Shown piece after piece: positions 1 to 64,000 of a DNA stretch of 64,000 bases. Below the pieces are notes generated by a model. The model saw only the letters and a list, made by a program, of their open reading frames with translations, ran no database searches and was not told where the DNA came from. Position 1 is the stretch's first letter, and every line of letters begins with the position of its first letter. The DNA is from Rhodocyclaceae bacterium (lineage in GTDB: Bacteria; Pseudomonadota; Gammaproteobacteria; Burkholderiales; Rhodocyclaceae): contig VMSX01000017.1 of the NCBI GenBank assembly GCA_013791905.1, positions 62,001 through 126,000 on the forward strand, written 5' to 3'. Both the position numbers and the translations under genes were made by a program.

Positions 1-5
1 AGAAT

Positions 6-99
6 AATAGGGGGCAGCCCCCGGTTTCTCTGACCCCGATTTTCCTGAATGGCCCGCTTCGGCGGGCCATTTTCTTTGGCGGTAGTAAATAGGGGGCAG
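6..99. repeat. Short direct repeat AATAGGGGGCAG, REP-like leftovers
   Basis: The 12-mer AATAGGGGGCAG occurs exactly at 6-17 and again at 88-99, either side of a terminator hairpin. The stretch at 29-44 (TCTGACCCCGATTTTC) resembles the GGGGTCAGACCCC palindromes common in proteobacterial intergenic REP elements. That family link is from memory and is an inference. Confidence 0.35.
49..77 (+). terminator. Rho-independent terminator
   Basis: A perfect 9-bp stem (ATGGCCCGC at 49-57 pairing with 62-70) closed by a TTCG tetraloop is followed by a T-rich run (TTTTCTTT). The T run lies on the plus strand, so it should end a plus-strand transcript whose gene is left of the window. On the minus strand no T run follows, so it is not a good terminator for vapBC. 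Confidence 0.8.
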
Positions 100-128
100 A
101 CTGAGCTAGCCCGGCTTTCCTGTATTCC

Positions 129-524
129 TCACAAAAGACGGGAGGTCTGGCCTTGCGCAGCAAGCAGCGCAACCGCTTTCTTGTCAAATGACACGAAGGT
201 TTCCCCCCCGAGCCAGCGCCCTTCATAGGCAATGACGCCATCAGCGAAATCCCCGCCCGCTTCAAGCACCGATAGGCCTGCCTCCACGGCGGGCCGGTTA
301 ACTTCCACGTTCGCTACGGCCAGTAGCGCGTGGATCGCGGTGGCTACGTCTGCGGATTGGAAATCATAAACCTTGCGCAACACCCACACAAACTCACACA
401 GACAAGGCATGGCTACCGCGATCAATTCGGCATCGGTCAAGACCTTGGCGGCGACAGCAGCGGCAGCACGGTCGTCACACACAACTGCACGAACAAGGAC
501 ATTGGTATCAACAGCAACCTTCAT
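129..524 (-). CDS. vapC: PIN-domain toxin (VapC-like ribonuclease)
   Basis: This 131-residue protein is a single PIN domain, the fold of VapC toxins that cleave tRNA or rRNA. The acidic metal-binding positions are visible: VDTNVL near the start (Asp6), GGDFADGVIA about residue 91, and FVSFDKKA near the end. The length is normal for VapC. Its start codon overlaps the stop of the AbrB-like antitoxin gene by ATGA, so the two are translationally coupled. It appears intact. Neutralisation by the upstream partner follows from family knowledge, and the RNA target cannot be told from sequence. Confidence 0.85.
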   Translation of the reverse strand: MKVAVDTNVLVRAVVCDDRAAAAVAAKVLTDAELIAVAMPCLCEFVWVLRKVYDFQSADVATAIHALLAVANVEVNRPAVEAGLSVLEAGGDFADGVIAYEGRWLGGETFVSFDKKAVALLAAQGQTSRLL

Positions 525-772
525 TTATTGCTCGCCCAAGCTTGCGCAATCGCCGCGTTAATTTCCTCAATGGTGGCGACTTTCTTTGTCCGACCTGCGA
601 GCAAGCCAACGAAATCATCAATCGTACCGGTAAGCCGAGCTGCCTTGAGTATGCCGCGACCATCTGGAAGTAAATCCAACTCGATTTTCCCCCCTGGTTT
701 GATACCGAGATGTTGCAGCACATCTTTTCTAAACGTCACCTGCCCCCGTGCGGTAACTGTTAATGTGGCCAT
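521..772 (-). CDS. AbrB/MazE-like antitoxin
   Basis: This 83-residue protein begins MATLTVTARGQVTFRKDV, a typical SpoVT/AbrB swapped-hairpin DNA-binding domain (residues 1-45), followed by a toxin-binding tail. It should bind the PIN toxin encoded next and repress the shared promoter. An AAGGAAA ribosome-binding site sits about 7 nt before the ATG. A sigma-70 promoter lies 33-61 nt upstream. The pair is transcribed away from the ABC permease genes. Confidence 0.85.
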   Translation of the reverse strand: MATLTVTARGQVTFRKDVLQHLGIKPGGKIELDLLPDGRGILKAARLTGTIDDFVGLLAGRTKKVATIEEINAAIAQAWASNK

Positions 773-804
773 GTCGATTTCCTTCTATCAATCTGATGCG
801 CCAC

Positions 805-833
805 AGTGTAATGCAGAAGGCCCTTACTTTCAA
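805..833 (-). promoter_or_regulatory. Sigma-70 promoter of the AbrB/PIN operon
   Basis: On the minus strand TTGAAA (828-833) and TACACT (805-810) are separated by exactly 17 nt. This is a good -35/-10 pair. The start site would fall near 798, giving a leader of about 25 nt. Confidence 0.65.
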
Positions 834-951
834 GTGACCCGGTTCGTGGTTTACTAAGGCAGCCTTTCTCTTATTGCGCACCGTTTTCAGCGTTATGATC
901 TTGGCAGATTCACTTTCGAACGAGCTTGGCTGACCGGAGACAACCGCACCC

Positions 952-2175
952 GTGCGCCTACTTGCCCTGATCAGAATCATCTTGCGCAATCTGTTGCGCC
1001 ACCGGCGGCGCTCCTTGATCGCCATCACCTCGGTCGGATGCGGCATCGCTGCGCTGGTGATTGCCAGCGGCTTCATCGAGTGGATGTTTGTCGATTTCCG
1101 CGAGGCAACCATCGAGTCGCAGTACGCCCACATCCAGGTCACGCGTCCGAATTACCATGAGGATGGCCGGGCCGACCCCTTCAATTACCTGTTGCCGGGA
1201 GATAGCGCGGCACAGCCGCTGACAACTGTTTCTCATATGCGTTCCTGGGGGCCGCGCCTCGGCTTCACCGGGTTGGTGAGCCGTGGAGATGCCACCGTGT
1301 CCTTTGTTGGCGAGGGCTTCAACCCGGCCAGCGATCTGACCGGGGATCGCTCATTGCGCATCATCCAGGGTGAGCGACTGGGGGCTGCCGATCAGACTCG
1401 CGTGCTGCTAGGCCGCGGCTTGGCTACGTTGCTCGGTGCCCGGGCCGGCGATGCCATCGTGGTTCTGGTAGACACGCCGACTGGTGGTCTCAATGCGATC
1501 GATGCCAAGGTTGCGGGTGTTTTCGAGTCTGTCAGCAAGGCCTACGACGACAGTGCAATTCTGGTGCACATCGAGGCGGCGCGCAAACTGCTCAAGGTCG
1601 ATGGCGCCCACAGCTGGCTGGTTTATCTGGACGATACTGAATACACCGACGGCGTTGCGGCCGACCTGCGCGCACGCCTTGACGCCAGGCAGTACGAGGT
1701 ACGCAGCTGGGATCAGTTGGCTGAGTTTTATGCCCGCGCGGTCGACTTGCTGCGGCAGCAGATTGACGTGGTGCGCTTTATTGTCATCGCGATCATTTTG
1801 CTCGGCATCAGCAACACCATGATGATGAGCGTGATGGAGCGCACCGGAGAAATCGGTACCTCGATGGCGCTGGGCATCCGCCGCCGCGCGCTGCTCGGGC
1901 AGTTTTTACTGGAGGGCGGGCTGATTGGCCTGATCGGCGGGCTGGGCGGGCTGCTGCTGGCTGTGCTGATCGGCACGGGCATTGATCTGCTGCACATCGA
2001 GATGCCGCCGCCGCCCGGACTGACGCGCGGCTATGTTGCGCATGTGCTGCTGACGCCCGCCATCGCCATCGAGGCCATGCTGATCGCGATTTTCACCACC
2101 ATGCTGGCCAGTTTCTATCCGGCCTGGAAGGCCTCGCGCATGGTGATCGTCGATTCGATCCGCCACAACAGGTGA
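952..2175 (+). CDS. FtsX/MacB-type ABC transporter permease
   Basis: This 407-residue membrane protein has one N-terminal helix after the basic MRLLALIRIILRNLLRHRRR, a long periplasmic MacB-PCD-like domain (about 45-270), and a C-terminal FtsX block of three helices (about 275-400). The architecture matches LolC/LolE/MacB permeases, which use mechanotransmission to move lipoproteins or other envelope substrates. The start is a GTG. The next gene encodes a paralogue 7 nt downstream, and both carry an MPPPP motif before the last helices (IEMPPPP here). No ATPase gene is adjacent, so the substrate is unknown. Confidence 0.85.
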   Translation: MRLLALIRIILRNLLRHRRRSLIAITSVGCGIAALVIASGFIEWMFVDFREATIESQYAHIQVTRPNYHEDGRADPFNYLLPGDSAAQPLTTVSHMRSWGPRLGFTGLVSRGDATVSFVGEGFNPASDLTGDRSLRIIQGERLGAADQTRVLLGRGLATLLGARAGDAIVVLVDTPTGGLNAIDAKVAGVFESVSKAYDDSAILVHIEAARKLLKVDGAHSWLVYLDDTEYTDGVAADLRARLDARQYEVRSWDQLAEFYARAVDLLRQQIDVVRFIVIAIILLGISNTMMMSVMERTGEIGTSMALGIRRRALLGQFLLEGGLIGLIGGLGGLLLAVLIGTGIDLLHIEMPPPPGLTRGYVAHVLLTPAIAIEAMLIAIFTTMLASFYPAWKASRMVIVDSIRHNR

Positions 2176-2182
2176 GGTAAAC

Positions 2183-3403
2183 ATGTTCGGGCTCCTGAAA
2201 CTGGCTCTGCGCAACATCTTCCGCCACCGCGGCCGCACGGCGATGACCCTCGCCTCGATCATTTTTGGCGTGGTGGCATTGATACTTGCCGGCGGCTTTA
2301 TCGAGGACACCATCGTCGAGACAGGCGAAGCGATGATTCGCTCGAATTCCGGCCACGTGCAAGTCGCCAAACAGGGGTACTGGGTTTACGGCAGCCAAAA
2401 CCCCGAAAAATATCTGATCGAGCAGCCGGAAGATGTTCGTCGGCAGATGCAGGCCGCGCCAGGCGTGGATGACGTGATGTTCCGCATCGCATTTTCCGGC
2501 CTGCTTGGCAACGGGCGCAGCGACTGGTCGATCATCGGCGAGGGAGTGGAGCCAGCGCGCGAGGCCAAACTGGCCAGTTACATCACTGTCGTCGCAGGCC
2601 GCCAGCTGGCAGACACCGATCAGTTCGGCATGATGATTGGCGCTGGCGTGGCCAAGGCCTTGAAGCTGAAGCCGGGCGACCCGGTGACCTTGCTGGTCAG
2701 CACGACCGGCGGGGCAGCAAACTTGCTTGAGTTCGAATTGGTCGGCGTGTTTCAGACCTTTTCAAAGGACTACGATGCACGCATCGTGCGCATCAGTCTC
2801 GGGGCAGCACAGGAATTGCTTGCGACGCCGGGCGCACACACTGGCGTGTTGCTGCTCCAGCGCACCAGCGACAGCGGGGCAGCAGCGGAGTTTTTGCGTG
2901 AAAAGCTGGGGGGTTATGGGTTCGAGATCAAGTCCTGGGTCGATCTCAACGAGTTCTACCAGCAGACGGTCACCCTCTACGAGCAGCAATTCGGCTTTCT
3001 CGTCATAATCATTCTGGCGATGTTGTTGCTGAGCGTGTCGAATACCGTGAATATCGGTATTTTCGAGCGCGTCAGCGAGTTCGGCACCATGATGGCGATG
3101 GGCGACCGCTCGGCACGGGTGTTCCGGCTGATCGTTACCGAAAGCCTGTGTCTCGGCATCATTGGCAGCTTCATCGGCGTGCTGCTCGGCATCGTGCTGG
3201 CGCAGGCAATTTCGGTCGTCGGCATCCCCATGCCGCCCCCGCCGAACGCCGATCAAGGTTATATCTCGCACATACTCGTGGTGCCGGAAGTGGTCGGCCT
3301 GGCTTTCGGTATCGGCGTCTGCGCCGCCCTGCTGGCATCGCTGCTGCCGGCGCGCAAGGTCAGCCGCATGCATGTTGCCGAGGCTTTGCGCCAGGGGGTT
3401 TAG
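2183..3403 (+). CDS. FtsX/MacB-type ABC transporter permease, second subunit
   Basis: This 406-residue paralogue of the preceding permease has the same layout: a basic N-terminus with one helix, a periplasmic domain (about 45-265), and three C-terminal helices ending with the coupling region. The IPMPPPP motif parallels the partner, so the two probably form a heterodimer as LolC and LolE do. It starts 7 nt after the partner's stop. The cognate nucleotide-binding protein is not in the window and may lie to the left or elsewhere. A link to the polysaccharide genes downstream is not shown by sequence. Confidence 0.85.
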   Translation: MFGLLKLALRNIFRHRGRTAMTLASIIFGVVALILAGGFIEDTIVETGEAMIRSNSGHVQVAKQGYWVYGSQNPEKYLIEQPEDVRRQMQAAPGVDDVMFRIAFSGLLGNGRSDWSIIGEGVEPAREAKLASYITVVAGRQLADTDQFGMMIGAGVAKALKLKPGDPVTLLVSTTGGAANLLEFELVGVFQTFSKDYDARIVRISLGAAQELLATPGAHTGVLLLQRTSDSGAAAEFLREKLGGYGFEIKSWVDLNEFYQQTVTLYEQQFGFLVIIILAMLLLSVSNTVNIGIFERVSEFGTMMAMGDRSARVFRLIVTESLCLGIIGSFIGVLLGIVLAQAISVVGIPMPPPPNADQGYISHILVVPEVVGLAFGIGVCAALLASLLPARKVSRMHVAEALRQGV

Positions 3404-3571
3404 GCAGCGCTGGCCGGTCTTCCTTCATGGTGTCAGGTGCTGAACCGTCGCCAACAAGGTTGGAGCGCCGCATTATGCGTCTGCTATCATGACACTTATA
3501 TCTTGATGACCTCCTTCCTCTGTGCCGCATCATCGCGCAGGGCCGCAAAACGGATTCAGCAAGGACCGCAC

Positions 3572-4957
3572 ATGACAGCAACACTTCTGGGCCGCATCCT
3601 CCACGCGGATACCCTTCTGCACGCGATTTTCGACTTTGGCTTTGTCTTTGTCGGCGTATTGATCGGTTCGCTCTGGATTGGCAACGGACTACCCGTAAAT
3701 CTGCTTGATGTGATCACCTATGCTGCGATCCTGGCGCTGACAATGCTGGCGATTACTGCTTGGCTCGGCTTTTACCAGCGCATCCACACTCGAACAGTCG
3801 AGGACTCCCGAGCCAGGGCAGTGCTGTCATTGCACCTGTCGGTGCCCGTCGCCTATGTGATCTTCATCCTGTTGCCCAGCGCCGAAGGAAACCGGTTACT
3901 CCTGGAACTCTCGGGCATGGCGGCACTGTTCGGCATGTTGGCCCACCGGGTGCAAGCTTCGCACCGCAATACCCGGACCATCGTTGCCAACCGTATTCTG
4001 GTTTTTGGGGTCGGCAGCGAGGCCAAGGCGATTGCTGCGTCTCTTCACAAGGAAGATCCAACCGTTGAAGTAGTCGGCTTTTACCCTGGCGCGACAACGG
4101 GAGACATCGAGGTCCCCGACGACATGGTGCTGCCTCGCACCCTGTCATTGGTCGATACCGTAAAGGCACATAAGATCGATGGGATAGTCGTCGCGGTCAA
4201 AGAGCGGCGCGGCGGCAAAATGCCTTTGCGTGAACTGCTCGACTGCCGCCTGTTCGGCGTGGCGATCATGGATATCTCCAGCTATTATGAGCGCATGCTG
4301 GGGCAGATTCGGCTGGATGCCCTCAAGGCGGGCTGGCTGATATTCGGTGATGGCTTTCGCCAAGGTGTACTGCGTACCTTCATCAAGCGGGTTTTCGACT
4401 GTGTGGTCGCAACCATCCTGCTCATCCTTGCCTTGCCAGTGATGGCGGTCACTGCGTTGTTGATTGTGATCGAGGATGGATTCCCGATACTCTATCGCCA
4501 GGAACGCGTCGGCCTCAGCGGCCGATTATTCAAGGTCATCAAGTTCCGCAGCATGCGCCGCGATGCCGAGGCCGACGGCAAGCCCCGCTGGGCAACCGCC
4601 AACGATGACCGCACCACCCGGGTCGGCCGGGTAATCCGCAAATTGCGAATCGACGAACTGCCGCAACTCTACTCAGTGCTGATCGGCGATATGAGCATGG
4701 TGGGGCCACGGCCCGAACGGGCATTCTTCGTCGACCAACTCACCAAGGAGATTCCCTTTTACGCGGTACGTCACAGTGTCAAGCCGGGCGTAACCGGCTG
4801 GGCCCAGGTTCGTTACCACTATGGTGCGTCTGTTGATGATGCCGCGCAAAAGCTGCAGTACGATTTGTATTATGTAAAGAATCACTCGCTACTGCTTGAT
4901 ATGGTTGTGTTGTTCGAAACGGTAGGGGTTGTTCTTGGGGGTAAAGGCGCGCAATAG
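3572..4957 (+). CDS. epsB: EpsB-type polyprenyl-phosphate sugar-1-phosphate transferase (XrtA system)
   Basis: This enzyme primes exopolysaccharide synthesis by moving a sugar-1-phosphate from a UDP-sugar to undecaprenyl phosphate at the inner membrane. Residues 1-115 form four or five helices. A Rossmann-like segment follows (RILVFGVGSE, near 145). One further helix precedes the bacterial sugar-transferase domain, with its KFRSMRRDAE, IDELPQLYSVLIGDMSMVGPRP and PGVTGWAQV blocks. The reading frame opens at 3437, but ATG 3572 has AAGGA at the right spacing and gives the usual 461 residues. It belongs to the PEP-CTERM-associated sugar transferase family (TIGR03013 type). It is followed 25 nt later by a TPR gene. 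Confidence 0.9.
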   Translation: MTATLLGRILHADTLLHAIFDFGFVFVGVLIGSLWIGNGLPVNLLDVITYAAILALTMLAITAWLGFYQRIHTRTVEDSRARAVLSLHLSVPVAYVIFILLPSAEGNRLLLELSGMAALFGMLAHRVQASHRNTRTIVANRILVFGVGSEAKAIAASLHKEDPTVEVVGFYPGATTGDIEVPDDMVLPRTLSLVDTVKAHKIDGIVVAVKERRGGKMPLRELLDCRLFGVAIMDISSYYERMLGQIRLDALKAGWLIFGDGFRQGVLRTFIKRVFDCVVATILLILALPVMAVTALLIVIEDGFPILYRQERVGLSGRLFKVIKFRSMRRDAEADGKPRWATANDDRTTRVGRVIRKLRIDELPQLYSVLIGDMSMVGPRPERAFFVDQLTKEIPFYAVRHSVKPGVTGWAQVRYHYGASVDDAAQKLQYDLYYVKNHSLLLDMVVLFETVGVVLGGKGAQ

Positions 4958-4982
4958 ACCACATGCAAAGCATTGCTAATCC

Positions 4983-7820
4983 ATGACTGAAATGACATCT
5001 TCGAAACTCTTCCCTTCTTCCCGACGCCTGGCATGGGCAATGGGCTTGGCATTTGCAGTCGGGGTGCTTGCGCCCCAGGCTTCTTTTTCAGCCGACAGCA
5101 AGGCATCCAGGTATTACGAAGACGCCTTGGTACGTTATGAAAAGAAGGATATCGACGGAGCGATCATCCAGCTGAAAAACGCATTGCAAATCGACAACAG
5201 CCTGTTGCCGGTGCAAATGCTGCTGGGCAAGGCCCTGATGCAAAACGGTGAAGTGGCTGCCGCCGAGGTGGCCTTGACGGAAGCCCTGCGGTTGGGCGTC
5301 AATCGTGCCGAAGTCGTGATCCTCCTGGGCCAGGCTTATCTGGCGCAAGGCAAACACAAGCTCCTCTTCGAGCAACATCAGTTCGGCTTGACCGGTTTGC
5401 CTCCCACCGTGCAATTGCAACTGCTGCTGCTGCGCTCTGCCGCCCATGCCGATCTTGGCAATCTGCGCGAGGCATTGAAAGCAGTTGAAGATGCGCGGGC
5501 CATCGATGCGCGTGCGACTGAAGTCTGGCTTGCCGAGGTGCCGATTCGCATCCGTGCCCGCCAGTTCCGCGAGGCGAAGACTGCCGCAGAGCGGGCGCTC
5601 GCACTGGCCCCTGACTCCGCCGAGGCATGGTATCAAAAAGCTTCTGTTTCTCACGTGTCGGGAGAGTTGTCGGCGGCACTCGCGGCCTATGACCGCGCGC
5701 TCAAGCTCGATGCTGCCCACCTCGAGGCGCGCATTGCCCGCGCCGGCTTGTACATCGATCTCGGTCGCCAGTCGGATGCGGCCAGCGATGTCCGCGAACT
5801 CAAGCGGACGTCACCGCAAGAACCGCGTGCGGCTTACCTGCGCGCCTTGCTGGCCGAGCGTGACAACAAACCCGAAGAAGCCCGCCAGGCACTTCGGGAC
5901 CTGACCGGGCTGATCGATCCGGTGCCCATGGATTTCATCCGCTACCGGCCACAGATGCTCATGCTCAATGGTCTGGCGCACTTCGGACTCGACGAGCGCG
6001 AAAAAGCCAAGGGATATCTCGAAGCGTTTCAGCGGGTGCAGGGCAACACTGCGGCAGCCAAACTGCTGGCGCAGATCTATCTGGGCGAATCGAGAGCCGA
6101 TCGTGCCATCGAAGTTCTCGAAGCCTACCTGAAAGTTCAGCCAGCCGATGGTCAGGCCATGGTATTGCTGGGTTCCGCGTACATGTCGAAAGGACAGCAC
6201 GCGCGAGCGGTGTCCTTCATGAAACAGGCGCTGGAGACCCGCGACGCGCCAGAGTTCCGCACGGTGCTGGGCTTGAGCCTGATCCGCAGCGGCCAGGCGG
6301 TCAGCGCCATCCCCGAACTGGAAGCCGCCCTGAAATTGAATCCCGGCCAGACTCAGGCAGCCACGGCGCTCATTGCCTTGTATCTGAAGGCCGGCCAAAC
6401 GGCAAAGGCCGTCGCCCTTGCCGAGGGCCTGGTCAAACAACAGCCGGCCAATGCCGAGTTTCTCAATCTGCTCGGGGTCACGAAAAGGCACGCGGGCAGC
6501 CAGGCCGCCGCCAGAAAAGCCTTCGAGCAGGCCATCAAGCTGAACAACAAGCTGGTGTCGCCCAAGCTCAACTTGGCGCGCATCGAGATTGCCGAAAAAG
6601 CATTTGACGCCGCCGCTCTCCGTCTGGACACCATTCTCAGGGCCGACGACAAAAACACTGAAGCCATGTTTGAAATGGGCGCCCTGTCGGAGCAGCGCGG
6701 CCAGCTTCCCGAAGCCCAGCGTTGGCTGGAAAAGGCCGCCGATAGCGCCGGCCCCAAAGAAGTACGCTGGGCGCTTGCCTTGTCCGACTTTCATATGCGC
6801 CATGGAAAACCCGGGCCAGCCTTGGATGCGGCCAAGGTTGCCTCGTCCAAGGCACCGGAAGACTTGTCGGTGTTGATAATTCTTGCCAGGGTGCAACTGG
6901 CAAACAACGATAATGCCGGCGCAAAAAATACCTTGTCGACCGCCACGCGAGTCGCGGAGTTCAACCCCGCAGTTCAAGTACAGATCGCCCTGCTGCAGCT
7001 GGCCGCAAACCATCCTGCCGGCGCTGCCTACAGTCTCGAAAAGGCACTGTCCGGCCAGCCGGACTTTTTCCCCGCCCAGGTGCTGATGGCCGAAGTCGAA
7101 TTGCGCCAAGGAGAGGCGGCCAAGGCCGAAAAGCGCGCGCGCGATATCGTGGCGAAATATCCCAAACGGGCCATCGGTTACAGCCTGCTGGGCGACATCG
7201 CCCAGGCTCGCGGGCAAATCACGGAGGCACAGGAAGCCTATCGGCGCGCGCATCAGACGGAACCATCCACCGACACCTTGCTGCGACTATTCCGCGCCCT
7301 TGCCAGCAAGGACGACAAGTCGTCCCTGCAACTAGCCGAACAATGGATGAAATCCCACCCGCAAGATACATCCGTACTGAAGGCGCTGGCGGAAGGTTAC
7401 TTTCGGACCGGCAAACTTGCGGCTGCCCGAACGGCCTATGAAAATCTGCTCAAAATTACCCCGGATGATGGCGTGGCACTCAACAATCTAGCCAACGTGA
7501 TGCATCGCCTGAAAGACCCCGCTGCCGCCAGGATCGCGGAGCAGGCGGTTGCCAAAAACCCCGGCAACTCCTATGCTATTGATACATTGGGTTGGATTCT
7601 GCTTCAGACTGGCGAAACCGGTCGCGCGCTGCAACTGTTGCGCGATGCCCGTTTGCGCGCCCCGGGCAATCCTGAAATTCGTTATCACCTTGCGGTCGCA
7701 CTCGACAAGAGTGGCCGCAAGGCAGAAGCCAGAGAAGAGCTTGCCGAGGCATTGAAGGCCCGTGTCGCGTTTGAAGGAATCGAGGATGCGAGGAAGCTGG
7801 AAAAGGAATTGGGTAGATGA
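4983..7820 (+). CDS. PrsT-like TPR-repeat protein, signal peptide without lipobox
   Basis: This 945-residue protein is almost entirely tetratricopeptide repeats, in the PEP-CTERM TPR protein family (TIGR02917 type). The N-terminus is a signal peptide ending near ASFSAD, with no Cys, so signal peptidase I rather than II should process it. The repeats begin with YYEDALVRYEKKDIDGAIIQLKNAL, which resembles the first repeat of the lipoprotein PrsT encoded at 13440-16214 on the other strand. The protein is probably periplasmic and may scaffold polymer assembly or sorting. It lies directly after epsB and before the PEP-CTERM gene. Its exact role is unknown. Confidence 0.85.
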   Translation: MTEMTSSKLFPSSRRLAWAMGLAFAVGVLAPQASFSADSKASRYYEDALVRYEKKDIDGAIIQLKNALQIDNSLLPVQMLLGKALMQNGEVAAAEVALTEALRLGVNRAEVVILLGQAYLAQGKHKLLFEQHQFGLTGLPPTVQLQLLLLRSAAHADLGNLREALKAVEDARAIDARATEVWLAEVPIRIRARQFREAKTAAERALALAPDSAEAWYQKASVSHVSGELSAALAAYDRALKLDAAHLEARIARAGLYIDLGRQSDAASDVRELKRTSPQEPRAAYLRALLAERDNKPEEARQALRDLTGLIDPVPMDFIRYRPQMLMLNGLAHFGLDEREKAKGYLEAFQRVQGNTAAAKLLAQIYLGESRADRAIEVLEAYLKVQPADGQAMVLLGSAYMSKGQHARAVSFMKQALETRDAPEFRTVLGLSLIRSGQAVSAIPELEAALKLNPGQTQAATALIALYLKAGQTAKAVALAEGLVKQQPANAEFLNLLGVTKRHAGSQAAARKAFEQAIKLNNKLVSPKLNLARIEIAEKAFDAAALRLDTILRADDKNTEAMFEMGALSEQRGQLPEAQRWLEKAADSAGPKEVRWALALSDFHMRHGKPGPALDAAKVASSKAPEDLSVLIILARVQLANNDNAGAKNTLSTATRVAEFNPAVQVQIALLQLAANHPAGAAYSLEKALSGQPDFFPAQVLMAEVELRQGEAAKAEKRARDIVAKYPKRAIGYSLLGDIAQARGQITEAQEAYRRAHQTEPSTDTLLRLFRALASKDDKSSLQLAEQWMKSHPQDTSVLKALAEGYFRTGKLAAARTAYENLLKITPDDGVALNNLANVMHRLKDPAAARIAEQAVAKNPGNSYAIDTLGWILLQTGETGRALQLLRDARLRAPGNPEIRYHLAVALDKSGRKAEAREELAEALKARVAFEGIEDARKLEKELGR

Positions 7821-7903
7821 AGGTCGCTTTTATCTGTCGGGATTTTTTACAGTCATGGTTCGAGACGATATCTAACTAACTATATTAAAAGAATAATTTA
7901 TTA

Positions 7904-7919
7904 TGGCCCGTTTATTGCA
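7904..7919 (+). promoter_or_regulatory. Sigma-54 (-24/-12) promoter of the PEP-CTERM gene
   Basis: TGGCCCGTTTATTGCA matches the sigma-54 consensus TGGCAC-N5-TTGCA at all fixed positions but one, with correct GG-to-GC spacing. Transcription should start near 7930, about 28 nt before the ATG at 7958. An imperfect dyad, CTGT-N11-ACAG, at 7834-7852 lies at enhancer distance and could be an activator site. The window encodes PrsR, a sigma-54 activator of the PEP-CTERM system, which is the natural candidate. Binding by PrsR is inferred. Confidence 0.75.
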
Positions 7920-7957
7920 TGATTAATGGCAAATGGTACTCTGAGAAGGAAAAAGTC

Positions 7958-8719
7958 ATGAAATCCAGACTTTCGTGCATGGTGGTGGTTGTCGGAATGG
8001 CGTTGGCAAGCATGAGTGCTCATGCAGCGGTCGATTGGACATGGACGCTTAACGGCACGCCGACGGGTTCCAATCTTCCCGGGACAGCATCCGCAATGGG
8101 TTACTCGGCTTCGAGCAACACTACTGCGCTGGTGGCGACCAGCGGTAGCGGTTTGCCTGATATGACTTGGTACAGCGGTTCCGGGTTTGGGATATGCAGT
8201 CCGACACCCGGCGATCCGACCTGCAACTCACCCAATCATGCGGTGGATAACAAGGATGCTAAAGAGTCGATCGTGCTGAGTTTTGGCAGCAAGGTAACCT
8301 TGTCGTGGCTGGATATCGGGTGGAATGGCGGATACGATAGCGATCTGTCCGTTCTTGCTTACACCGGTACGGGCACTCCGGTGTCGAGTAGTTCTACTTA
8401 CAGTACTCTGCTCGCTAATGGCTGGTCGCTCGTGGGTCAATATGCGAACGTGCCTGTAAGTACATCTCTGACTACACCTAGTTTGAATCTGGGAACTACC
8501 CTGTCATCTAGTTACTGGATGATCGCTGCCTACAATTCGACTTTTGGTGGTGCTTGCACCGGTGGTGCTTGCGGTGATAGCAATGATTATGTGAAGATTT
8601 TTGCCGTTGCCGGCAATACAGCCTCAAACGGCGGGAAGGTGCCCGAACCAGCTGCCCTGTTGCTCTTTGGCACGGCGATAGCGGGGATTATTGGTTTGCG
8701 CCGGCGCCGCCCAGACTGA
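7958..8719 (+). CDS. PEP-CTERM sorting-signal protein (exosortase substrate)
   Basis: This 253-residue secreted protein has a signal peptide ending near AHAAVDW. It has a Ser/Thr/Gly/Asn-rich body suited to surface exposure and glycosylation. The C-terminal tripartite sorting signal is a VPEPAA motif, a hydrophobic helix (LLLFGTAIAGIIGL) and a basic RRRRPD tail. Exosortase A, encoded at 32413-33975, should recognise the PEP motif and cleave it at the inner membrane. ATG 7958 was chosen because GAGAAGGA lies just upstream and the sigma-54 promoter fits that leader; an in-frame ATG at 7919 overlaps the promoter. The function of the body is unknown. It is the only PEP-CTERM substrate I can see in the window. 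Confidence 0.9.
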   Translation: MKSRLSCMVVVVGMALASMSAHAAVDWTWTLNGTPTGSNLPGTASAMGYSASSNTTALVATSGSGLPDMTWYSGSGFGICSPTPGDPTCNSPNHAVDNKDAKESIVLSFGSKVTLSWLDIGWNGGYDSDLSVLAYTGTGTPVSSSSTYSTLLANGWSLVGQYANVPVSTSLTTPSLNLGTTLSSSYWMIAAYNSTFGGACTGGACGDSNDYVKIFAVAGNTASNGGKVPEPAALLLFGTAIAGIIGLRRRRPD

Positions 8720-8749
8720 AAGCTGAAGTTGGCATGCTAAGGATTAGTG

Positions 8750-9382
8750 ATGAACACACCGACCGAATCAACCAAGTTACCGCACGACGATAACCCGTCC
8801 GTGTCGAAGGCTGGGCGGCGGCGTTTCTTGGGGGCCGGGTCTGCGGTTGCCCCTGTTATTCTGACAATGCTGAGCCAGCCTGCTTTAGGTGTTACCTGCT
8901 TCACGCCATCGCGTTCGCTGTCGAAGAATACAAGTATTTCGCAGCAAGACAAGTATGGGCAATGCACGGGGGCGCAATCGCCGGGGAATTATTCAGCGCA
9001 GACCAGCCCCGGCATTCCCGCCTACTCCTGGCCTATCTCCCCGAGTACGCCCTTCCATCCAACTTTTGCGCAAGGTACCAGGACGGGCACCGTATTAACG
9101 AAAATAGTTAATAACATCGTGGTTAGCAAGACGATGCTGGAGGTGATGAACTTGCTTGGTAACGAGGATCCTGAAAAGATGGCGTTCCATTTGATCGGCG
9201 CCTATCTTAATTGCCTCGGTGGCGGCAGCTCGTCGATTTCACCCCTGGCCATGACACCGCAAGGAATTACATCCATCTGGGCCGAATGGGCGACGAAGGG
9301 ATATTACGTGCCCACTGCAAACGTCCAGTGGAACGGTACCCAAATCAAGAATTACCTGCTCAATAACGGCATCATAAGCTGA
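8750..9382 (+). CDS. Tat-signal hypothetical protein
   Basis: I do not recognise a named function for this 210-residue protein. The N-terminus carries a twin-arginine signal (AGRRRFLGAGSAVAPVILTML) with a cleavage region near PALG. The mature part has three Cys (VTC, GQC, LNC), a Ser/Thr-rich first third, and a C-terminal pattern GYYVPTANVQWNGTQI. ATG 8750 has AAGGA 6 nt upstream. The gene lies 30 nt after the PEP-CTERM gene, and its stop overlaps the start of the PqqD-like gene (TGATG). Co-transcription from the sigma-54 promoter is likely. It may be the substrate of the kinase and nucleotidyltransferase encoded downstream, which is speculation. Confidence 0.7.
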   Translation: MNTPTESTKLPHDDNPSVSKAGRRRFLGAGSAVAPVILTMLSQPALGVTCFTPSRSLSKNTSISQQDKYGQCTGAQSPGNYSAQTSPGIPAYSWPISPSTPFHPTFAQGTRTGTVLTKIVNNIVVSKTMLEVMNLLGNEDPEKMAFHLIGAYLNCLGGGSSSISPLAMTPQGITSIWAEWATKGYYVPTANVQWNGTQIKNYLLNNGIIS

Positions 9383-9654
9383 TGGGTGAGTTGCCCGCTT
9401 TTCCAGCCATGGAGGAGCGTTATGCATTTCATACTTGGCCCGATGGGTGCGCGGTATTCGATCGCTTCAGTGGCGACACGCATATTCTGGACACTTTTTC
9501 AGCAGTGTTGTTTCTGTCTGGCCTGCAGGTGTCGCCAGCCGTGATTGAAAAGCTTCGGCTTCCTGTAATATCCGATGAAAATCTTTCGTCCCGACTCGAT
9601 GATGCCAGACGACGTCTGGAGAAGCTGAAACTACCTGCCGCCCCGCCATCGTGA
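9382..9654 (+). CDS. PqqD-like protein (RRE fold), HPr-kinase-associated type
   Basis: This 90-residue protein resembles the PqqD-related family found with HprK-like kinases (HPr-rel-A system). PqqD folds are RiPP recognition elements that bind a leader peptide and present it to a modifying enzyme. Visible features are the AVFDRFSGDTHILDTFSA block typical of PqqD-like proteins (residues about 24-41) and a helical C-terminus. It overlaps the upstream gene (TGATG) and the downstream kinase gene (GTGA), so it is made together with both. Peptide binding is inferred from the family, and no ligand is shown. Confidence 0.75.
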   Translation: MGELPAFPAMEERYAFHTWPDGCAVFDRFSGDTHILDTFSAVLFLSGLQVSPAVIEKLRLPVISDENLSSRLDDARRRLEKLKLPAAPPS

Positions 9655-10622
9655 AAGAAGAAACCGCAGTTGTTGTTGGAGATCTCAGCCTGCAACAATT
9701 GCACGATGCCCTGAAGCAGGGTGTCTTTGCCGTGCGGACGGGTCCGCTCCTGTTCAGGATTCAAAGTGATTTCGAGGATGTAGCACGCTCGATTCATGCG
9801 CTTTATTCTGGACACCCATGCCAGATCGCGCCGGAATTTTCCGATTTTCATGTCGAAGTGCGCGCACCGCTTAATCTGCGCCGCTGGTTTCGTCCGCAAG
9901 CGGAGTTTTTTATTGACGGTGAGCCGCCCTTTGAACCTTTACCGCGGGATCAGGCGCCGGCCCTGCTCGAGTGGGGAATGAACTGGACCATCGCAGCCTC
10001 TTGCCACCAGTGGTTCACCCTTCACGCCGCATCGCTTGAGCGCGACGGCCTTGCGGTCATCCTTCCGGCACCACCGGGCTCCGGGAAAAGCACGCTGTGT
10101 GCTGCCCTTGCCTTGCGCGGCTGGCGTTTGTTGTCCGATGAATTGACGCTGCTCGATCCGAATTCCCTTTGCGCCAATGCGCTTGCGCGACCGATCAACC
10201 TGAAGAATGCGTCGATCGACCTGATGCGCAAATTCGCACCGACCGCCATCTGGTCGCCTGAAAGCTATGACACGCAAAAGGGGCGGGTCGCACATCTGTG
10301 CCCGCCTGTGGATAGCGTCCGCCGCATGGCCGACAAGGCAGAGCCGCGCTGGGTCGTTTTTCCGAAATATGTTCCCGATGCAGATCCGTTGCTCACGCCG
10401 CGCTCGAAGACACAGACATTCATGCCACTGGCGGAGAACGCCTTTAATTACGGCACCCTTGGCGAACCAGGATTCGACGCGATAGCCCGGCTGCTCGATC
10501 AATGCAGTTGTTATGACTTCATCTATAGCCGGCTTGAAGATGCGCTGGAGGTTTTCGAGTGGTTGGCAGCTACAAGCGGGTTAAACGCACAGGGGCAGCA
10601 AAGCTCCGCCGAGGCGCAATGA
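9651..10622 (+). CDS. HprK-related kinase
   Basis: This 323-residue protein resembles the C-terminal kinase domain of HPr kinase/phosphorylase. A P-loop PPGSGKST is at about 141-148, preceded by HAASLERDG, and an acidic SDE follows at 162-164 where HprK has its catalytic acidic pair. The first 110 residues are specific to this subfamily. Related kinases phosphorylate serines in proteins or, in some lasso-peptide clusters, in a peptide. It starts with GTG overlapping the PqqD-like stop, and its own stop overlaps the next start (ATGA). No canonical HPr (PtsH) gene is nearby, so the substrate is probably something else. Confidence 0.8.
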   Translation: MKEETAVVVGDLSLQQLHDALKQGVFAVRTGPLLFRIQSDFEDVARSIHALYSGHPCQIAPEFSDFHVEVRAPLNLRRWFRPQAEFFIDGEPPFEPLPRDQAPALLEWGMNWTIAASCHQWFTLHAASLERDGLAVILPAPPGSGKSTLCAALALRGWRLLSDELTLLDPNSLCANALARPINLKNASIDLMRKFAPTAIWSPESYDTQKGRVAHLCPPVDSVRRMADKAEPRWVVFPKYVPDADPLLTPRSKTQTFMPLAENAFNYGTLGEPGFDAIARLLDQCSCYDFIYSRLEDALEVFEWLAATSGLNAQGQQSSAEAQ

Positions 10623-11707
10623 CCCAGAGTTGCGGCAAGTTATTGCTGGATGCGGTGCGCACGCCAGCCATGGCCGTCACGCTCGACTTGCGGTCGTGGG
10701 ACGATCTGCTCAGACTCGCACGGCGCGCAAACTTGATCAGTCGTCTGGCCGAGGGGATTGATCAGGCAGGTGTGCTGAATAAACTGCCTGCCCCTGTCCG
10801 TCCGCACCTGATTGCGGCGTCGGCGCTCGCACAACATCAGCGCAGAGCTGTCATATGGGAAACGCGGCATATCGGCACAGCGCTTAGTGCTCTGGGTATT
10901 CCAATCGTATTGCTCAAAGGGGCGGCCTATTCGATGGCCGGTCTGCAGGCGGCGACCGGGCGGCTCTACGGGGACGTTGATATCCTGGTGCCCGCAACAC
11001 GAATCAACGAGGTCGAGGCGGCGCTGATGCTGCATGGCTGGAGCGCCGGACATGTGGATGCCTACGACAATAGATACTACCGGCGATGGATGCACGAACT
11101 GCCGCCGATGGTCAATATCAAGCGGGGTACTGTTGTCGATGTTCACCACAACATCCTGCCGCTTACTGCGCGCAACCACCCTTCGGCGGAGAAGTTGCTC
11201 GCGGCATCCCTGGCCCTCCCGGAGGCGCCATTCCACGTGCTGTCACCTTGCGACATGGTCATCCACTGCGCGACCCACCTCTTTCATGAAGGTGAACTCA
11301 ACAATGGATTGCGCGACCTGTTCGATCTTGATGCGCTGGTTCAGGAATATGCCGAGAACGATGCGTCATTTTGGACGACATTGCCCGAGCGCGCGAAGGA
11401 ACTCGACCTGGAATGGCCTTTGCGGTTGGCTTTTCGCTATCTGGAACGATTTCTTGGCACCCGCATCCCCGAACAGGCAAAGACCTCGGTGAAACAGTCG
11501 CCGATCCTGGCTAGTCTGCGCGATGTCATGTACCTTCCGGGCTTCCTGCCTGACCATCCCTTGTGCAGTGGCTACCGGTCGTTCCTGGCCAGAGGCCTGC
11601 TTTACCTGCGGGGGCACTACCTACGCATGCCCTTACGCTTGCTCGCCTGGCATCTGGGGCGCAAGGCATTCATACGGCTGTACAAGAACAAGAGCCGCAG
11701 CTGCTGA
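10619..11707 (+). CDS. Nucleotidyltransferase-family protein (NTP_transf_5 type)
   Basis: This 362-residue protein shows the minimal nucleotidyltransferase core: VLLKGAAYSMAGL (about 97-109) followed by GRLYGDVDILV, with the metal-binding DxD at Asp119/Asp121. The long helical C-terminus contains HCATHLFHEGELNNGLRDLFDLD. This matches the uncharacterised NTP_transf_5 family (PF14907). It would transfer a nucleotide or a related group to an unknown acceptor. The start at 10619 was chosen for the ATGA overlap with the kinase gene, although the frame is open further up. It ends 4 nt from the convergent protease gene. Confidence 0.75.
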   Translation: MTQSCGKLLLDAVRTPAMAVTLDLRSWDDLLRLARRANLISRLAEGIDQAGVLNKLPAPVRPHLIAASALAQHQRRAVIWETRHIGTALSALGIPIVLLKGAAYSMAGLQAATGRLYGDVDILVPATRINEVEAALMLHGWSAGHVDAYDNRYYRRWMHELPPMVNIKRGTVVDVHHNILPLTARNHPSAEKLLAASLALPEAPFHVLSPCDMVIHCATHLFHEGELNNGLRDLFDLDALVQEYAENDASFWTTLPERAKELDLEWPLRLAFRYLERFLGTRIPEQAKTSVKQSPILASLRDVMYLPGFLPDHPLCSGYRSFLARGLLYLRGHYLRMPLRLLAWHLGRKAFIRLYKNKSRSC

Positions 11708-11711
11708 TTTC

Positions 11712-12494
11712 TCAGGGGCCGACCTTACCCAGCAGTTCGATGAGATGGCTGGCCGGAATTGCATAACTGATGCCAGAGGGTTTTTCCAGTATGGCTTCCT
11801 TGGTCGCTTTCACGAATACCATGTTGATGATGCCAAGCACTTCGCCACTCTCGGCGTCATAGAGCGGGCCGCCGCTGTTGCCGGGGTAGGCGGTGGCATC
11901 CAGTTGAAAGATGGGAAAAGCGCCACTGCGCAGGCGGCGGATTGACTTGTCCTTGAGTTCCCGCGCGTTGCCGCCGGGCAGAACAATCGGTGTGATCGAC
12001 GAAATGACGCCGCGATGTGTCACCGGCGAAAAACCCAGGGCGCCGCCAATCGGGAACCCGGTAAATGCGACGGCCTGGCCTTCGCGGACCGCTTCGGATG
12101 GCCGCAGCACCAAGGCCGGCAGGGGTGGGCCGGTCATGCGCAACACGGCCAGATCGTGCTCGGTGTCACTTACCAATAAGCGCACCTCCTGCGGGCGAAC
12201 CTCGGCCCCGTTGCGCGTCAGTACCATCAGAATTTCTTGAGTGTCCCCACCCTCAAACCTTGGAATAACGTGGGCATTGGTGGCGATCAGACTGCCGTCC
12301 CCGACGGCGAAACCGGTGCCGCGCATGAGGAATTGCGGGCTGCGCAATTTACTGAAAGTGCCGACGACGACGACCGATGGTTTGACTCGAACAATGGTTT
12401 CCGGCAGGGCGGCGGCGGCAATGCCAACAGCCAGCAGTGGCAGCATGCCGACCAACAGCGCTACGGCCATGCCTTTAAACATGCGGTCGATCAT
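11712..12494 (-). CDS. Trypsin-like serine protease (S1 family), periplasmic
   Basis: This 260-residue protein has a signal peptide or membrane anchor (residues 8-30) and a chymotrypsin-fold protease domain. The catalytic triad is intact: His75 in ATNAHVI, Asp114 in TEHDLAVL and Ser207 in YPGNSGGPL. There is no PDZ domain, so it is not a full DegP/DegS. It probably acts in the periplasm. Its start overlaps the stop of the lytic transglycosylase gene (ATGA), so it is the last gene of the minus-strand prs operon. A role in quality control or processing of exported matrix proteins is inferred from context. Confidence 0.85.
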   Translation of the reverse strand: MIDRMFKGMAVALLVGMLPLLAVGIAAAALPETIVRVKPSVVVVGTFSKLRSPQFLMRGTGFAVGDGSLIATNAHVIPRFEGGDTQEILMVLTRNGAEVRPQEVRLLVSDTEHDLAVLRMTGPPLPALVLRPSEAVREGQAVAFTGFPIGGALGFSPVTHRGVISSITPIVLPGGNARELKDKSIRRLRSGAFPIFQLDATAYPGNSGGPLYDAESGEVLGIINMVFVKATKEAILEKPSGISYAIPASHLIELLGKVGP

Positions 12495-13423
12495 GACTTG
12501 ACGCGCAGCTTGCGGTGGAGAATTTTCTCCAGTTCAGGCGAAGGATCGGTAATGGCGGCGTCGAAGGGGTGTTCCTGATGGCGAAACACTTCGAGGATGC
12601 GCTTAACGTAGTGGCGAGTTTCAGGATAGGGTGGAATGCCGCGGTAGCGGTTCACCGCACCTTCGCCGGCGTTGTAGCCCGCCGCGACCAGCGCCACGTC
12701 GCCTCTGAAATAGGCCAACAGCCAACGCAGGTAGGCCAGCCCGCCGCGCACATTCTGTTCCGGGTCGAAGGGCTTGCGCACATTGAAGCGTGCCGCGGTT
12801 TCCGGGATCAGTTGCATCAGGCCCTGCGCGTTTTTGTGCGAGACGGCCACCGGATTGAAGTTCGACTCGGTGCTTGCCACGGCCAGTGCCAGCCGTGGGA
12901 TGATGCCGTATTCGGGCGCCAGACGACGCACCAACTCCGCCATCAGCCGTTGCTTCTCGGTGCTAAATTCGATGTCGGTGGCGTCACCGTGCGGATCTGG
13001 TACCTTGGGTTCCTGCATGCACGGCGGCGGCTCCGTTGCTGCCGGCCCGACAAAGCGCAGCATTCGCAATGACTGGGTATGGCCTTGCGAAGCGGCGAGA
13101 TGAAAAAAGAAAGCCGCCAAGGCATCGTCGCGCGGCATACCTCGGCCATTGGCGTACATCCAGCCCAAGTTGTACTGGGCTTCCAGATCGCCAGCCCGCG
13201 CCCCGTCGCAATAAAGTTTGACCGCCTGGCCAGTATCTTTGGGAACACCCTCGCCATGTTCGAAGGCGCGGGCCTGTTCGCGCAGCACACGCAACTCGTC
13301 CGCACTTGGGGGTTCGGCCGCAAAAGTCGGCGCTGGCGGGACGGCGCAAAATAGGACTAGCGCCGCCGCAAGCCGAAATCTGCCGCATTGAAATTTTCCG
13401 CCCGGCCGTCCCATCGTCGCCAT
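12491..13423 (-). CDS. Lytic transglycosylase (SLT) with Sel1-like repeats
   Basis: This 310-residue protein has a signal peptide ending near PTFAAEP, a Sel1/TPR-like region (about 45-125, AQYNLGWMYANGRGMPRDDALA) and a C-terminal SLT domain. The catalytic Glu186 is in ASTESNFNP, followed by AQGLMQLIPETAARF and AAGYNAGEGAVNRY. It should cleave peptidoglycan and may open space for envelope assemblies such as the secretion machinery. It starts 17 nt after prsT. An exact copy of the 24-bp dispersed repeat (13323-13346) codes for its signal-peptide junction. A second in-frame ATG lies at codon 4. Confidence 0.87.
   Translation of the reverse strand: MATMGRPGGKFQCGRFRLAAALVLFCAVPPAPTFAAEPPSADELRVLREQARAFEHGEGVPKDTGQAVKLYCDGARAGDLEAQYNLGWMYANGRGMPRDDALAAFFFHLAASQGHTQSLRMLRFVGPAATEPPPCMQEPKVPDPHGDATDIEFSTEKQRLMAELVRRLAPEYGIIPRLALAVASTESNFNPVAVSHKNAQGLMQLIPETAARFNVRKPFDPEQNVRGGLAYLRWLLAYFRGDVALVAAGYNAGEGAVNRYRGIPPYPETRHYVKRILEVFRHQEHPFDAAITDPSPELEKILHRKLRVKS
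13323..13346 (+). repeat. 24-bp dispersed repeat, exact copy 1
   Basis: This copy is identical over 24 bp (core GTCGGCGCTGGCGGGACG) to the one at 43432-43455. It lies inside the lytic transglycosylase gene, where the reverse strand encodes the CAVPPAPTF part of the signal-peptide region. Related copies are at 32418-32441 (reverse, 22/24), 39150-39173 (21/24), 42211-42234 (22/24) and 44934-44957 (20/24). Confidence 0.7.
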
Positions 13424-13439
13424 AATGATTCCGCGAAGC

Positions 13440-16214
13440 CTACAAACTCTTTAATAGCTCAGAAACCTCTGCCTGACCAGGAAACTTGTCGCCAAGCTTG
13501 GCCAGCGTCTCGAGTTCCTGCTTGGCTTCCGCTTTCTTTCCTGCCTTGATCAGGCCCCGGGCGAGGTTGAGGCGGATATCCGCCGCCTGCGGCGCCAGGG
13601 CGACGGCCTTGCCCAGCAAGTCAAGTCCGCGCTCCACATTGCCTTTATCGACAAGCAGCCGGCCCAGCGTGTCCATGATCGCTGGGTGGTTGGGCGCCAG
13701 CTTGTTGGCCTGCTCGGCATGCTCGATGGCCTTGGGATCGCCCATTCTGCCAAGCGACCAGGCCAGATTGTTCAGCAGGACGGGATTGTTGGGTTGAGTG
13801 CTCAGCAGGGCACGATATTGCGCCACGGCGGCAGGGTAGTCCTTACGCTTGTTGGCCGAGTCGGCAATGAATAAGCGAAATACGTCATCCTTGGGATGCG
13901 CCTTGATCCAGGCATCCGCAAGCTGCTTGGCCTCGGCACCCTTGCCGTCCGCGAACAGCACGGCATGCAAACGCCCTGTCAGATCGGCGGATGCCGCGAC
14001 CTTCAAGCCGGCACGGTAAGCTGCGGCAGCTTGCGGCCAAGCCCGCTGTGCAACCTGAATATCCCCTTCGAGCAGGTGCCCGGCAATTTCCTTCGGGTGG
14101 CTCTTCTGCATGTCGCGCGCGCGCGCCAAGGCTTCCGGTATTCGGCCGGCGTCGACGTCGAGCATGATCATGGCGCGGTGCATCGGTAACGAATCAGGTT
14201 GCAGCGCAAGGCCCTTGGTCAGGCTGTTGCGCGCGCCTTCTTTGTTCTTTTCGGCGACCTGAATCTCAGCCATGCGCAGATAGGGTTGCGCTGTGCCCGG
14301 CAGCATGGCGGCCAGCTTGCCGTAGATCGCGAGTGCCTGGTTGGTGTCGCCGGTCAGTTGCATCACGCGGCCGGCGGCGTCCATGATCTCCGGTCGGTCC
14401 GGGAAGGTGGCCATGGCCTCCTGTACCGCCGTCAGCGCCTTCTTGTTGTCATTGGTGCGCAGATAGAGTCCAACCAGGGCGAGTCGCGGCGCAGGATCGT
14501 CGGGGACCGCATTCACGGCCTTGGTCAGCAACCCGGCAATTTCTTCGACAGTGGCGCCACCTTGCGCCCGCAACTCGGCAATGGCCAGCATCGCCTGTAG
14601 ATTCTTGGGGTCCTTGGCCAGCACGGCCTCGAAGCGCTTGCGCGCCTCATCAGGCTTCTTGTTGGCCAGGTCGAGACGGGCGAGGTTGGCCGCGGCTGGC
14701 AGGAAGGTTGGCGCCAATTCAAGCGCGCGCTCGAAACTCTTGCGGGCGCCCGCCGTGTCGCCCTTGCCCAGCAAGGCGCCGCCGCGAAGATTGTGGACGA
14801 CCGGGTTGTCAGGCTGTTTTTTCTCGAAGCTGGCGATGGCCTTCAATGCCTTGTCGAACTGCTTCTGCTGCATGTTCGAGGCAATCAGCGCCATATCTGC
14901 CATGACCCCGGTGTCAGCGGCGGCAATCTCCTCAAGTTCGGCAAAAGCCTGATCCGTGCGGCCCATCTGCATTTTTGCCAGTGCCAGCGCCGTTTGCGTA
15001 CGCGCGTTCTGCGGGTCGGTTTTCGCGGCTTTGGTGAAAAACTCGGCGGCAGCGGCTGCATCGCCACTCTGCATGTAAGCTTCACCGGCAAGCGTGAGCC
15101 AGGCCGCAGCGGTCTCCTTGCCCTGCAAAACCGGTTGTAGCGTTGCCAGAGCCTTTTCCGGTTGGCCGCTGCGCAGATAGGACCGCGCCAGCGCGCGTCT
15201 GCTGGAATCGAGTCCCGGTGCCCGTTGCAACGCCTTGGACAGGTATTCCTGCGCCTGCACATCCGAGCGGCTGTCATAAGCGATGATGCCGGCAAGTTGC
15301 AGGCCTTGGGGGTTATCGGGCTGCACCTTGAGCAAGGCATCCACTGCGCTCTTCGCTGCCACGGCGTTCTTCTGCGCATAGGCAACCATGCCCTGCATAT
15401 ACAGCGTCAATGGCACCTTCGCCGCAACGTTTTGCATCGCCTCCAGTCGCTTGGCGGCCAGGTCGGTCTGGTTTTTCCGCAAGTGCATCATGATCATCGC
15501 AGCCTGGGCAGAAACCATCTGAGGCCGAATTTCAACCACTTTCTGATAGGCGGCAATGGCTTCGTCATCCTTGCCCTCGGCGCGGAGCAGGCTTGCCTTG
15601 AAATTCCAGGCCTCGGCGTTCTGCGGCGCCTTGGCGAGAATCGAGTCCACCATTTCCTTGGCCTGTGGGAGGTCCTGTTCGGCAGCCTTCAGTTGGGCCA
15701 AGCCAAGCAGCGCCGGGGCGAAGTCGTTTTTGCTGGCTACCGCTTCATTGAAAGCGTTGCGGGCGGCTTCAAGTTTCCCTTGCGTGGCATAAACTTGCCC
15801 CAGCGTGGTCTTGAAATCAGCCTTGGCTTCGGCTGAGATGAGCGCTACTTTGCTCAGGTCCTCGATCACCTTCTTGTACTGCCCCTGGGCCAGCAGCGCC
15901 CTGGCGAGAACCGGCGTTATCTGGTCGGGCGAAAACTTCAGTTCCATTGCCTTGCGCAGCTCGATTTCAGCCGCGGCGGGATCGCCGGACTCCAGCAGCA
16001 CACGGCCAAGCAGAAAGCGCGCTTCACCCGAATCCGGCGCCTTCATCAGGACATTCTTCAGTTGGATGGTCGCTGCCGCGTGATCGTTCTTTTCAAGATA
16101 ACTCTTGGCCGAAACCAGCATTTCCTCTGGCGATCCCTTGCCGCAGCCAGCGGCCAGCAGAAGCACTGTCAGCGCGGCAATGCGGACAATGCGGGTATGA
16201 GTATAAGTAGTCAT
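13440..16214 (-). CDS. prsT: PrsT, PEP-CTERM system TPR-repeat lipoprotein
   Basis: This protein of about 924 residues belongs to the PrsT family. From the ATG at 16214 the signal peptide is MTTYTHTRIVRIAALTVLLL with lipobox LLAAGC (Cys24), so it is a lipoprotein. The rest is a long array of TPR repeats (for example EKNDHAAATIQLKNVLMKAP). An in-frame ATG at 16253 would add 13 residues that weaken the signal peptide. It lies downstream of prsK and prsR in the same orientation and upstream of the transglycosylase and protease genes. It is thought to support PEP-CTERM sorting or polymer export. A second homologue without a lipobox is encoded at 4983-7820. Confidence 0.9.
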   Translation of the reverse strand: MTTYTHTRIVRIAALTVLLLAAGCGKGSPEEMLVSAKSYLEKNDHAAATIQLKNVLMKAPDSGEARFLLGRVLLESGDPAAAEIELRKAMELKFSPDQITPVLARALLAQGQYKKVIEDLSKVALISAEAKADFKTTLGQVYATQGKLEAARNAFNEAVASKNDFAPALLGLAQLKAAEQDLPQAKEMVDSILAKAPQNAEAWNFKASLLRAEGKDDEAIAAYQKVVEIRPQMVSAQAAMIMMHLRKNQTDLAAKRLEAMQNVAAKVPLTLYMQGMVAYAQKNAVAAKSAVDALLKVQPDNPQGLQLAGIIAYDSRSDVQAQEYLSKALQRAPGLDSSRRALARSYLRSGQPEKALATLQPVLQGKETAAAWLTLAGEAYMQSGDAAAAAEFFTKAAKTDPQNARTQTALALAKMQMGRTDQAFAELEEIAAADTGVMADMALIASNMQQKQFDKALKAIASFEKKQPDNPVVHNLRGGALLGKGDTAGARKSFERALELAPTFLPAAANLARLDLANKKPDEARKRFEAVLAKDPKNLQAMLAIAELRAQGGATVEEIAGLLTKAVNAVPDDPAPRLALVGLYLRTNDNKKALTAVQEAMATFPDRPEIMDAAGRVMQLTGDTNQALAIYGKLAAMLPGTAQPYLRMAEIQVAEKNKEGARNSLTKGLALQPDSLPMHRAMIMLDVDAGRIPEALARARDMQKSHPKEIAGHLLEGDIQVAQRAWPQAAAAYRAGLKVAASADLTGRLHAVLFADGKGAEAKQLADAWIKAHPKDDVFRLFIADSANKRKDYPAAVAQYRALLSTQPNNPVLLNNLAWSLGRMGDPKAIEHAEQANKLAPNHPAIMDTLGRLLVDKGNVERGLDLLGKAVALAPQAADIRLNLARGLIKAGKKAEAKQELETLAKLGDKFPGQAEVSELLKSL

Positions 16215-16316
16215 ATGCGGTATGAGCCCCCGAAAATGTGATGAGGAAAACATGACTTCCCACGCCGGCTTGCGGTCGAAAGGATCTTGGGGAAGTTAAG
16301 GCCAATGTGCGCCATG

Positions 16317-17678
16317 TCAGGCTTTGAGCCCCAGTCGGTGCATCAGATCATACAGAGTCGGGCGGCTGACACCAAGCAACTCGGCAGCCCGGACGACATT
16401 GCCGTTGCTGCGTCCGAGGGCGGTTACGACTGCCTTGCGTTCGGCATCTTCGCGTACCTTGCGCAGATCGACGGCCCCATCATCGGCATCGGCAGCGGCG
16501 TCAATCCCGATGTCCTGCGCCGTCAAGTGGCCGCCGTCGGCCATGATGGTTGCCCGTTTGATGCAGTTCTCGAGTTCGCGCACGTTGCCCGGCCAGGAAT
16601 ACTTTTCAATAACGCGGATGGCATCTTCGCCAAGCATCAGGCCGCTACGATTCTGTTCCTCGGCAAAGCGGCGCACGAAGGCATGGGCCAGCAAAGCGGG
16701 ATCGCCTGCGCGACTGCGCAGCGGCGGGATGTTGATCTCGATCTCCGCCAGACGATAGTACAGATCCTCACGAAACCGGCCTTCCTTGATCAGGGCCTTG
16801 AGGTCCTGATGGGTGGCACAAATGATGCGCACATCGATCGGTATTTCCTGACGGCCACCGACGTGCTCGATCACCCGCTCCTGCAGGAAACGCAGCAGCT
16901 TGGCCTGCAGGGACAATGGCAAATCGCCAATTTCGTCGAGCATGAGCGTGCCGCGATTGGCTGTCTCGATCTTGCCGGGGGTCGTCTTCACCGCCCCCGA
17001 GAATGCCCCCTTCTCATAGCCGAACAACTCGCTCTCGAGAAGATTTTCCGGAATGGCCGCACAATTGATGGCAACAAAACGGCTCTCGGAGCGGGGCGAA
17101 GCATTATGCAATCCTCGCGCCAGAATCTCCTTACCGGTACCGCTCTCGCCAAGCAGCAGCACGGTAACATTGGCGCTCGCCACCTTCTCGATGGTGCGGC
17201 AGATCTGCAGCATCTCGGGGTCGCGAGTGATCAGATCGCCGAGCGCGTCGGGCTGGCGCATGGACTGCAGGCGACGATTCTCCTGCTGCAGATCGTAGAG
17301 ACGAAACGCGCGGTCGATGGTCAGCGCCAATATCTCGGGCTCGAAAGGTTTGGTAAAGAAATCATAGGCCCCGAGCGCTATTGCCCGCAATGCATTGGCC
17401 TGGTCGTTCTGTCCGGTCAGCACGACAACCTTGGTGTCTGGTTCGAGCGCCAGTATCTGTTCCAGCAATTTGAAGCCCTCCGTGACCGAGTCGGCATCCG
17501 GCGGCAGGCCAAGATCCATCGTCACGACGGCCGGAGTGTGGCGCCGCATCTGCGCCAGAGCGCTTTCGCGATCATCGGCAACGATCGCGTCGTACTGATC
17601 AAAAGACCAGCGAATTTGCTTTTGTAGCGCCGGGTCATCCTCGACGATAAGCAAGGCGCGCGGCTTGGCGAGTGTCAT
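16317..17678 (-). CDS. prsR: PrsR, sigma-54-dependent PEP-CTERM response regulator
   Basis: This 453-residue activator has three domains. The receiver has phospho-acceptor Asp55 (VVTMDLGLP) and Lys110 in FFTKPF. The AAA+ sigma-54 interaction domain has Walker A GESGTGKE at 177-184 and the sigma-54 contact loop GAFSGA at 224-229 (Ser in place of Thr in GAFTGA). A Fis-type helix-turn-helix closes the protein (VVRAAELLGVSRPTLYDLMHRLG). It is the partner of PrsK, and the start of its gene overlaps the prsK stop (ATGA). The sigma-54 promoter at 7904-7919 is its likely target here. Confidence 0.93.
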   Translation of the reverse strand: MTLAKPRALLIVEDDPALQKQIRWSFDQYDAIVADDRESALAQMRRHTPAVVTMDLGLPPDADSVTEGFKLLEQILALEPDTKVVVLTGQNDQANALRAIALGAYDFFTKPFEPEILALTIDRAFRLYDLQQENRRLQSMRQPDALGDLITRDPEMLQICRTIEKVASANVTVLLLGESGTGKEILARGLHNASPRSESRFVAINCAAIPENLLESELFGYEKGAFSGAVKTTPGKIETANRGTLMLDEIGDLPLSLQAKLLRFLQERVIEHVGGRQEIPIDVRIICATHQDLKALIKEGRFREDLYYRLAEIEINIPPLRSRAGDPALLAHAFVRRFAEEQNRSGLMLGEDAIRVIEKYSWPGNVRELENCIKRATIMADGGHLTAQDIGIDAAADADDGAVDLRKVREDAERKAVVTALGRSNGNVVRAAELLGVSRPTLYDLMHRLGLKA

Positions 17679-19789
17679 GTCATCTCCATTTGCTTCAGGT
17701 CCGACCCTTGGCGCACTTCAATCAGCGGCAGGCTGACGCGAAATCGAGTTCCCATGTTTTCTTTGCTTTCCACCTGAATATTTCCTCCGAGCTCACGGAT
17801 GTACTGATAGCTTTCGTAGGCGCCGATCCCCATGCCTGCCTGCTTGGTGGTCTGGAACGGCTTGAACAGTCGATCACGAATGAATTCGTCCGACATGCCA
17901 TGCCCGGTATCGCCAACCTCGACCAGAGCCATGCCGCTGTCGCGGCCGACGGTAATCCAGACATGGCCGTCGACCGGGGTGGCATCAAGCGCATTTTGCA
18001 CCAGATGTCCTATCACGCGCTCAATCCGTTCCTCTTGGCCCCGTGTCACGAGCGGTTCGCGCACCTTCACTTCAAGCTTGGTCGCATGGGTCGCTTGTGT
18101 CGCCTGAATGCGCTTGACTACAGCGCTGAGATTGGCCCCATAGCTGCCATCGGCGGGCGTCACGCCTTCCCGCAACTGCAACATCAGTTGCTTCATCCGC
18201 TCCACCGAGTGACGGACGGTCAGCAACATGTCGCGCTGGAATTCGACGTTTTCGGCATGACGCTCGGCATTCTTTACCATCAGCGAGAGTTGGGTAACGA
18301 TGTTCTTCAGATCGTGCACGACAAAAGCCGACATCCGGTTGAACGAATCGAACTTGCGTGCTTCGAGCAGCGCCTCGGTCGCCTGCATCTGAGCGAGATA
18401 ACTGGCCGCCTGACTGCCAGCGGTACGCAGCAGGTCATTGACTTCCCAATTCACGTCGATCTTGGTCCGCGATGTGGTCAGAACGACAAAGCCAACCATT
18501 TCCGTCGCCGTCCCTAATGGAACGACCAACCAGGCATTCGGCAGCTCTGCCAGCCAAGGCGGCAATTCCAGACCCTGATAACGTCCAGGGAGATGACGAT
18601 ACTCCTCCAGATTCAGCACCCAGCCACTATCTTGCAGGAAGCTGACCAGTGAACCCTGTGCATCCTCCTCAGCCACACACACCGGCAGGTTCCAGCGCGC
18701 ACTTTGGGTAAGATTGCCACCCGGGGATTCCCTCAGCCAGAGCGCCCCCGCCGGGCTTTCCACCATGTCGCCAAGTCCGCGGATCACGCGCTGGCCGACG
18801 GGTTGAGCGGCGTCTTCGGCAGACAGCGCTTTGGTGAATTTGAGCCATTCTTCACGGTAATCGTAGCGATAGCGAAAGAAGTTTTTCCCGACGAGCACGC
18901 GCAACTTGGCCCGTGTCGTTCCCGAAAACACCACCAGTAGCAACAGGACAAGGGCAACGAACAGCAAACCCAATTGCAGTGCCCCACCCCAACTGCCACC
19001 CAGATAACGAACGTAATAGCCGGCAGCGGCAGCGGCCAGCAGATAAAGGCCGACGGCAAGCAGGGTGGTTGTGTGGAAGGCAACATTCTGCGAAAGCGAG
19101 ACCTTAAGCGTCCGTGCGCGCGCGCGGATGATGGAAAGCGCAATCAGGGGTGTCACCAGCGCGTAGGCAAAACCGCGTACGGCAAAAATCTCTTCGTCCA
19201 GTCGATTGAAAAGCACGGCATTCGAGTAAAAATAGAGATCAAAGATGAAAGCTGCGCTCAGGCCGATGCCGATCGGCTTCAGGTTCCAGCGCGAATCGGC
19301 GGTGGCATTACGAAACAATTGTTCAAGCAGCACCAGCGCGAAGATTGTCATGCCAAGAAAAATGAACTGGCTCGCGCGAACCAGTTGAGGCGGCGCTGGC
19401 TCGCTGGCTGTCACCAGTCCAACCAAAGCAAGCCCGCCCAGGACGATGCCCGTACTCACAGCGGCCAACCAACGGATGCTGCCGGGCGCTCGATCCCCGG
19501 CTGAATCGAGCAGCACCAGCAGGAATGCGTACCAGGCCGCATAGCGCAGTATGTCGAATACCAGTTGGATATCGCGGATTATTCCGGCAGTTGTAAGCGC
19601 GAACAGCAAACCGCCCAAGCCCCAAGCACTGGTGGCAAGCGCCGCCGCTGCCATGGCCTTGCCGGCTCGATCACCGCTCCCGCTGCGTTGCTGATTGACC
19701 TGGTGAACGGCCAATGCCAGATAACACAAGGTTGCCAAACCATAGCTCCACAGGACGATAGCGGCGATAGTTGGGCTGTCGAGATTCAT
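17675..19789 (-). CDS. prsK: PrsK, membrane histidine kinase of the PEP-CTERM system
   Basis: This kinase of about 704 residues belongs to the PEP-CTERM histidine kinase family. The N-terminal 300 residues hold many transmembrane helices. A GAF-like domain follows (about 320-480). Then come the phospho-acceptor region FVVHDLKNIVTQLSLMVKN and an ATPase domain with the N box (HLVQNALDATP), G1 (VEVGDTGHGM) and G2 (QAGMGIGAYES). ATG 19789 was chosen because it sits 2 nt after the upstream stop and opens a membrane helix, although the frame is open to 19867. The signal it senses is unknown. It is encoded between a cNMP-binding patatin and prsR. Confidence 0.92.
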   Translation of the reverse strand: MNLDSPTIAAIVLWSYGLATLCYLALAVHQVNQQRSGSGDRAGKAMAAAALATSAWGLGGLLFALTTAGIIRDIQLVFDILRYAAWYAFLLVLLDSAGDRAPGSIRWLAAVSTGIVLGGLALVGLVTASEPAPPQLVRASQFIFLGMTIFALVLLEQLFRNATADSRWNLKPIGIGLSAAFIFDLYFYSNAVLFNRLDEEIFAVRGFAYALVTPLIALSIIRARARTLKVSLSQNVAFHTTTLLAVGLYLLAAAAAGYYVRYLGGSWGGALQLGLLFVALVLLLLVVFSGTTRAKLRVLVGKNFFRYRYDYREEWLKFTKALSAEDAAQPVGQRVIRGLGDMVESPAGALWLRESPGGNLTQSARWNLPVCVAEEDAQGSLVSFLQDSGWVLNLEEYRHLPGRYQGLELPPWLAELPNAWLVVPLGTATEMVGFVVLTTSRTKIDVNWEVNDLLRTAGSQAASYLAQMQATEALLEARKFDSFNRMSAFVVHDLKNIVTQLSLMVKNAERHAENVEFQRDMLLTVRHSVERMKQLMLQLREGVTPADGSYGANLSAVVKRIQATQATHATKLEVKVREPLVTRGQEERIERVIGHLVQNALDATPVDGHVWITVGRDSGMALVEVGDTGHGMSDEFIRDRLFKPFQTTKQAGMGIGAYESYQYIRELGGNIQVESKENMGTRFRVSLPLIEVRQGSDLKQMEMT

Positions 19790-19791
19790 GC

Positions 19792-21666
19792 TTAGGCCAC
19801 TAGGTTGTGCCGCCATGCCTTGGCGAAGCCGGTGCGATTCTGGTGTTGCGGGTACCGCCGCAACCAAGCCCGTACCTGCGGCACGCTATAACGATAGCCG
19901 ACCTCAACGATGTCTCGCATACTGCCCCAATCCAGAAAATCATAGTCGCCAAGCGGCGGGTTTAAATAAAGATCGGCCAGCTTGCGGGCACTGTCAACCT
20001 CTTTGCGGCTAGCCAGCGTTGTCACCTGCAGAATTACCCGTGAAACTGTCGGAGCCTCGATCGACTTGCGTCCCGGCAGCAAGCGACTTTTGATGTACTC
20101 CATGCCGCTGGGGATCACCGTATGCTCAGCACCGTGTTCCTTTTCGACAGCCAGGTCAACCGCAATGATCGGGCCGCGCAGCTTTTCGCGCATTACATCT
20201 ACCGGGAGATTGTTGAGAATCCCGCCGTCGATCAGCAGGTGGCCGTCCTCCAATGTCGGCGGGAGAATCGCCGGCAAGGAGACGCTGGCGCGAATCGCCC
20301 GCCAGAGCGGCCCACGCTCATGCACGCGGACATGATTCGCCGACAGATCGCTGGATACGGCGAAAAATGGCAACCACAAATCCTCGATGTCCATCGGCAG
20401 GTGCGACTGCAGAATACGGTTGAGATGTTCGCCGCGCACCAGTGAAACGATGGGGATGGTGTAGTCGCCAAGTGGATCATCGCGCGAGAAGGCCAGTCGC
20501 TGCTCCTCAAGAATTTGCTGGTCATCAAGGCCGCGCGCCAGTCCGGTGGCCGCCAGTGCGCCAAAACTCGCACCGCCGACAGCATCCACGGTTATCCCGC
20601 ATTCGTGGAGTGCCCTTATCACACCGAGATGCGCAAAACCGCGCGCACCGCCACCGGCCAGCACCAGCGCTATCGCATTGTTGGAAAGGAAGCGGGCAAC
20701 GCGAGCGATGCTGACACCATCGCCAGCACGAACGTGATAGTGCTGCTTGATTTGGCGTGGCGCCAGCCAGTCGCGCGTATGTTCGGGCTGGGCAGAATCC
20801 GGGTGAATCAGCACCAATTCGATTTCAGCGTAGGAGCGGTTGGCGCCGACCGCACCGAAAAGCCACTGCTCCAACTCGGTTAGCGCCGGCCCCATGACGG
20901 CATCGGCCACCAATACGATACGGTCGGCATAGCCATAACAGGTACGCGACCAGGCACTCGGCGCCGCATCAGCCTCCAGCAGGACAAAATCGTAGCGGCG
21001 CTCGCATTCATCGAGCAGGCGACCGTACTCGTCATCTTCTCCGGCCCCGCGGCGACTGGCCGCCGAGCGAGAGTTGAGGTGCAAAACGGAACCGAAATGC
21101 AGTAAAGCCTGCCGTAATTGAGGAGTGAATCGCTCTATGGCATCGCTGTGGTGTAACGGAACCAGCATTATCGTTCGCGTTGCACGGCCGCGCAAAACAT
21201 GCCTTTGTGTCCCCGTCAGGCGCGCGATGATCATCTTGGCGACGTTGTACAAAACCCCCGGTTGCCTGGCCACCAGGGCATCAATGTCGCTTCGATCAAG
21301 CACGCCGAGCGTGGTATCGCGAATCGCAACAACCGTGGCCGCGCGCCCAGACCCGGTGAACAGTGCCATTTCGCCAACGGCTTCGCCGGGCTGTGGGTGT
21401 GCGACCACCCGCTCGTTGCCGTCAGTCATGGTTACCCGTACCTGCAGACGCCCGGAGAGCACAATATGCATGCTGGTTCCCGCTTCGCCTTGACGGTACA
21501 GCGTATCGCCCACCCTGAGTCTCACCACCCCGATTCGGGCCAGCAGGGTCTGCCGTGCCTCCTCATCGAGGTCGCCACAGAAATGAGCAAGCGCATCTTC
21601 AAGAATGTCCGCATAACCTTTCAGGTGCTGGACATCCTCATTGCCGGAATGTCGCTCTGGCGTCAC
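19792..21666 (-). CDS. Cyclic-nucleotide-binding patatin-like phospholipase (NTE type)
   Basis: This 624-residue protein fuses a cNMP-binding domain (about 35-150; GEAVGEMALFTGSGRAATVVA is the phosphate-binding cassette region) to a middle region and a C-terminal patatin domain. The patatin parts are the oxyanion loop LAGGGARGFAHLG, the nucleophile motif GASFG and the catalytic Asp in DGGILNNLP. It should be a membrane-associated lysophospholipase/esterase, possibly gated by a cyclic nucleotide. The GTG start overlaps the stop of the upstream cyclase-like gene (GTGA), and the next gene, prsK, starts 2 nt after its stop. This suggests that lipid turnover is tied to envelope signalling, which is inference. 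Confidence 0.88.
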   Translation of the reverse strand: MTPERHSGNEDVQHLKGYADILEDALAHFCGDLDEEARQTLLARIGVVRLRVGDTLYRQGEAGTSMHIVLSGRLQVRVTMTDGNERVVAHPQPGEAVGEMALFTGSGRAATVVAIRDTTLGVLDRSDIDALVARQPGVLYNVAKMIIARLTGTQRHVLRGRATRTIMLVPLHHSDAIERFTPQLRQALLHFGSVLHLNSRSAASRRGAGEDDEYGRLLDECERRYDFVLLEADAAPSAWSRTCYGYADRIVLVADAVMGPALTELEQWLFGAVGANRSYAEIELVLIHPDSAQPEHTRDWLAPRQIKQHYHVRAGDGVSIARVARFLSNNAIALVLAGGGARGFAHLGVIRALHECGITVDAVGGASFGALAATGLARGLDDQQILEEQRLAFSRDDPLGDYTIPIVSLVRGEHLNRILQSHLPMDIEDLWLPFFAVSSDLSANHVRVHERGPLWRAIRASVSLPAILPPTLEDGHLLIDGGILNNLPVDVMREKLRGPIIAVDLAVEKEHGAEHTVIPSGMEYIKSRLLPGRKSIEAPTVSRVILQVTTLASRKEVDSARKLADLYLNPPLGDYDFLDWGSMRDIVEVGYRYSVPQVRAWLRRYPQHQNRTGFAKAWRHNLVA

Positions 21667-22856
21667 GACGATGCCACCAGATCGAGAACGTACAGTTCGG
21701 CTCCGGCTTCGCCGGGCGTGGTCACGAAACCAGCGACATTCTGCAGCCGGTGTCGCACTGTGGATGATGCAATTACGGTCGCCAGCGGCTGCGCGGCAGC
21801 CATGCTGGCGAGAGAAAACAGGGCCTCGACGGGTTCACCCAGCAAGTCGAAGTTTAAGCGCTCGGGTTGGACCAACCCGGCAGTAACCGCCCCACAATGC
21901 AAGAACGCGCGAAACGAGCGCCGGGCCGCCGGCATACTCACTAGTGCCGAATGATCGAGCAGGTAATCATTAAGTTCGCGGGCCGCCTTTATCGCATCGT
22001 CCGGTCCGGTCATCGCGCGACTCATGGTGAGAAAGCGACGACCAAAGGTTTTAATGCCTTCGAAACCATGACGATTCAGGATGGGGTCGCAGAGTTGAAA
22101 GCACTCGGCCAGTTCCGTGACGGTCGGCGACTCCCCGCGGGACCAGGCAAATTCAATCAGCAGCAGGGTGGCATTGCTGATTGTGCTGGGTGGCAAGTCG
22201 CCCTGCTCGGCGAGAATTCCGGCTGCACTGGCGGGCAGCACGCCAAGCAAGGCGCGGTCCGCAAGGGCGCGCGCACTATCTGCAACATCTGCTGTGGCCT
22301 GAAGCTCCGCCTGTTGCTGGCGCAATTCGCCAATGTATCTGAACATGAATCGCGCGATCACGAAAAAGTAAGCCAGCAGAACGCAGGCAGCCAGCGCATC
22401 CAGTGCTGCGCAATCTCCCGGCATGACAGGGGCGTTCGTCTGCGCTCCAACTCCGGTAATGGCGACACCGACAAGTGCGGCAAGCATGCCCATGGCCACC
22501 AGGAGCGGGCCGCCCATAATCGTCCAGTTGAACAGGATGATCGCTGCGAGAACGGCGCCTGGCGCGGAAAGCAGACCAATTGCACCGACGATCGCACCGG
22601 CAATCAATCCGTCGATAACCAGAATTGCCTGCTCGCGACGCCCGCCAAAGCGCCCGAGCAGCAGGTGAGCAACGTGCGGGTAAGCCGCAGTCGTCAGCAG
22701 CAGCCACAAATGGGCTCCCGGTTGGCTCCGGCATACAGTATCGCCAAGCGCAAGCATGGCCAACGCCATGAGCGTGAACAGAACACGAATTGCATACAAC
22801 TGTCCCTGCCTGGGCAGTTGTTGGCGAGTCGAGGGGGCAGGGCGGGTTCGTGACAT
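21663..22856 (-). CDS. MASE2-like membrane domain fused to a degenerate class III nucleotide cyclase
   Basis: The N-terminal half (about residues 15-190 from the ATG at 22856) is a set of membrane helices resembling MASE2. The C-terminal half resembles a class III adenylate/guanylate cyclase domain. The key residues are missing. The first metal Asp is Glu in LLLIEFAW, the second (normally in IGD) is Arg in IKTFGRRF, and the substrate/transition-state motif GDTVNxASR reads GEPVEALFS. It is probably not an active cyclase and may be a sensor or a regulatory partner. The gene overlaps the one for the cNMP-binding patatin. The start is uncertain because the frame is open to 22967. Confidence 0.7.
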   Translation of the reverse strand: MSRTRPAPSTRQQLPRQGQLYAIRVLFTLMALAMLALGDTVCRSQPGAHLWLLLTTAAYPHVAHLLLGRFGGRREQAILVIDGLIAGAIVGAIGLLSAPGAVLAAIILFNWTIMGGPLLVAMGMLAALVGVAITGVGAQTNAPVMPGDCAALDALAACVLLAYFFVIARFMFRYIGELRQQQAELQATADVADSARALADRALLGVLPASAAGILAEQGDLPPSTISNATLLLIEFAWSRGESPTVTELAECFQLCDPILNRHGFEGIKTFGRRFLTMSRAMTGPDDAIKAARELNDYLLDHSALVSMPAARRSFRAFLHCGAVTAGLVQPERLNFDLLGEPVEALFSLASMAAAQPLATVIASSTVRHRLQNVAGFVTTPGEAGAELYVLDLVASS

Positions 22857-23357
22857 CGTTCGCGGGTGGAAGATCGTGACGAATGCTCCGACTGTTGGGC
22901 GGCGTCGTAACCGCGCATCGCGCTGACTCGGGGCGGCGCCGCTCCGGGTAGTGTGTCGATAATACAACGCACCGCAACGCTGCGCCCGGCCACCATGGCA
23001 CTATCTTGCTGGCGTCATTTTGCCAGACATTTCACGAGGGCGTGACAATCATCCCCTGCCTAGCTTGAAAACAAGGGCATATGGCATAATCAGCGCAGCG
23101 TGGAACGGTGATGTGATCGGGTGGTAAGGCCCGTATTTCCCATTCAATTGGCAACTTGGTGTAACTTCCCGTGATGCTTGAATGGGTAAAAGGCAATCTG
23201 CGGCCTGCCACTGCAATTGCTTGCTTGCCCTTGGCTTGTGTTACGCTTTCGATGTGCCGGGATCTAGCGCGTGGCGCAGCCTCCCGGCATGACATCGATA
23301 TGCGCCTTACTGCATCCAGGCAACTCGTTTGCGTGGGGCGAATTTTGGGAGAAGACG
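22857..23357. other. Divergent intergenic region between the prs and eps operons
   Basis: About 500 bp separate the minus-strand prs operon from the plus-strand export operon and should carry both promoters. I see no convincing -35/-10 pair with good spacing and no sigma-54 motif. Weak AT-rich candidates are CATAAT near 23080 (plus) and TATTAT (minus) near 22960. No small gene is supported. The region before 23358 includes GGGAGAAG, the ribosome-binding site of the export lipoprotein gene. Confidence 0.5.
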
Positions 23358-23999
23358 ATGCTGCAAAATCTGCGTGGTAGGTTTGGGTTTTCGGGTGGCT
23401 TGATTCGCGTCGTACTCATTGCCTGCCTTGGCCTCGTTGCGGCAGGGTGCGCTTCCAACAAATACGCTCCGGCACCGGCGTTGGCGGCCTCCAGCGAATA
23501 CAGCTACCGCATCGGTCCGGGCGATATGGTCAATATCGTCGTCTGGCGCAATCCTGAACTTTCCATGTCAGTGCCTGTGCGGCCGGACGGCAAGCTGGCC
23601 GCACCCCTGATCGAGGATCTGCCCGCACTGGGCAAGGACCCGACCGCCTTGGCGCGTGATATCGAGCAAGCCTTGGGCAAGTTCATTCGTGACCCGGTTG
23701 TGACCGTCATCGTCACCCAGTTCGTCGGTCCATACAGCGAACAGATTCGTGTTGTCGGCGAAGCGGCCAAACCACAGGTTCTGCCGTACAAGCAGAAAAT
23801 GACCCTGCTTGATGTCATGATCGCCGTCGGCGGCATAACCGATTTCGCTGATGGCAATGGCGCATCAATCCTGCGTGCATCGGAGGGCAACCAGCAGTAT
23901 GGTGTGCGCATCAAGGATCTGGTGAAGCGTGGTGATGTATCGGCCAACGTCGAAATGAAGCCCGGCGATGTGCTGATCATCCCGCGCAGCTGGTTCTAG
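23358..23999 (+). CDS. Polysaccharide export lipoprotein (Wza-like, XrtA system)
   Basis: This 213-residue outer-membrane polysaccharide export protein has a lipoprotein signal with lipobox LVAAGC, a Poly_export domain (YSYRIGPGDMVNIVVWRNPELS, about 47-135) and a SLBB-like domain (GPYSEQIRVVGEA, about 135-205). It should form the periplasmic/outer-membrane exit for the polymer with the Wzz-like protein encoded next. ATG 23358 has GGGAGAAG just upstream and gives a normal lipoprotein signal. It is the first gene of the long plus-strand eps operon and belongs to the PEP-CTERM-associated export family (TIGR03027 type). Confidence 0.92.
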   Translation: MLQNLRGRFGFSGGLIRVVLIACLGLVAAGCASNKYAPAPALAASSEYSYRIGPGDMVNIVVWRNPELSMSVPVRPDGKLAAPLIEDLPALGKDPTALARDIEQALGKFIRDPVVTVIVTQFVGPYSEQIRVVGEAAKPQVLPYKQKMTLLDVMIAVGGITDFADGNGASILRASEGNQQYGVRIKDLVKRGDVSANVEMKPGDVLIIPRSWF

Positions 24000-24069
24000 C
24001 CAAAATACCGCCCCGCTGCCCTATGCCTTTCCGTAACCTCCGTAATCACGGCGATCACGCCGCGCGCTG

Positions 24070-25629
24070 ATGGAAGACCTGCTCCGGCAAGCACAGCAAA
24101 TCCTGCGCGGCATGTGGCTGCATCGCTGGCTTGGCATCGCGCTGGCATGGCTGGCGGGCATAGCGGCGGCTATCGCCATATTTGTCACGCCTGATCAATA
24201 CCTGGCTTCGGCGCGCATTTACGTTGATACCGACTCCGTACTGAAGCCCCTGTTGTCGGGTCTGGTCGTACAGGCCAATACCGAACAGCAGATCGCCATC
24301 CTCAGTCGCACGCTGATCAGCCGTCCAAACGTCGAGAAGCTGGTGCGCATGGCCGACCTTGACCTCAACCTGAAATCCGCCATCGACAAGGAGTCCTTGA
24401 TCGAGCGGGTTACCAAGACTTTGAAGATCAAGGGGGTCGGTCGCGATAATCTCTACACACTTGAATACCTTGATGCCGATCCGGAACGGGCGCGCAGGGT
24501 GGTGCAATCCTTGACCACCATCTTCGTCGAGTCCAGCTTGGGCAACAAGAGCAGCGACACCGACTCGGCGCGCGCATTCATCAACGAACAGGTCAGCATC
24601 TACCAGAAAAAGCTGGAGGATGCCGAGAACCGTCTCAAACAGTTCAAGCTGCAGAACATCGACTTGCGTCTCGACGATAACAAGGGTTCGAGCGATCGCC
24701 TAACCGAAGTGAGTACTCAGCTCAATCAGGCGCGCCTCGACTTGCGCGAGGCTGAATACAGCCGCGATGCGATCAAGCGGCAGATGGAAGGTGAAGTTCC
24801 TGTCCTGCTGCCGGATATGCCGGGCATGGAATCTAGCGTCTCAATCCCCGAGATTGATGGCCGTATCGACGCGCAGAAGCGCAATCTGGATGCGCTATTG
24901 CAGCGCTTCACCGAACATCACCCCGATGTGATCGGTGCCCGCCGCGTCATCAAGGACCTCGAAGAGCAGAAGCGGCAGGATATTGCCGCCCGCAAGAAAG
25001 CCACCGCCGCCAGCCCCGTCATGACTTCCCTCAATGCCAATCCTGCCTACCAGCAAATGAAGGTTTCCCTGACGGATGCCGAGGCCAGGGTCGCCTCGCT
25101 GCGCGCGCGCGTCGCCGAATACGAAGCGCGCTACCGGCGCAGTGTCCAAATGATCAAGGTAACACCGCAGATCGAGGCCGAATTTACCCAGCTGAACCGG
25201 GACTACGATGTACATAAGAAAAACTACGACAGCCTGATCCAGCGCCGCGAGTCCGCTGCAATTGCCGAGGGCATGTCCTCGGTGTCCGGTGTGGCTGACT
25301 TTCGCCTGATCGATCCGCCGCGTGCCTCACAGAAACCCGTGGCCCCTGATCGGCTTGTGCTGCTGCCGCTGGCGTTGCTCGCCTCGCTGGGCCTCGGCCT
25401 GGCAGGAAGTTTCGCCGCCAGCCAGCTACGTCCGACTTTCTTCGATTCGTCAACGTTGATGGAGGTAAGCGGCCTGCCGTTGCTGGGCGTCGTTTCGCAC
25501 CAGTCAACTTCTGCCTCGCGTCATCTCAAGCGCAAGAGGCTTATCCGTTTCTGGATCACGCTCGGCACCTTGGTCGTATGCTTTGCTGTCGGCATAGCGG
25601 CTACGTTCGTTCTCACGCGGGGCATCTGA
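24070..25629 (+). CDS. Chain-length determinant (Wzz/PCP) protein, XrtA system
   Basis: This 519-residue inner-membrane protein has two helices (about 20-40 and 425-445, with another hydrophobic stretch near the C-terminus). They flank a large coiled-coil periplasmic domain, as in polysaccharide co-polymerases. The N-terminal YLASARIYVDTDSVLKPLL block is typical of the PEP-CTERM locus chain-length family (TIGR03007 type). It should control polymer length and contact the tyrosine kinase encoded 8 nt downstream, forming a split Wzc-like pair. Confidence 0.92.
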   Translation: MEDLLRQAQQILRGMWLHRWLGIALAWLAGIAAAIAIFVTPDQYLASARIYVDTDSVLKPLLSGLVVQANTEQQIAILSRTLISRPNVEKLVRMADLDLNLKSAIDKESLIERVTKTLKIKGVGRDNLYTLEYLDADPERARRVVQSLTTIFVESSLGNKSSDTDSARAFINEQVSIYQKKLEDAENRLKQFKLQNIDLRLDDNKGSSDRLTEVSTQLNQARLDLREAEYSRDAIKRQMEGEVPVLLPDMPGMESSVSIPEIDGRIDAQKRNLDALLQRFTEHHPDVIGARRVIKDLEEQKRQDIAARKKATAASPVMTSLNANPAYQQMKVSLTDAEARVASLRARVAEYEARYRRSVQMIKVTPQIEAEFTQLNRDYDVHKKNYDSLIQRRESAAIAEGMSSVSGVADFRLIDPPRASQKPVAPDRLVLLPLALLASLGLGLAGSFAASQLRPTFFDSSTLMEVSGLPLLGVVSHQSTSASRHLKRKRLIRFWITLGTLVVCFAVGIAATFVLTRGI

Positions 25630-25637
25630 GACAAGCT

Positions 25638-26597
25638 ATGGACATTATCGAGCAAGCTGCCAAACGCCTTGAGGAACTACGCCGTTCGGGGGCCGACGTG
25701 CCCCCCGAAGAGCCGGTGTCGGGTGCTGCGAAAATTAAGATGGGGCAACCGCCGCAGGCAGCCTCATCATCGGCCGAAATCGGCACGGCGGCAACGGCCC
25801 AAGCGGTGTCTCGCTTCATCGAACTCAACGTGGCCGCGATGGCCGCGCATGGCGTGATCACGCCAGACGCCGGCCGCAGCCATCTGGCGGACGAAATGCG
25901 CATCATCAAGCGGCCCCTGCTGCTCAACGCCGAGGGCAAGAGCGCGGCCCCGATCCGCGATGCCAACCTGATCATGATCACCAGTGCTGTTCCCGGAGAA
26001 GGCAAGACCACGATCGCCGCCAATCTGGCCATGAGCATCGCGATGGAACTCGACCATACCGTTCTGCTGGTTGATGCCGACGTGGCGCGGCCGGCGATTC
26101 CCAACGTGTTCGGTTTCGGCCGCGCAAAGGGATTGCTCGACCTGTTGCTCGATCCGTCACTGGATCCCAGCCAGGTGCTGCTGCGCACCAATGTCGAGAA
26201 ACTCTCCATCCTGCCCGCCGGTACCCAGCATCCACGCGCCACCGAACTGCTGGCCAGCGATGCGATGATCCAGCGACTGGCCGACTTGGCCACGCGCTAT
26301 TCCGACCGCATCATCATTTTCGACTCCCCCCCCCTGCTGGTGACCACCGAGGCGCGCGCGCTGGCAGCCCACATGGGCCAGGTCGTGGTCGTGGTACGTG
26401 CCGAGAGCACCCAGCACAGCGAGCTTAAGCACGCGCTGGCCACGATCGAATCCTGTCCTGTCAAAATGGTGGTTCTCAACCAGGCAACCGGCAGCATCGA
26501 TGGGCATGGCTATGGCTATGGTTATGGTTATGGCTATGGTTATGGCCACAGTCAGAGCGGAGCCAAGCCGTCAATGCATGGGGAGGTGCGCCCATGA
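25638..26597 (+). CDS. Tyrosine autokinase (BY-kinase), XrtA system
   Basis: This 319-residue cytoplasmic kinase has the BY-kinase motifs Walker A (VPGEGKTT), Walker A' (VLLVDADVARP) and Walker B (IIIFDSPPLL). The C-terminal tyrosine cluster alternates Gly and Tyr with six Tyr in the core. Phosphorylation of that tail should regulate chain length and export through the Wzz-like partner. ATG 25638 follows the chain-length gene by 8 nt. The tail is encoded by a 6-bp tandem repeat (26511-26546), so the number of phospho-sites could vary by slippage. Its stop overlaps the start of the barrel gene. Confidence 0.92.
   Translation: MDIIEQAAKRLEELRRSGADVPPEEPVSGAAKIKMGQPPQAASSSAEIGTAATAQAVSRFIELNVAAMAAHGVITPDAGRSHLADEMRIIKRPLLLNAEGKSAAPIRDANLIMITSAVPGEGKTTIAANLAMSIAMELDHTVLLVDADVARPAIPNVFGFGRAKGLLDLLLDPSLDPSQVLLRTNVEKLSILPAGTQHPRATELLASDAMIQRLADLATRYSDRIIIFDSPPLLVTTEARALAAHMGQVVVVVRAESTQHSELKHALATIESCPVKMVVLNQATGSIDGHGYGYGYGYGYGYGHSQSGAKPSMHGEVRP
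26511..26546 (+). repeat. Hexanucleotide tandem repeat TATGG(C/T), six units
   Basis: Six uninterrupted TATGGY units encode the alternating Tyr-Gly tail of the tyrosine kinase, flanked by CATGGC and a CAC codon. The unit is 6 bp, so gain or loss of copies keeps the frame and changes the number of tyrosines by one each time. Confidence 0.9.
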
Positions 26598-28159
26598 TGA
26601 ACCGATCTCTTCCCTTTTCCTTTCTGTCATTGCCCCTTGCATTTGCCCTGTTTGTGCCGGGTTTCGCTATGGCACAAGCCGCAGCACCAGCAGAGGCCGA
26701 CCCAGCCGTCGGGCAGAGCGCCCGCAACTGGCAGATCACGCCTTCCATCGCTATCGATGGCACCTACACTGACAATGTCAATCTTTCGGCAAACAACAAG
26801 ACTGCCGATTTCATCACCCGCATCAGCCCAGGCATCCGCCTTGCTGGCAAGAGTGCCCGCGCCTCTGCCAGCTTGGACTATCAATGGCAACACTACGCCT
26901 ATGCCACAAGTTCGGCGCGCAGCAACCAGCAACAGTCGCTGGCGGCATCCGGCCGGCTGGAGCTTGTGGAACAGTGGTTGTTCCTGGATGCCAGCCACAA
27001 TATTTCACAACAGGCCACCTCGGCTTTCGGCACGCAGGGCGTCGGCAATGAGCTGATCAACACCAACCGCACCCAGGTTTCCTCCTACAGGCTTTCACCC
27101 TACATCCAGGGGCGCCTCGCTAGATTTGCAGACTACCAGTTGCGCTATAGCGGAACCCATACCAGCGCCGACACCGGCGCCCTGTCCGGCGCTGCCACAA
27201 CGACTGAATCCTGGAATGGCCAGCTTGCCGGCGTGACGCCGCTGACATTGCTTAGCTGGGCGGTCAACGTCGATTCCATGACCATCAACCACGCCAGTGG
27301 TTTGAAAAACCAGAATGATCGCTTGTATGGAACGCTGACCTATCTGGTTGCGCCGAGTCTGCGCCTGTCGGTCAGCGCCGGCAACGAATCCGACAACTTT
27401 CTTGCTGGCGTAGAGCGGAAGAAGGGCACCAGCGGACTGGGCGCCGAATGGGCGCCGACCGAACGCACCAAGGTCGCGCTGAGAAAAGACAGTCGCAGTT
27501 TCGGCGACTCTTTCAGCGCCGACTTCACTCACCGTACTGCACTTTCAGCCTGGCGGCTGTCGGACAGCCGCAGCGTCCGCGTGCCGACCGCCGATCTGGC
27601 ACAGGGGTCTCGCGGCACGATCTATGACCTGCTCTACCTCCAACTCACCTCAGCTTTCCCGAATCCGCTGGAGCGCGCGGCCGAAGTCGAGCGTCAACTG
27701 GCGCTAGCCGGCATTCCAGCAAACGCACAGGTCTTTGGCCCGGCCTTGACCTCGCAAGCGTTCATTGAGCGCCGCCAAACGGCATCTTTCACCCTGACCG
27801 GCGTCAACAACACGGTGACCTTTGCCGCAGATCGCAGCAATAGCCAGCGGATAGGCACGGGTATCGGACTGATCGACGACCTCAGTCAGAACCAGGAGAT
27901 TCGCCAATCCGGTTTCAATGCGAACTGGGCGTACAAGATGACCCCTCATGAGGTGCTGACGCTCTCTGCCCTGACCTCGACCAGCAAAGGCTCAAACAAT
28001 GCCGAGACTACCCTCCGCTCAATATCACTGCGGCTGACCACCCAACTGGGCGTCAAGACCTCGGCCAGCGTCGGACTGCGACAATCCCATTTCGAAGGCA
28101 CCACCGGTACCGGCTACGACGAACAGGCCCTGACCGGGGCCGTCCAGTTCAAGTTCTGA
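26594..28159 (+). CDS. Outer-membrane beta-barrel protein, XrtA system (TIGR03016 type)
   Basis: This 521-residue protein has a signal peptide (cleavage near AMAQAAAP). Its long body alternates polar and hydrophobic residues and ends in a terminal aromatic (GAVQFKF), as outer-membrane barrels do. The opening NWQITPSIAIDGTYTDNVNLS is typical of PEP-CTERM-associated barrel proteins. It is likely the outer-membrane pore or a partner for polymer export. The start ATG overlaps the kinase stop (ATGATGA). No enzymatic motif is seen. Confidence 0.85.
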   Translation: MMNRSLPFSFLSLPLAFALFVPGFAMAQAAAPAEADPAVGQSARNWQITPSIAIDGTYTDNVNLSANNKTADFITRISPGIRLAGKSARASASLDYQWQHYAYATSSARSNQQQSLAASGRLELVEQWLFLDASHNISQQATSAFGTQGVGNELINTNRTQVSSYRLSPYIQGRLARFADYQLRYSGTHTSADTGALSGAATTTESWNGQLAGVTPLTLLSWAVNVDSMTINHASGLKNQNDRLYGTLTYLVAPSLRLSVSAGNESDNFLAGVERKKGTSGLGAEWAPTERTKVALRKDSRSFGDSFSADFTHRTALSAWRLSDSRSVRVPTADLAQGSRGTIYDLLYLQLTSAFPNPLERAAEVERQLALAGIPANAQVFGPALTSQAFIERRQTASFTLTGVNNTVTFAADRSNSQRIGTGIGLIDDLSQNQEIRQSGFNANWAYKMTPHEVLTLSALTSTSKGSNNAETTLRSISLRLTTQLGVKTSASVGLRQSHFEGTTGTGYDEQALTGAVQFKF

Positions 28160-28168
28160 AGGCCTGTC

Positions 28169-29266
28169 ATGTACGAGGCCTTCTACGGGCTGGCGGTCAA
28201 GCCGTTTCAGCTCAACCCTGATCCGACATTCTATTTCGCCAGCAAGCAGCACCGGCGCGCCTCGGCCTATCTGGAATATGGCGTCTATCAGAATGAAGGC
28301 TTCATCGTCGTCACGGGTGAAATCGGCGCCGGCAAGACCACTATCGTACGCGGGCTGCTGGCGTCTCTGGAAAAGAGCAAGGTGGTCGCGGCTCAACTGG
28401 TCAGTACCCAGCTGGATGCCGACGATACCCTGCGCATGGTGGCTGCGGCATTCGGGGTGCGCTTCAAGGATCTAGCCAAGGCCGACATTTTGCTCGCGCT
28501 CGAAGCCTTTTTTGTCGATGTCGCCCGCAAGGGCATGCGTTGCCTGTTGATTGTCGATGAAGCGCAGAACCTTACGCCCCGCGCGGTCGAGGAACTGCGC
28601 ATGCTGTCCAACTTTCAGTTCGAGTCGCACGCGCTGCTGCAGACATTTCTGGTCGGCCAGCCCGAATTCCGCGCCATCCTGCGCAGCCCCCAGCTGCAGC
28701 AGTTGCGCCAACGGGTGATTGCCGCCTGCCACATCGGGCCACTCGATCAGGACGAAACCAAAGGCTACATCGAGCATCGCCTCAAGTGCGCCGGCGCCAA
28801 GGGCGAGCCAAGCATCGACGACTCAGCCTATGCCGCGATTTACCATGCCAGTGGCGGCATTCCTCGCCGCATCAACGCGCTCTGCGATCGTCTGCTGCTG
28901 ATGGGCTTTCTCGGTTCGAAGAAGGCGTTTTTTCAAGCAGACGTGGATGAGGTTGCCGCCGAGATCAACGACGGCGCATTTGGTGGGCCCAATCCGGATG
29001 GCAAGGGAACCCTGATGGCGCCACCCGCGATGGATGCCTTTTTCGGCAAGGATCAGATCGGCGAACTGTCGCTTGGCGAGGCCGACGCCGACGAAGCAAT
29101 GCAGATGATCAAGGAGCTCAGCGCACGCCGCACCAGCGAGCGAATGATCCGTCTCGAACGCAGCCTGCTGCGGCTCGAACGCAGCAATTCGCTGATCCTG
29201 CAGATCATGCAGAAACTGGTCGAGGCGGCACGCGTTCGCTCCGACGAAAAGGGCGGCAAAAAATGA
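28169..29266 (+). CDS. XrtA-associated AAA ATPase (TIGR03015 type)
   Basis: This 365-residue protein begins MYEAFYGLAVKPFQLNPDP, the signature of the ExeA-like/PEP-CTERM ATPase family. Walker A is GEIGAGKTT (about 51-59) and Walker B is RCLLIVDEAQNL (about 126-137), followed by an arginine-rich sensor region. The C-terminal 90 residues are charged and partly coiled coil. It is thought to power or regulate assembly of the export machine. It starts 9 nt after the barrel gene and overlaps the deacetylase gene (ATGA). Confidence 0.9.
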   Translation: MYEAFYGLAVKPFQLNPDPTFYFASKQHRRASAYLEYGVYQNEGFIVVTGEIGAGKTTIVRGLLASLEKSKVVAAQLVSTQLDADDTLRMVAAAFGVRFKDLAKADILLALEAFFVDVARKGMRCLLIVDEAQNLTPRAVEELRMLSNFQFESHALLQTFLVGQPEFRAILRSPQLQQLRQRVIAACHIGPLDQDETKGYIEHRLKCAGAKGEPSIDDSAYAAIYHASGGIPRRINALCDRLLLMGFLGSKKAFFQADVDEVAAEINDGAFGGPNPDGKGTLMAPPAMDAFFGKDQIGELSLGEADADEAMQMIKELSARRTSERMIRLERSLLRLERSNSLILQIMQKLVEAARVRSDEKGGKK

Positions 29267-30126
29267 AGCCCGCCCACCATGCCGGCGCCATCATCAACGC
29301 ACTGACGATCGACGTCGAGGATTACTTTCAGGTTTCGGCCTTCGCCCCGCATATCAATCGTGCCGACTGGGATCATTGCGAGTGCCGCATCGAGCGCAAT
29401 ATCGCGCGCATCCTCGAACTGCTGGAACCGCAAGGCGTCAAAGCCACCTTCTTCACCCTCGGCTGGATAGCCGAACGTTACCCCGCGATAGTGCGCGACA
29501 TTGTCTCTAACGGGCATGAGCTGGCCAGCCACGGCTATGCTCATCTGCGCGCCAGCGACCAGAGCGCGGAAGAGTTCTTCACAGATATCCAGCATGCCAA
29601 AACCCTTCTGGAGGACCTTTCCGGCACCGAGGTCAAAGGGTACCGGGCGCCCAGTTTTTCCATCTGCACGGGCAATCACCACTGGGCCTTCGAGTGTCTG
29701 GCCCGCGCCGGCTACCGTTACAGTTCCAGCATCTACCCGATCAAGCATGACCACTACGGCATGCCCGACGCTCCACGTTTCGCCCACGTTAGCCACGCCC
29801 AGTTGCTTGAGGTTCCTGCCACCACCATCCGCGCCTTCGACCGCAACTGGCCCGCCAGCGGCGGCGGCTATTTCCGCCTGATGCCTTATGCCTTATCCCA
29901 CCGGCTCATCAAAAGGGTGAACCAACGCGACGGCGAAGCCGCCGTTTTCTATTTCCACCCCTGGGAAATCGACACCGAACAGCCGCGCATTCCCGGCATC
30001 AGCGCCAAGACGCGCTTCCGTCATTACATCAATATCCATCGCATGGAACATCGGATCAAGCGCCTGATCGTCGATTTTCGCTGGGGGCGCATGGATCACA
30101 TATTCCTGGCCGGGCGCCAGGATTAG
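29263..30126 (+). CDS. Polysaccharide deacetylase, XrtA system (TIGR03006 type)
   Basis: This 287-residue NodB-family enzyme shows the metal-binding motif 1 (TIDVEDYFQVSAF) and motif 2 (ASHGYAHLRAS), with later YRAPSFS and DRNWPASGGGYFRL blocks, as in the PEP-CTERM locus deacetylase family with its C-terminal DUF3473 region. It should remove N-acetyl groups from the polymer or an intermediate. No signal peptide is seen, so the reaction is probably cytoplasmic. Its start overlaps the ATPase stop (ATGA), and the FemAB-like gene begins 2 nt after its stop. Confidence 0.9.
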   Translation: MKPAHHAGAIINALTIDVEDYFQVSAFAPHINRADWDHCECRIERNIARILELLEPQGVKATFFTLGWIAERYPAIVRDIVSNGHELASHGYAHLRASDQSAEEFFTDIQHAKTLLEDLSGTEVKGYRAPSFSICTGNHHWAFECLARAGYRYSSSIYPIKHDHYGMPDAPRFAHVSHAQLLEVPATTIRAFDRNWPASGGGYFRLMPYALSHRLIKRVNQRDGEAAVFYFHPWEIDTEQPRIPGISAKTRFRHYINIHRMEHRIKRLIVDFRWGRMDHIFLAGRQD

Positions 30127-30128
30127 CC

Positions 30129-31202
30129 ATGCTTGCCAACGATCACCCGGCACCTGGCGCCGCCGGAATCGAGGTCAAGCAGCTCGACAGCGGTGATCGC
30201 GCTGCAGTTGTGCGCTGGGAAGCCTTCGTCGCTGTAGCGCCAGCGGCAACGTTTTTCCACCGCGCCGGCTGGCAAAATGTGTTGCGCGACATTTATCGGC
30301 ATCGCACCTGCTTTCTCTACGCCGAGCGCAACGGCAGCGTCGTCGGCATACTGCCGCTGGCCCAGATCAATAGCCTGCTCTTTGGCAATGCCCTGATCGC
30401 CCTGCCCTTCGCCGTCTATGGCGGCGTGGTATCCAGCGACCCCGCCGCGATCACTGCGCTAGAGGCGGAAGCAGAGCGCCTGGCGCGCGAATTCGGCGTC
30501 GCCCATCTTGAGTACCGCAACATCGACGCGCATCACAGCGACTGGCCGACACAGGATCTCTACGTCACCTTCCGCAAGGAAATACTGCCGGATGAGGAAG
30601 CCAACCTGCAGGCCATTCCACGCAAGCAGCGGGCCATGGTGAGAAAGGGCATCAAGAACGGGCTGCGCGGTGAAATCGACGCCAGCGCCGACCGTTTCTT
30701 TGCGCTCTATGCCGACAACGTGCACCGCCATGGCACGCCAGCCATGCCCAAGCTCTATTTTGATGCGCTGCTGCGCGAGTTTGGCGAGGACTGCGAAGTC
30801 TTTACCGTGGTCGATGCTATGGGCACCCCGGTCAGCAGCGTCATCAGCTTCTATTTTCGCGACGAAGTATTGCCGTACTACGCTGGCGACGCCGAGTGCG
30901 CCCGCGCACTCGCTGCCAATGACTTCAAGTATTGGGAGCTGATGCGCCGCGCCTGCCTGCGCGGGCTCAAGGTCTTCGATTACGGCCGCAGCAAGGTCGG
31001 CTCTGGCTCGTATTCATTCAAGAAGAACTGGGGGTTCGAAGCGCGGCCGCTGCACTACGAATACCGCCTCTACACGTGCGCTGATATCCCCCAGAACAAC
31101 CCGAACAACCCCAAATACAAGCTGATGATCGCGGCCTGGCGGCGCATGCCCATCGCGCTGGCAAATTTCCTCGGGCCCTTCATCGTGCGGAATCTGGGCT
31201 GA
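30129..31202 (+). CDS. FemAB-like GNAT-fold protein, XrtA system (TIGR03019 type)
   Basis: This 357-residue protein has the FemAB-like double GNAT fold seen in XrtA clusters. Landmarks are FFHRAGWQNVLRDIYRHRT (about 40-58), PRKQRAMVRKGIKNGL (about 160-175) and FDYGRSKVGSGSYSFKKNWGF near the end. Related proteins transfer an amino acid from aminoacyl-tRNA or an acyl group, and here the acceptor may be a sugar of the repeat unit. It lies between the deacetylase and glycosyltransferase genes, so it may modify the amino group freed by the deacetylase, which is inference. Confidence 0.87.
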   Translation: MLANDHPAPGAAGIEVKQLDSGDRAAVVRWEAFVAVAPAATFFHRAGWQNVLRDIYRHRTCFLYAERNGSVVGILPLAQINSLLFGNALIALPFAVYGGVVSSDPAAITALEAEAERLAREFGVAHLEYRNIDAHHSDWPTQDLYVTFRKEILPDEEANLQAIPRKQRAMVRKGIKNGLRGEIDASADRFFALYADNVHRHGTPAMPKLYFDALLREFGEDCEVFTVVDAMGTPVSSVISFYFRDEVLPYYAGDAECARALAANDFKYWELMRRACLRGLKVFDYGRSKVGSGSYSFKKNWGFEARPLHYEYRLYTCADIPQNNPNNPKYKLMIAAWRRMPIALANFLGPFIVRNLG

Positions 31203-31207
31203 TCCGG

Positions 31208-32416
31208 ATGGCCGACCTTCTCTATCTGGCCCATCGTTTGCCCTACCCGCCCAACAAGGGCGACAAGGTTCGCTCGTTCAATCTGCTCAAGCATCTGGCA
31301 AAAAAGCATCGCGTCCATCTCGGCACCTTCATTGACGATCCAGATGACGAGGTCCATCTTGAGAAGGTACGCAGCTATTGCGCCACCATGCACGTTGCCC
31401 GGCTCACTCCGCGGATCGCCAAACTGCGCAGCCTGACCGGGCTGCTGAGCGGCGAGGCGCTGTCGCTACCCTACTACCGTAATGCCGCCCTGCGCGACTG
31501 GGCGATGCGCACCTGTGCCGACAAACGCATCGAGCGCGCCGTTGTCTTTTCTTCGGTGATGGCCAGCTATGTTCCAGATATGCTGCGGATGCCGACCCTG
31601 GTGGACTTTGTTGACGTCGATTCGGCCAAGTGGACCCAGTACGCCACCACTCACAGTTGGCCGCTGTCCTGGCTTTACCGCCGGGAAGGCGAACGCCTGC
31701 TGGCGTGGGAGCGCGCTGTAGCAGCGCAGGCAACTCATTCGTTCTTCGTCACCGAGGCCGAGGCCGACATGTTTCGTCGCTCTGCCCCGGAAAGTGCGGA
31801 CCGCGTCGAGGCCATCGGCAATGGAGTCGACGCCGAATTCTTTTCGCCGGAACACCCTCTGGCATCGCCGTTCAGCGCAGATGAAATCCCCATAGTCTTC
31901 ACCGGGGCCATGGACTACTGGCCCAACATCGATGCCGTCGTGTGGTTCGTCGGCGAGGTTTTGCCCCACCTGCGCCGTCAACATCCCAAGGTGCGCTTTT
32001 ACGTTGTCGGGCGGAGTCCGGATGCGACAGTACAGGCTCTGGCGAAAGACAACGCAACCGTCGTCACCGGTACGGTAGACGACGTGCGTCCATATCTGAA
32101 ACATGCCGCAGTGGTCGTCGCGCCACTGCGCATCGCCCGTGGCATTCAGAACAAGGTACTCGAAGCCATGGCCATGGCGCGACCGGTGATCGCTGCTACT
32201 GCCTGCGCCGGTCCCATCGCTGCCGAGCGCGGCAGTGAACTGCTTGCTGCCGCGACCCCTGATGACTACCTATCCCACATCGACAAGCTGCTCGCCGACC
32301 CAACTCGCGCCGATGCCATCGGACAAGCTGCGCGCCGGCGTATCCTGACCAGCTACAGTTGGGATGCCCACCTTTCGCGCATCGACCGCTACCTAGAATC
32401 TCAGGAGGCCACATGA
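31208..32416 (+). CDS. Glycosyltransferase, XrtA system (TIGR03087 type)
   Basis: This 402-residue GT-B glycosyltransferase starts MADLLYLAHRLPYPPNKGDKVRSFNLL, typical of the PEP-CTERM sugar transferase 1 family. The C-terminal GT1/GT4-like domain includes FTGAMDYWPNIDAV and the donor-binding region PLRIARGIQNKVLEAMAMARPVIAT. It should add one residue of the repeat unit at the cytoplasmic face. Its stop overlaps the xrtA start (ATGA). Confidence 0.9.
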   Translation: MADLLYLAHRLPYPPNKGDKVRSFNLLKHLAKKHRVHLGTFIDDPDDEVHLEKVRSYCATMHVARLTPRIAKLRSLTGLLSGEALSLPYYRNAALRDWAMRTCADKRIERAVVFSSVMASYVPDMLRMPTLVDFVDVDSAKWTQYATTHSWPLSWLYRREGERLLAWERAVAAQATHSFFVTEAEADMFRRSAPESADRVEAIGNGVDAEFFSPEHPLASPFSADEIPIVFTGAMDYWPNIDAVVWFVGEVLPHLRRQHPKVRFYVVGRSPDATVQALAKDNATVVTGTVDDVRPYLKHAAVVVAPLRIARGIQNKVLEAMAMARPVIAATACAGPIAAERGSELLAAATPDDYLSHIDKLLADPTRADAIGQAARRRILTSYSWDAHLSRIDRYLESQEAT

Positions 32417-33975
32417 ACGCCGTCTCACCAGCGCCGACTTTTGCGTGGCAGCGCGCGCTTACAACACTGACTGTTGTCCTGCTGGTTCTGGTTGGCCTTT
32501 ACCACGAGACCGGACTGGCCATGGTGAGCATCTGGGCGCGATCCGAAACCTTCGCACATGCCTTCCTGGTGCCGCCGATCACCCTCTGGCTGATCTGGGA
32601 GAAGCGCCACGTCCTCGCCCGGCAGCAACCCCGCCCGAGCCTGTGGCTGGCCCTGCCGCTTGCCGGACTCGGCTTCGCCTGGCTGCTTGGCGAGATGGCG
32701 GCAGTCAATGCCGTGACCCAGCTGGCCTTCACCTGCATGCTGATCCTCGCCGTACCGTTGGTGATTGGCGTGCCGGCAGCTCGGCTGATCGCCTTCCCCC
32801 TCGGCTTTCTACTGTTTGCCGTACCGATTGGCGAGTTCCTCTTGCCCAAACTGATGGACTGGACCGCCGCCGCCACCGTCTTCGGCCTCCGTGCCTCCGG
32901 GATTCCCGTTTTCCAGGAAGGCCTGCACTTCGTGATTCCCTCCGGCCGCTGGTCGGTCGTCGAGGCCTGCAGCGGCGTACGTTATCTCATCGCCTCGCTC
33001 ACCGTGGGCACATTGTTCGCGTACCTCAATTACCGCTCGACCAAACGCCGGCTGATTTTTGTCGGCATCGCGATCCTGGTACCCCTGGTGGCCAACTGGA
33101 TTCGCGCCTACATGATTGTCATGCTCGGCCATTACTCCGGCAACAAAATTGCCGTCGGTGTTGACCACCTGATTTACGGCTGGGTGTTTTTCGGCATTGT
33201 CATCATGATCATGTTCGTCATCGGCATGCGCTGGAGTGAACCCAGTGCCGACCTTGACATGACGGTCGCACCAGCCAGTGCCAATACCTCTGCCGCAACC
33301 ACTGGCCGCCTGTTCGCCGCCAGCCTGATGTTTGCCGCTGTCGTTGCAGCGCCCCATGCAGTGCTGTGGGTCCTGACGTCAGGCGCAACGCTGCCGCCGC
33401 CCCGACTCGACCCGCAGACCCTGGCCACCAGCGGTTGGCAACTTGCCGCCACGCCCATGTCCGAATGGAAGCCGGCGTTCCAAAATCCATCCGGCGAAAT
33501 GAACGTCACATTGACGGACGGCGAACGCCGGGTCGGCGTATATATCGGCTACTATCGCCAGCAGAACTACGAGCGCAAGCTGGTCAGCTCCAGCAATGTT
33601 CTTGTCAGCGGCACTGACCAGCACTGGGCGCAAGTTTCACAAGGATTCCGAACCATAACGCTTGACGGGCAGGCGGTGAACGTGCGCAGCGGACGCCTGC
33701 GCAGCAATGTCATGACGCTCCTGGGGCAGGGCGATACACAGTTGGTGGCATGGCACTGGTACTGGATCAACGGCCATGTCACGACCAGCGACTACGTTGG
33801 CAAGGGCTGGCTGGCGATCTCAAGACTCATGGGGCGCGGCGACGATTCCGCCGGCGTCGTGCTCTATGCACCGGAGAACCAGCCCGGTGGCGCAGAGGCC
33901 GCGCTGCAGGACTTCCTGACACGCGGCGGCAGCAGCATTGCCGCCATTCTGGCAAACGCAAAGCAGCAGCGCTGA
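32413..33975 (+). CDS. xrtA: Exosortase A fused to EpsI domain
   Basis: This is the central sorting enzyme of the window, 520 residues. Residues 1-275 form the eight-helix exosortase core with the Cys-Arg-His triad: Cys186 in VEACSGVRY, Arg231 in NWIRAYMIV and His252 in VDHLIYGW. After further hydrophobic segments, residues about 335-520 form the EpsI domain (YIGYYRQQNYERKLVSS, WHWYWINGH). XrtA recognises PEP-CTERM tails and is thought to cut and transfer the protein at the membrane. ATG 32413 has a strong AGGAGG site and overlaps the previous stop. Codons 3-10 lie within a diverged copy of the 24-bp dispersed repeat. All catalytic residues are present. Confidence 0.95.
   Translation: MNAVSPAPTFAWQRALTTLTVVLLVLVGLYHETGLAMVSIWARSETFAHAFLVPPITLWLIWEKRHVLARQQPRPSLWLALPLAGLGFAWLLGEMAAVNAVTQLAFTCMLILAVPLVIGVPAARLIAFPLGFLLFAVPIGEFLLPKLMDWTAAATVFGLRASGIPVFQEGLHFVIPSGRWSVVEACSGVRYLIASLTVGTLFAYLNYRSTKRRLIFVGIAILVPLVANWIRAYMIVMLGHYSGNKIAVGVDHLIYGWVFFGIVIMIMFVIGMRWSEPSADLDMTVAPASANTSAATTGRLFAASLMFAAVVAAPHAVLWVLTSGATLPPPRLDPQTLATSGWQLAATPMSEWKPAFQNPSGEMNVTLTDGERRVGVYIGYYRQQNYERKLVSSSNVLVSGTDQHWAQVSQGFRTITLDGQAVNVRSGRLRSNVMTLLGQGDTQLVAWHWYWINGHVTTSDYVGKGWLAISRLMGRGDDSAGVVLYAPENQPGGAEAALQDFLTRGGSSIAAILANAKQQR
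32418..32441 (-). repeat. 24-bp dispersed repeat, diverged copy in reverse orientation
   Basis: The reverse strand matches the 24-bp element at 22 of 24 positions. It encodes AVSPAPTF at the N-terminus of exosortase A. The exact copy in the lytic transglycosylase gene, read in the same coding sense, gives the near-identical AVPPAPTF. Confidence 0.55.
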
Positions 33976-34065
33976 TCGTGTCCGTTAGCGAGCGGGGGTT
34001 CCGCGCACGAACGTTATACTTCCCGCATAAGCTCGACACACCTCTTTAACCCTTTCTCTAGCGAT

Positions 34066-35382
34066 ATGAATGCGATGACCAAAAATTTACCCAAGAAGAA
34101 CACCTGTGTCGCCGTTGTCGGCCTCGGCTACGTCGGTTTGCCGCTAGCGGTCGAGTTCGGGAAGAAATTCAAAACCATTGGCTTCGATCTGTCGGCAGCC
34201 AAGGTGGCCAGCTACAAGAAGTTTTTCGATCCCACCGGTGAAGTCAGCACCGCGGACCTGAAAGCGGCGACGCAGCTTTCGGTGAGTACGGATCCAGCCA
34301 CTCTCGCGGCGGCGGATCTTGTCATCATTGCCGTACCGACGCCGGTCGATGTGGGACATATTCCCGATTTTTCACCGCTGGTCGGTTCATCCACGATAGT
34401 CGGCAAGTACCTGAAGAAGGGCGCTGTCGTCGTGTATGAGTCGACGGTTTACCCCGGCGCAACTGAAGATGTCTGCATCCCGCTGCTGGAACAGCATTCC
34501 GGCATGAAGTGGAAGCGGGATTTCCATGTGGGCTACTCGCCCGAACGCGTCAACCCCGGCGACAAGGAACGCACCATCACCAAGATCGTCAAGGTCGTCT
34601 CCGGGGATGATGAGCCCACCGCGAAATTCGTTGCCGCGATGTACGGCGCGGTCATCACCGCCGGCGTGCATCAGGCCAGCAGCATCAAGGTGGCCGAAGC
34701 GGCCAAGGTCATCGAGAACACCCAGCGTGACCTCAACATTGCGCTGATGAACGAGTTGTCGCTGATCTTCGAGCGGATCGGCATCGATACGCTCGAAGTC
34801 CTACAGGCCGCCGGCACCAAATGGAATTTCCTGCCCTTCCGGCCGGGCCTAGTGGGTGGGCACTGCATCGGCGTCGACCCGTATTACCTGACGCACAAGG
34901 CCGAGATGCTCGGCTACCACCCGCAGGTCATCCTTGCCGGCCGGCGCATCAATGACGGCATGGCGGCCTACGTAGCGCAGCAGACCGTCAAGAACATGAT
35001 CAACAACGGCTGTTCGGTGAAGGGCGCCAAGGTCATCGTGCTCGGTCTGACGTTCAAGGAGAATTGCCCCGACCTGCGCAACTCCAAAGTTGCCGACCTG
35101 GTCAAGGAACTGCAGTCGTTCGGCTGCGAGGTCACCGTGCACGACCCGCTTGGCGAACCTGACGAAGCGAAGCACGAATACGACATCGGCTTGGTGAAAT
35201 GGAATGCCTTGCCTGACAAAGCCGATGCCATCGTCGCCGCCGTTTCGCACCAGCAGTACCTCGCCATGTCCTTCAAGAAGCTGACGAGCAAGCTCAAGCC
35301 CAAGGGTGTGTTTGTCGATGTCAAATCCGCCTACGATCCCAAGGTCGTTGCCAAGGCAGGCTTTCGGTTGTGGAGACTTTAA
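34066..35382 (+). CDS. tviB: UDP-HexNAc 6-dehydrogenase (TviB/WbpA-like)
   Basis: This 438-residue nucleotide-sugar dehydrogenase oxidises C6 of a UDP-N-acetylhexosamine to the uronic acid using NAD+. The Rossmann motif is [18 protein letters not shown] (15-32). The central domain has [10 protein letters not shown] and [15 protein letters not shown], and the catalytic Cys267 is in [13 protein letters not shown]. The sequence follows the Vi-antigen TviB subgroup. The start may be ATG 34066 or the in-frame ATG at 34075. With the TviC-like epimerase encoded 7 nt downstream it would make UDP-GalNAcA. A TATACT-like -10 lies about 50 nt upstream, but I see no clear -35. Confidence 0.92.
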
Positions 35383-35389
35383 GCCCCTC

Positions 35390-36511
35390 ATGTCCGCATC
35401 CGCTACCTACGCAAAACTGCAGCAGAGCCTTCAAGCCCAGCCGAAAACCTGGCTGATCACCGGCGTGGCCGGTTTCATCGGCAGCAACCTGCTGGAGACC
35501 TTGCTGTCGCTCAATCAGCGCGTCGTCGGCCTAGACAATTTTGCCACCGGTCATCGGCACAACCTGGTTGCTGCTGTAGAAGATGCCGGACGGACTACCG
35601 AGTGGATCGGTCGGCCGCGCGGCGAACTGGAATCCCTGTTTCAGTTCACCGAAGGCGACATCCGAAACCTGGACTCCTGCCGGCAGGCCATGACCTGGAC
35701 AAACGGAAGCAAGTCCTGTCCGGTCGACTATGTCCTCCACCAGGCGGCACTTGGCAGCGTACCGCGCTCCATTGAAGACCCGATCACCACCAACCAGGCG
35801 AACATCGACGGATTCCTCAACATGCTGGTAGCGGCCCGCGATGCAGGGGTCAGCCGGTTTGTCTATGCCGCAAGCAGTTCCACCTACGGCGACCATCCCG
35901 ATCTGCCGAAGGTCGAAGACAAGATCGGCAAGCCACTCTCGCCCTATGCCGTGACCAAGCTGGTGAATGAGTTGTACGCCGACGTTTTTGCCCGCACCTA
36001 TGGCTTCAAGACCATCGGGCTGCGTTATTTCAATATCTTCGGCAAGCGCCAGGACCCTGAAGGTGCCTACGCGGCGGTCATCCCCAAATGGATCTCCGCC
36101 ATGATCAACAACCAGCCCGTGTACATCAATGGTGATGGCGACACGAGTCGGGATTTCTGCTACATCACCAACACCATTCAGGCCAATCTGCTCGCCGCCA
36201 CCAGCGACAACCCGGAAGCTGCCAACCAAGTCTACAACGTCGCTGTTGGCGACCGCACCTCGCTGAACGCACTCTGTGGATTCCTGCAAAAGCATCTCGC
36301 AGCGCGCTATCCCCATCTCAAGGATTACCAGCCAATTCACCGCGATTTCCGCGCTGGCGATGTACGCCACTCGCTTGCCGATATCGGCAAGGCCGCAACG
36401 CTGCTCGGCTATGCGCCCAGCCACAAGATCGACGCGGGGCTGCAGGAATCGATGACCTGGTATATAGACCATCTGGCCCCCCCCTCCCAACCTCCCCTCA
36501 CGGGAAGGTGA
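35390..36511 (+). CDS. tviC: UDP-GlcNAc/GlcNAcA 4-epimerase (TviC/WbpP-like SDR)
   Basis: This 373-residue extended short-chain dehydrogenase has the NAD motif [13 protein letters not shown] (near residue 22), the catalytic YAVTK (Tyr-x-x-x-Lys) and [23 protein letters not shown] typical of the WbpP/TviC subgroup. It interconverts gluco and galacto forms of UDP-HexNAc or its uronic acid. ATG 35390 was chosen because the longer frame from 35306 would overlap tviB extensively. The tviB-tviC pair suggests GalNAcA-type residues in the polymer. Confidence 0.92.
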
Positions 36512-36628
36512 CTGTGGCTCGCTACGCTCGATTATTACGGGGTGCATCACTTGGACTATTGTGCGGTCTGCGACTGGCGCCGCGTGCCGCCTTGACTTGG
36601 GGCGGCCCGGCGTCAAGGCTGTATTGGC

Positions 36629-37792
36629 ATGCTTCAGCCTGACGATCCTCGCCCGCTGATCGTCCACGTCGTCTTCCGTTTCGATGTCGGCGGGCTGGAG
36701 AACGGGGTCGTCAACCTCATCAACCACATGCCGGCGGATGCCTACCGACATGCGATCATCGCGCTGACCGAGGTCACCGATTTCCGCCAGCGCATCGAGC
36801 GCGACGACGTCCAGTTCATCAGCCTCCGCAAACCGCCGGGCCATCTGTTTGCGCTTTACCCGAAACTGTTCCGGCTCTTTCGCGAACTAAAACCCGCCAT
36901 CGTCCATACCCGCAACCTGGCGGCGCTGGAAGTCACGGTGCCGGCCTGGGCGGCCGGCGTGCCAGTGCGCATTCAGAGCGAACACGGCCGCGATGCCGAC
37001 GATCTCGACGGCTCCAATCTCAAGCATAAGTGGGTAAGGCGGCTCTACAATCTGTTCGTGAGCCGCTACGTCGCCCTGTCACGCGATCTGGAAAGCTGGC
37101 TGGTCGAACGAATCGGCATCCCGGCGCGCAAGGTGGCACAGATCTACAATGGCGTCGACCTCGGTCGATTCCATCCTGCCAAAGGGCCGTCGGCTATCGA
37201 GGCCTGCCCGTTCCGGCACCCCGACCACTGGCTGGTTGGCACCGTCGGCCGCATGCAGACGGTCAAGGACCAGACCCTGCTGGCGCGTGCCTTCATCCGC
37301 GCCATTGAACTAGCGCCTGAGCTCAAGGCACGGCTGCGGCTGGTCATGGTCGGCGAGGGCCCGTTGCGAGCAGCGGCCCAACAACTGCTCGAACAGGCCG
37401 GTGTGGCCGATCTTGCCTGGCTGCCGGGAGAGCGTCATGACGTGCCGGACATCCTGCGCGGTCTGGACTGTTTTGTGTTGCCCTCGCTCGCCGAGGGCAT
37501 CTCGAACACCATTCTGGAAGCCATGGCATCGGGTCTGCCGGTGATCGCCACGCGGGTCGGCGGCAATCCGGAGCTCGTTATCGAAGGCCGTACCGGTTGC
37601 CTGGTGCCATCCAGTGATGTGGCGGCAATGGCGCGAGCATTGGTCGGCTACGCTACCGATATCGAAAAGGCTCGCGCAGCAGGCAAGGCTGGCAGGGAGG
37701 AGATCAAAAACCGTTTCAGCATTGAAGCGATGGTAGCTACATATCATGGTCTTTATGATCGGTTATATCGAGTTGACAGCATTCGCAACTAG
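36629..37792 (+). CDS. Glycosyltransferase, XrtA system (TIGR03088 type)
   Basis: This 387-residue GT4-family enzyme opens LIVHVVFRFDVGGLENGVVNLINHMP, the signature of the PEP-CTERM sugar transferase 2 family. The C-terminal donor domain has VGTVGRMQTVKDQTLLARAF and the EGISNTILEAMASGLPVIAT motif with the catalytic Glu pair. The 117 bp before it holds only a possible 44-codon frame that I cannot support. A promoter for the following toxin-antitoxin pair is embedded in its last codons. Confidence 0.9.
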   Translation: MLQPDDPRPLIVHVVFRFDVGGLENGVVNLINHMPADAYRHAIIALTEVTDFRQRIERDDVQFISLRKPPGHLFALYPKLFRLFRELKPAIVHTRNLAALEVTVPAWAAGVPVRIQSEHGRDADDLDGSNLKHKWVRRLYNLFVSRYVALSRDLESWLVERIGIPARKVAQIYNGVDLGRFHPAKGPSAIEACPFRHPDHWLVGTVGRMQTVKDQTLLARAFIRAIELAPELKARLRLVMVGEGPLRAAAQQLLEQAGVADLAWLPGERHDVPDILRGLDCFVLPSLAEGISNTILEAMASGLPVIATRVGGNPELVIEGRTGCLVPSSDVAAMARALVGYATDIEKARAAGKAGREEIKNRFSIEAMVATYHGLYDRLYRVDSIRN

Positions 37793-37801
37793 TCAGACAA
37801 T
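37773..37801 (+). promoter_or_regulatory. Sigma-70 promoter of the Phd/PIN module
   Basis: A perfect -35 TTGACA (37773-37778) is followed after 17 nt by GACAAT (37796-37801). The start would be near 37808, 27 nt before the antitoxin ATG. The promoter overlaps the 3' end of the glycosyltransferase gene, which gives the module its own expression inside the eps operon. Confidence 0.65.
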
Positions 37802-37834
37802 CAGACCAGTTAATATTTGTAATAGGGGCTGGGG

Positions 37835-38098
37835 ATGCACAAATCGCAATGGCGCTTGCAGGATGCAAAGGCACAATTCAGTCAGGTCGTCGAGGCCGCA
37901 TTGCAAGGCGAGCCGCAACACGTTACCCGGCGTGGGAGGGATGCAGTGGTGGTGCTATCCGAAGCGAGCTATCGTGTCTTGCAGCAAAGTTCGCGCATCG
38001 CTGCCCCAGGGTTCGTCGCCCATCTGTTGGCCGTACCGAAAAGGGCTGATGTGAATTTCGCCCGGGGCGGCATTGAGTTGCGTGACGTGGAACTCTGA
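37835..38098 (+). CDS. Phd/YefM-type antitoxin
   Basis: This 87-residue protein opens WRLQDAKAQFSQVVEAALQGEPQHVTRRGRDAVVVLS, the classic Phd/YefM DNA-binding fold, followed by a toxin-binding tail (PKRADVNFARGGIELRDVEL). It should neutralise the PIN toxin encoded next and autoregulate. Its stop overlaps the toxin start (TGATG). It appears intact, and the module sits between two polysaccharide genes in the same orientation. Confidence 0.88.
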   Translation: MHKSQWRLQDAKAQFSQVVEAALQGEPQHVTRRGRDAVVVLSEASYRVLQQSSRIAAPGFVAHLLAVPKRADVNFARGGIELRDVEL

Positions 38099-38508
38099 TG
38101 TATCTGCTCGACACAGTGATCATCTCCGAACTCAGGAAGAGGAAGACGGATACCGGGGTGCTGCGCTGGATTTCCAGCCAGTCGGACGAACAGCTATTTC
38201 TCAGTGTCGTTACGCTCGGCGAGATCGAGCGAGGCATTGAAAAACAGCGCAAACTTGACCCGGATTTTGCCGATGAGCTGTCCGTTTGGATCGAGAGCCT
38301 GGCAAATAATTATGCGGACAGAATCCTTCCGGTCACGCCCGTCATCGCGCGTTGCTGGGGGCGTCTTTCCGCGCGACTGGGCCACGACGGCGCCGACTTG
38401 TTGATTGCAGCGACAGCGCTCACGCATGGCCTGACGGTGGTTACCCGCAACATAAGCCACTTCAAACCTGCGGGCGTCGCCGTTCTCGACCCATTTAACG
38501 AGAATTAG
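38098..38508 (+). CDS. vapC: PIN-domain toxin (VapC/FitB-like)
   Basis: This 136-residue PIN ribonuclease has the acidic residues in YLLDTVIISEL (Asp5), TLGEIERGIE, GADLLIAATAL and VTRNISHF. Length and motifs are complete. It is translationally coupled to the Phd-like antitoxin (TGATG) and ends 14 nt before the amidotransferase gene, so the TA pair fits into the operon without breaking a neighbour. Confidence 0.88.
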   Translation: MYLLDTVIISELRKRKTDTGVLRWISSQSDEQLFLSVVTLGEIERGIEKQRKLDPDFADELSVWIESLANNYADRILPVTPVIARCWGRLSARLGHDGADLLIAATALTHGLTVVTRNISHFKPAGVAVLDPFNEN

Positions 38509-38522
38509 GCCAGAAAGTTCTT

Positions 38523-40421
38523 ATGTGCGGAATCACCGGCATCTTCGACACCCGAGGCAAGCGCGAGATCGACCGCGCCGTGCTGCACCGGATGAACGAA
38601 TCCCAGTTCCATCGCGGCCCGGATGAGGGGGGGCTGCACATTGAGCCGGGCGTGGGCCTCGGCCACCGGCGGCTGTCCATCATCGACCTGTCGACCGGCC
38701 AGCAGCCGCTCTACAACGAGGACAACAGTGTTTGCGTCGTCTTCAATGGCGAGATCTACAATTACCAGGAACTGATTCCCGAATTGCAGGCGCTGGGCCA
38801 CGTCTTCCACACCCGCAGCGACACAGAAGTCATCGTTCATGCCTGGGAAGCCTGGGGCGAGGCATGTGTCGACCGCTTCCGTGGCATGTTTGCCTTCGCC
38901 CTTTGGGACCGTAACCGCGACACGCTTTTCCTGGCGCGCGACCGGCTGGGCGTCAAACCACTGTTCTACGCGCTGCTCGACGATGGCACTTTCCTGTTTG
39001 GTTCCGAACTGAAGTCGATACTTGCGCACGGCGGCCTCAAGCGCGACATCGACCCACTGGCGGTCGAGGAATACTTCGCGCTCGGCTATGTCGCCGAGCC
39101 GCGCTGCATCTTCCGCCAGGCAAAAAAGCTGCCTCCCGCCTGCACACTGAAAGTCGGTCGTGGCGGGACGGCGCTGCCCGAACCTCGCGAATACTGGGAC
39201 GTCCGGTTTTCACTCAACGCGCAACTAAGCGTCGACGAAGCCTGCCACGAACTCGAACGCCGGCTCACCGAATCGATCCGCCTGCGCATGATTTCCGAAG
39301 TGCCACTCGGCGCCTTCCTCTCGGGCGGCGTCGATTCGAGCGCCGTGGTGGCAATGATGGCCGGTCTGTCGAACGAACCGGTCAACACCTGCTCCATCTC
39401 CTTCGCCGATCCGGCCTACGACGAGGCCGCCTTTGCGCAGAAAGTCGCCGACCGCTACCAGACCCGCCACTTCGTGGACAGGGTCGAAAGCGACGACTTC
39501 GACCTCATCGATACCCTCGCCCGCCTCTACGACGAACCCTATGCCGACAGCTCGGCCATCCCCACCTACCGGGTCTGCCAACTGGCGCGAAAACATGTCA
39601 CTGTGGCGCTCTCGGGCGATGGCGGCGACGAGAGCTTCGGCGGTTATCGCCGCTACTGGCTGCACATGATGGAAGAGAAGATGCGCTCAGCGCTGCCGCT
39701 CGGGCTGCGCCGGCCGCTGTTCGGCACCCTCGGCCGGCTTTACCCGAAAGCCGACTGGGCGCCCAGGATGTTTCGCGCCAAGACCACCTTCGAAGCGCTG
39801 GCACGCAACTCCGTCGAGGCTTACTTCCACAGCATTTCAGTCATCCGCAATGTCCAGCGCGGGCAGATCTACAGCGACGCCTTCAAGGCCGAACTGGGCG
39901 GCTACAGCGCACAAGAGGTGTTCGAGCGCCATGCAGCTAAAGCGGGCACCGACGACCCGCTCGCCCTCATCCAGTACATCGACCTGCATACCTATCTGAT
40001 CGGCGACATCAACACCAAGGTGGACCGTGCCAGCATGGCGCACTCCCTCGAAGTGCGCGAGCCGCTGATGGACCACCCGCTGGTGGAATGGCTGGCGACG
40101 CTGCCCACCTCACTGAAGATGCGCGGCGCGGAAAGCAAGTACCTGCTGAAGAAAGCCATGGAACCGCACCTGCCGCGCGACATCATGTATCGCCCGAAGA
40201 TGGGCTTCGCCGTGCCGCTCGCCCGCTGGTTTCGCGGCCCGCTGCGGCAGCGCGTGCGCGACGAACTGCTCGGCGGCCCCATGCTGGATACTGGCTGGTT
40301 CAACCGCGACGCCATCCAGCAAATTGTCGAACAGCACGAATCCGGCATTCGCGACCACAGCACACCGATCTGGGTAATGCTGATGTTTAACGCTTTTTTG
40401 CGCAATAACGAAGTGGGTTAA
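38523..40421 (+). CDS. XrtA-system asparagine-synthetase-like amidotransferase
   Basis: This 632-residue enzyme has an N-terminal class II glutamine amidotransferase domain with the nucleophile Cys2 (MCGITGIFD) and a C-terminal asparagine synthase domain with the PP-loop LSGGVDSSAV. It would transfer glutamine-derived ammonia to a carboxylate, here probably a uronic acid carboxyl of the repeat unit, consistent with the tviB/tviC genes nearby. It belongs to the exosortase A amidotransferase 1 family (TIGR03108 type). A 21/24 match to the 24-bp dispersed repeat lies within it at 39150-39173. Both active sites are intact, unlike the homologue at 53126-55021. Confidence 0.92.
   Translation: MCGITGIFDTRGKREIDRAVLHRMNESQFHRGPDEGGLHIEPGVGLGHRRLSIIDLSTGQQPLYNEDNSVCVVFNGEIYNYQELIPELQALGHVFHTRSDTEVIVHAWEAWGEACVDRFRGMFAFALWDRNRDTLFLARDRLGVKPLFYALLDDGTFLFGSELKSILAHGGLKRDIDPLAVEEYFALGYVAEPRCIFRQAKKLPPACTLKVGRGGTALPEPREYWDVRFSLNAQLSVDEACHELERRLTESIRLRMISEVPLGAFLSGGVDSSAVVAMMAGLSNEPVNTCSISFADPAYDEAAFAQKVADRYQTRHFVDRVESDDFDLIDTLARLYDEPYADSSAIPTYRVCQLARKHVTVALSGDGGDESFGGYRRYWLHMMEEKMRSALPLGLRRPLFGTLGRLYPKADWAPRMFRAKTTFEALARNSVEAYFHSISVIRNVQRGQIYSDAFKAELGGYSAQEVFERHAAKAGTDDPLALIQYIDLHTYLIGDINTKVDRASMAHSLEVREPLMDHPLVEWLATLPTSLKMRGAESKYLLKKAMEPHLPRDIMYRPKMGFAVPLARWFRGPLRQRVRDELLGGPMLDTGWFNRDAIQQIVEQHESGIRDHSTPIWVMLMFNAFLRNNEVG
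39150..39173 (+). repeat. 24-bp dispersed repeat, 21/24 match
   Basis: This lies inside the amidotransferase gene and encodes KVGRGGTA. Three adjacent bases differ from the exact copies. It could be chance convergence of a GC-rich codon run, so it is the weakest of the intragenic copies. Confidence 0.3.
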
Positions 40422-40436
40422 GTCTTTTCAGACATT

Positions 40437-40466
40437 TATTGTCAATATTTGTATTGACAATATGCA
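40437..40466 (+). promoter_or_regulatory. Operator and promoter of the brnTA operon
   Basis: A perfect 10-bp inverted repeat (TATTGTCAAT at 40437-40446 and ATTGACAATA at 40453-40462, spacer 6) covers a possible -35 TTGTCA (40439-40444) and touches a -10 TATGCA (40461-40466) at 16-nt spacing. The start would be near 40473, 16 nt before the BrnT ATG. The layout fits autorepression by the BrnT-BrnA complex. Confidence 0.65.
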
Positions 40467-40488
40467 TACATACATCAGAGAATTTGCC

Positions 40489-40782
40489 ATGGACGTCCAA
40501 TATGAACTAAGCGGCGACCTGTTCGTCTGGGACGCTGCCAAAGCGGAGAAGAACTGGCACAAGCATGGTGTGCGATTTGAAGAGGCAGTGACAATCTTTT
40601 CTGACCCGCTGTTTGTTCTGATGGATGCTTCCCGAAACCAAGACGCGCGTGATGCAGCCATTGGCTTTGACTCATTCGGCCGCTTGCTCTACGTAGTCCA
40701 TATCGAGGTTTGCGAATCCTTTATCCGCATTATCTCCGCGCGACGCGCGGAACCCGAAGAGGAGAGTCGTTATGCTGACTGA
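40489..40782 (+). CDS. brnT: BrnT-family ribonuclease toxin
   Basis: This 97-residue protein matches BrnT, a RelE-fold ribonuclease: FVWDAAKAEKNWHKHGVRFEEAVTIFSDP at the start, then RDAAIGFDSFGRLLYVVHIEV and IRIISARRAEPEEESRY at the end. ATG 40489 fits the BrnT N-terminus better than the ATG at 40462, which lies within the operator. It overlaps the antitoxin gene by 11 nt. It looks intact and sits between the amidotransferase and epimerase genes. Confidence 0.9.
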   Translation: MDVQYELSGDLFVWDAAKAEKNWHKHGVRFEEAVTIFSDPLFVLMDASRNQDARDAAIGFDSFGRLLYVVHIEVCESFIRIISARRAEPEEESRYAD

Positions 40783-41053
40783 CAGTCTGAAGAAACGAAT
40801 GACCAAAGACCGGCCGATGACATCAATTACGTTGCGCATTCCTGTGGACGTTGTCGAGTCAATGAAAGAGATTGCGCCCAAGAAAGGTTTTTCTGGCTAC
40901 CAAGTTCTATTGAAATCCTATATTGGTGAGGGACTTCGCCGGGATGAGGCGCAGTTTGCCGCTGGACCAACAGCTCGTCTCATTGAAGCTCTAAAAAAAC
41001 GGGGGGTGCCAGATGCCCTTTTGGATGAAGCTACCCGAGAATTAGCAGCATAG
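40772..41053 (+). CDS. brnA: BrnA/CopG-like antitoxin
   Basis: This 93-residue protein has a ribbon-helix-helix core (MTSITLRIPVDVVESMKEIAPKKGFSGYQVLLKSYIGEGL, about 16-55) and a C-terminal tail, as in antitoxins that pair with BrnT. GAGGAG precedes the ATG at 40772, and in-frame ATGs at codons 10 and 16 are alternatives. It should bind BrnT and the palindromic operator at 40437-40462. Confidence 0.83.
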   Translation: MLTDSLKKRMTKDRPMTSITLRIPVDVVESMKEIAPKKGFSGYQVLLKSYIGEGLRRDEAQFAAGPTARLIEALKKRGVPDALLDEATRELAA

Positions 41054-41100
41054 CCCCACAAAAACAATCTCGAATCGAATGAAAAATAGGCGATAACCAC

Positions 41101-42201
41101 ATGCCCCTCATTTATCTGGTCGCCGGTGCGCGCCCCAACTTCATGAAGATCGCCCCCATCGTGCGCGCTTTGCAGGCGCACGGCGGCCTGAGCTTCAAGA
41201 TCATTCATACCGGCCAGCACTACGACCACGACATGAACGAGGTGTTCTTCGAGGAGCTGGGTATTCCGCAGCCGGATCTATTCATGGGCGCCGGCGGCGG
41301 CAGCCATGCACAGCAGACGGCGAAGATCATGACGGCCTTCGAAGATTTGTGCCACGCGCAGAAACCGGATGCGGTACTGGTCGTGGGCGACGTCAACTCC
41401 ACGCTGGCATGCTCCATCGTTGCCAAGAAACTGAATGTCCCCGTGGCGCACGTAGAGGCGGGCTTGCGCAGCGGCGATATGAGCATGCCCGAAGAAATCA
41501 ATCGCCTGGTCACCGACAGCATTGCGGATTGGTTCTTCGTGACGGAACCGAGCGGTGTCGAGCATCTGCGCCGCGAAGGCAAGCACGACAGCGCGATTCA
41601 CCATGTCGGGCATGTGATGGTGGATAACGTGCTCTATCAGGCGAAAAAGCTGGCGCTGACGGAAACTCTGTTCGAGACAAGTGATTTCAAACAGAAGCAT
41701 GCGCGTTATGGCGTGGTGACGCTGCATCGACCGAGCAATGTCGATAGCGCCGAGATGATTACGCGCATCAGCGGGGCGCTGAAGGAGATCGCCGCCGATC
41801 TGCCCTTGCTGTTTCCGGTCCATCCGCGCACGCGGGCGAACCTGGAGAAGTTCGGCATCGACCTGGGCAAAGACATCACCCTGCTCGGACCGCAGGGCTA
41901 CATGTCCTTCCTGAATCTTTGGAAGGATGCCGTGGTGGTGCTGACCGACAGCGGCGGCCTGCAAGAGGAAACCACTGCGCTAGGCGTCCCGTGCATTACG
42001 ATCCGCGAAAACACGGAGCGGCCAGTGACGGTCGAAGAAGGTACCAACGTCCTGGCTGGCACCGATCCGGTACAGATTGTCGCCGCGGCGCGCAAGGTAA
42101 TGCGCGGCGAGGGCAAGCAGGGCCAACGGCCGCATTTGTGGGATGGCAAGGCGGCGGAGCGCATTGTTACGATCCTCGCCAAGGAACTCGCCACAGGCTG
42201 A
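41101..42201 (+). CDS. wecB: UDP-N-acetylglucosamine 2-epimerase (non-hydrolysing)
   Basis: This 366-residue WecB/MnaA enzyme converts UDP-GlcNAc to UDP-ManNAc. Landmarks are YLVAGARPNFMKIAPIVRAL at the start, HIIHTGQHYD-like IIHTGQHYDHDMNEVFFEEL, HVEAGLRSGDMSMPEEINRLVTD (catalytic acidic residues) and LTDSGGLQEETTALGVPCITIRENTERP. The length is normal. It supplies an amino sugar for the polymer. It lies 47 nt after the brnTA pair. Confidence 0.95.
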   Translation: MPLIYLVAGARPNFMKIAPIVRALQAHGGLSFKIIHTGQHYDHDMNEVFFEELGIPQPDLFMGAGGGSHAQQTAKIMTAFEDLCHAQKPDAVLVVGDVNSTLACSIVAKKLNVPVAHVEAGLRSGDMSMPEEINRLVTDSIADWFFVTEPSGVEHLRREGKHDSAIHHVGHVMVDNVLYQAKKLALTETLFETSDFKQKHARYGVVTLHRPSNVDSAEMITRISGALKEIAADLPLLFPVHPRTRANLEKFGIDLGKDITLLGPQGYMSFLNLWKDAVVVLTDSGGLQEETTALGVPCITIRENTERPVTVEEGTNVLAGTDPVQIVAAARKVMRGEGKQGQRPHLWDGKAAERIVTILAKELATG

Positions 42202-42210
42202 CGAACACAA

Positions 42211-42234
42211 AAACTCGGCGCTGGCGGGGCGGCG
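42211..42234 (+). repeat. 24-bp dispersed repeat, intergenic copy (22/24)
   Basis: This copy lies in the 94-bp gap after wecB. It is followed by GAATC, as is the exact copy at 43432, so the similarity runs slightly past the 24-bp core. It precedes a TATAAT hexamer by 29 nt. Confidence 0.6.
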
Positions 42235-42263
42235 AATCGGGCGGCCACTGGGCATGCAACCCG

Positions 42264-42269
42264 TATAAT
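42264..42269 (+). promoter_or_regulatory. Candidate -10 element before the glycosyltransferase gene
   Basis: A perfect TATAAT sits 27 nt before the start at 42296. No good -35 is visible 16-18 nt upstream, so promoter activity is uncertain. Confidence 0.4.
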
Positions 42270-42295
42270 CGCGCGCACTTTCCGGCGAGTCGGCA

Positions 42296-43468
42296 ATGAA
42301 AATCCTTTACCACCACCGTACTGCTTCAAAAGATGGCCAGGCAGTGCACATCGAAGAAATGGTCGGTGCGCTGCGCGCACTCGGCCACGAGGTCCGTGTC
42401 GTTGGGCCACAAGAAAGTGGTGGCAGCATGGGCGACGACGCCACCTGGGTGCATAAGCTCAAGGCCGTCTTGCCGAAAGCCGCCTACGAAATTCTGGAGT
42501 TGGCCTATACGCTGCTCGCCTATCGACGACTGGCTGCGGCGGCACGCGACTTCCACCCCGACTTCATCTACGAGCGCTACAACCTCTTCCTGCTGGCCGG
42601 CGCCATGCTCAGGCGGAAACTGGGCATCCCCCTGCTGCTGGAAGTCAATTCGCCGCTGTTCGAGGAGCGCCAGCGTTTCAGCGGGCTAGGCCTGCCCCGG
42701 CTGGCACGTTGGGCGGAAAGTCGAGCCTGGCGGCAGGCCGACTTCGTCCTGCCGGTCACCCGGGTGCTGGCGGGCCATGTCGCCGCCGCCGGCGTCCCGC
42801 CCGAGCGCATCGTCGTCATTCCCAACGGCATCAATCGCGCACACTTCGCCGCCGCGCCGTCATCCGAAGAAGCAAAGCAGAAGCTCGGACTTTCCGGGTC
42901 GCTGGTTCTGGGTTTTACCGGCTTCGTGCGCGACTGGCACGGCGTCGACCGCGTTATCCGCTGGATGGCCTCGAACGATGCGCCGGTCAATGCCGTGCTC
43001 ATGGTGGTCGGTGATGGCCCTGTCCGCACCGAACTCGAACGCCTCGCTGCCGAACTCAATCTGCGCGACCGCGTGCGCTTCACCGGCGTCATCGACCGCA
43101 ACCGCGTGCCTGCGCATGTCGCCGCCTTCGATATCGCGCTGCAACCCGCTGTTGTCGCCTACGCCTCGCCGCTCAAACTCTTCGAATATCTGGCGCTGGG
43201 CAAAGCCGTGATCGCCCCCCGGCAGCCGAACATTGAAGAAATTCTCGCCGACGACGACAACGCCCTGCTGTTCGACGCCAGCGAGCCGGGCGCCTTCGAG
43301 TGTGCGCTCACCCGCCTGTGCGGCGATGCGGCCCTGCGCGCCCGACTGGCCGTAGCGGCAGCCGCCACCATTGATCGACTCGACCTCACCTGGTTAGGCA
43401 ACGCCAATCGGGTAACCGAGCTTGCCACCGGAAAGTCGGCGCTGGCGGGACGGCGAATCAGCCAATAG
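42296..43468 (+). CDS. GT4-family glycosyltransferase
   Basis: This 390-residue GT-B enzyme has an N-terminal acceptor domain (MKILYHHRTASKDGQAVHIEEMVGAL) and a C-terminal donor domain with LGFTGFVRDWHGVDRVI, PNGINRAHF and SPLKLFEYLALGKAVIAPRQPNIEEI. It should add a sugar of the repeat unit. The last residues (KSALAGRRISQ) are encoded by an exact 24-bp dispersed repeat, which suggests the C-terminus was altered by insertion of that element. Confidence 0.88.
   Translation: MKILYHHRTASKDGQAVHIEEMVGALRALGHEVRVVGPQESGGSMGDDATWVHKLKAVLPKAAYEILELAYTLLAYRRLAAAARDFHPDFIYERYNLFLLAGAMLRRKLGIPLLLEVNSPLFEERQRFSGLGLPRLARWAESRAWRQADFVLPVTRVLAGHVAAAGVPPERIVVIPNGINRAHFAAAPSSEEAKQKLGLSGSLVLGFTGFVRDWHGVDRVIRWMASNDAPVNAVLMVVGDGPVRTELERLAAELNLRDRVRFTGVIDRNRVPAHVAAFDIALQPAVVAYASPLKLFEYLALGKAVIAPRQPNIEEILADDDNALLFDASEPGAFECALTRLCGDAALRARLAVAAAATIDRLDLTWLGNANRVTELATGKSALAGRRISQ
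43432..43455 (+). repeat. 24-bp dispersed repeat, exact copy 2
   Basis: This is identical over 24 bp to 13323-13346, about 30 kb away. It forms the 3' end of the glycosyltransferase coding sequence and lies 63 bp before the MntA gene, at the left edge of the damaged toxin-antitoxin block. Confidence 0.7.
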
Positions 43469-43517
43469 TGCGCATCGATGGTAAATTAAGCGTCATGCAA
43501 TATGCACGGTGTTCCAA

Positions 43518-43817
43518 ATGAATCCGCAAGTGCCTATCCCCCATGCAGCAATACGTGCTTTCTGTCGCGCTCATGCCGTACGCGAGCTTGCCGTTTTCGG
43601 CTCCGCCGTTCGGGATGATTTCAGCTCTGGCAGCGATATTGATGTGCTGATCGATCTCGCCCCGGATGCGCGGGTCGGACTTGTGACGCTGCAAAAGATG
43701 CGAGACGAACTGGCTGGGATATTTGGCCATCCGGTCGACCTGCTTACGCGCAACGGCCTCAACCGCCACATCCGCGAGCAGATCCTGCTCGACGCCGAAA
43801 TAATTCATGCGGAGTGA
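43518..43817 (+). CDS. mntA: MntA-type minimal nucleotidyltransferase antitoxin
   Basis: This 99-residue protein has the minimal nucleotidyltransferase signature: FGSAVRDDFSSGSDIDVLIDL, with GSX10DxD metal residues, and VDLLTRNGL. MntA antitoxins AMPylate or block HEPN (HepT) toxins. The gene is full length. ATG 43518 gives the usual N-terminus, although the frame opens at 43509. Its stop runs directly into the truncated hepT remnant (GTGA). Confidence 0.88.
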   Translation: MNPQVPIPHAAIRAFCRAHAVRELAVFGSAVRDDFSSGSDIDVLIDLAPDARVGLVTLQKMRDELAGIFGHPVDLLTRNGLNRHIREQILLDAEIIHAE

Positions 43818-44005
43818 CCGGGCGCCTTTCCGAAGCAACACGAGCACAAACACCCGAGGTTTCCTGGAAGGAAGTCATCGGCTTTCGCAATGTAGCGGTG
43901 CATGCGTACTTTTCAGTGGACTGGCGCATTGTGTTCGTGACGGTCATCGACGATCTGCCACTACTCAAGCGTAGCGTAGCAATGCAACTTGATCGTTGCA
44001 AATAG
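43814..44005 (+). pseudogene. hepT: HepT (HEPN) toxin, N-terminal half missing
   Basis: The 63 residues from the GTG at 43814 match only the C-terminal half of a DUF86/HepT protein: RLSEATRAQTPEVSWKEVIGFRNVAVHAYFSVDWRIVFVTV. Family members are about 110-140 residues, so roughly 50 N-terminal residues are deleted exactly at the mntA junction. The HEPN active-site motif Rx4-6H (RNVAVHAY) is kept. It is probably a non-functional remnant, but a short product could still be made. Confidence 0.8.
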
Positions 44006-44052
44006 TCGGCGCTGGTAATCCACCCTCCAGACCTCAAGGTCGAACACGACGC

Positions 44053-44130
44053 ATGATCCGCACGCGCCTCTTCTCCACCCTCTACCCCAGCAGCGTGCGG
44101 CCAAGCCACGATATTTTCTTCAAAGCATAG
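44053..44130 (+). pseudogene. 5' fragment of a glycosyltransferase gene (duplicate of 47103 start)
   Basis: The first 69 nt from the ATG match the start of the glycosyltransferase gene at 47103 at 62 positions and encode MIRTRLFSTLYPSSVRPSHD, then the similarity ends and a TAG stops the frame after 25 codons. Upstream of the ATG the two copies share only CGC. It is a partial duplicate lying 3.05 kb before the intact gene, with toxin-antitoxin modules between. Confidence 0.85.
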
Positions 44131-44157
44131 ACAAACTATGCCACTTAGTGGTACAAT
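44128..44157 (+). promoter_or_regulatory. Promoter and operator of the RelE-like/XRE module
   Basis: TAGACA (44128-44133) and TACAAT (44152-44157) are 18 nt apart. The spacer holds an inverted repeat TGCCACT-T-AGTGGTA (44139-44153, one mismatch), a likely antitoxin operator. The start of transcription would fall at or next to the ATG at 44164, so the mRNA may be almost leaderless. Confidence 0.6.
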
Positions 44158-44163
44158 CAAAAC

Positions 44164-44560
44164 ATGAAGCGCGCGTTCAAGACCCGACATTTCAAGCGCT
44201 GGATGGGTAAAACAGAACTGACCGACCGCTTGCTCTGTTGGTGCAGTGGAGGAAATGGTTCTGGTTCTGGGTCTGATTGATGCTGATCTTGGCGGTGGCG
44301 TCGTGAAGAAGCGAATTGGGCTTGCAGGGCGCGGTAAACGTGGCGGTGCGAGGACGTTGGTTGCCACCAATAAGGGAGACCGGTGGTTCTTCGTCTTCGG
44401 GTTCGAGAAGAATGAAAGAACCAACATCACAGATGACGAGTTGGGTGCGTTGCAGGACATCGCCGCACAATTGCTGGCCAGAACAGGTCGGCAACTGGAT
44501 GAAGCAGTAAAGGATGGTTCGCTAGAGGAGATTTGCGATGACGACAAAAACCAGGACTAA
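44164..44560 (+). pseudogene. RelE/HigB-type toxin gene with a frameshift
   Basis: From ATG 44164 the frame encodes MKRAFKTRHFKRWMGKTELTDRLLC, then leaves the family pattern and stops soon after. The rest (GTG 44246 onward: MEEMVLVLGLIDADLGGGVVKKRIGLAGRGKRGG, then DRWFFVFGFEKNERTNI) is in the +1 frame. Removing one T at about 44238-44239 would join them into a normal RelE-family toxin of about 130 residues (PF06296 type). It is a broken gene, or a sequencing error. The downstream part could be re-initiated at GTG 44246. It overlaps the antitoxin gene by 23 nt. Confidence 0.8.
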
Positions 44561-44867
44561 GGCCAAGGGTCGTATCTTTGAGGCTGTGCACGAAACGGCC
44601 AGCGACCTTCATCGTCTCGGCTTTATCGACAAGCGCAAGATGAGCAAGTTCGATGCATTGTGCCTCGATCCAATACCCGATTACGACAGCCAACAGATTC
44701 GCGCGCTACGAGATCATCTACAACTCAGCCAGGCGGTACTGGCAGCTGTGCTGAATACCAGCCTGTCGACAGTCCGCAAATGGGAAGTCGGTGACAAGCA
44801 TCCGAGCGGCCCGTCGCTCAAGTTGCTCAACCTTCTGGAACGCAAAGGGCTGGAAGCCGTTCTTTGA
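44538..44867 (+). CDS. XRE-family antitoxin (HigA-like)
   Basis: This 109-residue protein has a C-terminal helix-turn-helix (QIRALRDHLQLSQAVLAAVLNTSLSTVRKWEVGDKHPSGPSLKLLNLL, about 54-101). The N-terminal half should contact the toxin. AGAGGAG lies 7 nt before the ATG. It appears intact while its toxin gene is frameshifted, and it probably represses the promoter at 44128-44157. Confidence 0.87.
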   Translation: MTTKTRTKAKGRIFEAVHETASDLHRLGFIDKRKMSKFDALCLDPIPDYDSQQIRALRDHLQLSQAVLAAVLNTSLSTVRKWEVGDKHPSGPSLKLLNLLERKGLEAVL

Positions 44868-44886
44868 TCCGCACGCCCATCTTCTC
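44865..44886 (+). repeat. Third short copy of the glycosyltransferase 5' end
   Basis: TGATCCGCACGC is followed after three differing bases by TCTTCTC, matching 19 of 22 positions of the start region at 47104. It begins at the stop codon of the XRE gene. With 44053 and 47103 it makes three related sequences bounding toxin-antitoxin modules. Confidence 0.55.
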
Positions 44887-44933
44887 GCACGACATTCACA
44901 GGTGTATGAATTGCTTGCACAGCCACGAAAGTG

Positions 44934-44957
44934 AAACTCGGCCTTGGCAGGACGGCG
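44934..44957 (+). repeat. 24-bp dispersed repeat, 20/24 match
   Basis: This diverged intergenic copy lies about 50 bp after the short glycosyltransferase-start fragment and 22 bp before the IS-like repeats. It is weak alone, but the position next to other junction sequences is notable. Confidence 0.35.
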
Positions 44958-44978
44958 GAGAAAATGGCAGGCGGAGTT

Positions 44979-45038
44979 GGTTGGCCGGCGACAATTAGCG
45001 TGACCGGTTGGCGACAATTATCTTGGCCGGTTGGGCCG
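44979..45038. mobile_element. Tandem GGCGACAATTA repeats, possible IS21-like end
   Basis: Two direct units occur at 44979-45005 and 45006-45028, each GGTTGGC..GCGACAATTA...TG.CC, and a third unit begins at 45029. Multiple 20-bp repeats with this look resemble the ends of IS21-family elements, as I recall them. No transposase gene is present. The stretch 44868-45144 holds otherwise only the dispersed repeat copy and the next module's promoter. Confidence 0.4.
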
Positions 45039-45117
45039 TAAGCCTGGAAGGCCCGGCAGCGAGCAAAACAAGGGTGCGTAGCGTCACAACAACAAGCACC
45101 ATTCTTTTTCGTTTAAT

Positions 45118-45135
45118 TGTATAAAATAGGATACA
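45118..45135 (+). promoter_or_regulatory. Inverted repeat in the promoter of the HigBA-like module
   Basis: TGTAT (45118-45122) and ATACA (45131-45135) flank an AT-rich 8-nt spacer, 9 nt before the toxin start at 45145. This is a likely operator. The surrounding 45100-45140 is AT-rich, but I cannot assign the -35 and -10 hexamers with confidence. Confidence 0.4.
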
Positions 45136-45144
45136 TATTAGTTC

Positions 45145-45435
45145 GTGACTACCGTCTACACCACGGAGCAATTCGATAACTGGTTCGACGGCCTACGCGA
45201 CGAACGTGGCAGGGCGGCAATTCGGGTGCGCGTGCGTCGTGCCGAAGACGGCAACTTCGGTGATTGCGAACCGGTTGGCGAAGGCGTTTCAGAGATGCGG
45301 ATTCACTATGGCCCTGGATACCGCGTCTATTTCAAACGCACTGGCATCGAGATAGTGATTCTCCTGGCTGGTGGCGACAAGAGTACGCAAGCGAAAGACG
45401 TCAAGAAGGCGCTGAAGCTGGCACGCGAAATATAG
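45145..45435 (+). CDS. HigB-like toxin (phage-derived Gp49 / RelE family)
   Basis: This 96-residue addiction-module killer protein has EQFDNWFDGLRDERGRAAIRVRVRRAEDGNFGDCEPVGEGVSEMRIHYGPGYRVYF, then IVILLAGGDKSTQAKDVKKALKLA. These are the hallmarks of the Gp49-like family (PF05973), which cut ribosome-bound mRNA. It starts with GTG. It is complete and is the only toxin of this five-module block without visible damage. The antitoxin starts 9 nt after its stop. Confidence 0.9.
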   Translation: MTTVYTTEQFDNWFDGLRDERGRAAIRVRVRRAEDGNFGDCEPVGEGVSEMRIHYGPGYRVYFKRTGIEIVILLAGGDKSTQAKDVKKALKLAREI

Positions 45436-45444
45436 GAGATGGCA

Positions 45445-45798
45445 ATGACCCTGAAACTACGAAAATGGGACGCGGTAGAGCAGTTAAAAACAGAAGAAGA
45501 TATGGCGCTGTACCTGGAGGCGGCCATGGAAGACGCGGGCGACGACGCAGCCTTTATTGCCAAAGTTCTCGGCGACATTGCCCGCGCCAAGGGCATGACA
45601 CAACTTTCTCGTGACACCGGCATCGGGCGCGAAAGCCTTTACAAGGCGTTGTCAGGTGAAGGTAATCCCAGCTTTGCCACCATCCTCAAAGTCGTCCATG
45701 CCCTTGGTGTGCGCCTACATGCCGCACCGGCCATCGTTGCCGCCAAACCGCGACGGACGACTCGCAAGAAGCCAGCGAGCGAATTGGCGGCTGCATGA
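45445..45798 (+). CDS. Addiction-module antidote protein (XRE family)
   Basis: This 117-residue protein contains WDAVEQLKTEEDMALYLEAAMEDAGDDAAFIAKVLGDIARAKGMTQLSRDTGIGRESLYKALSGEGNPSF, the standard antidote of HigB-like killers with a central helix-turn-helix. ATG 45445 has AGGAG 6 nt upstream, which favours it over ATG 45439. The basic tail (KPRRTTRKKPASE) may contact DNA. The pair looks functional. Confidence 0.9.
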   Translation: MTLKLRKWDAVEQLKTEEDMALYLEAAMEDAGDDAAFIAKVLGDIARAKGMTQLSRDTGIGRESLYKALSGEGNPSFATILKVVHALGVRLHAAPAIVAAKPRRTTRKKPASELAAA

Positions 45799-45856
45799 GC
45801 TCCGCCATCTGATTGCCGTCGGGATGATTAGCCGCCTGAGGAAACACTGATTAACC

Positions 45857-45922
45857 CATGGTTCGACAAGCTCACCACGAACGCAATCAACAACAACTTA
45901 CCGCTTGTCCTGAGCCTGCCGA
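45857..45922. repeat. GTTCGACAAGCTCACC-type dispersed repeat
   Basis: CATGGTTCGACAAGCTCACC (45857-45876), continuing ACGAACG, and a reverse-type half CCGCTTGTCCTGAGCCTGCC (45901-45920) resemble the two arms of the widespread proteobacterial intergenic repeat whose arms read TTCGACAAGCTCA and TGAGCTTGTCGAA. The element supplies the start codon and first codons of the following toxin remnant. Confidence 0.6.
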
Positions 45923-46133
45923 CTGGAAGCCCATGCAGACGGTAGGCGCCGGGGTGAAAGAGATTCGCATCAGAGTCGAGAATGCATATCGGGTGCTCTA
46001 TGTTGCCAAGTTTGCCGAAGCGGTTTATGTCCTACATGGCTTTGAGAAGAAAACCCGGCGAACGCCGAAAGCCGACATTGACCTGGCAGGAAAGCGTTAT
46101 CGGCAGCTATTGAATGAAAGGAAGAAAAAATGA
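45858..46133 (+). pseudogene. Gp49/RelE-family toxin with N-terminus replaced by a repeat
   Basis: The C-terminal 65 residues are a typical Gp49-like toxin: PADWKPMQTVGAGVKEIRIRVENAYRVLYVAKFAEAVYVLHGFEKKTRRTPKADIDLAGKRY. The first about 20 residues (MVRQAHHERNQQQLTACPE) come from the dispersed repeat and do not match the family, whose members carry about 40 further N-terminal residues. The toxin is probably inactive. It overlaps the antitoxin gene by 4 nt (ATGA), so the remnant may keep that gene translated. Confidence 0.75.
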
Positions 46134-46516
46134 GCGGGCTTACGATGACCAAGAGCAGCGGCAACGTATTTGCTGATCTTGGCTTTTCTGCCGATGAGGC
46201 GCAGAACCTGCTGCTGCGTTCGCAAACCATGTCAGCCCTGGCGAGTTGGTATCTAGCCAGCGGGTTGACCCAGGCACAAGCAGCGAAAGCGCTGGGCATT
46301 ACCCAGCCACGGCTGAATCAACTGCTCAAAGGCAAGATCAACGAATTCAGCCTGGATGCCTTGGTCACTATAGCCACTCGCGCCGGCATGCGTGTGGCGC
46401 TGACCATCAAGCCGGCAGCCAATGTAAAGGCGGTTGCTGCACATCAGGCCGACACAAACTCGCAGCTGCTGCCGAAGGCCGCAGTTTTGCCTTCGAGACG
46501 ACACTATCCGGTTTGA
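46130..46516 (+). CDS. XRE-family antitoxin with a run-on C-terminus
   Basis: This 128-residue protein contains VFADLGFSADEAQNLLLRSQTMSALASWYLASGLTQAQAAKALGITQPRLNQLLKGKINEFSLDALVTIATRAGMRVALTIKPA, a complete Gp49-partner antitoxin with helix-turn-helix. Such antitoxins usually end near here. This one continues about 30 residues into sequence that in another frame encodes a zeta-toxin remnant, so its stop was probably lost when the two modules were joined. ATG at codon 6 is an alternative start. Confidence 0.82.
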   Translation: MSGLTMTKSSGNVFADLGFSADEAQNLLLRSQTMSALASWYLASGLTQAQAAKALGITQPRLNQLLKGKINEFSLDALVTIATRAGMRVALTIKPAANVKAVAAHQADTNSQLLPKAAVLPSRRHYPV

Positions 46517-46788
46517 CTTACGCGCACATGATTGATACATGGCGAGGTAACGGCTACAAGGTAAAATTAATATTTCTGTCGTTAACTACCCCTGAGGAAG
46601 CAATTGCCCGCGTCGCCATGCGGGTGCGCCAAGGTGGGCATAACATACCGATGGATACTGTTCGTCGCCGCTTTGCTGCTGGGTTGGCGAAGTTTCGTGA
46701 CACCTACCGGCAACGAGTCAACTTCTGGCAATTGTTTGACAATAGCGGGGAAATGCCGCTGTTGCTGGAGGAAGGAGAAAATCCATGA
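46443..46788 (+). pseudogene. Zeta-toxin-like kinase, C-terminal remnant
   Basis: In the frame ending at 46788 the sequence EGRSFAFETTLSGLTYAHMIDTWRGNGYKVKLIFLSL, then AIARVAMRVRQGGHNIPMDTVRRRFAAGL and FDNSGEMPLLLEEGE, is a clear match to zeta-toxin/P-loop kinases. The N-terminal part with the Walker A motif is missing, and no start codon with a ribosome-binding site opens this frame near the junction. It is a remnant fused behind the XRE antitoxin gene. Its stop overlaps the small downstream antitoxin start (ATGA). Confidence 0.82.
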
Positions 46789-46982
46789 GCACTGTCATTA
46801 ACACTGCACCAAAGCTTTCTCGACTAGCAGATCTTGATATGCAGGCTGCACCCGCTGCCCTGATCCGTGCTGCTCAACGTGCCCGCGAAATCGCCACCCG
46901 CACCCATACTCCATTGGTAATCAACAAAAATGGCAAGCTGGTCGAAGAAATAGTTCAACCCACGCTCGCCGACAAAGAATAA
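46785..46982 (+). CDS. Small antitoxin partner of the zeta-like kinase
   Basis: This 65-residue protein (SRLADLDMQAAPAALIRAAQRAREIATRTHTPLVINKNGKLVEE) resembles the short proteins encoded just downstream of zeta-like kinases. It has a strong GGAGGAAGGAG site. It overlaps the kinase remnant by ATGA and looks intact. Its antitoxin role is inferred from position and family resemblance. Confidence 0.7.
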   Translation: MSTVINTAPKLSRLADLDMQAAPAALIRAAQRAREIATRTHTPLVINKNGKLVEEIVQPTLADKE

Positions 46983-47037
46983 GTAACAGATACTCCACAA
47001 TTAATCAGCCGCAAGCCGATTGGGGTACTGTGCATCC

Positions 47038-47106
47038 ATGAGCCACGCCTTCCTGTTTGTTCCCGCCGCTGGCGATCAGCAAGAGCGCTTATCATTCCCC
47101 GCATGA
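47038..47106 (+). CDS. Possible 22-codon leader ORF before the glycosyltransferase
   Basis: ATG 47038 opens a frame of 22 codons (MSHAFLFVPAAGDQQERLSF and two more) whose TGA overlaps the glycosyltransferase start as ATGA. There is no strong ribosome-binding site and I recognise no family. It may be a coupling leader or the tail of a lost gene. Confidence 0.25.
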   Translation: MSHAFLFVPAAGDQQERLSFPA

Positions 47107-48281
47107 TCCGCACGCTGCTCTTCTCCACCCTCTACCCCAGCAGCGTGCGGCCGAGCCACGGCATCTTCGTCGAGACGCGTCTGCGCCACCTGCTGGCCAG
47201 CGGCGAAGTCGAAACGCGCGTCGTCGCCCCGGTGCCCTGGTTCCCGCTGCGCCATAAGCTGTTCGGCGAGTATGCCAAACACGCTGCCGTGTCCCGCCAC
47301 GAAGTGCGCAACGGCATCAGCATCGAACATCCCCGCTACCTACTATTGCCCCGGCTCGGCATGAACAGCGCCCCCGCGTCGCTCGCCCGCACTGGTCTGG
47401 CGGCCGCGAGGCGCCTGATCGCCAGCGGCTACGATTTCGATCTCATCGACGCGCACTATTTCTACCCCGACGGCGTGGCCGCAACAATAATTGGCAAGGC
47501 ACTCAACAAACCTGTCGTCATTACCGCGCGCGGCACCGACATCAACCTGATTCCACAGTATTCGAAGCCTCGCCAGATGATTCTCGACGCAGCCCGCGAC
47601 TGCGCGGCAATGATCACCGTTTGTGCTGCGCTTAAGGACGCAATAGTCGGTCTTGGCGGGGCGGCGGAAAAGATCACTGTATTGCGCAATGGCGTCGATC
47701 TTGAGCTGTTCAAGCCGGAGGATCGGCAACAGTCCCGGGCAACTTTTGGGATGAAAGGCGGTTTCGCCATTGCATCCGTCGGCCACCTCATCGAACGCAA
47801 AGGGCATCATCTGGTGATCGAGGCGCTGCCGCAGCTTCCCGATGCCGAGCTCTACATCGCCGGCGCGGGAGAGGAGGAACCCCGTCTGCGCGCCTTGGCC
47901 GACAACTTGAGCGTCGCGCAGCGGGTCCACTTTCTCGGCGCAATACCGCAAGCAAGGTTGCGTACCCTCTACAATGCGTCCGACTGCCTGGTGCTGGCAT
48001 CGAGCCGCGAAGGCTGGGCGAATGTGCTTCTGGAAGCGATGGCCTGCGGCACGCCGGTCGTTGCGTCGAACGTCTGGGGCACGCCAGAAGTCGTTGCGAC
48101 TGCCGCGGCTGGTGTGCTGATGCTGGAGCGCAACGCGAATGGTATCGTTGAGGCGATCGGCAGGCTGCGGCAAGCGCTGCCGGATCGGGGAGCAACCCGT
48201 GTCTATGCCGAGCAGTTCAGCTGGGATGCCACCACCGCCGGGCAACTGGCGCTCTTTCGCCAAGTGCTTGGGCTAACGTAA
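47103..48281 (+). CDS. GT4-family glycosyltransferase
   Basis: This 392-residue GT-B enzyme opens MIRTLLFSTLYPSSVRPSHG and has FDLIDAHYFYPDGVAA, ARGTDINLIPQYSKPRQMI, LRNGVDLELF and the donor motif SREGWANVLLEAMACGTPVVASNVWGTPEVV. It should add a sugar of the exopolysaccharide unit. It directly follows the damaged toxin-antitoxin block. Partial copies of its first 70 nt lie at 44053 and, more weakly, at 44865. Confidence 0.9.
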   Translation: MIRTLLFSTLYPSSVRPSHGIFVETRLRHLLASGEVETRVVAPVPWFPLRHKLFGEYAKHAAVSRHEVRNGISIEHPRYLLLPRLGMNSAPASLARTGLAAARRLIASGYDFDLIDAHYFYPDGVAATIIGKALNKPVVITARGTDINLIPQYSKPRQMILDAARDCAAMITVCAALKDAIVGLGGAAEKITVLRNGVDLELFKPEDRQQSRATFGMKGGFAIASVGHLIERKGHHLVIEALPQLPDAELYIAGAGEEEPRLRALADNLSVAQRVHFLGAIPQARLRTLYNASDCLVLASSREGWANVLLEAMACGTPVVASNVWGTPEVVATAAAGVLMLERNANGIVEAIGRLRQALPDRGATRVYAEQFSWDATTAGQLALFRQVLGLT

Positions 48282-48293
48282 TGGAGATGCACG

Positions 48294-49568
48294 TTGCGTG
48301 ACCTGATCCTGACAGCCTTCGTTTTAGGTTCAATACCATTTATCTTCCGCAACCCATTCATCGGGCTGCTGATGTGGGTGTGGCTGGGGATCATGAACCC
48401 CCATCGCTTCACCTGGGATTTTGCCTACAGCATGCCGTTCGCGTATATCGTGGCTGTCTGCACGCTGGCGAGCACGCTCGTCAATGCCGGCAAACGCTAT
48501 AGCTTCCCCACCGATCGTGCCGCCGTCATCCTGATCCTCCTGGTACTGTGGCTGGGTGTCTCACCCCTGTTCTCTTTTCATCTGGACAGGGAATTTGACA
48601 TGTGGCTCAAGCCCGTCAAGATTCAGTTGATGGTCATGATTGCGTTCCTTCTGGTGGGAACGCGCGAGCAATTGCACAAGCTGACATGGGTTCTTGCGCT
48701 GTCGGTCGGATTCTTCGGCATCAAGGGTGGTCTTTTCACGATTGCCACAGCTGGTCATTACAAGGTCTGGGGCCCGGCAGCAAGTTTCATTGAGGACAAC
48801 AATACCCTGGCGCTGGCCATCATCATGGCGGTACCGCTATTTCGCTATCTGCAATTGCATAGCGAGAATCCTTGGGTCAAACGATTCTGCCTGGCTGCCA
48901 TGGGGCTTTGTGTCGTTGCGGCAGTCGGGTCTCAATCCCGTGGCGCATTCCTTGCCTTGGCGGCGATGGGGGTATTCCTGTGGTCCAAGAGCCGGCAGAA
49001 AGGGCTGGTCGGCATTCTGATGCTGCTCGCTCTGCCCATCGCCTGGTGGCTGATGCCGGAAAGCTGGACAGACCGCATGTCTACAATCTCGGCCTACGAG
49101 CAGGATTCCTCGGCCATGGGGCGCATCAATGCCTGGTGGATGGCCTGGAATCTTGCAGTGGATCGATTCCCGATTGGCGGCGGATTTGTCGTTTATGAAC
49201 CGGATGTGTTCATGCGCTATGCGCCAGACCCGTTCGCGATCCATGCAGCACACAGCATCTATTTTCAGATTCTGGGCGAACACGGCTTCATTGGACTGGC
49301 GCTGTTCCTGCTGGTTTACCTGTTCTCCTGGCTGAACGGTGCCTGGATCGTCCGCAATACCAAGGGCAAGCCCGGTTGGGAATGGGCGCACGATCTCGCC
49401 GCCATGTGCCAGGTGAGTCTTGTCGGTTATGCCGTTGGTGGCGCCTTCCTTAGCCTGACCTACTTCGATCTTCCCTATTACATAGTTGTCATCTTGGTCG
49501 TTTTGCGCGGGTTGGTGCGCCGACAGCTTTCATTGGCCACTCATGCAACCAGGATGGTGCCAGCATGA
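48294..49568 (+). CDS. O-glycosylation ligase/polymerase-like protein, XrtA system (TIGR03097 type)
   Basis: This 424-residue integral membrane protein has about ten helices and a Wzy-C-like region (SQSRGAFLALAAMGVFLW, then HSIYFQILGEHGFIGLALFLLVYLF). The N-terminal MRDLILTAFVLGSIPFIFRNPFIGLLMWVWLGIMNPHR is typical of the PEP-CTERM putative O-ligase family. It may polymerise the repeat unit or attach it to PEP-CTERM proteins. The start is TTG 48294 with GGAG 7 nt upstream. It overlaps the deacetylase gene (ATGA). Confidence 0.9.
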   Translation: MRDLILTAFVLGSIPFIFRNPFIGLLMWVWLGIMNPHRFTWDFAYSMPFAYIVAVCTLASTLVNAGKRYSFPTDRAAVILILLVLWLGVSPLFSFHLDREFDMWLKPVKIQLMVMIAFLLVGTREQLHKLTWVLALSVGFFGIKGGLFTIATAGHYKVWGPAASFIEDNNTLALAIIMAVPLFRYLQLHSENPWVKRFCLAAMGLCVVAAVGSQSRGAFLALAAMGVFLWSKSRQKGLVGILMLLALPIAWWLMPESWTDRMSTISAYEQDSSAMGRINAWWMAWNLAVDRFPIGGGFVVYEPDVFMRYAPDPFAIHAAHSIYFQILGEHGFIGLALFLLVYLFSWLNGAWIVRNTKGKPGWEWAHDLAAMCQVSLVGYAVGGAFLSLTYFDLPYYIVVILVVLRGLVRRQLSLATHATRMVPA

Positions 49569-50506
49569 TCGCAAGGTTGCCCATGTTGCTATGGCCGCTG
49601 CACAGGCAAATACTGACCATCTTGATATACCACCGCGTCTTGCCGGAGCCAGACCCGCTGCGCCCCGGCGAGGTCACGGCTGACACCTTTGACCGTCAAA
49701 TGCAATTCCTGGCAAAGCATTTTGCCGTGCTGCCGCTGCTGGAGGCGGTCGGGCAGGTGCGCCGTGGCAGCTTGCCCCGGCGCACCTGCTGCATCACCTT
49801 TGACGATGGCTACGCCGACAATCTCACTGTTGCCTTGCCAATCCTTGAGAAGCACCGCCTGCCGGCCACCGTGTTTGTGACCACGGGTTATCTGGATGGC
49901 AAAAAGATGTTCAATGATGCGGTGATCGATGCCGTGGCAGCTGCCGACGGCCCCTCTCTTGATCTACGGGAGTTGGGTGAAGGCGAACTGCCCCTGATGA
50001 CCCTCGCCGACCGTCAGGCAGCCATTGCCAGGATTTTGAGGAAACTAAGATATCAGCCACCGCAGGAACGCGCAGCGGCTGTAGCGAAACTGCTCGCAAT
50101 AACAGGCGGTGGTTCGCAGCATGGCGATATCATGCTGACTTCGGATCAGGTCGGCGAGCTCTCGCGTCGCGGGGTGGAGATTGGCGGCCACACCGTCACG
50201 CACAACATCCTGACCAACCTCGATGACGACCAGGCGCGGCAGGAGATTGTGTCTGGCAAGCAACACCTGGAGGCGCTTACCGGGAAGGCCGTCCGGGTCT
50301 TTGCTTATCCGAACGGCCAGCCCCACCGCGACTATGCGCAGCACCACGTCACCATGGTGAGGGACGTTGGATTTGAACTTGCGGTAACTACGGCCAATGG
50401 TGTCTGCAATTTCTCAAGCGATATATTCCAGTTACCTCGATTCATCCCGTGGGGTAGTTCAATCACGGCTATGGCTGCAAGAATGATGCGTAACGCCTGG
50501 GTGTAA
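49565..50506 (+). CDS. Polysaccharide deacetylase family protein
   Basis: This 313-residue NodB-fold enzyme has motif 1 CITFDDGYADN (about 76-86), motif 2 GGHTVTHNIL and ALTGKAVRVFAYPNG. It is a second deacetylase, distinct from the one at 29263-30126 and lacking its DUF3473-type blocks. The substrate is probably an N-acetylated sugar of the polymer. Its start overlaps the O-ligase stop. Confidence 0.88.
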   Translation: MIARLPMLLWPLHRQILTILIYHRVLPEPDPLRPGEVTADTFDRQMQFLAKHFAVLPLLEAVGQVRRGSLPRRTCCITFDDGYADNLTVALPILEKHRLPATVFVTTGYLDGKKMFNDAVIDAVAAADGPSLDLRELGEGELPLMTLADRQAAIARILRKLRYQPPQERAAAVAKLLAITGGGSQHGDIMLTSDQVGELSRRGVEIGGHTVTHNILTNLDDDQARQEIVSGKQHLEALTGKAVRVFAYPNGQPHRDYAQHHVTMVRDVGFELAVTTANGVCNFSSDIFQLPRFIPWGSSITAMAARMMRNAWV

Positions 50507-50536
50507 TGGGCGACGGCCGAGCGTTGAGTTATTTGA

Positions 50537-51559
50537 ATGGCGTTAATGGTTGTCAAACAGATTGAAAGGGATAAGGATTTGGGGAGTGAATTGGATATGC
50601 CTTCAGCGTCGGACATTGGATCAGAATGGTCTGTGGCTGTATTCGCAGCACGTGAATCACCACAAGTCATATTAGCTACATTGGATGCAGTGATTAATGC
50701 AACATGCAAACGTACAACAGTGGACTTGCTGATAAACGGCAACTCACCGTTGGCCAACAAAATCGCGGAGACTTTGAGCAGGCATCCGATAACAAGCGAT
50801 TTCGCGAAGGTACGCCTCTGGCACATTCAATTAGGTGATAAGGCACATGCATGGAACCAATTTATTCATCATCTCTGGCCCCAAGGGACAACAGCTTTCT
50901 TTGTTGATGGTTATGTGCAGCCTGCGGAGAAATCGTTTGCATTCCTTGCAGACGGGGTGAATTCATCAGAGCAGGTGTTTGGTTCCGCTGGTTTACCGAG
51001 TAGCGGGCGTACGGCCCCGCAACTGCGGCAACAGATTCAGATAGAGCATAGTCTTCACGGCAACCTGTTCAGTTTGAAGCCTAGCGTAATTTTGCGCATA
51101 AAAAAGATTGGGTTTCGACTTCCTCTTGGGATTTATCGGACCGATGCAGTGCTAGAGGCGGCTCTCAAGTTTAGTTTTGATCCTGAACACAACGATTGGA
51201 ATATTGACCGAGTGTTTATTCATCCGCAGGTGACGTGGGCAACACCCGCAAAGCATTGGTGGCGTTATTCAGACATAAAGGCACATCTGAAGCGCATGTT
51301 GCGACAGTCTCAAGGGAAATTGGAAATTCATGCCGTTAGGTATCATTTGGCGATCAAAAAACGTGGTGCTGCTTCTTTACCACGCACTGCACTTGAATTG
51401 GTGTTGACCTGGATTGATGAATGTCCCGATCAGGCTAGGGAAGTCTTGCGCAGTTTTATGCTTAGACGTGCTCTTTCGCAAATGCGCGCGCGACATGACT
51501 GGTCAAGTGCCAATATCCCACCAGTTCTAATCTGGCCCGTGAGTAATAAAAGTGAATAG
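50537..51559 (+). CDS. Putative GT2-like glycosyltransferase
   Basis: This 340-residue protein looks like a divergent GT-A enzyme: WSVAVFAARESPQVILATLDAVINA, then VDLLINGNS and a DxD-like FFVDGYVQP. I cannot assign the sugar. The base composition is visibly richer in A and T than the deacetylase and O-ligase genes before it, which suggests later acquisition. The start is uncertain: GTG or ATG near 50537, or the in-frame ATG at 50597. Confidence 0.6.
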   Translation: MALMVVKQIERDKDLGSELDMPSASDIGSEWSVAVFAARESPQVILATLDAVINATCKRTTVDLLINGNSPLANKIAETLSRHPITSDFAKVRLWHIQLGDKAHAWNQFIHHLWPQGTTAFFVDGYVQPAEKSFAFLADGVNSSEQVFGSAGLPSSGRTAPQLRQQIQIEHSLHGNLFSLKPSVILRIKKIGFRLPLGIYRTDAVLEAALKFSFDPEHNDWNIDRVFIHPQVTWATPAKHWWRYSDIKAHLKRMLRQSQGKLEIHAVRYHLAIKKRGAASLPRTALELVLTWIDECPDQAREVLRSFMLRRALSQMRARHDWSSANIPPVLIWPVSNKSE

Positions 51560-51618
51560 GCTAGATCTGCTAACTTTGTTAGGATTATTGTTTGCCGTCT
51601 GAACTTGAGGAGTACTGC

Positions 51619-52236
51619 ATGTCATTTATCGAGCGGCACGCCACGGTAATCAAGCGGGTTCTTGATTACGTACATTATGACTACCGGCATTGGACGCGAC
51701 CGGTAATGTATGCACGATGTGATGCGATGCTCAAGGAGCTTCATCCAGAGAAATTGAACGTGCTTGAGATATCTGCCGGCCAGCACTGGCGTGAGTATGG
51801 GTTTGGACAGTTCACCGAAGCAAATTATCCGGATTTCGATATCTGCAGCCAAGTAATGGAAGATCGGTTCGACCTGATCATCGCGGATCAAGTATTCGAG
51901 CACTTGCTATGGCCTTATCGTGCTGCCAAGAATGTATTGACTATGTTGAAACCGGGCGGGTACTTTCTCGTCACAACACCGTTCTTGATACGTATCCACG
52001 ATGTGCCCCATGATTGCACTCGTTGGACAGAGACAGGTTTGAAATATTTCCTTAATGAATGTGGTTTCCCTATGGAGACCATTCGAACGGACTCATGGGG
52101 AAACAGGTCTTGTGTGATAGCAAACTTCACCAAATGGGCAAGGCGGGGCTGGTTTGGCTCATTACGGAACGAGCCCCAGTTTCCAGTCGCTATTTGGGCC
52201 TTGGCCCAAAGCCCTTTTGCTTCCGACCAACACTAG
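51619..52236 (+). CDS. Class I SAM-dependent methyltransferase
   Basis: This 205-residue protein has a degenerate motif I (LNVLEISAGQHWREYG), an acidic motif II region (ADQVFEHLLWPYRAAKNVLTMLKPGGYFLVTTPF) and a C-terminal sheet typical of Methyltransf_11 enzymes. It may O-methylate a sugar of the polymer. ATG 51619 has GAGGAG 6 nt upstream and is preferred over 51592. Composition is relatively AT-rich, like its neighbours. Confidence 0.78.
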   Translation: MSFIERHATVIKRVLDYVHYDYRHWTRPVMYARCDAMLKELHPEKLNVLEISAGQHWREYGFGQFTEANYPDFDICSQVMEDRFDLIIADQVFEHLLWPYRAAKNVLTMLKPGGYFLVTTPFLIRIHDVPHDCTRWTETGLKYFLNECGFPMETIRTDSWGNRSCVIANFTKWARRGWFGSLRNEPQFPVAIWALAQSPFASDQH

Positions 52237-52265
52237 GTGGCTGGTATCGCCGTGAGCAAAGCAGA

Positions 52266-53096
52266 ATGATTAAGTTCGACGGATTGCGTGGCAAAGTCCA
52301 AGAATTGGATACCAGTTCCCATGAAGATTTTTTCCGGTATTACGAGCAACAGAGTCTGTCGCCGCAGACATTGGAGCGCTTTCGGTCGGCATGCGAAACC
52401 TTGTTACGTATTTATGGCCCCTTGCCGGCAGGCCGGACACTAGACATCCTCGATATCGGCTGCGGCGCCGGTACCCAGTCACACTTCTGGTTACGCGGGG
52501 GGCACCACTATTGGGGGGTCGATATCAACGAACCCTTGATTCAACTGGCGAGAGACCGATTGACTGAGCAGGGTGTGAATGCCTGTTTCGATGTTGGGAG
52601 TGCCACGGCTTTACCATGTGTCGACGAGTCGGTTGATATTTGCCAGATGCCGGAATTGCTGGAACACGTGCCTGATTGGCAGGGATGTCTGAATGAGGCT
52701 GTGCGTGTATTGCGACCAGGCGGGCTGATCCATATCAGCACCAGCAACAAGCTGTGTCCCAGGCAGGATGAATTCAACCTGCCTTTATATAGTTGGTATC
52801 CAAGCCGTTTCAAGCGATATTTCGAGCGCCGCGCCAAAACCGACCGCCCCGAATTGGCTAATTACGCAAAGTATCCAGCTGTGAATTGGTTCAGCGTATA
52901 TGACTTACGCGACTATCTTCAACCAAGAGGGTTCCAGTGCCTTGACCGATTCGACTTGGTTGACAGCACTGATAAGGGGCCGGTTGCACGTTTGATTCTC
53001 TCTCTCCTGAGAGGCGCACCTCCCTTGCGCCTACTCGGTCATATGGCGACGCCTTACACGCTGCTAATCGCTAGAAAATCCCTAACAACATTTTAA
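52266..53096 (+). CDS. Class I SAM-dependent methyltransferase
   Basis: This 276-residue enzyme has motif I LDILDIGCGAGTQSHFW (about 60-76), motif II YWGVDINEP, and motif IV-V DICQMPELLEHVPDWQGCLNEAVRVLRPGGLIHIS. It is likely a sugar or lipid-linked oligosaccharide methyltransferase. The frame is open to 52059, which would overlap the previous gene by 178 nt, so ATG 52266 is used. It is convergent with the asparagine-synthetase-like gene 29 nt downstream. Confidence 0.8.
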   Translation: MIKFDGLRGKVQELDTSSHEDFFRYYEQQSLSPQTLERFRSACETLLRIYGPLPAGRTLDILDIGCGAGTQSHFWLRGGHHYWGVDINEPLIQLARDRLTEQGVNACFDVGSATALPCVDESVDICQMPELLEHVPDWQGCLNEAVRVLRPGGLIHISTSNKLCPRQDEFNLPLYSWYPSRFKRYFERRAKTDRPELANYAKYPAVNWFSVYDLRDYLQPRGFQCLDRFDLVDSTDKGPVARLILSLLRGAPPLRLLGHMATPYTLLIARKSLTTF

Positions 53097-53125
53097 ATAT
53101 ACGAACGGGGTGGCACCAGCCTAAT

Positions 53126-55021
53126 TCACGAACCCCGAAGGTGTTTTGGTGCGTCCACAACGTCGCCAAGCACGATAAATCTAAATGCCAGACCGAAGGA
53201 AATCAGCAAGGAGAGCAATTCCTCATGCCGTTCGCGCCCTGAATAGTGCGCAGCGATGATCTCTTCTATGCCATCCCGGGAAAACATGTCCGTCGGAAAG
53301 ATGCCGGAAGCGAGCATCGGCCGCAGCACCGCGTCGGCAAGCTGGGGCTCCGCTCGAACATCGCCGGCCAGATCGCGCATCTCGCGGCGCAAGGGTTGAC
53401 CGGAACCGAATGCTTTCCGCATCAGGTCCGCGCCGCGGCGCATGGCGAACTCGCTGGCCATCTTCACATATTCGCGCGCAAAGAGCGGGTCTATTGGCCG
53501 TCCGCTATTGGTGCACGGCACATCGCGCACGGCCGGGTAACTGTACGCGATCATTTTCTTGTAGATGCGCTGTTCGAGCCGGGCCCTGGGCGGTATCTTC
53601 AGCAGAAAGTTAACCAGGTCGGTATCCATGTGCGGTGCCCGGACTTCAAGGATATGCCGATCCACGGCGGGTGCCTGATAGGTCACCTGTGGTTGCATGA
53701 AGCGCATATTCCAGACATCGGCGACATTGAGCGGATGATCGTTGTCGATGCTGCTGAAGCTCGCCGTGAACCGCTGTTTTGCGGCCTCCAGATTTTGTGC
53801 ATAGAAGGCGGGCGTCATTATGCGTTGCAGCCGTGCAAGCTTGCCGTGGATAATGCGATTCCAGATGGCGTCGATCGCCGCGCCGCGTGACCGCGCGAGC
53901 AATAATGCCGGCCAGGTATGCGAGCCGCTGAACTCGGCCAGAAACCCCGTCAGCACAATATCCATGGACTGCTGCAGTTGCGGGTGAAACTGCATCGAAG
54001 TAGTGCGCGTGAAAGACAGCATGCCCTCGGTGCGCCAGACGATGCCATGACAATGCGCACTGAGATAGCCGGGGTCGCTGACGAGATGGGTGTGTTGCAT
54101 CCCCAGGCGCTCTGCCAATTGGGGCGCGATCAGAACGTCCCGCGCGGTACCCAGGCCAAAAGTGAAGGTCGGTATTGGCAGGTGATGCGGCCGGACGGCG
54201 GCCGCCACCGACCGGCTGTCGTAGCCGCCGCTCAGGAACATGCCGATGCGTGCCGGCCCGCGCATGCAGCGCTCCACAGCGCGATCAAGCAGCTTCGCGA
54301 AGTTCACGAAGTAGGTGGGTTGATCGTGCTCGGGTTCGCCTTCCTGATATGCATAGCGCCAGTAATTCCTCCGGCTTGTCCCACTGGCGCCACAACTCAG
54401 GATGGTCGCTGGCGCCAGACGTTCATATCCATCGACCCAGGTGTCACCGTACAGGTGATGTCCATGACACAGCAGCTCGAAAAGACCCACGGCATTCAAC
54501 TTCAGTGACGTGCTATCGGCAGCGCGGATTCCCTTCAGTTCGGTCGAAAAGACCAGTCCGTTGGCGGTGGCCTTAAAAAAGAGCGGCCGAAATCCATAGC
54601 GGTCGCTGATCAAAGTGACACTTCTGGTTACTGCGTCGTGCAGCACGATGGCGAAAAGACCATTGAACTCGCGAACAATTTCAGGTCCGTGTGCGGTAAT
54701 CAGGCCAAGGATCAGGTCTCCCTGACTAGATAGTCCCGCTACGCGCGGGGTGTCGCGGCGATGGCGCGCGGCCAACTCATCTGCGTTCCACAGTTCACCG
54801 TCGATGACGAGGTGGTAGCGACCATCCGGTGAAGCAGCGATCTGGCGTCCTTGCTCCAGTATCCCGGTGTCAAGCACGCCAATGGCAAAGCTGTCGACGC
54901 AAAGCGAGTGCTCTGTCAGTGGCCGGGAAGTCGCGGCAATCGCCGCGAGCTGTCGACCCAAGCGGCTGTGCAACACATCTCTGGCCGTGTCTGGCTCAAA
55001 TATACCAACTAGATTTGGCAT
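53126..55021 (-). CDS. Asparagine-synthetase-like protein lacking the glutaminase Cys
   Basis: This 631-residue homologue of AsnB has a synthetase PP-loop at 264-269 (SGGYDS) and an N-terminal Ntn-like domain that begins MPNLVGIFEPD instead of MCGI. The nucleophile Cys2 is therefore absent and glutamine cannot be the ammonia donor by the usual route. It may use free ammonia, another amine, or an intramolecular nucleophile as beta-lactam synthetases and lasso cyclases do. It lies in a minus-strand group with a flippase and a GT2 gene. The substrate is unknown. Confidence 0.82.
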   Translation of the reverse strand: MPNLVGIFEPDTARDVLHSRLGRQLAAIAATSRPLTEHSLCVDSFAIGVLDTGILEQGRQIAASPDGRYHLVIDGELWNADELAARHRRDTPRVAGLSSQGDLILGLITAHGPEIVREFNGLFAIVLHDAVTRSVTLISDRYGFRPLFFKATANGLVFSTELKGIRAADSTSLKLNAVGLFELLCHGHHLYGDTWVDGYERLAPATILSCGASGTSRRNYWRYAYQEGEPEHDQPTYFVNFAKLLDRAVERCMRGPARIGMFLSGGYDSRSVAAAVRPHHLPIPTFTFGLGTARDVLIAPQLAERLGMQHTHLVSDPGYLSAHCHGIVWRTEGMLSFTRTTSMQFHPQLQQSMDIVLTGFLAEFSGSHTWPALLLARSRGAAIDAIWNRIIHGKLARLQRIMTPAFYAQNLEAAKQRFTASFSSIDNDHPLNVADVWNMRFMQPQVTYQAPAVDRHILEVRAPHMDTDLVNFLLKIPPRARLEQRIYKKMIAYSYPAVRDVPCTNSGRPIDPLFAREYVKMASEFAMRRGADLMRKAFGSGQPLRREMRDLAGDVRAEPQLADAVLRPMLASGIFPTDMFSRDGIEEIIAAHYSGRERHEELLSLLISFGLAFRFIVLGDVVDAPKHLRGS

Positions 55022-55057
55022 GCCCTGTTCTCCAGCTACGTTGTCAGTTCAGTCACG

Positions 55058-56530
55058 TCAGACCGGGTCACGCTTCGCTCGGCTTGCCGCGACAGCACGG
55101 ATTTTGTCGAAGATATACGATTCAGCGCCTGGCGGTCGTCCGGCAAGCCACCATAGCGCAACAATGCTGAACGTGTAGCTGGCAACGCCGACAAGGACCT
55201 TCGTCCCCAATAATAATGTTCCATCCAGGCCTGCCAAGGGCGTTGCGTAAATGATGACTGCAGCCATGAATACAACAGCAATAAGCGGCCGAATTATGGA
55301 TACGATCATTTCCGCCAGACGCAGGCCGGCGAAGGCCTTGATCAATAGCCAGAAGAATGTCAGGAGCCCAAAGCCTGCCACCAGCAGTCGCAGCCAGGCG
55401 ATGGAAAGCGCACCTTCGTTAGGAATTGCCAGAATGGCCAAGGCAGCAAAGATGAATACCTGGCCGATGGAATAAATCGCGACGAGCCGGGCCTTGCCTA
55501 GCGTCAGCAATATGTAGCCGCCACTGGTCAAGATCGCCTGCATGATGCTGACCAGGGCCATGATTTCGATGAAGGGTACTGCGCTCAGCCATTTCTCGCC
55601 GAGCAAAACCGGTACAAGTTCCTGAGCGACCAGGGCAACGCCGACGCCGGCGGGCACTCCGATCAGAATTTGGATGCCCTGAGCGATCAGAAATACTCGC
55701 TTGAGCTCGACAAGATCTTCCTTGACCTGTACAAATGCGGGAAATAACACGCGATTCAGCGGGGCCAGCAATTCGGTAGTGGGCATCGCCGAAATATCAT
55801 CCGCCAGCGAATATGCGCCCATCACTGCCGCATTCTCTCGCCCGCCCACAAATATCTGATGCAGCTTGCCGTTGAGAAAACCGCTCGCGCTGCTCAAAAT
55901 CATCCATTGGGAAATACCAAATATCTCGCGAAATTTAGTCAAAGATAAACGCGGCCGCATGGGATGCAATGCATAACTCAGGCCAACGCCCAGCACACGT
56001 CCCACGAGGTTGCCAATCACTAGCGCCCAATAGGATTGCAGTATCAAGGCGGCTGCGATGGTGACAATAAAGCTTGCCATTCGCCGCAGAAACAGAAAGC
56101 GGAAATCGTGACCGAAGCGCATTTCCTTCTGGAAAGTGATCACGCCGATATTTTCCAGCGCACTTATGAAGAAACCCAACGACAGGCAGCGAATGACCCA
56201 CTCGACCCGTGGTTCGTTGAAATAAGCGGCAGCCCAGGGCGCCGCGACGATGACGATGGTGGCGGCTAGCGTGGCTTGTATCAGGCGCAGCGTCCAGGCA
56301 GTGTTGTAGTGCTCCTGCGTGGCATCCCGGTTTTGTATCAACGCCACATTGACCCCAAGATCAAGAAACACATCGGCCAGCATGATCACCAAGGATGCCA
56401 TGGCAATGATGCCGAAATCAGCCGGCACCAGCAGGCGGGCTAGGATCAGTGTGCTGACCAGTCCGATCAATCGATCGGTCCAGCGCATGGCCACAGTCAA
56501 AGCGGCGCCGGTCAAAACGCTGTTTTGCAT
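55058..56530 (-). CDS. Wzx-like lipopolysaccharide/EPS flippase
   Basis: This protein of about 490 residues has roughly 12-14 helices and the MVF/MATE-like signature ALTVAMRWTDRLIGLVSTLILARLLVPADFGIIAMASLV. It should flip undecaprenyl-linked repeat units to the periplasm. ATG 56530 overlaps the stop of the GT2 gene (ATGA) and is preferred over the ATG at 56545. It is the only flippase seen in the window, so it probably serves the whole locus. Confidence 0.88.
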   Translation of the reverse strand: MQNSVLTGAALTVAMRWTDRLIGLVSTLILARLLVPADFGIIAMASLVIMLADVFLDLGVNVALIQNRDATQEHYNTAWTLRLIQATLAATIVIVAAPWAAAYFNEPRVEWVIRCLSLGFFISALENIGVITFQKEMRFGHDFRFLFLRRMASFIVTIAAALILQSYWALVIGNLVGRVLGVGLSYALHPMRPRLSLTKFREIFGISQWMILSSASGFLNGKLHQIFVGGRENAAVMGAYSLADDISAMPTTELLAPLNRVLFPAFVQVKEDLVELKRVFLIAQGIQILIGVPAGVGVALVAQELVPVLLGEKWLSAVPFIEIMALVSIMQAILTSGGYILLTLGKARLVAIYSIGQVFIFAALAILAIPNEGALSIAWLRLLVAGFGLLTFFWLLIKAFAGLRLAEMIVSIIRPLIAVVFMAAVIIYATPLAGLDGTLLLGTKVLVGVASYTFSIVALWWLAGRPPGAESYIFDKIRAVAASRAKRDPV

Positions 56531-57420
56531 CAGACCTTGGGCCATCCCGGCAGCAATCGACGGCTATAAGCAAGGTAGCGTAGCCCGCCCGGTTGCAGAA
56601 GGCTGCGGAGGTGGCATTGCGATGCTACCAGCCACATCCCTTTCATTAGCGCCTCGGCCGAACGCTCATGCCAAGCTGCGCCGATCCGTATGCGAATTGT
56701 TTTAGCAATATGAGTGGGCGGCGAACTAGCCAGCATGCGCTCGTAAAGGCTGAAACAGATGGCTTTGTAAGCATTGGACTTACCCAAAGAGCCGGGGGTG
56801 TCGTTGTTCCGAAAGCCTGGTTCGTCGAGCGCTGCAAGCTGCTTCCCTGCCATTGCAAGGCGAAATGCAAGCCAGGTCCACTCGGCATAGGGATGTGGGT
56901 TCTCGAAAAATTCACTAGAAATAGATGCCGTGCGGAAAAGGGCATTGCAACTTGTGAGCCAGTTCTCGCGGAACAGCGCAGCCAAAGGGTCGTCGGATAT
57001 GTCGGACAGTCGATGATAGAAGATGTTGTCATGCCCGGACGTGTTCCGGAAGCCATTGCAGACAACAAGGTCACAAGACGGGTTTTGCGCAAGATAATCG
57101 AGTTTCAGGTCCGTGGCGCCCAGGAGGTATTCATCATCATCGTCCAGAAAGGCGAAATACTCGGTGTCGACCAGGTACCTGCCGCGCCTTTGCGCGACGG
57201 GTGATGATGCCGTCTCAATCTGATCGAACACGATATCAGGTTGCCGATTAAGCCATGTACATACATCGGTATCAAACCGATTCCCATTGACTACAGCGAT
57301 AATCTTGACAGCCTCATGGGCTGATGCCCGGATCGACTTGACTGCCCGCTTCAGACTTTCCGACCGTGCGGCATCTGCAAGAGTTGGAATGATGACCGAT
57401 ACGGTTGGCGATTTATCCAA
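56530..57420 (-). CDS. GT2-family glycosyltransferase
   Basis: This 296-residue GT-A enzyme starts VSVIIPTLADAARSESLKRAVKSI and carries a DxD-type motif in YFAFLDDDDEYLLG (about 88-101). It is the first gene of a minus-strand group with the flippase and asparagine-synthetase-like genes. It is divergent from the glycosyltransferase at 57624, and the 203 bp between them is AT-rich and should hold both promoters; no clear hexamers stand out. Confidence 0.85.
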   Translation of the reverse strand: MDKSPTVSVIIPTLADAARSESLKRAVKSIRASAHEAVKIIAVVNGNRFDTDVCTWLNRQPDIVFDQIETASSPVAQRRGRYLVDTEYFAFLDDDDEYLLGATDLKLDYLAQNPSCDLVVCNGFRNTSGHDNIFYHRLSDISDDPLAALFRENWLTSCNALFRTASISSEFFENPHPYAEWTWLAFRLAMAGKQLAALDEPGFRNNDTPGSLGKSNAYKAICFSLYERMLASSPPTHIAKTIRIRIGAAWHERSAEALMKGMWLVASQCHLRSLLQPGGLRYLAYSRRLLPGWPKV

Positions 57421-57623
57421 GAGTGGCTCCTTGCATCCAATGTTTGATTTCTCATAAGATACGTACCTAGGTTAGTGGTGGTCTTGGTAGGATGATCGGC
57501 GGCGTATCGATCTTCATTTCACATTCACCAAGCAACTCACCCCCCAAAGCAATGATGCTATCATCATCATAGATGGTCTTACGCGACTGGTAAGAAGAAT
57601 TACATATACACATTTAAACCAAT

Positions 57624-58652
57624 ATGCTATCCCATGACAATCAACGCGCACCTTCTTTGGATGCCAACAACGATGTGGTTGACGTCGTAATTGTCACTTG
57701 GAATACACAAGCACTGACATTGCGGTGTTTGGCGTCATTGCGGGGCGTGTTGCGCCAAGAGGCCATTAACGCCAGCATTTGGCTGGTCGACAACTGCTCT
57801 AAAGACGATACCGTATCAGAAGTGCGCTCGAAATTCCCTGAAGTTAAAGTGATTGCACATCACTGTAATGCAGGGTTTTCCGTAGCCAATAATCAAGCGA
57901 TCCGGGTGGGCCGTTCGCCCAACGTACTATTGTTAAATTCGGACGCGTTTCTAAGGGATGGTGCCTTAAGTAAGATGCTCAGATTCCTTCATCTACATCC
58001 CGATGTAAGTGCAGTTGGTCCACGATTGATGATGGCTAATGGAGAGGTGCAACACTCGGTCGTTCCGATCACGAACCCGATTCGGCAACTCGGCTATTTG
58101 GCCGCTTTTCATTTCCCACCGCTCAGTCGTATTTTCAGGAGAGTGTTCCAGCATCGTCGTGATCGTTATGTCAGCGGAAATGAGGCGCGCGCGGTGCCTT
58201 TATTGTCTGCAGCCTGCCTTTTACTGCGGCGCGAAGTGTTTGAGCGTGTTGGTCTGTTGCCTGAAGATAGATTTCTCTATTCCGAAGAAGATGATCTTTT
58301 TATTCGAATGCATCGCGCAGGTTTGACCTCCTTCTATCTGCCAGAAGCGAAAGTATTACATCTTTGTGGTGCCAGTTCCGATGGCAATATCAAAACACCG
58401 GGTCCTAATGAGCATTTCCATCGGTCCCGGCTTCGTTATTTATACCAACACTTCCAAGCGGCAACCCAGTTTATTTACTGGTCGCACCTTACATTTTTTG
58501 GCTGGAGTTTGATTTTTGTAAAGATGAAGAATGCACTTCGCGGCAATGCGGATGATGCTGCCTACGTCAACGCCTACAAAGTGCTCCTGCAATTAAATCG
58601 CACCGAATACCTGAAAGCTACCCAATCGTCTAACTTGCTCAATGGACATTGA
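57624..58652 (+). CDS. GT2-family glycosyltransferase (rhamnosyltransferase-like)
   Basis: This 342-residue enzyme shows VDVVIVTWNTQALTLRCLASL, the GFSVANNQAIR block, NVLLLNSDAFLRDGAL (metal-binding NSD) and SEEDDLFIRMHRAG. This pattern is common in rhamnosyltransferase-like GT2 proteins. The donor is not certain. Codons are more AT-rich than in the following genes, which suggests separate acquisition. Confidence 0.87.
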   Translation: MLSHDNQRAPSLDANNDVVDVVIVTWNTQALTLRCLASLRGVLRQEAINASIWLVDNCSKDDTVSEVRSKFPEVKVIAHHCNAGFSVANNQAIRVGRSPNVLLLNSDAFLRDGALSKMLRFLHLHPDVSAVGPRLMMANGEVQHSVVPITNPIRQLGYLAAFHFPPLSRIFRRVFQHRRDRYVSGNEARAVPLLSAACLLLRREVFERVGLLPEDRFLYSEEDDLFIRMHRAGLTSFYLPEAKVLHLCGASSDGNIKTPGPNEHFHRSRLRYLYQHFQAATQFIYWSHLTFFGWSLIFVKMKNALRGNADDAAYVNAYKVLLQLNRTEYLKATQSSNLLNGH

Positions 58653-58685
58653 TAAATCAAATGGAGCTGTAAGAAGAGTAATTCT

Positions 58686-59972
58686 GTGCATGCCCACATT
58701 CTGCAGGATGGCGGCTACCAACCCTTTATGCACATAATGCGTCGTGTCCTGATGATCGCCTACCACTTCCCTCCGATGGCGGGGAGCAGCGGCATTCAAC
58801 GCACCTTGCGCTTTGTGCAACACTTGCCTTCGTTCGGCTGGGAGCCCCTGGTACTGACGGTTGCCCCGCAGGCATACGAGCGCACCAGCCCGGATCTGCT
58901 GGGCGATATACCTGCCGGCGTGATCGTCACCCGGGCTTTTGCCCTCGATACGGCGCGCCATCTGGCGATTGGCGGGCGCTATGCTGGCTGGATGGCGCGC
59001 CCGGATCGCTGGCGCAGTTGGCAATTCGCGGGGGTGTGGGCAGGCATGCAAATGATCAAGCGCTATCGTCCGGATGCGCTGTGGTCTACCTATCCCATCG
59101 CCACGGCGCACATGATCGGGTCAGCGCTTCATCGCCGCAGCGGACTGCCTTGGGTTGCCGATTTTCGCGATCCCATGGCCCAGGAGGGATACCCTGCCGA
59201 TCCATTGACTTGGCAAAGCTTTAAGGCCATCGAGACGGATGCGGTGCGCAACGCGCGATTCTCAACTTTCACCACGCCGGGGGCGGCAGAGGAATACCGG
59301 CGGCGGTATCCGGGATCGCGGGAGCGCATTGCGGTGATTGAGAACGGCTATGACGAGGAAAGCTTCGCGACAGTTTCCGCAGCGGCCAGGCAGCCTTTGG
59401 TACCCGGCACCATTACGCTTTTGCATAGTGGCGTCGTCTATCCGCAGGAGCGTGATCCGACAAACCTGTTCGTGGCTTTGCGCCGCCTCGTGGATTTAGG
59501 CCAGCTGAAACCTGGCGATCTGAAGATTCGCTTCCGCGCCGCGGTGCATGACGATTTATTGACAGGGCTGGCACGTCAGCATGCGGTCGAGGATTACATT
59601 GAACTGTGCCCGGCCATTTCCTACCGCGAGGCATTGCAGGAAATGCTGTGTGCCGATGCGTTGCTGGTGATTCAGGCCGCCAACTGCAATGCACAGATTC
59701 CGGCCAAGATTTACGAATACCTGCGTGCTGGGCGGCCTATCATTGCACTGACAGACCCGGCCGGGGATACTGCCGGCGTGTTGCGGGCATCCGGCATCGA
59801 CACAGTGGCGCGACTTGATTCCGCTGAAGAAATCGTTGCGTTGCTACCCGGCTTCATGGATGCAGTACGGTGCGGGCAGGCACCATTGGCGGATGCACCG
59901 TCAGTTGCCGCGGCGTCGCGCCGCGGCAGAGCCGAATCTTTGGCAGAGTTGTTCTCGAGAAGCATGGACTAA
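58686..59972 (+). CDS. GT4-like glycosyltransferase
   Basis: This protein of up to 428 residues has MRRVLMIAYHFPPMAGSSGIQRTLRFVQHLPSFGWEPLVLT near its start, WVADFRDPMAQEGYP in the middle and a C-terminal donor domain with VIENGYDEESF and QIPAKIYEYLRAGRPIIALT. It resembles glycosyltransferases of EPS and O-antigen loci. The GTG at 58686 has AAGAAGAG upstream, but ATG 58737 (MRRVLM) gives a more usual N-terminus. Confidence 0.85.
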   Translation: MHAHILQDGGYQPFMHIMRRVLMIAYHFPPMAGSSGIQRTLRFVQHLPSFGWEPLVLTVAPQAYERTSPDLLGDIPAGVIVTRAFALDTARHLAIGGRYAGWMARPDRWRSWQFAGVWAGMQMIKRYRPDALWSTYPIATAHMIGSALHRRSGLPWVADFRDPMAQEGYPADPLTWQSFKAIETDAVRNARFSTFTTPGAAEEYRRRYPGSRERIAVIENGYDEESFATVSAAARQPLVPGTITLLHSGVVYPQERDPTNLFVALRRLVDLGQLKPGDLKIRFRAAVHDDLLTGLARQHAVEDYIELCPAISYREALQEMLCADALLVIQAANCNAQIPAKIYEYLRAGRPIIALTDPAGDTAGVLRASGIDTVARLDSAEEIVALLPGFMDAVRCGQAPLADAPSVAAASRRGRAESLAELFSRSMD

Positions 59973-59982
59973 GGGGCGTCTG

Positions 59983-60681
59983 ATGATCAAGGTGAAAGGG
60001 AATGGCCTGTCAATTGGCATGGTTTCATGGGCCATGTTGAGCGGCTATGCGCATGCCTATGATGTATGCGGGTCGCTGCAGAATGCCTACGGACCCTTTG
60101 ATTATTGGGTCGACAAGAATATGCTGGGTGTCGTCGAGGACCACCATTTCACGCCTGAAGTGGAAAGCCTGGTGAGGGGGAAAAGCGGCTACATCGGGGG
60201 CGATATCGATTACACCTTGCGAGCTTTTCCGAATCATCCGCGTGCGCTGCTCGCGATGGTCCGGTTGGGTGAAAAGATTCGTTCGGAGCGTCCGGGGGGG
60301 GCCAACTACTCGGTCCGCTGCTATCTTGATCGGGCGATCCGTTTTCGCCCTAACGACTCAATGGCCCGGATGATTTATTCTTTCTATCTGGTGAAGCGCA
60401 AGAAGAATGCCGAGGCGCTGGAGCATCTGGAGGTGGCGACGCAGCACGCGACCGAGAGCGGCAACCTTCACTACAACCTGGGCCTGGTTTATATTGACTT
60501 GGGTAAGTACGATCGGGCCTTGCAGCATGCCCAAGAGGCCTATCGGCTCGGGTTCAACCTGCCCGGGCTCAGGGCAAAACTTGAAAAGGCGGGGAAGTGG
60601 CAGGATCCTCCTGCGGCAAAGACTGAACCAGATAAGGAGCAAGGCGCTGAATCAGCCGCCGGGGATTTGCCGCAGCAGTAA
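59983..60681 (+). CDS. Secreted TPR protein
   Basis: This 232-residue protein has a signal peptide (cleavage near GYAHAYDVCG) and three or four TPR-like helices pairs in its second half (AEALEHLEVATQHATESGNLHYNLGLVYIDLGKYDRALQHAQEAY). Similar small TPR proteins occur at the ends of XrtA loci. The role is unknown. Its last 30 nt overlap the 3' end of the convergent ATP-grasp gene. ATG 59983 lies 11 nt after the upstream stop. Confidence 0.75.
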   Translation: MIKVKGNGLSIGMVSWAMLSGYAHAYDVCGSLQNAYGPFDYWVDKNMLGVVEDHHFTPEVESLVRGKSGYIGGDIDYTLRAFPNHPRALLAMVRLGEKIRSERPGGANYSVRCYLDRAIRFRPNDSMARMIYSFYLVKRKKNAEALEHLEVATQHATESGNLHYNLGLVYIDLGKYDRALQHAQEAYRLGFNLPGLRAKLEKAGKWQDPPAAKTEPDKEQGAESAAGDLPQQ

Positions 60682-62583
60682 TGTGCGGGCCTTGCGGATC
60701 ATGCGGATTGGCAAAGCGGCGAGAAAGTTGCGCATTGCGACGATGAACGGGTGCGGATCATTCAAATCAAAATAGACATCGCGCAGGCGCTGGCGAAAAA
60801 ACAGGCCGGGTTCATGACGGAGCAGCCAGAAGAAGGCGCCGGGTTGACGCTCACTGTTGATCCAGAGGGTGCTGGTCGTCTGCCGCATGCCTACAGGGCC
60901 GCCACCGATTGCGGCGAAGTATTCCGTCAACGGCAGACTTACACCATTCGCCGAGCATAGGCCTTCCCAGAAATCCGTGCGGCCGACGGTTGGTTCGATG
61001 ACCCAGAACGTGCCATCGGGGCCTTGTTTCAGTTCCAGCGAGACCGGGCCGGAAAGGCCCAGGCCCGCGAAGAACCTCAGGGTGAGTGCATGCACTTGAT
61101 CGTTGGGTTCCGACACCGCGATGGTCGTGTTGCCCATCGGCCTTGAGCAAAGCTTGCGGCCTTCAAATCGCGCCAGGACTTCCCCTTTTTTAAGGTACAG
61201 GGCGCCGAAGCGTATGGACCGGTCATCTCCCGGAATGAATTCCTGTGCCAGGACGGGCAGGCACTGGCCGATGAGTTCCGTATAAGCCGGGATATCTTCC
61301 ATCGAATCGATGACGATGACCTTGAAGGCGGAAAGTGGCCGGGTTGGCTTCAGGATGATGGGCAGTTCGAGGCAGCCGATGTCTTGCTCAAGCGTCTGCA
61401 GATTGCTCAGGAGAGTGGAACGCGGGTAGCGCAAGCCGGTATCAATGCAGCGCTGCTCAAGATGGTCTTTTTCAAGCAGGTCAAGCACAGCAGGAGCGGC
61501 ATGCGCCCAGCTGAGCCGATAAAAACGCGATATTTCCTGTACATGCTCTCCAACGGTTTTAACCATCAAGTCATTGGTCAAGAATAAAACCGGTTTGGAT
61601 TCCGTGTCGCTGTCCGACGCCAATTGAATCAGCGACGTGACCAAACCCGGGCCGGTGATGTCGGGAATAAAGCGTATTTCGGCACACCGCGTGCGCGCCC
61701 CCGGCAGGGCTGGGTCGCGCTTGAGCGCAACGACCTGAATGCCAGCCCGATGGAGGGAGCGAGCAATGCCAAGTCCATGGGCACACAAGCCGACAACAAC
61801 TGCGTGGGGGCGCTCGGATTGGCTGCGTGGCTGAGTTGCCTCAGGAATGCCGAGGGTAATTGTCGGGTGGGCGCGTCCGGGCCAGCAGCAATCGACAAAT
61901 GGGGCTTTTGATGAAAAGGTGAACTGAATCTGGCCCAGGCACAAGAAGGTCAGTGTCTCGATTCGCTGCATCCCCAGGTGGCCGTGGGCTGCAAGTGAAT
62001 TCTGGTTGAATGCCGATATCCTGGAGAAGCTCCAGCGAATGCCTTTTTTTTCAAGTAGCTCATTGGCGGCACTCCACAAGCGGGCGAGCGTTCTGCCCAT
62101 GCGGAAGTCCGGTTCGACATGAACATCGAAGTCCCAAACCGAGGCGCCTGGATCTGCGAGTTCGAAGCGGCAGCGCACCTCGTCTTCTTCATAGAAATTT
62201 CTGGCATACCAGAAGAATCCGGCGAATCGTCCTTTGACCGTGGCGGCAAGGCAGGTGTAGCCATTACGAAAGCGCGCTGCAACAATGTTTTTCGGGCGCG
62301 GAAACGCTGCACAGATTGCACTATCGGGAAGCGTGCGTTCGACCGCGCTGTGCGGCGATGGGCGGCAATTCAAGGCAGCCGGGCCAGGGATGGGTTGGGC
62401 GACGATGTGGTAGCGCAGCAGGCGCCAATGCCCATTGCTGATCTTTTGCAGCAATCTCCCCAACAGGAAAAGCAGGCCGTTTGCGGCCCCCAGCCTGCGT
62501 ATCGGGCCGGTGAGTCGTTTAAGTGTCATGTGGTCGACCAAGTGAGGCATTCGAGCGTCGGATACTTGCGCGAATTGTGCCAA
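60652..62583 (-). CDS. GNAT-like domain fused to an ATP-grasp ligase
   Basis: This 643-residue protein has two parts. Residues about 85-235 look like a GNAT acetyltransferase fold (VWDFDVHVEPDFRMGRTLARLWSAANELLEKKG, FNQNSLAAHGHLGMQRI). Residues about 265-590 look like a carboxylate-amine ligase of the ATP-grasp type (HAVVVGLCAHGLGIARSLHRAG, ELPIILKPTRPLSAFKVIV, LAQEFIPGDDRS, VSLELKQGPDGTFWVIEPTVGR). It would activate a carboxylate with ATP and join it to an amine or carry out acylation. It is probably a tailoring enzyme for the polymer. The start may be the first ATG or ATG at codon 12. Confidence 0.78.
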   Translation of the reverse strand: MAQFAQVSDARMPHLVDHMTLKRLTGPIRRLGAANGLLFLLGRLLQKISNGHWRLLRYHIVAQPIPGPAALNCRPSPHSAVERTLPDSAICAAFPRPKNIVAARFRNGYTCLAATVKGRFAGFFWYARNFYEEDEVRCRFELADPGASVWDFDVHVEPDFRMGRTLARLWSAANELLEKKGIRWSFSRISAFNQNSLAAHGHLGMQRIETLTFLCLGQIQFTFSSKAPFVDCCWPGRAHPTITLGIPEATQPRSQSERPHAVVVGLCAHGLGIARSLHRAGIQVVALKRDPALPGARTRCAEIRFIPDITGPGLVTSLIQLASDSDTESKPVLFLTNDLMVKTVGEHVQEISRFYRLSWAHAAPAVLDLLEKDHLEQRCIDTGLRYPRSTLLSNLQTLEQDIGCLELPIILKPTRPLSAFKVIVIDSMEDIPAYTELIGQCLPVLAQEFIPGDDRSIRFGALYLKKGEVLARFEGRKLCSRPMGNTTIAVSEPNDQVHALTLRFFAGLGLSGPVSLELKQGPDGTFWVIEPTVGRTDFWEGLCSANGVSLPLTEYFAAIGGGPVGMRQTTSTLWINSERQPGAFFWLLRHEPGLFFRQRLRDVYFDLNDPHPFIVAMRNFLAALPIRMIRKARTLLLRQIPGG

Positions 62584-62670
62584 GATCCCGGTGCCCCGGT
62601 GCGCTAAGGCTTGCGTTCATGCGCTTTGAAAGACGGGCATGACGGCACGGTGCTTGACTCGGGGGAATGA

Positions 62671-64000
62671 CTAGGACGCCTTGAAGCCGGGCGCATGTAC
62701 CCGCAGCCATTGTTCCAGCATTGTCATTACCCAGACGAGTTCGCCGTAGAAGCCGGGGTGGGCTGGCAGATGTTCCTTGAGCAGCGTGTCGATGAATTCC
62801 CTGCGGATGATGCCGCGGTCGGCAAGGCCGTGCAGGGATTCCGTGGCGAGTTGGTTGAGTGGCGCGTGACTGACCGCCCACGGGCCGAAAGGCAGGCCGA
62901 AGCCGTGTTTCTTCTTGGTGAGGATCTCGTCCGGCAGGAAGCCGCGCAGAGCTTCCTTGAAGAACCAGCGCAGCTTGAAACCTTTGAGTTTGTACGCCGT
63001 GGGCAGCTTGAGGGAGAAGTCGAGCAGGCGGTCATCCAGCAGCGGGAAGCCTACCGCCATATTTGCCAAGCGTGCGGAACCGATGACCTTGGGAAGATCG
63101 TTTTCGGCCAGGGTGTAGCGCCAGTCGTAGGCGAGCATCTTATTGATCAGCGATGCTGGCGGGCAGGCGTTATAAACCGCGCGCTGATGGCGCTCGGGTT
63201 CGCCGCTGTCGACCTGCTGAAGAAAGTCGGCAGTGAATATCTGGCCAAGCCCCATGCGCATGAGCAGGTTGTAGGTTTGCATCCGGTCGGGCATCGGCAC
63301 GCGCGCCTGGCGCACGTAGCTGGCACCTTTCTTCAGCAGGGGGATGCGGTCGAAGAGGCCGGTATCGGCGAGCGGTTCGGCAAGCCCCTTGCGCAGAATG
63401 CCGGGCAGGGCGTCATAGGCGCCAAAGACGCGCTGTTTGGCATAGCGGGTATTGCCGCCGAACAGTTCGTCGCCACCGTCGCCGGCCAGCAGCTTTTCGA
63501 TGCCGTCCTGTTTTGCCATGCGCGCGCAGTAGTAGGCAGGCACGGCGGAGGAGTTACCGAAAGGTTGGTCATAGCTGGCGGCTACGGCGGGCATGCCGGT
63601 TACCAGGTCGTCCGGGGTGATGTAGTACTCGTGGTGGTGGGTACCGAAATGACGGACAGCGATTTGCGCGTATTCCATTTCATCGTAGCCCGGCACATCG
63701 AATCCGATGGAGTAGGTTTCCGCAGGGCGGCCAGTGATCTGCGTGAGCATACCGGCGATGGTTGAGCTGTCGGTGCCACCACTGAGATAGCAGCCCACCG
63801 GGCCACCATCCAGTCGTGCTGTCACGGCATCCCTGATTGTTTGACGGAATTCGTCGCGCAACGCAGAGAAGGATTCACCTTGACCTTCTTCGAACTTGGG
63901 TTGCCAGTAGGGTGCGACAGCCAGCTTGCCGTTTTCGAACCGGGCGCTGTGGCCGGGCGGCAGGCGGAAGACATCCTTGAAGATGGTGCGAGGCGAGGGA
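62671..64000 (-). CDS. Asparagine-synthetase-like amidotransferase (5' end beyond window)
   Basis: The frame is open to the window edge: in-frame codons from 64000 to 63862 read PSPRTIFKDVFRLPPGHSAR and continue into RDEFRQTIRDAVTARL, so the TTG at 63861 is not the real start. The visible part is the synthetase domain with PP-loop YLSGGTDSST and DGGDELFGGNTRYA. The glutaminase domain is outside, so Cys2 cannot be checked. It is the third asparagine-synthetase homologue of the locus. The 87 bp between it and the ATP-grasp gene hold nothing I recognise. Confidence 0.88.
   Translation of the reverse strand, partial: PSPRTIFKDVFRLPPGHSARFENGKLAVAPYWQPKFEEGQGESFSALRDEFRQTIRDAVTARLDGGPVGCYLSGGTDSSTIAGMLTQITGRPAETYSIGFDVPGYDEMEYAQIAVRHFGTHHHEYYITPDDLVTGMPAVAASYDQPFGNSSAVPAYYCARMAKQDGIEKLLAGDGGDELFGGNTRYAKQRVFGAYDALPGILRKGLAEPLADTGLFDRIPLLKKGASYVRQARVPMPDRMQTYNLLMRMGLGQIFTADFLQQVDSGEPERHQRAVYNACPPASLINKMLAYDWRYTLAENDLPKVIGSARLANMAVGFPLLDDRLLDFSLKLPTAYKLKGFKLRWFFKEALRGFLPDEILTKKKHGFGLPFGPWAVSHAPLNQLATESLHGLADRGIIRREFIDTLLKEHLPAHPGFYGELVWVMTMLEQWLRVHAPGFKAS

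Follow-up and report, generated by a model that had tools for sequence, protein, structure and literature searches.

A conserved HprK-related kinase cassette encodes a Tat-signal protein as its probable substrate

On balance, our analysis favours a cassette that makes one exported protein, here called X, and modifies it on conserved serines before export. The cassette lies in a 64,000-nucleotide stretch of Rhodocyclaceae DNA (the window) and sits inside an XrtA cluster. Its four overlapping genes at 8750-11707 encode X, a PqqD-fold protein, an HprK-like kinase and an NTP_transf_5 nucleotidyltransferase, a layout that the earlier note had read directly from the sequence and that stands as described. 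X and the PqqD-like gene are joined by a TGATG overlap, the PqqD-like gene and the kinase by GTGA, and the kinase and NTP_transf_5 by ATGA. A PEP-CTERM gene precedes X, with its end at 8719 and a gap of 30 nt to the X ATG at 8750, again as first described. What is new here is the recognition of X as the conserved first gene and probable substrate. The features of the region are as follows.

7904..7919, + strand: sigma-54-type promoter-like site TGGCCCGTTTATTGCA; exact pattern match, putative promoter
7958..8719, + strand: PEP-CTERM gene, XDP1 family; frame open from 7919, ATG 7958 gives a signal peptide
8750..9382, + strand: X, Tat-signal protein, proposed substrate; ATG 8750, GTG 8747 also possible
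8816..8890, + strand: twin-arginine signal RRRFLGAGSAVAPVILTMLSQPALG, P0002 residues 24-48; RR invariant in 17/17, putative RRE-binding leader
8909..8935, + strand: proposed acceptor motif S55-RSL-S59-KNT-S63 (SxxxSxxxS); conserved in aligned X
9382..9654, + strand: PqqD-fold / RRE-like protein (P0003); TIGR04353 score and predicted fold
9651..10622, + strand: HprK-related kinase A (TIGR04352); profile match and conserved residues
10077..10094, + strand: kinase P-loop GSGKST, residues 143-148; G143, G145, K146 and T148 in 61/61 loci, S147 in 59/61
10137..10142, + strand: kinase acidic pair D163-E164; conserved in 61/61 loci
10619..11707, + strand: NTP_transf_5 nucleotidyltransferase (P0005); PF14907 match

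X is the conserved first gene of the cassette. A profile of its leader gave a match ahead of the kinase in 76 of 83 loci (E 0.05), one of these matches (L062) being marginal and discounted. Among the seven loci with no leader match, L005 and L017 offer less than 250 nt upstream, and in L124 an X can be seen by eye. Carriers of the cassette include the cultured Methylomonas sp. WSC-6 (L003) and Roseateles violae (L010). A nucleotidyltransferase homologue is present in 80/83 kinase loci (61/61 + 19/22), and the PqqD-like gene was detected by profile in 71/83 (54/61 + 17/22); six of the seven profile misses in the 61-locus set hold an open frame of 75-87 aa at that place. Simple BLAST clustering of the 61 loci recovered the X family in 33, and the next cluster in 18. 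Twenty phylum-level loci were picked from 51 with over-sampling of genomes lacking exosortase (11/20), and no rate is therefore derived from them. Sub-threshold matches to HprK_rel_A, which at E 0.001 extend to 180 of 370 genomes as against 41 over the cut-off, did not qualify a genome as a kinase genome.

The PqqD-like protein P0003 scores 32.3 bits against TIGR04353 (E 1.5e-7), which is 2.7 bits short of the cut-off of 35; in predicted fold and in gene position it fits that family, and 13 of the 17 PqqD-like proteins that were scanned give a match to TIGR04353 at E 0.01. The AF2 model of P0003 (pLDDT 87) has a bbb-aaa arrangement and the three-stranded winged helix of an RRE. The top three PDB matches to this model in Foldseek are all TbiB1-leader complexes (probability 0.97-0.99, TM 0.53-0.56, E 0.025-0.057), and the search gave no match as good as E 0.001. 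The PqqD-like protein is thus predicted to fold like the leader-binding RREs of lasso peptides. The kinase scores 369 bits against TIGR04352 (cut-off 200), while a PDB sequence search with it returned nothing useful. The nucleotidyltransferase matches PF14907 with 196 bits, and its D119, D121 and D174 (P0005 numbering; D146, D148 and D201 of the longer frame) are present in 61/61 loci. Both the kinase and the nucleotidyltransferase therefore keep their active-site residues in all 61 loci.

X consists of a conserved Tat signal followed by one of two acceptor-like motifs. In type I X, a serine repeat SxxxSxxxS lies at the mature N-terminus (S55/S59/S63 in the window), and in type II X a C-x-x-S motif lies close to the C-terminus. 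Only the RR, one Asn and two of the motif serines are invariant across 17 aligned X, in an alignment where the window row is displaced by one repeat relative to most rows. The twin-arginine signal, together with a TatC in the same genome (236 bits), predicts export of X through Tat. X has no family in Pfam or NCBIfam at E 1, searches with the mature portions of 26 aligned X, window included, gave single-member matches only (E 0.013 or worse), and an X profile searched against PDB sequences found steryl-sulfatase alone, at E 0.02, which we do not take as real. The AF2 model of X, built with 17 sequences, is unreliable, with a pLDDT of 40.5.

The strict SxxxSxxxS pattern lies by the mature N-terminus in 38/76 X, compared with a shuffle mean of 3.6 and maximum of 9 (1000 shuffles); this count is low if anything since some X were scored at their first rather than best leader match, and it includes L062. 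C-x-x-S is found within the last 26 aa of 21/76 X and in 9/736 neighbouring open frames, a control set made with a crude longest-ORF caller and containing shadow frames. A leader-plus-motif profile matched both signal and motif in 30/41 kinase genomes and reached the same coverage in 0/39 exosortase-positive, kinase-negative genomes (4/39 gave weak partial matches), although matches adjacent to the kinase are partly by construction as 21 kinase loci went into the profile. In the other 11 of the 41 kinase genomes the profile found no match to signal and motif together; ten have type II or truncated X, and one (G097) has type I. Only one further copy (G277:C20) has both the Tat leader and the motif, and it belongs to a kinase genome. 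Four other proteins, of which two come from kinase genomes, have the mature X domain and lack the serine motif.

The type of acceptor motif follows the kinase tree, with two changes compared with 20.6 in shuffled data and none of 500 shuffles as low. The tree has 76 rows, 52 of type I and 24 of type II. Automatic typing put 47 of the 76 X in type I and 20 in type II, assigned both types to one (L057) and left eight unassigned. By hand, L007, L010, L060 and L066 were assigned to type I, L063, L082 and L085 to type II by their leader and degenerate tail, and L057 to type II. L062 was dropped (marginal match at E 0.04, contig edge), and L124, which lies outside the leader-profile matches, was added by eye. 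One X alignment took 53 of 54 X, leaving out L004, which is cut at a contig end. Plain operon inheritance would likewise give a type that is co-inherited with the kinase. In six type II loci (L055, L057, L065, L067, L068 and L069) the nucleotidyltransferase gene is upstream on the opposite strand. A link between loss of SxxxSxxxS and loss of the nucleotidyltransferase was ruled out, as type II loci of the class sample have the nucleotidyltransferase, and their X bear a C-terminal motif in place of the repeat.

The scheme we infer covers the modification of X, its target serine and chemistry, a chaperone role, export and any surface role. The Tat signal of X would double as a leader peptide. 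In the cytoplasm the PqqD-fold protein would bind this leader, as lasso RREs do, keep X off the Tat translocon and hand it to the HprK-like kinase. The kinase would phosphorylate S55/S59/S63 in the window protein, or the C-x-x-S serine at the C-terminus of type II X; the two motifs lie at opposite ends of the protein, so that one enzyme family must act at both, which counts against the scheme, as do the Cys-less tails of L063, L082 and L085. NTP_transf_5 may then add a group to the phosphate, in the manner reported for PsmN, a sugar or nucleotide being the likeliest. After modification X would leave through Tat, and its signal would then be clipped. Export after cytoplasmic maturation would explain the use of Tat. 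A small protein would carry the tag out of the cytoplasm, for the most part in exosortase-bearing cells.

The cassette is enriched in exosortase genomes and not restricted to them. Exosortase is present in 37/41 kinase genomes of the class sample (p 2.6e-15) and 36/51 of the phylum sample (p 2.4e-14), where 15/51 have no exosortase match at E 1e-10. For the refuting condition raised earlier, that the kinase, PqqD-like and nucleotidyltransferase genes occur mostly away from exosortase, the outcome is mixed: there is a link, and it is not obligatory. The PEP-CTERM gene of the window belongs to XDP1 (NF041927, 159 bits, NCBIfam) and is probably a neighbour outside the conserved cassette. The sigma-54-like promoter proposed for it is present as an exact match, TGGCCCGTTTATTGCA, one of three in the window. 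Tolerating one mismatch gives 21 matches versus 15.8 expected, and 12/100 shuffles reach 21, so that the pattern by itself does not rise above chance. If the site is in use, XDP1 would start at ATG 7958 and not at 7919.

Several other readings were weighed against modification of X. The earlier note had taken the substrate to be a secreted or surface protein, either the Tat protein or the PEP-CTERM protein, rather than HPr. The second candidate was rejected: by a simple C-terminal pattern applied to fetched stretches of unequal length, a PEP-CTERM gene is directly upstream of X in 1/83 loci, that of the window. That the kinase modifies XDP1 and so ties the cassette to exosortase sorting is accordingly extremely improbable, even with the gene 30 nt upstream and possibly on a shared transcript; the genome has nine PEP-CTERM matches, and the phylum-sample kinase genomes with no exosortase match also speak against it. 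There is just as little to be said for a second HPr kinase/phosphatase in nitrogen or carbon PTS signalling. The kinase does have a distant P-loop similarity to TIGR00679 (12.8 bits), but the genome holds a true HPr kinase on C20 (307 bits) and an HPr at C5:223881, away from the cassette; no HPr gene adjoins the cassette, as was noted before, and the kinase is constantly paired with NTP_transf_5 and usually with the PqqD-like gene too. The X leader in 76/83 loci, the acceptor-like motifs, the outcome of the leader-plus-motif profile and the separate HPr kinase support the view that the module works on an exported protein.

X might instead be a co-inherited exported sensor or effector, with the kinase and nucleotidyltransferase targeting another cytoplasmic or polysaccharide-pathway protein. 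Kinases close to exopolysaccharide genes often regulate those enzymes, the window cassette is within the XrtA cluster, and modification of X is something we infer. We nevertheless consider this reading unlikely: the invariant columns of X are confined to the RR, a single Asn and two serines of the motif; other proteins have the mature domain but not the motif; the RRE-like fold implies that the substrate bears a leader; and, by simple BLAST clustering, no further gene family but X is present in most loci. Highly improbable, in our judgement, is a route to a cross-linked rather than a phosphate- or sugar-tagged product, in which the serine, once phosphorylated or nucleotidylated, undergoes elimination and a nearby Cys closes a thioether ring. 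C-x-x-S does recur: many type I X have it at the mature N-terminus, and type II X at the C-terminus. However, Hahella and Alteromonadaceae type I X have the serines and no Cys there, the type II tails of L063, L082 and L085 lack Cys, and no further enzyme cluster exceeds 18/61 loci (clusters were not annotated by tool). A more specific version of the modification reading, which we regard as quite doubtful, makes the type I phosphoserine repeat an attachment or priming site for XrtA-linked exopolysaccharide, with X as a matrix protein anchor. While X is still in the cytoplasm, the kinase and nucleotidyltransferase would assemble a sugar-phosphate on its serines; Tat would export primed X, and polysaccharide would then be grown on, or joined to, the exported protein.

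Modification of X remains our preferred reading, and parts of the machinery already have names. NCBIfam calls the kinase and PqqD parts the HPr-rel-A system (TIGR04352 HprK_rel_A, TIGR04353 PqqD_rel_X); the entries returned name these families without a substrate or function, and X and the nucleotidyltransferase fall outside both models. HPr-rel-A, for which we found no described function, thereby gains a conserved candidate substrate and candidate modification sites. The proposed scheme also recalls the Tat proofreading chaperones of redox enzymes, small proteins thought to bind a Tat signal so that the cargo matures before it is exported. In both cases a small protein is proposed to hold the Tat signal until maturation; the cassette differs in its PqqD/RRE fold and in modification by kinase and nucleotidyltransferase rather than cofactor insertion.

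The closest parallels come from RiPP pathways. In the parts of the sources available to us, the HprK-like kinases of paeninodin and pseudomycoidin (PadeK, PsmK) act on a C-terminal Ser, the nucleotidyltransferase PsmN is associated with hexoses carried by the phosphate, one review does not settle whether the hexose is attached by PsmN itself, and the lasso RRE is discrete (B1) (PMC9266682, PMC8498205). The C-terminal Ser target is comparable to type II X, whereas the proposed substrate of the cassette is a Tat protein. A lasso cluster was rejected here, as an NCBIfam scan of 25 window genes reported no lasso cyclase, B2 protease or short precursor. The LPP clusters of Bacillota (lppAKBSDN), as far as the accessible part of their description goes, combine a discrete RRE, an HprK-like kinase and an NTP transferase with a dedicated SpI peptidase, an MsbA-like exporter and a YxxPxVL-type leader; precursors are 35-200 aa, leader removal is signal-peptidase-like, the kinase targets core Ser 3 adjoining the leader cleavage site, the NTP transferase was inactive in a heterologous host, and the clusters were first spotted within capsular polysaccharide loci (PMC13381572). 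The second, nucleotidyltransferase step of our scheme is uncertain on account of that inactivity and of the open role of PsmN. The cassette likewise brings together an HprK-like kinase, a discrete RRE and an NTP transferase. It differs in its Tat signal and in its carriers, which are Pseudomonadota, mostly with exosortase, and the scanned genes of the window cassette and its surroundings include neither an LPP-type SpI peptidase nor an MsbA-like exporter. The earlier description as not a standard RiPP cluster is correct, and the likeness to RiPP machinery exceeds what it had claimed, judging from the part of the LPP source available (PMC13381572). Were the polysaccharide-anchor reading true, the LPP clusters, also within capsule loci, would be its Gram-positive counterpart. 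The best reading, by analogy, is that the RRE/HprK/NTP-transferase toolkit of paeninodin, pseudomycoidin and LPP here acts on a Tat-exported protein. If so, that toolkit would extend beyond small peptides, a Tat signal would serve as a RiPP-style leader, and a protein-modification step would be added to the biology of exosortase/exopolysaccharide bacteria.

The four overlapping genes read by an earlier note, together with the PEP-CTERM gene upstream of them, were borne out by direct reading of the sequence. The window features are as follows:

7958-8719, + strand: XDP1, the PEP-CTERM gene upstream of X
8750-9382, + strand: X, a Tat-signal protein and the proposed substrate
9382-9654, + strand: PqqD-like gene
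9651-10622, + strand: HprK-like kinase
10619-11707, + strand: NTP_transf_5 nucleotidyltransferase (NTase; protein P0005)
32359-33975: XrtA

In profile scans the kinase scored 369 bits for the NCBIfam family HprK_rel_A, whose cut-off is 200, and the NTase 196 bits for Pfam NTP_transf_5. The PqqD-like protein scored 32.3 bits for TIGR04353, below the cut-off of 35. The window X has no Pfam or NCBIfam family match, and 26 aligned mature X sequences (including the window's) gave matches from single members only, at E 0.013 or worse. The window also holds an XrtA/PEP-CTERM exopolysaccharide region with an EpsB-type transferase, two PrsT, PrsR and PrsK, as well as chain-length, deacetylase and FemAB-type genes. 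The cassette lies between two divergent PrsT TPR proteins, encoded on opposite strands at 4983-7820 and 13440-16253 (575 and 858 bits). After the cassette, the other strand encodes a trypsin-like protease related to MarP/DegP, and a lytic transglycosylase (11712-13423). A single-linkage cluster that includes one window gene, protease-like as judged from its representative, appears in 18 of 61 loci.

We compared 83 kinase loci, comprising the window, 20 named-contig, 40 class-sample and 2 plasmid loci, and 20 phylum-sample loci picked by hand out of 51 kinase genomes. X is the first gene of a conserved cassette. The X leader profile matches at 76 of the 83 loci, among which L062 is marginal and was discounted. 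Of its seven misses, L005 and L017 have less than 250 nt upstream and the X of L124 was recognised by eye; X was not found at L108, L118, L119 and L121. An NTase homologue lies inside the fetched stretch at 61/61 loci and at 19/22 in a second set, and the PqqD-like gene was detected by profile at 54/61 and 17/22. The two plasmid-borne loci (L104 and L105) are from Vibrio alfacsensis, where X, kinase and NTase adjoin 2-aminoethylphosphonate genes and no PqqD-like gene is annotated or matched by profile between X and kinase, and Sphingomonas parapaucimobilis, where all four genes adjoin pst/phoU and glmU/glmS. A PEP-CTERM-like gene stands immediately 5' of X only in the window (1/83), so XDP1 is probably a neighbour and not a cassette component. 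If a sigma-54-like site at 7904-7919 is used, XDP1 must start at the ATG at 7958 and not at 7919.

X begins with a brief hydrophilic stretch followed by a twin-arginine signal whose core is unusually well conserved, and occurs in two types. Type I has a signal consensus of approximately RRRxxKAxLxxAPVxMTLxSRPxLG, a mature start of CtxSGxxSGNLS (S55-RSL-S59-KNT-S63 in the window) and then a small domain, CxGxSPGYWK ... HxVAALLNA. Only two arginines, two motif serines and one asparagine are invariant in 17 aligned X sequences. A strict SxxxSxxxS close to the mature N-terminus occurs in 38 of 76 X, compared with a mean of 3.6 and a maximum of 9 in 1000 shuffles. Type II has a related leader (e.g. 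GVPAIVTLQSGAALA), lacks the serine repeat and ends in a tail such as SCWTSF; C-x-x-S lies within the last 26 residues in 21/76 X versus 9/736 open frames nearby. The types change only twice on the kinase tree (shuffled mean 20.6; 0/500 shuffles as low), an agreement that ordinary co-inheritance would also give.

To ask whether the serine motif tracks with the kinase, a mature-X profile was searched in 370 class genomes. It matched at 36 places in 34 of these genomes, and 31 of the places adjoin the kinase. Four others are different proteins (L092-L095; frames of 302 to 1352 aa) that share with X only the PGYW-LLNA domain, at their C-terminal end; the match begins after the serine motif, which they lack. 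Two of their genomes (G013, G232) are kinase genomes and two (G073, G077) are not. The fifth place, G277:C20, is a second X copy with a Tat signal and CTLSGMMSGNVS, distant from the cassette yet in a kinase genome. A profile covering leader and motif together was run on 41 genomes with the kinase and on 39 with exosortase but no kinase. Matches spanning position 2 to at least 39 were found in 30/41 and 0/39, respectively, and any match at E 0.01 in 36/41 versus 4/39. On contig C27 of genome G157 (10821-10904 and 13589-13795), a match to the Tat leader is separated by 2.7 kb from a match to HprK_rel_A that stays below the cut-off (E 4e-12), and this genome has no family member above it; the pair is possibly a sister kinase system.

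The kinase also co-occurs with exosortase in two samples that overlap in some genomes. Among 370 class-sample genomes, 41 have the kinase over cut-off, 126 exosortase (E 0.001) and, on comparing the two lists, 37 both (Fisher p 2.6e-15, uncorrected for relatedness); among 397 phylum-sample genomes the figures are 51, 95 (E 1e-10) and 36 (p 2.4e-14, likewise uncorrected). By our own count, 16 class-sample genomes carry both on one contig, 11 within 60 kb. All 15 phylum-sample kinase genomes without exosortase fall outside the window's class; 11 were fetched, X was assigned in 10, and all 10 are type II.

Kinase residues G143, G145, K146, T148, D163 and E164 are kept in 61/61 loci, as are the NTase K, G, R and three aspartates (D119, D121 and D174 of P0005). 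A true HPr kinase (307 bits) is encoded separately from the cassette in the window's genome, as are HPr and TatC. The PqqD-like protein is confidently predicted (pLDDT 87). Its model has no PDB structure match at E 0.001, and its best three matches are the lasso RiPP recognition element (RRE) TbiB1 with bound leader peptide (probability 0.97-0.99, TM ~0.55, E 0.025-0.057). From these analyses, X is likely the substrate; its Tat signal would act as a leader bound by the PqqD-like protein, and X would be tagged in the cytoplasm before export through Tat.

No publication describing this cassette system was found in searches of the open-licence PMC literature. Related enzymes are known. Linear polyphosphorylated peptide (LPP) clusters, originally spotted within capsule loci, are reported to combine an RRE, an HprK-like kinase and an NTP transferase; the kinase adds several phosphates to core Ser 3, and the transferase was inactive in that study's host (PMC13381572). 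According to two reviews, the pseudomycoidin kinase PsmK phosphorylates the C-terminal serine and the nucleotidyltransferase PsmN is required for one or two hexoses on that residue, with one review leaving room for a host enzyme as the one that attaches the hexose (PMC9266682, PMC8498205). The acceptor-like sites of X, just past the cleaved signal and near the C-terminus, resemble the two positions used by the LPP kinase and PsmK.
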